Program-made: the position numbers and the translations under genes | Part shown: in pieces, positions 1-20,181 of the stretch | Position numbering within the stretch: position 1 is the stretch's first letter | How the letters are laid out: each line of letters opens with the position of its first letter | The notes under the pieces: generated by a model | What the model saw: the letters and a program-made list of their open reading frames with translations, nothing else | Databases searched by the model: none | Told to the model about the DNA's origin: nothing | Source: a virus | Reading direction: 5' to 3' (one strand) | IMG/VR virus record: IMGVR_UViG_3300032213_000255 | Coordinates: 1 to 20,181 of that record | DNA length: 20,181 nt

Positions 1-1118
1 ACAGGCTCGCCACCAGCGTGGGTGGCACGGCAACCGGTGAGGGTGGCTCCCGCCTCATCCTCGATGACCCCCACAGCGCCCAGGAAGCGCAGTCTGACGC
101 CATCCGCGCCTCGGCGCTGGAATGGTTCGATGTGGTCTGGTCGACGCGGCTGAACGACCCTAAGCGCGACGCCATGGTCACGATCATGCAGCGCCTGCAC
201 GAACGCGACATATCGGGACACATCCTCGAGGACATCGGTGGGTGGGAGCACCTGCTCATCCCGGCTGAGTGGGATGGGGTGCGGCGCAGGACGGTGCTCG
301 GCCCGTATGATCCTCGCACGGTGAAGGGTGAGTTGATCTGCGCTGAGCGTTTTGGCCCAAAAGAAATCACTGAACTGAAACAATTGCTCGGCGTGTACGG
401 CACCGCCGGTCAGCTACAGCAGGACCCGACGCCGACGACGGGCGGCATTCTCAAGACGTCTGAGATACAGCTATGGCCCGCCGACAAGCCGCTGCCGCAG
501 TTTGAGTACATCCTGCAATCGTACGATTGTGCATTCACCGAAAAGACAACGGGCGATCCGACAGCCTGCACGGTATGGGCGGTGTTTACGCATGGCGGTC
601 AGCGCAACGTGCTGCTGATCGACGCCTGGGATGAGCACCTCAGTTATCCTGACCTGCGCGCCCGGGCGATCAAAGACTGGTCGACAGAGTATGGGGCGAC
701 ATCGGTCAAGGACGGCATCCGCCGCCCGCGCAAGCCCGACAGGATACTGGTCGAGGCTAAGGCGTCCGGGCAGTCGCTGCTGCAGGACCTGCGGCTTGCG
801 AGGGTGCCAGCCGTTGCCTACAATCCCGGCAATGCCGACAAAATCAGCCGAGCCCATCAGGCAGCCCCGACGCTGGAACTCGGGCTAATGTGGGTGCCAG
901 AAAGCGGCAAAAACCGTGGCCAACCCGTGAGCTGGGCGACGGCGTTCATCAAGCAACTGGCTAGGTTTCCGGTTGCGGCCCATGATGATTATGTGGACTG
1001 CACGACTCAAGCTGTGATATTTTTAAAAAATGAGGGGTGGTTTGAATTGCCTCAAGCCCGAGAGCGGGACGAGCCTCAGCAATTTAAGCGGGAGCGGATA
1101 AATCCTTACGCAGCATGA
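1..1118 (+). CDS. terL: Terminase large subunit, 5' end missing
   Basis: This is the ATPase-nuclease motor that packages phage DNA into proheads through the portal. The frame is open from base 3, so the gene begins before the window; the GTG at 18 is internal. The visible part starts just before the Walker B strand (LILDD, codons 54-68), so Walker A is outside the window. It continues through the TIMQRLHERD coupling segment typical of this family. The C-terminal RNase H-like nuclease shows its acidic residues in YDCAF (Asp codon 525), VEAKASG (Glu codon 753) and HDDYVD (Asp codons 987 and 996). The stop overlaps the next ATG as ATGA. The last roughly 100 bases are more AT-rich than the rest. 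Identity is certain from the motifs; the packaging type (headful or cos) cannot be told from this fragment. Confidence 0.95.
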   Translation, partial: RLATSVGGTATGEGGSRLILDDPHSAQEAQSDAIRASALEWFDVVWSTRLNDPKRDAMVTIMQRLHERDISGHILEDIGGWEHLLIPAEWDGVRRRTVLGPYDPRTVKGELICAERFGPKEITELKQLLGVYGTAGQLQQDPTPTTGGILKTSEIQLWPADKPLPQFEYILQSYDCAFTEKTTGDPTACTVWAVFTHGGQRNVLLIDAWDEHLSYPDLRARAIKDWSTEYGATSVKDGIRRPRKPDRILVEAKASGQSLLQDLRLARVPAVAYNPGNADKISRAHQAAPTLELGLMWVPESGKNRGQPVSWATAFIKQLARFPVAAHDDYVDCTTQAVIFLKNEGWFELPQARERDEPQQFKRERINPYAA

Positions 1119-1762
1119 CAGAAACCGCACATCTTTATCGATTAACTTCGCCTTCGGGTAAGGTGTATATCGGTATAACAAAAAACACACGCAAGCGTTG
1201 GTTAGAGCATTCTCATGCCGCTCGCTGCGGGTCCAAATGCGTGCTTCATAAAGCTATTTGTAAATATGGATTTGATAGCTTTAAAAAAGAAATTTTGTTA
1301 ACATCTACTTTTTCTTATGTAAAAGACTTGGAAGTCAAAGCCATTGCTGCGTATTCAACAATGGTTCCCGCTGGGTATAATATGACCGCAGGTGGCGATG
1401 GCACCGTCGGTTATATTTTTACTGACGAAGATAAAATGAAAATTGGATTGGCTCACAAAGGTCGCAAACACTCTGAAGAGTCAAAAAAGCTGCGATCTGA
1501 AAAACAAAAAGGCAAAACAATGCCTGACGAAACAAAACAAAAAATTCGGGCGACTCTCAAAGCCACTCCCCGTAAACCGGAATGGGGTGAAAATATTTCA
1601 AAAGCAAAAAAGGGGGTCCCTCAAACCGAGGAGGCACGAAAAATTCGCGCCGAAAGCCAAAAACTAAAGTGGGCTGATCCGGAATATAAAACTCGCCAAC
1701 TTGAGTTGCAGCGTTTAGGAGTTCAGCGGAAGCGTGAAAGGGTTAAATCTGATGCCGCCTAA
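1115..1762 (+). CDS. Free-standing GIY-YIG homing endonuclease with NUMOD3-like repeats
   Basis: A 215-residue probable DNA endonuclease. The N-terminal GIY-YIG domain (about 1-96) shows LYR at 7-9 and YIG at 18-20, then Arg28, Glu73 and GYN at 87-89. These match the catalytic Arg, metal-binding Glu and conserved Asn known from I-TevI. Residues about 108-180 are basic and carry several NUMOD3-like DNA-binding repeats (HKGRKHSEESKK, QKGKTMPDETKQKI, KKGVPQTEEARKI). The ATG overlaps the terminase stop by four bases, so translation is probably coupled. Composition differs sharply from the neighbours: bases 1501-1560 hold only 22 G+C, and the A-rich codons look foreign. The family is mobile and often sits in or beside terminase genes. 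No intron boundary is visible, so it is called free-standing. Confidence 0.9.
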   Translation: MTETAHLYRLTSPSGKVYIGITKNTRKRWLEHSHAARCGSKCVLHKAICKYGFDSFKKEILLTSTFSYVKDLEVKAIAAYSTMVPAGYNMTAGGDGTVGYIFTDEDKMKIGLAHKGRKHSEESKKLRSEKQKGKTMPDETKQKIRATLKATPRKPEWGENISKAKKGVPQTEEARKIRAESQKLKWADPEYKTRQLELQRLGVQRKRERVKSDAA

Positions 1763-1916
1763 GAAACCGATCTGGGACAAGAAGCGCCCTGCCGATCTGG
1801 GCGAGAGCAAGGAACTCTCCCCGAAGCGCAAGGCGTCGGCCAAGGCCATGGCTAAGTCTGCCGGTCGACCCTACCCGAATCTGGTCGATAACATGCGGGC
1901 GGCCAAGAAGAAGTGA
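1752..1916 (+). CDS. Small basic phage protein, function unknown
   Basis: A 54-residue, lysine- and arginine-rich protein with a proline-rich start (MPPKKPIWDKKRP) and the segment AGRPYPNLVDNM near the end. Small proteins with this PYPNLVDN-type ending recur in phage structural regions by my recollection, but I know of no proven role. I chose ATG 1752 because MPPKK is a natural start and a GAAAGGG stretch lies upstream; an in-frame GTG at 1734 would add six residues. The gene begins inside the last codons of the endonuclease and ends in a GTGA overlap with the next gene. Its normal GC content suggests it belongs to the original phage backbone that the endonuclease interrupted. Its charge would suit DNA or RNA binding, which is inference only. 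Confidence 0.65.
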   Translation: MPPKKPIWDKKRPADLGESKELSPKRKASAKAMAKSAGRPYPNLVDNMRAAKKK

Positions 1917-2188
1917 ACAAGCGGATCGACAAAGCCGCGATGGCTTGCAACAAGCCGCGCCGCACGCCGGACCACGCGACAAAGTCGCATGTCGTCAAGG
2001 CGTGCTATGATGGCAAGGAGAAAGTCATCCGGTTCGGTGAGCAGGGCGCTTCGACGGCGGGCAAGCCGAAAGAGGGCGAGTCGGATCGGATGAAGGCGAA
2101 GCGCGCCAGCTTCAAGGCTCGGCATGGCGAGAACATCGCCAAGGGTAAGTCGTCCGCCGCGTACTGGGCGGACAAGGTCAAGTGGTAA
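1913..2188 (+). CDS. Small basic phage protein with a C-terminal AAYWADKVKW motif
   Basis: A 91-residue, strongly basic protein starting at GTG 1913, which overlaps the previous stop as GTGA. The N-terminal half has CNKPRRTP and a second cysteine in KACYDGKEK. The C-terminal half reads FKARHGENIAKGKSSAAYW and ends in DKVKW. That arginine/lysine-rich ending is, to my recollection, shared by small proteins beside the terminase and portal genes of many aquatic phages, where it is annotated as hypothetical or structural. No transmembrane helix or signal peptide is seen. Twelve bases separate it from the transglycosylase gene, so it belongs to the same transcription unit. A role in the virion or in DNA packaging is possible but unproven. 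Confidence 0.7.
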   Translation: MNKRIDKAAMACNKPRRTPDHATKSHVVKACYDGKEKVIRFGEQGASTAGKPKEGESDRMKAKRASFKARHGENIAKGKSSAAYWADKVKW

Positions 2189-2199
2189 GGAAGCAGTAG

Positions 2200-4872
2200 A
2201 TGGCTGAACGCAACAACGCCCCTCCCCGCATGACCGCCCTCGGCCTGCTCGAGCAGATGCGCCGGTCCAATGCTGCAAACCGAGAGCCCGAGTTCAACCC
2301 GATCAGCGCGACCTTGCGCGAGCGGCGTGCTGGCCCTACCACCCCGCTATTCGGTGGCCAGCGCCAGCCGCCCCTGCCGATCCCGCCGCGCCCGCCTGCC
2401 GTTATCCCCCCGCAGCAGACCCAACAGGCCGCGCCACAGGCTCGTGGGCAGGCTCAGGCACTGCCGGTGCCACCTGTTCCCCCGGCGGTTATTCCGCAGC
2501 AGGAAGGTGCGCCTGCGAGGCCAATCGCTGAGAGGTTCAATCCGCAAAACCCACATGTGGCGACCGCCATCGAAATGGCCGAACGCTACAACCTGCCGCG
2601 CAATGTGTTCTTGTCGCTGGTGCAGCAAGAAAGCCGTTTCCGTCCCGATGCTGTAAGCCGGGCCGGTGCGTTGGGGCTTGGGCAGTTAATGCCCGGCACG
2701 GCGCGCGACCTGGGCGTTGATCCCACAAACCCCGTGCAGAACCTTGAGGGCAGCGCGCGCTACCTGCGCCAGCAGCTTGACCGGTTCGGCGGTGACATGC
2801 CGCTGGCCTTGGCGGCGTACAACGCAGGCCCTCGACGGGTGGTCGAAGCGGGCAATGCAATTCCCGATAATGCCGAGACGCAGGCGTATGTGCCGAGCGT
2901 GATGCGTCGCGCTGGCGTGCCGGGTTACGCTGAAGGCGGTGCAGTGGACGCAATACCGGTACACGAGATAAACGTGGTGGCGACCCGCCTTCCGCGTCGT
3001 CGCGCACCGCGCCCGGCCCCGCGCGAGGAACTGACGGCGGACCAACTGAACGCCATGGTGCTGGACAGGCTCGCCGCGCGCTATGACGTGGCTCCTGAAT
3101 CCATCATGGCTGCCGAAGCCCGTGACCGCATTGGTCGGGCGATGGGTTACGCTGAGGGTGGGCTGGCCAATCTGCATCAGAAATACGCCGATGGCGGCGA
3201 GGTTATGAGCGACGAAGAATATGATCGCCGCCTGCTTGGGCGCATGCAGCGTGATATGGGCCGCACCGACGTGCCTAGCTGGGATGAACAGCGCGCCACA
3301 CTGGTTGATGCTGCCGGTCGCGCTGCGCGCGGCGTCTTCGACGTCGTCGTGCCACAGACGCCGCTCGACGTGGGTCTCACCCTGGCGACGGGGCCGGTCG
3401 GTTCTATGGTGCGCCGTGGCGCAATCGCAGGCACAGGCTACCTGCTAGACCCCGATGAGGCTCAGGCCAACGTCATTCGCCGCGTGGGACGCGCCCTTGG
3501 CCGTGCTGGTGCCGGGTCGGCAGATGCCGCCCTGGAAGCCGCAGCAACCCCTGTGTCTCCCACACGCCGCCGTGGCACTATTGGCATCATTCCCGAAGAG
3601 ACGCCCCGCGCACCTGCGGTGCTGCCGTCTGCTGCGCGCGAAGCAAACGCTGCGACGGACCTGCAAGACGAAACGCTCCGAGCATATCTGGACCGCAACA
3701 GCACTCGTGAACCGACGGTGAGGACACTGCCCGAAGGGGAAGACGTCTTGGGTTTGCGGAACTACGACCTCTCTGAAGTGCCCGATGTGCCACAAGTTGA
3801 CCTGCCTAGGGTTGTGCCGCCAAGAGGCGTGTCGGCTCGCATGTCCGACCTAGTCAGTAACGAGGATGTCTGGCGCGAATACAGCGACCTCGTTCGCAAT
3901 GGCCGCGACAATTTGCAAGGCCGCGAGTGGTACAACATGGAACCGCTGCGCCATGCTTTTGTGCGCGAACTTGGTGAAGACGAAGGCACTGCCGCATTCC
4001 GTCATTACACGCAAAACATCGCAGCCACGTCGCCGCGTTCCAACATCATCGACAATATGCGGAACGCCTCATATTACTTTGTGCAGGAACCGAGCGGTTT
4101 AATTTTGCCCGTGCGGCAACCTGCGCCTTATGGTCACCTTGCTCAAAACTTGCACCGGCAGAACGTCGAGACAATCCGCAGCCCTGAAGGTTGGGATTTG
4201 TTTAAAAATCCGAAACCTCCGTCATTTGCCGAAAATCTTGGTGGCAACCAGCGCCCCGGCACCATGGACGCACATGCGCTGTCGGTCCCGTCAATTTTGT
4301 CGAGAGACCCGCGCTTTCTGACGACTGATCTTCGGATTCCTTCTGGTGGGGACTATTTTAATCTTAAGCCTCGCGCAAGTTATGGTCGGGGTGTGTTCAC
4401 AATGGATGAAGCGGTTCGTCGCCCGCAATTGTGGGATGCTGCGCCAAATCCAAACGAATACGGTGCTTTGGAGCAGCGTTTCCGCCGTTTGGGTGAAGAC
4501 CTGGGCATGACCACGGCACAGGCGCAAGCCAGCGGCTGGGTTGGCGGTGGCCGTATTTCTGGCCTGACATCGCCGCCGCTTCCTGCTGTGGACGTGTTCC
4601 AGCGCGTCGTGAACCGCACCGCTGCCCAAGAAGGTCGCAGCCCTCAAGAAGTATTGCGTGGTTTTATCCACCGGCAGAACGCGCTTCGCGCTGCTGCGCC
4701 GATTGCCATCGGCGTGGGTGCCAATGAAGAACTTGATGGTTACGCCCACGGTGGTCTCGCCCAGCTTCATCACAAATACGCCGAGGGTGGCGCGGTCAGT
4801 GCTCAACCTGCTATCTACGATCCTGACGCGGTAAACGCGCTCGCCAATCAAATTGAGGCTGGATATGTCTGA
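2200..4872 (+). CDS. Large virion-type protein with lytic transglycosylase (SLT) domain
   Basis: An 890-residue protein. Residues 1-110 are a Pro/Gln-rich linker. Residues about 113-235 form an SLT/lysozyme-like domain with the catalytic Glu144 in QQESRF, then GALGLGQLMPGTA, and AYNAGP at 206-211; this fold cleaves peptidoglycan. YAxGG motifs follow at 243, 317, 329, 848 and 860, twice arranged as a pair joined by LAxLHxKY. Residues about 380-425 are hydrophobic and Ala/Gly-rich. Residues about 540-830 hold an unrecognised second region (GTMDAHALSVPS near 687) that resembles parts of large multidomain phage proteins. An AGGAAG site lies before ATG 2200, and the 3' end overlaps the portal start by eight bases. 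The likely role is an injected protein that opens the cell wall during DNA entry. The domain call is firm; the virion role is inferred from position. Confidence 0.88.
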   Translation: MAERNNAPPRMTALGLLEQMRRSNAANREPEFNPISATLRERRAGPTTPLFGGQRQPPLPIPPRPPAVIPPQQTQQAAPQARGQAQALPVPPVPPAVIPQQEGAPARPIAERFNPQNPHVATAIEMAERYNLPRNVFLSLVQQESRFRPDAVSRAGALGLGQLMPGTARDLGVDPTNPVQNLEGSARYLRQQLDRFGGDMPLALAAYNAGPRRVVEAGNAIPDNAETQAYVPSVMRRAGVPGYAEGGAVDAIPVHEINVVATRLPRRRAPRPAPREELTADQLNAMVLDRLAARYDVAPESIMAAEARDRIGRAMGYAEGGLANLHQKYADGGEVMSDEEYDRRLLGRMQRDMGRTDVPSWDEQRATLVDAAGRAARGVFDVVVPQTPLDVGLTLATGPVGSMVRRGAIAGTGYLLDPDEAQANVIRRVGRALGRAGAGSADAALEAAATPVSPTRRRGTIGIIPEETPRAPAVLPSAAREANAATDLQDETLRAYLDRNSTREPTVRTLPEGEDVLGLRNYDLSEVPDVPQVDLPRVVPPRGVSARMSDLVSNEDVWREYSDLVRNGRDNLQGREWYNMEPLRHAFVRELGEDEGTAAFRHYTQNIAATSPRSNIIDNMRNASYYFVQEPSGLILPVRQPAPYGHLAQNLHRQNVETIRSPEGWDLFKNPKPPSFAENLGGNQRPGTMDAHALSVPSILSRDPRFLTTDLRIPSGGDYFNLKPRASYGRGVFTMDEAVRRPQLWDAAPNPNEYGALEQRFRRLGEDLGMTTAQAQASGWVGGGRISGLTSPPLPAVDVFQRVVNRTAAQEGRSPQEVLRGFIHRQNALRAAAPIAIGVGANEELDGYAHGGLAQLHHKYAEGGAVSAQPAIYDPDAVNALANQIEAGYV
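4855..4858 (+). promoter_or_regulatory. Ribosome binding site fixing the portal start
   Basis: GAGG sits six bases before ATG 4865, inside the end of the transglycosylase gene. It favours that ATG over the in-frame TTG at 4853. Confidence 0.6.
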
Positions 4873-4897
4873 CACTCTCAAAGACGATGACGACGAC
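4865..4897 (+). repeat. Start segment shared with the scaffold gene, copy 1
   Basis: The first 33 coding bases of the portal match the first 33 of the gene at 8186 at 29 positions by hand alignment. Both encode MSxTL, a basic residue and an acidic run. The copies are in direct orientation. Confidence 0.7.
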
Positions 4898-7441
4898 AAG
4901 CCCGGCGAGATGATTGAACTCGATGACGAGGACAATCTTGAGGTCGAGGATACCGAAGACGGCGGCGCGATCATCCGGCTCGAGAACAACAAGGATGAGA
5001 AGCGCCACCTCGAGCACTTCGCAAACATTGTCGACGAGGTCGATCAGGCGGCGTTGAAGGATGTTGTCAGCGACCTGCTCGAGAAGATTGAGCGCGACAA
5101 GGAAGCCCGCGAGAAGCGGGACAAACTGTATGAGGAAGGGCTGCGCCGTACTGGCCTGGGCGACGATGCCCCCGGCGGTGCTCAGTTCAGCGGCGCAAAC
5201 AAAGTCGTACACCCAATGCTGGTGGAAGCCTGCGTGGATTTCTCCGCACGCTTCATGAAAGAAATTTTTCCGTCGAACGGGCCGGTTAAGAGCAAAATTT
5301 ACGGCGAAGCGGACAAAGCCAAGCTCGAAAAGGCTGAGCGTAAAGCCGCCTTCATGAACTGGCAGACGACGCAGCAGATGCCCGAGTTCCGCAGCGAACT
5401 GGAGCAACTGAGCACCCAGCTTCCGCTCGGTGGCGGTCAATACCTCAAATTCATGTGGAACCCGCAGCACCGTCGTCCGCAGGCCGAGTTTGTGCCGATT
5501 GATGACGTGTATCTGCCGTTTGCGGCCACGAACTTCTACACCGCCGAGCGCAAGACGCACGTTCAGTACATCACGAAGATGGAGTACCTGAAGCGGGTCA
5601 AGGCGGGCATGTATGTCGATGTTGATCTTGGGTATCCTGATGATCCCGAGTTCAGCAAGGCGACGATTGCCAACGACAAGATCGAGGGTCGCAAATCGAC
5701 CAGCTACAACGAGGATGGCCTGCGGACCATCTTTGAAATCTACACCTACCTCGACATCGAAGACGAAGACCTCTGCCCGTACATTCTGAGCGTCGACAAG
5801 TCGACCGGCGAGGCCCTGGCGCTCTATCGCAACTGGGAGCCGGATGATGCCCGGCACCAAGAACTTGATTGGATCGTCGAGTTCCCGTTCGTGCCCTGGC
5901 GCGGTGCGTACCCCATCGGCCTGACGCATATGATTGGCGGCCTCTCAGGAGCCGCCACAGGGGCCTTGCGTGCGTTGCTGGATAGCGCCCACATCCAGAA
6001 CATCCCCACCCTCCTGAAGCTCAAGGGTGGCCCTGGCGGGCAGACGATCAACCTCCAGCCGACCGAAGTGGTCGAGATGGATGGCGGTGCTCTTGTTGAC
6101 GACGTCCGCAAGATCGCCATGCCGATGCCGTTCAACCCGCCAAGCCCGACGCTGTTTCAGCTTTTGGGGTTTTTGGTGGATGCCGGTAAGGGTGTCATCC
6201 AAACCAGCTTCGAGAAGCTGAGCGATCAGAACGCCAATCAGCCTGTCGGCACCACGATGGCCCTGATTGAGCAGGGCATGGTGGTGTTTTCGAGCATTCA
6301 CGCTCGTTTGCACAACTCGATGGCCCGGTGTTTCAAGATTTTGCACCGGATCAACTCGGCATATCTGACCGAAGAGGACATTGCGGCCCAATCTGACGGG
6401 CTGGAGATCGACCCGTCCGATTTTGATGGCCCGCTCGACGTCGTGCCGGTCAGTGACCCGGCAATTTTCTCCGAAACGCAGCGTTTTGCCCAAATTCAGG
6501 CGATCATGGCGCGCGCAACGGCGATGCCGCAGCTATATGACCCTCGCAAGGTCGAGGAGATGTTCCTCCGCACCCTAAAAGTTCCGGCAAACGAGGTTCT
6601 CCAGCCGGAACCAGCCCAGGACAACATGGACCCGGTGAGCGAAAACGTCGCTGCTGCCATGGGTCGGCCTATTTATGTGCTGCCGCAACAGGATCACCTC
6701 GCTCACATCATGATCCACATGGCATTCCTGAAATCGCCGCTATTTGGCAGCAATCCGGCAATCACGAAGACGTTTTTGTATCCGATTTCGGTGCATTTGC
6801 GCGACCACCTGCTGAATTATTACCTTGTTGAGGCGCATAATTCTGTTGATATTGCTCAGAAAAAGGAACTGATCCCTGAAGAGGCCAAGGATCAGGCCAA
6901 ACTCATTATGCAGGTTCAGCAGTACATTGAGCAGCAGTTGGGTGGCATGGCGCAGGAACTCGCCGCTATCGACCAAGCTGCCCAGCAGTTTGCACCCCAG
7001 TCGCAGATGCCGCCTGACAGCAGCATGCAAGTCGCCCAGCTTGGTGCCCAGGTGCAGCAGATGGCCATTCAGCAGCGCGCCCAGACCGACCAGCAGCGTG
7101 CTCAGGTTGATCAGCAGCGGCTTGCAATGCAGGCACAGTCCGATCAGCAGAAGGCTCAGCTTGAGCAGCAGAAGGCTCAGATCGACCAACAGCGTCTCGC
7201 GATGCAGGCCCAGCTTGAGCAGGCGAAGCTCCAGGGCAAGCAGATCGAACTTGTCGAGAAGCTGCGGGCCGACCAGCTTAAGGAAGCCGCAGAGAACGAG
7301 CGCAAGGCGGCAGAACTTGCTTCCCGTGAGCGCATGAATCAGGCGGATAACGACACCGCCAAATTGCTTGCCGCTGCCGAAATGGCGACTGGCGAGAAGG
7401 TGGCGGTCAGCACCGGCACCGGCATCAACCCAAATCCATAG
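4865..7441 (+). CDS. Portal protein, P22-like, with Gln-rich coiled-coil tail
   Basis: An 858-residue portal. Twelve copies would form the ring at one capsid vertex through which the terminase pumps DNA and to which the tail attaches. An acidic N-terminus (residues 5-40, including DDDDDK) leads into the portal body at about 60-690, with family-type stretches such as FVPWRGAYPIGLTHMIGGLSG and DQNANQPVGTTMALIEQ. From about residue 693 to 826 the protein is Gln/Ala-rich heptad sequence (DQQRAQVDQQRLAMQAQ repeats). This is probably a long helical barrel running into the capsid, as in P22. The length is far above T7-type portals (about 535) and above P22 gp1 (725). ATG 4865 is chosen for the GAGG site and the match to the scaffold gene's start. 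The stop runs into the AGGAG site of the next gene. Confidence 0.9.
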   Translation: MSDTLKDDDDDKPGEMIELDDEDNLEVEDTEDGGAIIRLENNKDEKRHLEHFANIVDEVDQAALKDVVSDLLEKIERDKEAREKRDKLYEEGLRRTGLGDDAPGGAQFSGANKVVHPMLVEACVDFSARFMKEIFPSNGPVKSKIYGEADKAKLEKAERKAAFMNWQTTQQMPEFRSELEQLSTQLPLGGGQYLKFMWNPQHRRPQAEFVPIDDVYLPFAATNFYTAERKTHVQYITKMEYLKRVKAGMYVDVDLGYPDDPEFSKATIANDKIEGRKSTSYNEDGLRTIFEIYTYLDIEDEDLCPYILSVDKSTGEALALYRNWEPDDARHQELDWIVEFPFVPWRGAYPIGLTHMIGGLSGAATGALRALLDSAHIQNIPTLLKLKGGPGGQTINLQPTEVVEMDGGALVDDVRKIAMPMPFNPPSPTLFQLLGFLVDAGKGVIQTSFEKLSDQNANQPVGTTMALIEQGMVVFSSIHARLHNSMARCFKILHRINSAYLTEEDIAAQSDGLEIDPSDFDGPLDVVPVSDPAIFSETQRFAQIQAIMARATAMPQLYDPRKVEEMFLRTLKVPANEVLQPEPAQDNMDPVSENVAAAMGRPIYVLPQQDHLAHIMIHMAFLKSPLFGSNPAITKTFLYPISVHLRDHLLNYYLVEAHNSVDIAQKKELIPEEAKDQAKLIMQVQQYIEQQLGGMAQELAAIDQAAQQFAPQSQMPPDSSMQVAQLGAQVQQMAIQQRAQTDQQRAQVDQQRLAMQAQSDQQKAQLEQQKAQIDQQRLAMQAQLEQAKLQGKQIELVEKLRADQLKEAAENERKAAELASRERMNQADNDTAKLLAAAEMATGEKVAVSTGTGINPNP
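7072..7215 (+). repeat. Gln-rich coiled-coil coding repeats within the portal gene
   Basis: Imperfect direct repeats encode alternating QQRAQ, QQKAQ and QQRLAMQAQ blocks. The unit DQQRLAMQAQ occurs twice about 70 bases apart. The pattern is that of a heptad coiled coil grown by internal duplication. Confidence 0.75.
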
Positions 7442-7444
7442 GAG
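7440..7444 (+). promoter_or_regulatory. Ribosome binding site for the 46-residue gene
   Basis: AGGAG begins inside the portal stop codon and lies five bases before ATG 7450. This is the main support for that short gene. Confidence 0.6.
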
Positions 7445-7449
7445 TTTAA

Positions 7450-7590
7450 ATGGACGACAAACCTAAGAAGAACGGCACGGTGCCGATGACCGGTGCCTAT
7501 GTGAAGCAGAAGCACCGCCTTGCGGCGGGTGAGAAACTCGACGGCCAGTCTCTGCCGCCTGAACCGAAGACTGAAAAGAATCAGGCGTGA
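7450..7590 (+). CDS. Short phage protein (46 residues), unknown function
   Basis: The frame encodes a hydrophilic 46-residue peptide: a lysine-rich start (MDDKPKKNG), a middle GAYVKQKHRLAAGEKLDG and a Pro/Lys-rich end. No known domain, membrane segment or cysteine is present. It is supported by a well-placed AGGAG, by filling the gap between the portal and the next gene with no wasted bases, and by the GTGA overlap at its end. The composition suggests a largely disordered small structural or regulatory protein, but I recognise no relative. Confidence 0.6.
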   Translation: MDDKPKKNGTVPMTGAYVKQKHRLAAGEKLDGQSLPPEPKTEKNQA

Positions 7591-7781
7591 ACGAAGGTAA
7601 ACTGCTCAATTTTTTGAAGCAGGCCCAGTTGCAATTTTCTGTGGACGCCCTGAAACGTCCACAGGAACGCGATGCCTTTGAGTATGGGTATCGCGTCGGC
7701 GTAGTTGCCGGATACGAGGCAGCTATTGGCGTGCTGTTAAAACTCATCGAAGAGGAGAAATCTGGTGGTAACGACTTCTGA
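7587..7781 (+). CDS. Small helical protein, unknown function
   Basis: A 64-residue protein from GTG 7587, which overlaps the preceding stop as GTGA, suggesting coupled translation. The sequence looks helical. It has one moderately hydrophobic stretch (YRVGVVAGYEAAIGVLLKLI, about 38-57) ending in EEEKSGG; it could be an amphipathic helix rather than a true membrane span. The last 17 bases overlap the co-chaperonin gene in another frame, and its EEEK codons supply that gene's AGGAG site. The function is unknown. Confidence 0.65.
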   Translation: MNEGKLLNFLKQAQLQFSVDALKRPQERDAFEYGYRVGVVAGYEAAIGVLLKLIEEEKSGGNDF

Positions 7782-8172
7782 GGACGCCCTGGCAGAGGCT
7801 TTCCCGGATGTAAATCCGGGCGTTCAGCCTTTTGGGAGCCGCGTTCTGGTTCAAATCCGTACCCCTCGCAAAGTCACAAAGGGCGGTATCATCCTGTCCT
7901 CTGACACGCAGGACACCGAAAAGTGGAACACTCAGGTGGCCAAGGTGGTCAGCGTTGGGTCGTTGGCGTTCCGAAATCGGACCACGCAAGAGTTCTGGCC
8001 CGAAGGCGCGTGGTGCGTGCAAGGCGATTTCGTCCGCGTGCCGAAATACGGCGGCGACCGCTGGGAAGTGGCGATCAACCGCGACGACAGCGCCATGTTC
8101 GTGATCTTTAACGATTTGGATATTATCGGCCAAGTCACGGGTGATCCGCTGACGGTCAAGGCTTTCATCTGA
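7765..8172 (+). CDS. GroES-like co-chaperonin (Cpn10 family)
   Basis: A 135-residue Cpn10-type protein expected to cap GroEL rings while a client folds. After about 20 extra N-terminal residues, PFGSRVLVQI aligns with the first strand of GroES. KGGIIL (39-44) matches the GroES mobile loop SAGGIVL, so Ile42-Ile43-Leu44 would be the GroEL contact triplet. EGAWCVQGDFVRVPKYGG corresponds to the VGDIV strand and roof loop, and FNDLDIIGQV to the final strand. At 135 residues it is longer than bacterial GroES (97) and nearer T4 gp31 (111), with a longer middle segment. GTG 7765 is preceded by GAGGAG. The position just before the scaffold and capsid genes suggests capsid folding as its main task, by analogy with gp31. 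No GroEL gene is in the window, so it would use host GroEL. Confidence 0.85.
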   Translation: MVTTSEDALAEAFPDVNPGVQPFGSRVLVQIRTPRKVTKGGIILSSDTQDTEKWNTQVAKVVSVGSLAFRNRTTQEFWPEGAWCVQGDFVRVPKYGGDRWEVAINRDDSAMFVIFNDLDIIGQVTGDPLTVKAFI

Positions 8173-8185
8173 AAGGAGATGAATT

Positions 8186-8218
8186 ATGTCTGGCACTCTG
8201 AGAGAAGATGACGACAAG
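8186..8218 (+). repeat. Start segment shared with the portal gene, copy 2
   Basis: This is the partner of the segment at 4865, with four mismatches in 33 bases. The bases upstream of the two starts do not match, so the similarity begins at the ATG. Confidence 0.7.
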
Positions 8219-9106
8219 GACGAGGAAATCGTCATTGTCGAAGACCCCAGTCAGCTATCTGACAACGATCAGGATGACGATGACGCTGATGACCGCGTAG
8301 CCTCATCCGGCGACGATGATGAGCGCGATGCCATTCGCGAGCGTCGTCGTGCCGAGAAGCAAGACCGCAAGGTTCGCCGCGACGAGGCAATCAAGCGCGA
8401 CAAGCTCGAGCTAGACTTCCTCCGCAAGCGCAACGACGACCTCGAGCGCCGCGTCAGCGTCCAAGAGCATCGAGCCCACAACTCAGACTTGAGCGCATAT
8501 GATAACGCTCTCAATCAAGCCGCCCACGAAGCCGACATGGCCGAGCGGGTCATTGCCAAGGCGGTTGCTGCCGGTAACGGCGACGACGTCACACAGGCGA
8601 TGCGATACCGGGATCAGGCACTGGCGCGTATCCAGCAACTGCACGCCCAGAAAAATCAGGTGGCTCAGCAGGCCCCCCAGCGTCCGCAGCAACAGCAGCA
8701 GATTGACGAGACCACCCTGCGCTATGCTCGAGACTTCATCGAAAAGAACCCCTGGTATGACGCGACGGGTGGTAACGAAGACTCGGCGGTCGTCATTGCC
8801 ATTGACCAATCCTTGGCAAAAGACGGTTTCGACCCTCGCACCTCGGAGTATTGGGACGAACTGAACAAGCGAGCGGCACGCCGCCTGCCCGAAAGGTTCG
8901 AGAAATCCGCTTCCCGGCGCGAGCCGCGCGGTGGTCCGGTGGTGGGCTCTGGTCGTGAGCACGCCCCGACAAGCACTCGTCGTGAGGTGTATATCTCGCC
9001 CGAGCGCAAGCAAGCCCTAGTGGAAGCGGGCGTCTGGGATGACCCGGTTCTGCGTTCCAAGTACGTCAAACGGTATGCCGAATATGACCGGAACAACAAG
9101 GCGTGA
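8186..9106 (+). CDS. Probable capsid scaffolding protein
   Basis: A 306-residue, highly charged protein between portal and capsid genes, the usual place for a scaffold. The N-terminus is acidic (residues 7-48, with DDDD runs). A predicted coiled coil follows (about 50-95, rich in Arg, Lys and Glu), then a helical Gln-rich segment (about 150-175). The C-terminal half has YARDFIEKNPWYDATGG and RREVYISPERKQALVEAGVW, and the end is basic (VKRYAEYDRNNKA). Acidic start, helical middle and basic helical end fit scaffolds that bind capsid protein through their C-terminus. AAGGAG lies seven bases before ATG 8186. The first eleven codons nearly repeat those of the portal. No sequence motif is diagnostic, so the call rests on position and composition. 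Confidence 0.75.
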   Translation: MSGTLREDDDKDEEIVIVEDPSQLSDNDQDDDDADDRVASSGDDDERDAIRERRRAEKQDRKVRRDEAIKRDKLELDFLRKRNDDLERRVSVQEHRAHNSDLSAYDNALNQAAHEADMAERVIAKAVAAGNGDDVTQAMRYRDQALARIQQLHAQKNQVAQQAPQRPQQQQQIDETTLRYARDFIEKNPWYDATGGNEDSAVVIAIDQSLAKDGFDPRTSEYWDELNKRAARRLPERFEKSASRREPRGGPVVGSGREHAPTSTRREVYISPERKQALVEAGVWDDPVLRSKYVKRYAEYDRNNKA

Positions 9107-9156
9107 AAAAACCTTGCGCGCTGGTTTCAAAAACCCTAATGCTTCCTCAATCGCTG

Positions 9157-9163
9157 AAAGGAG
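9157..9163 (+). promoter_or_regulatory. Ribosome binding site fixing the start at 9171
   Basis: AAAGGAG lies seven bases before ATG 9171. It rules out the longer open frame that runs back to 9039 inside the scaffold gene. Confidence 0.75.
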
Positions 9164-9170
9164 CGATTTA

Positions 9171-9701
9171 ATGACCGACGAACGCTTGAAAAAATCTGCT
9201 GGTGAAGGCCGCGAGAGCCGCGCGATGCAAGATCGCGCTGTTACTCAAAATCGCGAAGTCTCTGATGATGAGCGGGTTGCTATGTTTCGTCAGCAATTCT
9301 TCCAGTCCTCTCTTCCAGACCTGCCAAAAATCCCCGGCTGGCACACATGCTGGCTGACAACCACCAATCCCCGTGACTCGATTCACATGCGTATTCGACT
9401 GGGCTACGAGCCCGTGAAGCCGGAAGATGTTCCCGGCTGGGAATATGCGACGTTGAAGACCGGCGACTGGACTGGGCTCATTGGCGTCAACGAGATGCTT
9501 GCCTTCAAGCTACCGATTTCTCTTTACGAGAAGTACATGCAGGAGGCGCACCATGACGCCCCATTGCGTGAGGAAGAGAAGCTCACCGACACTGCCGATT
9601 TCCTCGAGCAGCAGGCGCGGGCTTCGAAATCCAAACTGCAAATTGGGGAAGGCAATCTGGAGATTGGGCAGCAGCGGGAGGCCATGTTTGACCTCTCGTA
9701 A
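9171..9701 (+). CDS. Conserved-looking phage protein between scaffold and capsid genes
   Basis: A 176-residue protein of unknown function. The charged N-terminus (1-35) is followed by a globular core. The core contains IPGWHTCWLTTTNPRDSIHM at about 54-73, then the pattern LGYEPVKPEDVPGWEYATLK and a short hydrophobic stretch (LIGVNEMLAFKLPISLYEKY). The last 50 residues are helical and charged. Tryptophan/proline-rich cores like this occur in small proteins encoded just before capsid genes in aquatic podovirus-like phages, as I recall, without an assigned role. ATG 9171 follows a strong AAAGGAG. Sixty-four bases separate it from the scaffold gene, holding only that site and a weak hairpin. It could be a minor capsid or capsid assembly protein; this is positional inference. 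Confidence 0.72.
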   Translation: MTDERLKKSAGEGRESRAMQDRAVTQNREVSDDERVAMFRQQFFQSSLPDLPKIPGWHTCWLTTTNPRDSIHMRIRLGYEPVKPEDVPGWEYATLKTGDWTGLIGVNEMLAFKLPISLYEKYMQEAHHDAPLREEEKLTDTADFLEQQARASKSKLQIGEGNLEIGQQREAMFDLS

Positions 9702-9725
9702 CCCCTCAATCCATTAGGAGCCACA

Positions 9726-10319
9726 ATGTCTGCCATTAGCGCACCTTTTGGCTTTCGCCCGTCTTACCACAACAGTGGTCAGATGCGTCCGAAGGCTTAC
9801 ACCATCACAAGCGCCTATGCCGCGAACATCTTCTCCGGTGACCCGGTGAAGCTGACCGACAACGGCGTCATCCAGCTTGGCACGTCTGACGGCACCCGCT
9901 CGGGTACGACTGACGGCATTTCCCTGCTGGGTATCTTCGCTGGCTGCCAGTATCTCGATGCTTCCGGCAAGCCGACGATCAGCCCCTTCTGGCCCTCGGG
10001 CGCTACAGGCACGGAAATCGTGGCTTGGGTGTACGATGACCCGGAAACGCTGTTTGACGTCCAGTACACCAACCCCTCGGCGGGCACGACTGTGCAGACC
10101 GCAGTGGGTGAGGAGTTTGACTGGACTGTCGCCTCTCCGGGCGGTTCCACCCAGACGGGTCTCAGCAACTGCCAGATCGGTGTCATCCAGGCGACGTCCG
10201 GTCAGTTCCAGATGACTGGGTTTGCCGACAACATCAACGATTCGCTGACCGATGCCTATGTGCAAGTGACTGTTCGTATCAACGAGCATCACTACAAGGC
10301 AGCGGTTAACTCGGTCTAA
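9726..10319 (+). CDS. Probable capsid decoration or minor head protein
   Basis: A 197-residue, beta-rich, Gly/Ser/Thr-rich protein directly before the major capsid gene. It begins MSAISAPFGFRPSYHNSGQ and has a core with SGDPVKLTDNGVIQLG and ISLLGIFAGCQYLD. A charged turn (WVYDDPETLFDVQYTN) and a final strand region (DAYVQVTVRINEHHYK) follow. Similar proteins with an APFGFRP opening are encoded beside capsid genes of many uncultured marine and freshwater phages and are annotated as structural, by recollection. AGGAG lies five bases before the ATG. The beta-rich make-up and position suggest a capsid surface or stabilising protein. The exact role is not shown by the sequence. Confidence 0.7.
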   Translation: MSAISAPFGFRPSYHNSGQMRPKAYTITSAYAANIFSGDPVKLTDNGVIQLGTSDGTRSGTTDGISLLGIFAGCQYLDASGKPTISPFWPSGATGTEIVAWVYDDPETLFDVQYTNPSAGTTVQTAVGEEFDWTVASPGGSTQTGLSNCQIGVIQATSGQFQMTGFADNINDSLTDAYVQVTVRINEHHYKAAVNSV

Positions 10320-10333
10320 GGGGGGTCTGACAC

Positions 10334-11248
10334 ATGGCTACACCAATGCGTAGTACCGACTTCCGGTCGGTAGTTGAGCCCATCCTGAACGAAGTCTTCG
10401 ACGGCGTTTATGATCAGCGCGCTGATGAATGGAAGATGGTTTTCCGCGAGCAGAAGGGCATTCCCCGCAATTACCATGAAGAGCCCGTGCTCTATGGTTT
10501 TGGCGCGGCCCCTGAACTGCCCGACGGCATGGCCGTTAGCTACCAGAGCGGTGGCGTTCTGTTCCTCCAGCGTTACCTCTACAAGGTCTACGGTCTGGCC
10601 TTCAGCCTGACCAAGGTGCTTGTTGAGGACGGTGATCACATCCGCATCGGCCAGACCTACGCGAAGCATCTCGCGCAGTCTCTGATCGAGACGAAGGAGA
10701 CGCTGGGTGCGAACATCCTGAACCGCGCGTTCAATGCTGCCTATCCGGGCGGTGACGGCGTGGCTCTGAATGCCAATAACCACCCCATCGTCAACGGCAC
10801 GTTCTCCAACGTGCTGACCACGCCTGCGGCGCTGTCGCAGACCTCGCTGGAGCAGTTGCTCATCCAGATTCGCAATGCCGTCGACAACAACGGCAAGCGC
10901 ATCCGGCTGACGCCGAAGAAGATCGTGACGGGTCCGTCCAACGTCTTCCAGGCGGAAGTACTGCTCAAGTCCGTGCTGCGTACCGGCACCGCTGACAACG
11001 ACATCAACCCGGTGAAGTCGATGGGCCTCCTGTCCGATGGTCAGGCGAACCTGTCGCGTATCACCTCCACCACCGCGTGGTGGGTTCAGACCGACGCCCC
11101 CGAAGGTCTGAAGCTGATGATGCGTCGCGGTCTCGAGAAGAGCATGGAAGGTGACTTCGAAACCGACAGCATGCGATACAAGGCGACCGAGCGTTATACT
11201 TTTGGTTTTACAGACCCGCGCGGTATCTTTGGTACCGCTGGCGTCTAA
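10334..11248 (+). CDS. Major capsid protein, HK97 fold
   Basis: A 304-residue capsid protein that would build the icosahedral head. Family-type features are the N-terminal helix (RSTDFRSVVEPILNEVFDGVYD), then KGIPRNYHEEPVLYGFG and YLYKVYGLAFSLTKVLVEDG. The segment ETLGANILNRAFNAAYPGGDG leads into the HP-containing loop (NNHPIVNGTFSN), and the spine-helix region is SLEQLLIQIRNAVDNNGKRI. Near the C-terminus come TADNDINPVKSM and ITSTTAWWVQTD. There is no large N-terminal delta domain, consistent with a separate scaffold gene upstream. AAGGGGGG lies before the ATG. An intrinsic terminator follows within 30 bases, which would let this gene be the most abundant message end. Assignment as capsid is confident; I relate it loosely to the Mu gpT-like group. 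Confidence 0.92.
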   Translation: MATPMRSTDFRSVVEPILNEVFDGVYDQRADEWKMVFREQKGIPRNYHEEPVLYGFGAAPELPDGMAVSYQSGGVLFLQRYLYKVYGLAFSLTKVLVEDGDHIRIGQTYAKHLAQSLIETKETLGANILNRAFNAAYPGGDGVALNANNHPIVNGTFSNVLTTPAALSQTSLEQLLIQIRNAVDNNGKRIRLTPKKIVTGPSNVFQAEVLLKSVLRTGTADNDINPVKSMGLLSDGQANLSRITSTTAWWVQTDAPEGLKLMMRRGLEKSMEGDFETDSMRYKATERYTFGFTDPRGIFGTAGV

Positions 11249-11253
11249 TTGGG

Positions 11254-11280
11254 TGGGGGGCCTCGGCCCCCCATTCGCTT
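11254..11280 (+). terminator. Intrinsic terminator after the capsid gene
   Basis: TGGGGGG (11254-11260) pairs with CCCCCCA (11267-11273) around a six-base CCTCGG loop. A T-rich but interrupted tail (TTCGCTTT) follows. It lies right after the capsid stop codon at a real gap between genes. A perfect T-run is lacking, so termination may be partial. Confidence 0.75.
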
Positions 11281-11289
11281 TCCCGGGTA

Positions 11290-11362
11290 AACCGGCGTTG
11301 CAGACAGTCCCGGCTGACGTCATGCAGACTGTAACGCCTATCTCGCATGAGAGGATATTATC
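11290..11362 (+). promoter_or_regulatory. Intergenic leader before the GNVT-repeat gene; possible weak operator-like symmetry
   Basis: This stretch lies between the capsid terminator and the next ATG. It holds an 8-base palindrome TGACGTCA (11315-11322), flanked by imperfect inverted arms (GTTGCAGAC at 11298 and GACTGTAAC at 11328, 7 of 9 positions pairing). GAGGA near 11351 is the ribosome site. I see no convincing -35/-10 pair with normal spacing, so a promoter here is only suspected from the terminator upstream. Confidence 0.25.
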
Positions 11363-11770
11363 ATGGCTTCAACTACATTTTCCGGTCCCGTCACTTCTAC
11401 CAATGGTTTCATCGGTGCCATCACCGGCAACGTAACCGGCAACGTGACCGGCAACGTGACCGGCAACATCACGGGCATCGTGACCGGTACCGTTCAGCTT
11501 CTGTCTGGCGCGGGCGCAGTCAACCTGACCACCGCTGTCACCTGCATCACCACCACTGGCGCATCCCAGGCTCTTACCTTGGCCAATGGCGCGGTCGGTC
11601 AGTTCAAGACCATTGTTCACACTGTGGATGGCGGCTCGGCAGTGCTCACCCCGACCACGGCAATTGGTTTTACGACCGTCACGTTCACCAACGTCGGTGA
11701 CTCGGTGCAGTTGTACTATTCCTCGACGGGTTGGGCGGTCATCGGTTCCAAGGGCGTCACAATCGCTTGA
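11363..11770 (+). CDS. Phage structural protein with GNVT tandem repeats
   Basis: A 135-residue protein. The N-terminus (MASTTFSGPVTSTNGFIGAI) leads into TGNVTGNVTGNVTGNITG (about 21-38), a four-residue repeat that likely forms an extended or trimeric fibrous stem. A C-terminal beta domain follows with DGGSAVLTPTT, GFTTVTFTNVGDSVQLYY and a WAVIGSKGV ending. Similar C-terminal domains are common in small phage virion proteins and in fibre tips, to my knowledge. GAGGATATTATC precedes the ATG. The gene is the first after the capsid terminator. A short head fibre or decoration protein is the most likely role, but a tail role cannot be excluded. Confidence 0.72.
   Translation: MASTTFSGPVTSTNGFIGAITGNVTGNVTGNVTGNITGIVTGTVQLLSGAGAVNLTTAVTCITTTGASQALTLANGAVGQFKTIVHTVDGGSAVLTPTTAIGFTTVTFTNVGDSVQLYYSSTGWAVIGSKGVTIA
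11423..11494 (+). repeat. 12-base tandem repeat (ACCGGCAACGTG), about six units
   Basis: Units start at 11423, 11435, 11447, 11459, 11471 and 11483. Copies 2 and 3 are identical, copy 1 differs at one base, and later copies decay. The array is in frame and codes for the T-G-N-V unit. Confidence 0.9.
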
Positions 11771-11789
11771 GGATAGCCTCAATCGGAAG

Positions 11790-11796
11790 AAGGAGG
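11790..11796 (+). promoter_or_regulatory. Strong ribosome binding site for the gene at 11804
   Basis: AAGGAGG is a near-complete match to the 16S rRNA anti-Shine-Dalgarno sequence and lies seven bases before ATG 11804. It suggests high expression, fitting a virion protein made in many copies. Confidence 0.75.
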
Positions 11797-11803
11797 CTTA
11801 CAG

Positions 11804-12214
11804 ATGGCTGATACAGTATCGTCCCAGACGATCCTTGACGGTGAACGCCTGTTCATCGGCAAGTTCACGAACATCTCGGATGGCACGGGCGAGACGGCGG
11901 TCGTTAAGATCAACGCATCTGCCCTCAACCCTAACATCTTCGGGTATGCCTGCAACGGTGTGAAGATCAACAAGATTTGGGCGACCACGCACGGTATGGA
12001 AGTCCGAATCTTGTTTGACGCCACCACGGACACGTTTGCGTGGCAAATTCCCCAAAATACGAACTATCTTATGGATTTTTCGTCGTTTGGAGGCCTGCCC
12101 AGCAATGCTGGTGCCGGTGTGAATGGCAACGTGCTGTTCACGACCGCCGATGCCAGTGCCGGTGACATGTACACGATTGTTCTTGAGTGCATCAAAACCT
12201 ACGCGACGCCGTGA
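11804..12214 (+). CDS. Conserved small virion-type protein
   Basis: A 136-residue protein rich in beta-forming residues, with the pattern MADTVSSQTILDGERLFIGK, then TNISDGTGETAVVKI and ILFDATTDTFAWQIP. A later segment reads DFSSFGGLPSNAGAGV, and the end is YTIVLECIKTY. This order (ISDGTGE, a WDATTD-like turn, an FGG loop, then VLECxK) recurs in small structural proteins of uncultured aquatic phages, by my recollection. No function is known to me. The strong AAGGAGG site implies many copies, so a capsid-surface or neck-associated protein is plausible. There is no signal peptide and no membrane segment. Confidence 0.7.
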   Translation: MADTVSSQTILDGERLFIGKFTNISDGTGETAVVKINASALNPNIFGYACNGVKINKIWATTHGMEVRILFDATTDTFAWQIPQNTNYLMDFSSFGGLPSNAGAGVNGNVLFTTADASAGDMYTIVLECIKTYATP

Positions 12215-12226
12215 CGAGGTGGCGCG

Positions 12227-12484
12227 ATGGACCTGACGCTGTGGAACACTGGGCTTTCTTTGGTGGTGGGCATCGTAAGTTGGGTTCTGAAGGATAAGGC
12301 GGCTGAACTGAGCCGCATATCCATCCTTCTGAACAAGACGCGCGAAGAAATCGCCAAGGATTATGTGACGAAGACGGAAGTTCACGCTGACATCAACCGC
12401 GTGATGAACCGCCTTGAAGTTTTGGACGCAAAGCTCGACAGATTGATCGAGAACAACCGTGTGAAGGGTGCCCCCAATGGGTAA
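12227..12484 (+). CDS. Single-helix membrane protein with coiled coil (possible lysis or virion membrane factor)
   Basis: An 85-residue protein. Residues about 4-21 (LWNTGLSLVVGIVSWVL) form one hydrophobic helix, followed by KDK. Residues 25-78 are a charged helix, probably a coiled coil, including YVTKTEVHADINRVMNRLEVLDAKLDRL. An N-terminal helix with a cytoplasmic coiled coil is seen in some holin-like and hemolysin XhlA-like proteins, although XhlA has the opposite order. GACGAGG precedes ATG 12227. The end overlaps the next gene by eight bases. No endolysin or spanin gene lies beside it, so a lysis role is only one possibility; a virion membrane-associated role is another. Confidence 0.7.
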   Translation: MDLTLWNTGLSLVVGIVSWVLKDKAAELSRISILLNKTREEIAKDYVTKTEVHADINRVMNRLEVLDAKLDRLIENNRVKGAPNG

Positions 12485-13304
12485 AACGCTGAAATACGTT
12501 TCCGAGTTCACATTCCCATCCGCCGGTAAAACGGCGGCACCGGGTTATGCCAAGGGCGGCATGAAGAAAGCGGACGGCGGCCCTGTCAAGAATGGCCGCG
12601 AGATGCTCGGAAATATGACTGACGCCGAAATGCGTGCTGCTATGCGCGAAAATGCTCGCCGGAAAATGGACAGCAATCTGACTGACGCTGAAATGCGTGC
12701 TCTCGCGCGCGAAAATGCTCGCCGGGAAATGGGTGCCCATCCCACTGATGCCGAAATGCGCGCTTTTATGCGCGAATATCCCGGTTATGCCAAAGGCGGC
12801 ATGGCGATGCGGAAGCAGTACCCGACAAACCGCCAGGAGCCGATGATCCCGGCGGCTGGCATGAAGTCAACCAAGCCTGCCGCTTCGCCCGCTCCGAAGA
12901 GTGACATGCTGTACAGCAAGAAGGAGAACACCGCTAAGACCCTCTTGGCTGACGGCAAGGGCGCACCCATGCCGCATGCCAAGGGTTCGGTGAACATGGC
13001 TATGGGCGGCATGGCGATGTCCCCCGCTCAAGCAGCCACCGCCCAGGTTCTGGCAAACCGCCAAGCCGCAATGGCTCGCGCCCCCGCCATGCCCATGCGT
13101 GCCATGGCCAAAGGCGGTATGGCCAAGGGTGGCATGAGTGACTGCGGCATGGCCAAGGGCGGCATGTCCAAGGTCGGCAAGGTCATGGGCGAGTTCAAAG
13201 CCGGTGAACTGCATTCCGGCAGCAAGAACGGCCCCATGGTGACGAACCGTAAGCAGGCGGTTGCCATCGGCATGTCGGAAGCCCGCAAGGCTTCCAAGAA
13301 GTAG
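12477..13304 (+). CDS. Repeat-rich protein with YAKGG motifs and C-terminal DUF6496 domain
   Basis: A 275-residue low-complexity protein. YAKGG motifs are at 24-28 and 104-108. Between them are two and a half 21-residue repeats (TDAEMRA..RENARR.M). Residues about 150-205 are Ala/Met/Pro-rich. Four further KGGM units cluster at about 209-230, interrupted by SDCG. The last 44 residues (from 232, KVGKVMGEFKAGELHSGSKN then NRKQAVAIGMSEARK) match the small basic domain I know as DUF6496, found in phage and bacterial proteins without known function. ATG 12477 is preceded by AAGGG and starts inside the upstream gene. YAxGG links it to the transglycosylase protein. It may be a minor virion or injected protein; the function is unknown. 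A strong hairpin follows the stop. Confidence 0.78.
   Translation: MGKTLKYVSEFTFPSAGKTAAPGYAKGGMKKADGGPVKNGREMLGNMTDAEMRAAMRENARRKMDSNLTDAEMRALARENARREMGAHPTDAEMRAFMREYPGYAKGGMAMRKQYPTNRQEPMIPAAGMKSTKPAASPAPKSDMLYSKKENTAKTLLADGKGAPMPHAKGSVNMAMGGMAMSPAQAATAQVLANRQAAMARAPAMPMRAMAKGGMAKGGMSDCGMAKGGMSKVGKVMGEFKAGELHSGSKNGPMVTNRKQAVAIGMSEARKASKK
12615..12779 (+). repeat. 63-base tandem repeat, 2.6 units
   Basis: Units start at 12615, 12678 and 12741 (the last one partial). Each in-frame unit encodes TDAEMRA, a variable pair and RE(N)AR-type sequence. Conservation at base level is high enough to suggest recent duplication. Confidence 0.85.
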
Positions 13305-13314
13305 CTTGTTATTT

Positions 13315-13356
13315 CAGGCCCCGTGACGTATTTTTCGCCAAATACCACGGGGCCTG
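13315..13356 (+). terminator. Long perfect-arm hairpin downstream of the DUF6496 gene
   Basis: CAGGCCCCGTG (13315-13325) pairs with CACGGGGCCTG (13346-13356). After a two-base bulge, GTATTT (13328-13333) pairs with AAATAC (13340-13345), leaving a six-base TTCGCC loop. That gives 17 pairs in total. No T-run follows on either strand, so it is not a standard intrinsic terminator. It may be a pausing, processing or message-protecting structure. It sits in the 88-base gap before the adaptor gene. Confidence 0.6.
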
Positions 13357-13392
13357 CTGAACCAGCGACCGTCGCCTTTGAGCGGAGAAAGC

Positions 13393-14373
13393 ATGGCCTA
13401 TTCAGGTAATATCGGCGGCACCACGTTTAATGCGCTGAAGGTGGTTGATCACGCCTTCCGGCGGTGCCGTCTGCCTGCCCAGGCCATCACGTCTGAGATG
13501 CAGTCATATGCTCTCGATTCGCTTTATCTCATGCTCTCCGAACTGGCGAACATCAAAACGCCAAGCTGGTGCATCGAGAAGCTCATTCTGCCGATGTACG
13601 AGAACCAGCCCTTGGTAACGCTGCCTGTCGGCACGGTTGAAGTGCTGAACCTCAATTACCGCACGCTTCAGCTTCTCAGCGGTGCCACGGTGAGCACCTC
13701 GACCAGCTACACGGTGAACTTCACCAGCGCGACCGTGGTGAACACGGTAGGCGTCGAGTGGAGCGGTGCGGGCGTCAACCTCACCTTTCAGGTCAGCAAC
13801 AACGGCACGACCTGGGTGACGGTCGGCACGCAAACGACAGCGGCGGTTGCCGGTGACATCACATGGACCGACATCAGCGTCGGCCTGCCCTATCAATATT
13901 TCCGCATCACCTCGGCCAGCACGATCAACTACACCGCGATCACCCTGGGCAATCTGCCGCAGGAAATCCCGCTCGGGCAGTTGAACCGCGATAGCTACGT
14001 CAACCAGTCCAACAAGGTGTTTCCGGGCCGACCCAGCAGCTACTATTTCCTGCGCGATCTGCCCGAGCCGGTGGTGTACCTGTGGCCCGCGCCGTTCTCT
14101 GCGGCTGAACAGGCCCAACTTGTGCTGTGGCGGCATCGCCAGATCATGGACACCGAGAACCTTCAGCAGGAGGTTGAGGTGCCTGACAGGTGGCTCGAGG
14201 CGATCACGAATGGCCTCGCTGCCCGCATGGCGGCTGAGACGCCTGCTGTCGATCTGAACCTGATCCCGGTGCTCGAAGCACGCGCCAACATGTCGATGCA
14301 GCGTGCCTGGGATGGAGATAACGACGGCTCGCCCACCCAGATCAACCCGGGCATTCGGGCATACACCGCATGA
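13393..14373 (+). CDS. Head-tail adaptor (P22 gp4-like) with inserted beta domain
   Basis: A 326-residue protein likely to form the ring under the portal that joins head to tail. The helical N-terminus (TTFNALKVVDHAFRRCRL, then ITSEMQSYALDSLYLMLSEL) is the family-type start. The C-terminal part has LGQLNRDSYVNQSNKVFPGR, PSSYYFLRD and VVYLWPAP, followed by VPDRWLEAITNGLAARMAAE. Between them, residues about 92-184 form a Ser/Thr-rich beta domain (SNNGTTWVTVGTQ, PYQYFRITSAS). It looks like an Ig- or discoidin-type fold and makes the protein much longer than P22 gp4 (about 166). ATG 13393 is chosen over TTG 13378 because GGAGAAAGC precedes it. The stop overlaps the next start as ATGA. Its presence is the best evidence for a short-tailed particle. 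Confidence 0.8.
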   Translation: MAYSGNIGGTTFNALKVVDHAFRRCRLPAQAITSEMQSYALDSLYLMLSELANIKTPSWCIEKLILPMYENQPLVTLPVGTVEVLNLNYRTLQLLSGATVSTSTSYTVNFTSATVVNTVGVEWSGAGVNLTFQVSNNGTTWVTVGTQTTAAVAGDITWTDISVGLPYQYFRITSASTINYTAITLGNLPQEIPLGQLNRDSYVNQSNKVFPGRPSSYYFLRDLPEPVVYLWPAPFSAAEQAQLVLWRHRQIMDTENLQQEVEVPDRWLEAITNGLAARMAAETPAVDLNLIPVLEARANMSMQRAWDGDNDGSPTQINPGIRAYTA

Positions 14374-14678
14374 GTGGTGGCAAGTTTCTTGATCCGACCG
14401 GTCAATCCACCTACGGCATTGGCATCTGCGGGCGCTGCTCGCGCAAGATGTTCCTTGCCGAGCTTTCGCCCGATCCGAACTTTCCGGGCTTGATGGTGTG
14501 CGATCTGGATCGTGATCAATACGACCCCTACCGCCTCGCCCCCCGAGCGCCGGATCAGATCGTGCTGCCGTTCAATCGACCTGATACGCCTATCAATACG
14601 CGCCCGGCTGGTGTTATTCAGGAGCAAGGCGACGAGTTCTTCATCACGGAAGACGGCAACGGGTATCTGGAGTTCTAA
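14370..14678 (+). CDS. Small Cys-containing protein, degenerate zinc-ribbon-like
   Basis: A 102-residue protein with CGRC at 20-23 and a third cysteine at 44 in LMVCDLDRDQYDPYRL. A regular four-cysteine ribbon would have its fourth cysteine at 47, where this protein has Asp. It could bind zinc with Asp as a ligand, or the site may be lost. The C-terminal half has APRAPDQIVLPFNRPDT and ends in DEFFITEDGNGYLEF. Proteins with C..C, DPYRL and RPD recur between adaptor and fibre genes of aquatic phages, as I recall, with unknown role. It overlaps the adaptor by four bases and the fibre gene by one. A small tail-assembly or tail structural protein is plausible. Confidence 0.7.
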   Translation: MSGGKFLDPTGQSTYGIGICGRCSRKMFLAELSPDPNFPGLMVCDLDRDQYDPYRLAPRAPDQIVLPFNRPDTPINTRPAGVIQEQGDEFFITEDGNGYLEF

Positions 14679-16774
14679 TGACCGACGTACCTAGCAATCT
14701 CATTCCGACGCGGATCACGCAGCTACCTGTCGCCCCGGTGGCTGACGAAAACTCGCTGATGATGATTGTCTACCAGGGCAACAACTATCAGATTCGCGTC
14801 GGTGATCTGCTCTCGGTTGCCGGTGTGCCCACATCGAGGCAAGTGATCGCAGGCACCGGCATGACCGGCGGCGGCCAGCTTACCTCAAACGTCACGCTGA
14901 GCATCGCCCCCGGCGGCGTGGGTTCCACCCAGCTTGCCAGTTCTGGCGTCACGCCGGGTTCCTACGGCACTGCGACCGACATCCCGGTCTTCACGGTGGA
15001 TGCCACGGGTCGCGTCATGGCGGCTACCACGGTGCCCGCGACGATCAGCGGATATGTTCCCGACAGCCGACAGGTTAACACAGGGGCCGGTCTCAGCGGC
15101 GGTGGTGCCCTCACCAGCAACCTGACGATCACAGCCAATCTGAGCAGTGCCACGCCGCTGGCCGGGTTCCAGGCAGGCTCCGCAGGCTCGTCCAACAACA
15201 TCACTCGGGCGGATCACAAACACCCGGCGGTCAACCTCGGCGTTGATGACGAAGTTGACGGCATCCTCGGCCTGGGTAACGGCGGCACCGCCCGAAGCAT
15301 CGTGGCGGCGGCTGGTGCTATCATCTGGTCGGGTGCCGATGGCCTGTATGTTGGACCGGTCGGCATTGCCGGTCAGGTGCTCGTTTCTGGCGGAACCGGT
15401 GCCCCCACATGGGGCTCGGCCATCGTTGTTAGCGACCAAGCCGCCAATGTGGTCTATGCGGGTCCGGCGGCTGGACCGGCGGCTCCGACCGGCTTCCGAG
15501 CCTTGGTCACGGCAGACCTGCCCAATTCTGGCGCATCCGCTGGAACCTACGGCTCTCAGGCGGTCGTGCCTGTCATTGCCGTGAACGCTAAGGGCCAAGT
15601 CACCTCTGCGACGAACACGACGATCAACGCGGTTACGTTGACGACCGGCAGCATCACGACTGCGCCGACCAATGGCACCGACATCGTCAACAAGAATTAC
15701 GCCGATTCCATCGCGGCGGGCATCAATTTTCACCAATCTTGCCGTTTGGCTTCAACGGCAGCGTTGCCGACCTGCACATATAACAACGGGTCGTCTGGTG
15801 TTGGCGCAACGCTGACTGCCACGGCGAATGCGGCCCTGTCGGTCGATAGCACGCTGGTCGTGGCCACCAACCGCGTGCTGGTTAAGAACCAAGCCAATCA
15901 AGCCCACAACGGCGTTTACGTTGTCACTCAGACTGGCAGCGGTGCCGCGCCATTTATCCTCACCCGAGCAACTGATTTTGACACTCCGGGTTCGGGCGTC
16001 AATCAGATCGACGCGGGCGACTTTTTCCTGATCACGGCGGGCACCGCAAACGCTAACACGTCATGGGTGCAGCAAACGCCACTGCCCATCACGGTCGGCA
16101 CCACGGCAATCGTGTTCTCGCAGTTCGGTGCGGCGGGTACGACATACACGGCAGGCACGGGCCTGACGCTTGCCGGGACCGTCTTCAGCATCACCAACAC
16201 GGCGGTGACGGCGGCTTCCTACGGCTCAGCCTCGGCGGTTCCCACATACACCGTGAATGCCCAGGGCCAGTTGACTGCGGCGGCTGACACCTCAATCGCG
16301 ATTGCTGCCACCCAGGTCACATCCGGCACGCTGGATTCGGGACGCCTGAGCGGCTCTTACACGGGCATCACGGGCGTCGGCACCCTGACCGCCGGGACGT
16401 GGAACGCGACGACCATCGCAATAGCGTATGGCGGCACGAATGGCACCGCCACACCCACGGCGGGTGCGGTGTCTTACGGCACTGGAACGGCGTATGCCTT
16501 CAGCGCGGCAGGCACTGCCAGCCAAGTTCTGCTTTCTGGTGGGGTGGGGTCTCCGACCTGGGCCGATCAGTCGTCGTTGTCTGTGGGTTCGGCCACCAGC
16601 GCAACTAGCGCCACGACGGCCACTAACCTTGCCGGTGGCGCGGCCAGCCGCATTCCGTATCAGACTGGTGCTGGAACCACGGCGTTCATTGCCAATGGCA
16701 CTGCCGGGCAGGTATTGGTGTCTGCGGGAGCCAGCGCGCCCGCTTGGGGTGGCATCGACGGGGGCACATTCTGA
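14678..16774 (+). CDS. Tail fibre protein with modular repeats
   Basis: A 698-residue, Gly/Thr/Ala-rich fibrous protein, probably trimeric, that would contact the host. Residues 1-60 (TRITQLPVAPVADENSLMMI, YQIRVGDLL) resemble virion-anchoring starts of phage fibres. The shaft carries three copies of a (S/T)YGSA..VP..VxAxGxVT unit starting near 93, 288 and 512, with G(T/A)GLTL-type turns between. It also has three Q-V-L-(V/L)-S-(G/A)-G..(A/S)P.W units near 238, 620 and 682. A distinct domain at about 338-485 starts NKNYADSIAAGINFHQSCRL and contains NRVLVKNQANQAHNGVYVV, which is common in phage fibres. The end is WGGIDGGTF. The start overlaps the preceding stop by one base (TAATG), as does its own stop with the next ATG. 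Confidence 0.85.
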   Translation: MTDVPSNLIPTRITQLPVAPVADENSLMMIVYQGNNYQIRVGDLLSVAGVPTSRQVIAGTGMTGGGQLTSNVTLSIAPGGVGSTQLASSGVTPGSYGTATDIPVFTVDATGRVMAATTVPATISGYVPDSRQVNTGAGLSGGGALTSNLTITANLSSATPLAGFQAGSAGSSNNITRADHKHPAVNLGVDDEVDGILGLGNGGTARSIVAAAGAIIWSGADGLYVGPVGIAGQVLVSGGTGAPTWGSAIVVSDQAANVVYAGPAAGPAAPTGFRALVTADLPNSGASAGTYGSQAVVPVIAVNAKGQVTSATNTTINAVTLTTGSITTAPTNGTDIVNKNYADSIAAGINFHQSCRLASTAALPTCTYNNGSSGVGATLTATANAALSVDSTLVVATNRVLVKNQANQAHNGVYVVTQTGSGAAPFILTRATDFDTPGSGVNQIDAGDFFLITAGTANANTSWVQQTPLPITVGTTAIVFSQFGAAGTTYTAGTGLTLAGTVFSITNTAVTAASYGSASAVPTYTVNAQGQLTAAADTSIAIAATQVTSGTLDSGRLSGSYTGITGVGTLTAGTWNATTIAIAYGGTNGTATPTAGAVSYGTGTAYAFSAAGTASQVLLSGGVGSPTWADQSSLSVGSATSATSATTATNLAGGAASRIPYQTGAGTTAFIANGTAGQVLVSAGASAPAWGGIDGGTF

Positions 16775-17118
16775 TGATCAAAGACCTGATCACGAAGTCT
16801 TTTGAGGCGCGGAACACCGCGCACGCCAACCATTGGACGACCAACAGCTTCTCTCAGCATGAGGCTCTTGGTGAGTTCTACGAAGACATCATCGGCGTGC
16901 TCGACCGATACGTTGAGGCGTATCAAGGCACGTTTGGGCAGCTTGAGCAGGCCCCCGAGCAGGTCAAGGATATTGCTAAGTTTCTTCGCAAAGACCTGCT
17001 ATGGCTAAATTCCAACCGCAAGGAAATTGCCCGGGGCGTTCCCGCCCTTGAAAATATCCTTGATGAAATGACAGCAGTGTATATGAAAACGCTGTATAAG
17101 ATCGAAAACCTGAGGTGA
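16774..17118 (+). CDS. Ferritin/Dps-like small protein (DUF5856-type)
   Basis: A 114-residue helical protein. The N-terminal half reads EARNTAHANHW at 11-21, FSQHEALGEFYEDII at 26-40 and DRYVEAYQG at 44-52. This follows the Dps pattern HW, H, then D and E on the next helix. His29 to Asp44 is 15 residues and Asp44 to Glu48 is 4, the same spacing as H43, D58 and E62 in Listeria Dps (from memory), so a metal site is possible. T4-like phages encode similar proteins (DUF5856) of unknown role. The C-terminal half is helical and shorter than in full Dps (about 150-170). ATG 16774 overlaps the fibre stop, and GAGGTGAT at its own end serves the next gene. A virion or fibre-linked role is suggested only by its neighbours. 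Confidence 0.72.
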   Translation: MIKDLITKSFEARNTAHANHWTTNSFSQHEALGEFYEDIIGVLDRYVEAYQGTFGQLEQAPEQVKDIAKFLRKDLLWLNSNRKEIARGVPALENILDEMTAVYMKTLYKIENLR

Positions 17119-17119
17119 T

Positions 17120-17836
17120 ATGATGGCCGCCAGCGGATTTACGCCGATCCAGTTGTACCGCACGACGACCGCTGCGGCGGTGCCGTTGACTGCGAACCTT
17201 GCGCCCGGCGAACTCGCGATCAACATCGCAAACACCGACATGGCGCTGTTTGCTGAAAACGCCTCGGGCACCGTCGTTCGCCTGATGAACAACCCGGCGG
17301 GGTTGAAATACCCCACCGCCGATGGCACGAATGGTCAGGTGGTCACGACCAACGGGTCGGGCACGCTTACATTCTCGACGCCTTCGAGTGGTCTGACGGT
17401 CGGCACCACATCTATTACCGGCGGCACGTCTGGTTATGCCCTGTTCAACAACGCAGGCACGCTGGGTAACACCAACACGCTGACGAGCTTCACGCTGTCT
17501 GCTGTGACCATCAACGACGGCTATACCGAAGAGACGGTCACAGCCAACACGACCACGGCTTACACAATTTCTCTTGCCAACGGCACCTTGCAAATCCTGA
17601 CGCTGACTGGCAATTGCACGTTTACGTTCCCAACAGCCACCGCAGGTCAGTCGTTCATGATGTTCCTGAAGCAGGACGCTACCGGCAGTAGAACCGTGAC
17701 GTGGCCTGCGGCGGTCAAGTGGCCAAACTCAGTTGCACCGACAATTACCTCGACAGCCAGCAAAGGCGATAAATTCGTGTTCACTGCTGATGGTACGAAC
17801 TGGCTGGGTTCAGTTGCTGGGCAGAATTACCTCTAA
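17120..17836 (+). CDS. Fibre-type structural protein
   Basis: A 238-residue protein. The N-terminus (GFTPIQLYRTTTAAAVPLTA, then LAPGELAINIA) is a common start of phage tail or baseplate-linked fibres. The middle (about 75-135) is Gly/Thr-rich shaft (GTNGQVVTTNGSGTLTF). The C-terminal domain (about 140-238) has TLTGNCTFTFPTATAGQSFM, LKQDATGSRTVTWPAAVKWP and FVFTADGTNWLGSVAGQNYL, a widespread fibre-end or structural domain. GAGG is four bases before ATG 17120 and seven before ATG 17123, so the second ATG may be the real start. The stop overlaps the propeller gene by one base (TAATG). The two are probably co-translated and may act together at the tail tip. Confidence 0.75.
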   Translation: MMAASGFTPIQLYRTTTAAAVPLTANLAPGELAINIANTDMALFAENASGTVVRLMNNPAGLKYPTADGTNGQVVTTNGSGTLTFSTPSSGLTVGTTSITGGTSGYALFNNAGTLGNTNTLTSFTLSAVTINDGYTEETVTANTTTAYTISLANGTLQILTLTGNCTFTFPTATAGQSFMMFLKQDATGSRTVTWPAAVKWPNSVAPTITSTASKGDKFVFTADGTNWLGSVAGQNYL

Positions 17837-19860
17837 TGTTTAGCGCAAACACAACTCAGGTTGCGCTCGCAACACCGGCCAGGGCAATTGCGGTTGGAAG
17901 TGCAGGTAATCCGTACATCAACGTATATTCATGGACGACAGCGAGCGGCTTTGGAGCTAAGTATGCTAATCCTGCCACTTTGCCCACAGACGTTTATGGT
18001 GTAGCATTTAGCCCTAATGGGTCAGAAATAGCGGCTGCGGCAAGCTCAAGCCCGTATATTTTTGCTTACCCTTGGTCTGGGAATGGGTTTGGAACTAAAT
18101 ATTCTAACCCAGCCACGTTGCCTGGAACTGATTGTCGCAGTGTGGCGTTTACCGCTAATGGAAGCGCAATAGCAGTTGGTTCAACAGGTACTCCTTTTAT
18201 AACAGCATATCCTTGGTCCAGTTCTGGGTTTGGAACCAAGTATGCAAATCCCGCTGTTTTGCCAGCGACGTTTGGTTACAGCGTGGCATTTGACCCCAGC
18301 GGTTCAGCTATATCTGTCGGAACGGCAGTTGGAGTTGATGCTTATGCGTGGTCTTCTTCTGGATTTGGGACAAAATACTCCGCCCCTTCGACCTTGCCAG
18401 GGAGTGGTTATGGTGTAGCTTTTAGTCCAGACGGAAATTCTTTGGCCGTTGCTTCAATAGTTTCACCATTTATTTATGTATACCCCTGGACAACAGCAAG
18501 TGGTTTTGGAACTAAGTACGCCAATCCGGCTACTTTACCAACAGGTAACGGGCTTAGCGTAGCATTTAGTCCTAATAACAGAGCAATTGCCGTTGGTCAC
18601 AATACAACCCCGTTCGTGTCTGCATATCCGTGGACAGGTTCCAGCTTTGGAACCAAATACGCTAACCCATCCACCTTGCCGGCTGGTACAGGTTATGGCG
18701 TAGCGTTCAGCAAAGACGCCGGAGCCCTAGCAGTGGCTCATATTACCAGTCCCAACGTCTCAGTATATGCGTGGTCCGCAAGCGGTTTTGGAGCCAAATA
18801 CGCCGATCCATCAACTGCGGTGGGCTCTCTCGGTACGAGCGTCGCCTTCACATCCGGCGGGTATCCGGTTCAGCAGATTGCTGTTGCTCATGCCACATCT
18901 CCTTATGTGACAGCGTATCCGTGGTCTTCTAGTGGATTTGGTACTAAGTATGCTGATCCGGCGACATTACCGGCCGGAACCAGTGTCAAAATTGCGTTTA
19001 ACCCTGATGGCACTGCTGTTGCTGCTATTTCTCCCGCAGGGGCAATATCTGCATATCCCTGGTCAGGTTCTGGATTTGGCACTAAATACTCAGACCCTTC
19101 AAGCGGATCTTCAGGACGTGGTGTAGCATTTAGTCCTAACGGTCTTGCCATAGCTATTGGAACACAGTCCACATCGCCTTATGTGGATGTATATAGATGG
19201 TCTTCAAGCGGCTTTGGAATTAAATATTCTGATCCGGCAACACCGCCAACCACCAGATCAAATAGTGTAGTGTTTAGTCCTGACAATTCTGCCATTGCAA
19301 CAGTTAATGACTCAACTCCATTTGTATTTGTATACCCGTGGACCACAGCAAGTGGTTTTGGAACTAAATATGCTAATCCTTCAACATTGCCAACTGGCAT
19401 TGGAAATGCTGTAGCATTCAGCCCAAACGGTTCGGCAATTGCTGTTGCTCATAATACAACACCGTATGTGTCCGCTTATCCTTGGACAACGGCTGGTGGG
19501 TTTGGAACTAAATATGCAAACCCGGCGACCCTGCCAACTGGCAATGGAACTGGCGTTGCCTTTAGCCCGGACAGTTCTGCTATCGCAATTTCGTTTGATG
19601 ATACACCTTATATTTCAGCATATCCATGGTCTGGCTCTGGTTTTGGAACTAAATATGCTAATCCGGCTACGCTTCCGACAGGCCCTGGGCGCACCGTTGC
19701 ATTCAATAGTGATGGTTCTGCTATTGCAATTGCGTTTGATACAACACCATTTATAACTGCATATCCGTGGTCCGGCTCTGGTTTTGGAACTAAGTATGCT
19801 AATCCGGCTACGCTGCCGACAGGCACTGGCTACGGCGTTGCCTTCAACACAATCATTTAG
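17836..19860 (+). CDS. Fourteen-repeat WD40-like beta-propeller protein
   Basis: A 674-residue protein made almost wholly of 14 repeats of about 44-50 residues. The consensus is AIAVAHxTxPYVxAYPWSxSGFGTKYANPATLPTGxGxxVAFSPDGS. The VAFSPDG, AIAV and YPW parts match the inner strands of WD40 blades, although the usual WD dipeptide is PW here. Fourteen repeats fit two seven-bladed propellers. The sequence begins at the AIAV strand and ends after VAF, which would let the ends close a ring. No catalytic motif, signal peptide or anchor is seen. G+C is lower than next door: 27 of 60 bases at 18061-18120 against 36 of 60 at 17701-17760. There is no clear ribosome site, so it is probably coupled to the gene before it by TAATG. 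A receptor-binding or glycan-binding tail protein is the best guess. Confidence 0.8.
   Translation: MFSANTTQVALATPARAIAVGSAGNPYINVYSWTTASGFGAKYANPATLPTDVYGVAFSPNGSEIAAAASSSPYIFAYPWSGNGFGTKYSNPATLPGTDCRSVAFTANGSAIAVGSTGTPFITAYPWSSSGFGTKYANPAVLPATFGYSVAFDPSGSAISVGTAVGVDAYAWSSSGFGTKYSAPSTLPGSGYGVAFSPDGNSLAVASIVSPFIYVYPWTTASGFGTKYANPATLPTGNGLSVAFSPNNRAIAVGHNTTPFVSAYPWTGSSFGTKYANPSTLPAGTGYGVAFSKDAGALAVAHITSPNVSVYAWSASGFGAKYADPSTAVGSLGTSVAFTSGGYPVQQIAVAHATSPYVTAYPWSSSGFGTKYADPATLPAGTSVKIAFNPDGTAVAAISPAGAISAYPWSGSGFGTKYSDPSSGSSGRGVAFSPNGLAIAIGTQSTSPYVDVYRWSSSGFGIKYSDPATPPTTRSNSVVFSPDNSAIATVNDSTPFVFVYPWTTASGFGTKYANPSTLPTGIGNAVAFSPNGSAIAVAHNTTPYVSAYPWTTAGGFGTKYANPATLPTGNGTGVAFSPDSSAIAISFDDTPYISAYPWSGSGFGTKYANPATLPTGPGRTVAFNSDGSAIAIAFDTTPFITAYPWSGSGFGTKYANPATLPTGTGYGVAFNTII
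17878..19857 (+). repeat. Fourteen tandem coding repeats of about 130-150 bases
   Basis: Each unit contains a TATCCNTGG-type block (YPW) and TTTGGAACTAAATATGCTAA-type block (FGTKYAN). The last two units are nearly identical over about 70 bases (from 19618 and 19759), and units 1, 5, 11 and 12 share an extra TTA(S/G) insert (YPWTTASGFG). Such an array could gain or lose blades by recombination. Confidence 0.85.
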
Positions 19861-19872
19861 AAGAGAGAAAAA

Positions 19873-20142
19873 ATGACCGATACCACCAAAGAAACCCCGA
19901 AAACCCGCGAGGAAATCCTCGCCGTCAACCTAGAAGCCCGCGAGCAAGAGGTGATGCACTACCAGATCAACATCGACAACTATACGCTGGCGCTTGATAA
20001 CATCGCCTCCATGAACAGCAGCGACCGCGCTGAACTGTCTGGCTTTGTCGATCAGTTGACTGGCCTTCTCGCCTCTGAGCGGCTGGAGCAGAAGAAGGCT
20101 AAGGTGATGCTGGCGGTGCTAAAGCAGCAATTGGGAGACTGA
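19873..20142 (+). CDS. Small coiled-coil phage protein, possible fibre chaperone
   Basis: An 89-residue charged helical protein. After a hydrophilic start (MTDTTKETPKTREE), it shows LEAREQEVMHYQINIDNYTL, which resembles a recurrent pattern (REQEV.YQINIDNY) of small phage proteins near fibre genes by recollection. The second half (ELSGFVDQLTGLLASERLEQ, then KKAKVMLAVLKQQLG) is heptad-like. AGAGAGAAAA before the ATG is a modest ribosome site. It follows the propeller gene by 12 bases and precedes the next start by one. A helper for folding or attaching the fibre/propeller protein is plausible from size and place, but no diagnostic motif supports it. Confidence 0.68.
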   Translation: MTDTTKETPKTREEILAVNLEAREQEVMHYQINIDNYTLALDNIASMNSSDRAELSGFVDQLTGLLASERLEQKKAKVMLAVLKQQLGD

Positions 20143-20143
20143 G

Positions 20144-20181
20144 ATGCTCTACGTCAAAGCCATCGACAATCAGATCGTCGC
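20144..20181 (+). CDS. Start of a downstream phage gene, 3' end missing
   Basis: An open frame begins at ATG 20144 one base after the previous stop and runs off the window. It encodes MLYVKAIDNQIVA. GGGAG lies eight bases upstream, inside the preceding gene. Openings of the MxYVKxxDGxV type are seen in small phage tail-region proteins by recollection, but twelve codons are too few to assign a family. Confidence 0.5.
   Translation, partial: MLYVKAIDNQIV

Follow-up and report, generated by a model that had tools for sequence, protein, structure and literature searches.

Why should a phage carry its own GroES-like co-chaperonin gene upstream of its capsid gene, and which protein would such a lid serve? 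The question was raised by a virus fragment of 20,181 bases (the window, i.e. the whole stretch of DNA that was analysed), in which a sequence-only reading had recognized a phage-encoded GroES within the head genes. The window holds a head module with all genes in one direction, in the order terminase part, 890-aa transglycosylase protein, portal, 64-aa ORF, Cpn10, scaffold-like ORF, two further ORFs and capsid.

The Cpn10 gene and its neighbours

The ORF at 7765..8172 (+ strand; 135 aa, 14.9 kDa) encodes a Cpn10-family protein. It matched the Pfam model Cpn10 (PF00166) over model positions 2-92 of 93, with E = 3.3e-9 and a score of 37.1 bits, the cut-off being 21.1. Its PHROG name was 'co-chaperonin GroES', and all of its sequence matches in the PDB were Cpn10-type chains. 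An AlphaFold model of the monomer, based on an alignment of 84 sequences, had a mean pLDDT of 91.8. When this model was used in a structural search, the top rows were GroES/Hsp10-type chains, with Z values from 10.1 (94 residues, rmsd 2.6) down to 7.0. T4 gp31 was found among them at Z 7.8 and 7.0, and unrelated oxidoreductases came next, at about 6. A fold other than Cpn10 had been set beforehand as a possible refutation; the predicted fold was Cpn10. The best score to the NCBIfam GroES models was only 29.4 bits, against a cut-off of 120. As these models scored so far under their cut-offs, we regard the protein as a diverged Cpn10 and not a canonical GroES. The gene itself is not new. Homologues have already been annotated as GroES in Caulobacter phage RW and other phages, and it is a core gene in pelagiphages.

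The gene starts with GTG and lies where the sequence-only reading had put it; an AGGAG ribosome-binding site, read from the sequence, is located 7 nt 5′ of the start (7753..7757, +). The preceding 64-aa ORF (7587..7781, +), which had homologues at 139 of the 163 loci searched, overlaps the start of the Cpn10 gene by 17 nt at its 3′ end. This overlap suggests that the translation of the two genes may be coupled. Further upstream is the gene of the portal protein (4853..7441, +; 862 aa, 96.4 kDa; phrog_1216 portal, E = 2.6e-15). Downstream, an acidic and highly charged ORF of 306 aa (8186..9106, +; 39% charged residues) matched no named family in the Pfam, PHROG and NCBI model searches, and we call it scaffold-like from its position and make-up. 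It is followed by two conserved capsid-block ORFs, one at 9039..9701 (+), whose true start is possibly further in, and one of 197 aa at 9726..10319 (+; phrog_37556, E = 2.9e-12). Then comes the Mu gpT-like major capsid protein (10334..11248, +; 304 aa, 33.6 kDa; Phage_capsid_4, E = 1.3e-10), whose median length was also 304 aa across 246 loci. The earlier statement that Cpn10 stands directly before scaffold and capsid thus held for the gene order; the scaffold is a putative one, proposed from position and make-up, and the capsid gene is the fourth gene after Cpn10. A terminator-like hairpin lies 3′ of the capsid gene (11255..11271, +), a consensus match of a kind found seven times in the region against 4.6 expected. 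Consensus matching found no sigma-70-like promoter between 7300 and 11400.

Some other features of the window were also recorded. A GIY-YIG endonuclease ORF (1115-1762; Pfam E = 4e-6) lies directly 3′ of the terminase; the annotation of Caulobacter phage RW breaks the terminase region into pieces that surround a methyltransferase gene. The 890-aa protein in the interval between terminase and portal (2200-4872) has a lytic transglycosylase SLT domain (E = 8.9e-24), a DUF7178 stretch and repeated KYA(D/E)GG-type motifs. Just 3′ of the capsid gene, a 12-base tandem repeat (11423-11487) encodes NVTG units in a 135-aa ORF, which is perhaps a decoration protein. A 63-base tandem repeat (12612-12776) lies in an ORF that ends in DUF6496. 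Many WD40-like propeller repeats were seen in a 674-aa protein (17836-19860), for which a WD40 model was the only one above its Pfam cut-off, and the end of its gene carries 141-base DNA repeats.

Docking loop, roof and tail of the protein

The motif KGGIIL (residues 39-44; 7879..7896, +) aligned with GGIVL of E. coli GroES, as the sequence-only reading had proposed, and is the predicted GroEL-docking motif of the mobile loop. We compared 111 capsid-linked phage Cpn10s (the window protein, 83 and 15 representatives at 80% identity, and 12 named phages) with 38 bacterial GroES. Position 25 (E. coli numbering) was I/L/V/F in 111/111 of the phage proteins and position 27 was V/I/L/M/F in 109/111; the loop glycine 24 was kept in 107/111. 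In GroES, I25 has a role in GroEL binding, according to the available text of PMC5575113. The positions that would dock on GroEL therefore appear to be kept in this phage family. All three triplet positions were V/I/L/M/F in only 85/111 phage members, compared with 38/38 bacterial GroES. At the middle position, Y, H, E, A, Q or D also occur; the non-hydrophobic exceptions include IEL, IHL and FQL, together with IIR in Planktothrix phage Pag-Yong1. The proposal of a kept hydrophobic triplet is thus right for the outer positions and overstated for the middle one. Loss of the triplet in close relatives had been the other possible refutation. Of the nearest viral loci, 80 were compared: 55 had GGIIL, 17 GGLIL and six GGIII, with one GSILL-type loop and one GGIHF.

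The middle of the protein is longer than in GroES, also as first described. The spacing from the hydrophobic triplet to VG was 19 residues in the window protein, 15 in E. coli GroES and 16 in T4 gp31; from VG to GD it was 21, 17 and 10 residues, respectively. Relative to E. coli GroES, the window protein is longer by 17 residues ahead of the triplet, by four in the distal arm of the mobile loop (7897..7953, +), which has a predicted helix near its start, by four in the roof segment (residues 66-86; 7960..8022, +) and by 13 after GD. The roof carries a P-x-G-x-W-C signature, with Trp in 97/111 and Cys in 84/111 of the phage family. At the same columns the bacterial GroES set had D/E/T and V/L, and Trp was not seen. 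By alignment, a C-terminal tail (TGDPLTVKAFI; 8137..8169, +) extends past the end of GroES, and a proline in the tail was present in 92/111 members. The family-specific changes include W83, C84, N116-D117 and the C-terminal tail.

Linkage to the capsid gene and descent

Capsid proteins of different clades served to collect three sets of 80 viral loci each, and a locus was counted as testable if it had at least 3.5 kb of sequence upstream of the capsid gene. Cpn10 was found upstream of the capsid gene at 62/62, 40/40 and 42/42 testable loci, i.e. 144/144 over the three clades, at a distance of about 2.0-3.3 kb. Conversely, wherever the sequence downstream of Cpn10 was long enough (44 loci), a capsid gene was present. 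The capsid-block neighbours of Cpn10 recurred at 139-153 of 163 loci. Among 20 named phage records with a window-type capsid protein, 18 had Cpn10 in this slot (12 seen in fetched regions and six by coordinates). MW202601 had its Cpn10 outside the capsid slot, and the 20th, MW202604, which has the same length and match coordinates as MW202601, was left outside the Cpn10 check. The E. coli GroES query matched 89 of 50,697 phage records and the gp31 query 1,355 of 50,697. A recognisable Cpn10 is therefore not a common phage gene. The family was already known; the test of its linkage is new here.

The Cpn10 gene of MW202601 (13699-14163) is one gene away from an annotated single-stranded-DNA-binding protein gene and away from the capsid block. 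In the outgroup around this record (capsid identity about 29%), no Cpn10 was found in the slot at any of nine loci, six of which had 3.5 kb of upstream sequence. Both long outgroup records (46 and 48 kb) encode Cpn10 elsewhere. The most divergent named records and the outgroup set were examined for a relative within the capsid lineage that lacks Cpn10; only slot-free ones were found, the short contigs with no match being uninformative on absence. Co-occurrence that survives the loss of linkage argues for a functional tie and against mere hitch-hiking, though in only two records of one clade.

In a tree of 78 rows, built on few columns and with long branches, a branch (98/93) set off 49 Cpn10s of the module; bacterial GroES were separate (97/80) and nine gp31 rows formed a third group (99/94). 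The off-slot Cpn10 of MW202601 was placed beside gp31 in this tree, although this placement may be false. When profiles were compared, the family gave E = 8e-18 to bacterial GroES and E = 1e-4 to gp31. Common ancestry with gp31 was considered because a first alignment set PEGFC of gp31 beside the PxGxWC roof and QPKEIKQKF beside the C-terminal tail. We dropped this as an alignment artefact, since PEGFC was not conserved in a wider gp31 alignment and the profiles were much nearer to bacterial GroES.

Cpn10 distances and capsid distances were correlated (r = 0.89 for 91 loci; 0.60, 0.42 and 0.44 within clades), as is expected for any co-inherited neighbours. For 20 sequences (190 pairs), with synonymous sites near saturation, the mean pN/pS was 0.22, which indicates purifying selection.

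Role of the phage lid and comparison with known systems

No GroEL gene (PF00118) was found in 22 related records, many of them fragments, and 14/14 controls were found. The partner is thus presumably the GroEL of the host, and the conserved docking residues imply capping. We consider it likely that the gene belongs to a capsid-bound lineage of phage Cpn10s, inherited together with the gpT-like capsid module, that acts as a lid of host GroEL and has the capsid protein as its main client. The monomers, modelled here singly, would assemble into a GroES-like seven-membered ring. I42 and L44 of KGGIIL may be the residues by which the mobile loops of this ring dock on host GroEL, and the ring would then cap the GroEL cage in place of host GroES. 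The major capsid protein would be the main client, possibly with other capsid-block proteins. We infer this client from the linkage and from the precedent of T4, in which gp23 is folded by GroEL with gp31, as the available part of PMC3012670 describes. The sequence-only reading had guessed at a capsid-specific co-chaperonin; this function is plausible, and the linkage supports it better than one genome could. For a capsid protein of this small size, the phage probably gains from an adjusted cage and not from a larger one; the chemistry of roof and walls, the cycling rate, or the supply of lids while capsid protein is made in a burst could each be what is adjusted. Cage enlargement of the gp31 type was set aside as the rationale, because the capsid protein is only 33.6 kDa in mass and the roof has more residues than that of GroES.

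The same linkage has to be weighed against a broader use. An extra or host-independent GroES, which would keep many phage and host proteins folding during infection with no preferred client, could change its place freely, but all 144 testable loci of three clades held Cpn10 in the capsid block, and we think such a general lid unlikely. It would agree with the place of the MW202601 gene, near an annotated single-stranded-DNA-binding gene and far from the capsid. The available text of PMC3012670 further reports that gp31 and CocO can substitute for GroES on essential E. coli proteins, and the core gene list of HTVC023P-type phages, in the part of PMC9599517 at hand, sets GroES beside replication and packaging genes. 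As the portal, the scaffold-like protein and the two other ORFs belong to the same block, linkage does not distinguish the capsid protein from them as the client. Any of these might be served instead, and the immediate neighbours of Cpn10, the 64-aa ORF and the scaffold-like ORF, recur with it at most of the loci searched (139-153 of 163). We nevertheless hold one of them to be an improbable main client. Scaffolds are usually soluble, and the portal, at 96.4 kDa, exceeds what the GroEL cage is known to take in. The precedent in T4, moreover, is the capsid protein (available part of PMC3012670).

It is also conceivable that the Cpn10 fold has lost capping and been turned into a part of the virion or an inhibitor of GroEL. 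The strong family-specific changes of the roof and tail (W83, C84, N116-D117 and the C-terminal tail) and the very low scores to canonical GroES models would fit this. Positions 25 and 27 and glycine 24 are conserved, however, for which a structural part would have no need, and this reading seems to us highly improbable.

If the lid does serve mainly the capsid protein, a wider reading can be put forward, tentatively and with some doubt. The family may be a second capsid-dedicated lineage of phage co-chaperonins apart from gp31, fixed in the gpT-like module, with a roofed dome bearing a near-invariant Trp-Cys and with a capsid protein that fits an ordinary GroES cage. The phages of the module are labelled as sipho-, podo- and myoviruses, and their hosts range from Caulobacter to cyanobacteria. 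If true, special lids would be needed for the chemistry or timing of the cage and not for its size. The need of T4 for gp31, although its host has GroES, is commonly attributed to cage size; the T4 head review, in the text of PMC3012670 that was available, notes that subtler features may decide. In the present lineage, a linked lid goes together with a capsid protein for which the normal cage should be large enough. The lineage is thus a natural test of size versus chemistry, and it includes phages of Caulobacter, a genetic host. Because the linkage is so strict, the Cpn10 gene is also a useful marker of the gpT-like capsid module in metagenomes.

No paper on the function of the capsid-linked Cpn10 lineage was found in the open-access literature that was searched. 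Its closest known member is the GroES of Caulobacter phage RW (QDH50451.1), which is known by annotation, has 69% identity over 95% of the window protein and occupies the same slot between the portal region and the capsid block. Further homologues are present in phages GB2A, RLK and KcrB. The GroES proteins of HTVC023P-type pelagiphages and of Roseobacter phages CRP-901/902 belong to the same family clade and show the same order from Cpn10 to capsid, with 31-37% identity to the window protein; the roof segment of HTVC023P is shorter. The available portion of PMC9599517 counts GroES among the core genes of 82 HTVC023P-type genomes. E. coli GroES has the fold (1aon_O, Z 8.6) and the mobile-loop motif in common with the window protein, but the PxGxWC roof signature is not a bacterial GroES pattern. 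The less ordinary features of the family are this signature and the fact that it is so strictly coupled to a capsid protein of small size.

T4 gp31 is likewise a phage-encoded protein with the Cpn10 fold (2cgt, Z 7.8), and a role as capsid co-chaperonin is expected in both. The detailed likeness drawn earlier did not stand. The gp31 family is a distinct clade with a weak profile match, and the neighbours of T4 gene 31 are rIII and 31.1 rather than capsid genes, so that the capsid-block position of the window gene is not what gp31 would lead one to expect. According to the available text of PMC6318259, gp31 has no roof loops and is accounted for by a larger cage for gp23 of ~56 kDa. In comparison, the window protein keeps a roof, longer than that of GroES, and its capsid protein has 33.6 kDa, which makes cage size an unlikely reason for the lid. 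The comparison with gp31 thus holds as one of function only, and a capsid specificity of the window protein is putative.

Follow-up and report, generated by a model that had tools for sequence, protein, structure and literature searches.

A double WD40-like propeller gene overlapping a tail-fibre gene in an uncultured aquatic phage: a probable exchangeable receptor-binding head

Genes at the locus and the blade repeats

The window, that is, the whole stretch of DNA that was analysed, is a complete IMG/VR record of 20,181 bases and represents a linear fragment. Two tail-fibre-like genes near its end are followed by an intact reading frame, open over 674 codons, and by a small conserved gene (Table 1). 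The original prediction had placed the 674-residue product behind fibre genes, and a tail-fibre-like gene (PHROG 9017) lies immediately upstream.

Table 1. Features in the 3' part of the window
Feature	Position	Strand	Evidence or remark
Tail-fibre gene, 698 aa, same cluster	14678..16774	+	PHROG 8745 tail fiber, 7.5e-24
Upstream fibre gene, 238 aa, tail-fibre-like, ending NWLGSVAGQNYL	17120..17836	+	PHROG 9017 tail fiber, 5e-14
C-terminal fibre domain, class A4	17489..17833	+	homologous to the domain of the other main class, A6, hhalign 98.7%
TAATG, one-base overlap of fibre stop and propeller start	17834..17838	+	sequence
CDS, 674-aa double WD40-like propeller	17836..19860, stop included	+	ORF, repeats, Pfam, AlphaFold, Foldseek
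Tag MFSANTTQV, putative docking peptide	17836..17862	+	tag comparisons; AlphaFold pLDDT <50, residues 1-14
Predicted ring 1, blades 1-7, residues about 15-339	17878..18852	+	repeats, AlphaFold, linker
Ring-to-ring linker SGGYPVQ, residues 340-346, inside unit 7 between strands a and b	18853..18873	+	alignment; also exchange breakpoint in L005/L035
Predicted ring 2, blades 8-14, residues 345-674, as modelled alone	18868..19857	+	AlphaFold, Foldseek
Conserved 89-aa gene, no family assigned	19873..20142	+	conserved in related loci
ORF start, cut by window end	20144..20181	+	L082 counterpart Phage_tail_APC (PF16778), by position only

Elsewhere in the window, a GIY-YIG nuclease ORF lies right behind the terminase gene (1115-1762; 27.5 bits, cut-off 22.6), and a GroES/Cpn10-like ORF lies next to the portal gene (7765-8172; 37.1 bits, cut-off 21.1). 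An adaptor-like protein is encoded at 13378-14373 (SU10_adaptor, 26.1 bits, slightly below the cut-off of 27), in which an apparent F5/8-type C (galactose-binding-like) stretch was also seen, below its cut-off.

In the 674-residue protein, the motif FG.KY occurs 14 times at a spacing of 45-50 residues, 47 being the commonest, and the BLOSUM autocorrelation is highest at lag 47 (0.77 per residue), with the next multiple at 94; the maximum for shuffled sequences (n = 200) was -0.28, far under the real value. The last unit stops after strand a, and the missing strands b and c are provided by the N-terminus. The N-terminal and C-terminal half-blades together form the 14th blade, and the chain therefore holds 14 blades, which bears out the count of two times seven that had been made by hand.

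The blade strands are VAFSPDG-like, with YPW at the position of "WD", as had been read from the sequence before; W occupies this position in 1213 of 1274 distinct units, mostly after P. The GH dipeptide is absent from the blade consensus, which thus lacks the GH/WD pair; these dipeptides are common in WD40 repeats, not obligatory. The Pfam WD40 family (PF00400) matched the whole protein with 31.2 bits, above the curated cut-off of 27, and none of its single repeats passed that cut-off alone. The blade length of 45-50 residues fits the 40-60 residues and four strands of WD40 blades; according to DSSP on the models, strands a, b, and c are visible, and the outer strand d often comprises two residues only. 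Matches to TIGR03836 (HMW1) and Beta-prop_EML/THOC3 lay under their own cut-offs and were discarded.

Among proteins of solved structure, the WRAP-T designer WD40 propellers (best PDB match v13WRAP-T, 3.6e-14) and the WD40 domain of bacterial PkwA are closest in sequence. The high blade-to-blade similarity within the chain, as seen in the lag-47 autocorrelation, agrees with the highly repetitive WD40 propellers, which are found in all domains of life with viruses as a minor group (PMC9218822). Recently amplified, near-identical blades are shared with the WRAP designs and 2ymu (PMC9218822, PMC8458387; PDB 2ymu, 7bid). However, 2ymu is cellular and WRAP-T is designed, whereas the present protein is viral, carries YPW for WD, and begins with an N-terminal tag.

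Predicted rings and blade number in relatives

The AlphaFold model of the whole protein reached a pLDDT of 88.6, and that of ring 2 alone a pLDDT of 91.3 and a pTM of 0.90. With a pTM of 0.62 for the whole model, it is uncertain how the two rings are placed relative to each other. Foldseek searches with the whole model retrieved 1nr0 (two seven-bladed propellers), 2ymu (a two-propeller chain), and the seven-bladed 7bid, with a TMt of 0.81. Ring 2 matched seven-bladed structures with TM-scores of 0.69-0.78 (TMq/TMt: 7bid, 0.69/0.78; 4qrj, 0.78/0.75; 1ri6, 0.76/0.76).

In an alignment of 14-blade relatives (n = 36), unit 7 is the only one in which an insert separates strand a (VAF) from strand b (AIAV), and its register is that at which the propeller chain starts and finishes. 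Thus, the first and last blade are split in each ring, with the linker at the same register, as is found in closed rings. The linker insert was detected at unit 7 in 29 of 37 unique complete 14-mers, with none above the threshold in the other eight; each of the four 21-mers has it twice, at units 7 and 14. Two loci, L046 and L081, encode the rings in separate adjacent genes, each with seven blades.

Seven, 14, or 21 blades were counted in 141 of 151 non-redundant complete relatives, a distribution that fits closed rings. Because two of the scans had used 14- or 7-blade queries, the count was repeated on neighbour-anchored loci, where it was 7, 14, or 21 in 25 of the 28 loci fetched via the neighbouring fibre gene and in 34 of the 38 fetched via the downstream 89-aa gene. 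The 10 exceptions have 6, 8, 9, 12, 13, or 15 blades, and seven is thus not absolute; they often retain one seven-blade ring (L050, 7+6; L056, 6+7; L060, 8+7). Raw counts of 13 or 15 blades for L071, L076, L079, L037, and L029 were rejected as the result of degenerate or split blades, these being 14-mers by length and strand counts. Near-identical neighbouring blades within eight-blade rings were observed in L060 (3043-5283) and L128 (4912-6066), and probably reflect recent blade duplications, or assembly effects.

These results support a chain of 14 WD40-like blades whose predicted fold is a pair of closed rings, seven blades each, with a short linker between them. The double seven-bladed propeller of the original prediction has thus stood up to structure prediction of all 674 residues, to a fold search in which the models matched WD40-type and other seven-bladed propellers, and to the blade-7 linker and blade counts of the relatives.

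Propellers can also serve as enzyme scaffolds. A depolymerase or other enzyme would have precedents in the propeller enzymes of phage fibres, the K1F and phi92 endosialidases (cited in PMC4901313), and the folds nearest to ring 2 include 6-phosphogluconolactonases. Nevertheless, none of the Pfam or PDB sequence matches to enzyme families exceeded its cut-off, the blades closely resemble one another, none standing out clearly as a catalytic one, and the gene persists while the number of rings and blades varies. An enzymatic role is therefore considered highly improbable.

That WD40 propellers are uncommon in phages, as stated initially, holds for cultured and GenBank phages, with 6 of 50,697 records matching, but not for uncultured ones, with at least 596 matching stretches in IMG/VR. 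Candidate distant homologues in cultured phages belong to Salicola phage CGphi29 and to Pseudomonas phages ZRG1 and POR1. The family already carries a WD40 label in databases: UOF80687.1 (MW202701), a "WD40 repeat protein" with 60% identity (tblastn), belongs to the same family, as does A0A6J5SDD4 of an uncultured Caudovirales phage, "WD40/YVTN repeat-like", 48% identical by fold alignment. Both were annotated by similarity only, with no function given. Relatives also occur on contigs binned with Dojkabacteria, Planctomycetota, actinobacterium, and Nitrosotalea MAGs (L161, L162, L163, L164, and L165), which are probably viral; in L162, an RHS repeat region lies behind the propeller. In the cultured Pseudomonas phage ZRG1 (L083:7161-8963), a tail-terminator-like N-terminus (PHROG 4204) is fused to a distant propeller, which belongs to PHROG 19311, as does the window propeller.

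In some seven-bladed relatives, the propeller is fused to other domains, namely Mtd_N in L215 (48.4 bits, cut-off 26.3) and fn3 in L046, and a tail-like domain ahead of the propeller is common to eight related ORFs, including L215. The L215 ORF (3139-4629) consists of Mtd_N, the tail-like domain, and a seven-bladed WD40-like propeller; L217, with a 98% identical propeller, apparently has the same layout. The Mtd protein of Bordetella phage BPP-1 has a C-terminal C-type lectin domain that is diversified by a retroelement, whereas L215 places a seven-bladed propeller as the C-terminal head on Mtd_N (PF18454). A Pfam search found no Mtd_N in the window propeller protein. The fused fibre domain of the L205 type was compared with the C-terminus of the window fibre and rejected as a counterpart (hhalign, 1.2%); it is a different tail-like domain.

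The slot behind the fibre gene and the N-terminal tag

Among the 112 non-redundant loci with an upstream ORF, the fibre stop and the propeller start overlap by one base in 68 and by four bases in 20 (88/112 together). Such a stop-start overlap typically couples translation. The propeller gene is, like gp38-type adhesin genes, a separate gene right behind the distal fibre gene, here with a conserved TAATG overlap.

When loci were collected from the fibre gene of the window, the next gene encoded a WD40-like propeller in 18 loci and something else in 41. Ten of the alternative slot proteins were tested, and Pfam assigned DUF7483, Laminin_G_3 (LamG), SPRY, Gly_rich_2, and RCC1 among them. On these sequence comparisons, the slot behind the fibre gene accommodates several interchangeable heads, of which the propeller is one. 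In L258 (1979-3094) and also L259, an RCC1-type propeller directly behind the fibre gene bears another tag, MPTIITGGAASARAFG, and the N-terminal part of that fibre gene is common to the window's fibre. In L257 (after 4962) and L400, small ORFs directly behind the fibre gene resemble homing endonucleases by eye (GIY-YIG-like, MNNSYVYALIDPRNNKPFYIGKG; HNH-like, MGRFRDLSGERFGRLLVLQK), and these might drive head exchange.

The conserved coupling bears on whether the protein belongs to the virion at all. WD40 propellers serve as general-purpose scaffolds for interactions, the WD40 proteins of cells mostly reside inside the cell, and the distant plasmid matches of the propeller sit in caspase, CHAT, and other regulatory proteins, so that an intracellular scaffold or anti-defence protein might have come to lie in the structural cluster by chance. 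Against such a non-virion role, the stop-start overlap with the fibre gene is conserved, unrelated heads with the same tag share the slot, and relatives are fused to Mtd_N, fn3, and fibre-like domains. We regard it as very unlikely.

Many of the alternative slot heads start with MFSANTTQV or a near variant. In 164 coupled pairs, the mean identity over the first nine residues was 0.472 for the same fibre with a different head, 0.171 for the same propeller head with a different fibre, and 0.162 when both differed. None of 2000 permutations reached the observed difference, in a test that ignores relatedness, and the control residues 25-33 gave no signal (0.058 vs 0.074). The tag sequence therefore tracks the class of the fibre rather than the fold of the head, a pattern suggestive of a docking code. 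In the whole-protein model, residues 1-14 are the sole stretch with a pLDDT below 50.

We consider it an even-odds proposition that such a docking code operates in a large group of uncultured aquatic phages, in which a tag of about nine residues would be matched to the C-terminal domain of its own fibre, unrelated folds would be swapped in one translationally coupled slot, and single rings would be swapped at the linker of multi-ring heads. The folds included are one, two, or three WD40-like rings, RCC1 propellers, LamG/SPRY lectins, Gly-rich adhesins, and DUF7483.

The main rival to docking, which competes with this step alone and not with the adhesin reading, is that tag similarity reflects linkage only: recombination would occur after codon 9, and the tag would be inherited with the fibre and dock nothing. 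Codons 1-9 are indeed nearly invariant in nucleotides within one fibre class, and identity falls steeply past residue 9-10. However, the Ala, Asn, Thr, and Gln codons of the tag show synonymous changes with the residues retained, which argues mildly against linkage alone, and the divergent MFSSNSSQV tags keep the pattern with a different spacing. It is also less likely that a start codon and about nine residues would be retained for nothing before unrelated folds. Linkage alone thus appears to be an unlikely but serious explanation, and the tag comparisons suggest that the tag docks the head to its own fibre.

The modularity of gp38 was reportedly described by Trojet and colleagues in 2011. 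The tip adhesins of S16 and T-even phages, such as S16 gp38, are encoded by a separate gene, attach N-terminally to the trimeric fibre tip, carry hypervariable distal loops, and determine host range (PMC6851490). The window protein is likewise encoded separately behind the fibre, and Gly-rich heads (Gly_rich_2) occur in the same slot. However, S16 gp38 comprises a helical bundle with three Trp and a polyglycine sandwich, whereas here a conserved N-terminus of about nine residues precedes WD40-like or unrelated heads. In place of the conserved Trp and polyglycine sandwich of the gp38 attachment domain, the window protein has a nine-residue tag devoid of Trp and a WD40-like head. By analogy, the propeller protein may be gp38-like in its working, not a member of the gp38 family.

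Variation, head exchange, and proposed function

Over 1,274 distinct units, the highest entropies were found at blade columns 33, 17, and 15 (3.2-3.4 bits). When fixed blade positions were compared across 36 orthologues, the mean variability was 2.03 bits for the d-a loop, 1.98 for b-c, 1.67 for a-b, and 0.69 for c-d. Column entropies and loop averages thus agree with the initial reading that variation is greatest in the loops after AIAVxx and between TLP and VAF. In the WD40 topology, one face bears the d-a and b-c loops and the opposite one the a-b and c-d loops. The variable residues are therefore mainly on one face, which fits a one-sided binding surface, although the a-b loop is not conserved either.

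In addition, heads differ strongly between near-identical genomes. L011 and L056 are 99.6% identical upstream (2,261 bases) and 97% downstream (136 bases) but 71.8% identical in the propeller, and a like pattern was seen for L028/L040, L092/L131, L228/L234, L014/L021, and others. In the seven strongly diverged propeller pairs tested, dS was 0.9-1.7. Next to near-identical flanks, such values indicate that whole propeller alleles were replaced; fast point-mutational evolution was rejected as the cause of the divergence (dN/dS about 0.14-0.30). Between L005 and L035, ring 1 is 98% and ring 2 64% identical, and the identity ends at the inter-ring linker, which indicates, in one clear case, that rings are exchangeable singly. 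A search for further whole-ring exchanges among the 14-mers found L005/L035 as the sole clear case, with L011/L074 weaker. Nearly all related loci are metagenome assemblies, in which repeats are prone to be collapsed or misjoined; the same allele with the same flanks in several separate samples (L011, L012, and L013) makes misassembly unlikely as a general cause. At the sequence level, the propeller is thus a hypervariable cassette.

Binding is deduced here from such patterns, and transient chaperone caps have been proposed for Alteromonas phage fibres (PMC10579305). The propeller could accordingly be a structural spacer, or a cap that protects or chaperones the fibre tip, with no part in receptor binding. 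The concentration of variability in loops and the swaps between near-identical genomes nonetheless fit host recognition better, and the alternative heads include lectin-like and Gly-rich folds. A spacer or cap is improbable on this evidence.

Overall, we propose, with a probability of about 0.74, that the gene product is an exchangeable receptor-binding head of the tail fibre, that is, a tip adhesin of an aquatic phage. The receptor- or glycan-binding module envisaged by the original prediction is supported indirectly by the coupling to the fibre gene, the lectin- and adhesin-like heads in the slot, the Mtd_N and fn3 fusions, the hypervariability of the cassette, and the one-face loops. The fibre product would form the stalk, and the first nine or so residues, MFSANTTQV, would dock the propeller protein onto the fibre C-terminal domain, comparable to gp38 capping gp37 in S16-like T-even phages. 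The faces with the variable d-a and b-c loops would touch the host surface, either glycan or protein, and specificity would change when the head behind the tag is replaced by another propeller allele, one ring, or an unrelated fold.

Phage propellers with known or putative roles in host recognition include the five-bladed phi11 Gp45, PRD1 P2, and the seven-bladed phiKZ gp131C (PMC4901313). These are single propeller domains or heads that are not described as WD40-repeat arrays (PMC4901313), whereas the present family comprises one to three seven-bladed rings in a separate, coupled gene. In the open-access literature on phage-fibre WD40 proteins, DUF7483, and exchangeable tips, we did not find a description of a double WD40-like propeller that serves as the coupled head of a fibre tip, of the 7/14/21 rule, or of a tag-marked slot with unrelated folds, which does not prove that none exists.

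In uncultured phages, the parts that recognise the host vary fastest and are for that reason difficult to find. The conserved tag, the fibre C-terminus, and the stop-start overlap together flag the slot, so that a putative receptor-binding head of any fold could be read off a contig. The ring number of 7, 14, or 21 blades with linkers at the boundaries offers a natural experiment in how a repeat protein grows while keeping closure. Finally, the allele pairs, as cases of head replacement between near-identical genomes, open host-range turnover in lakes and seas to direct testing.
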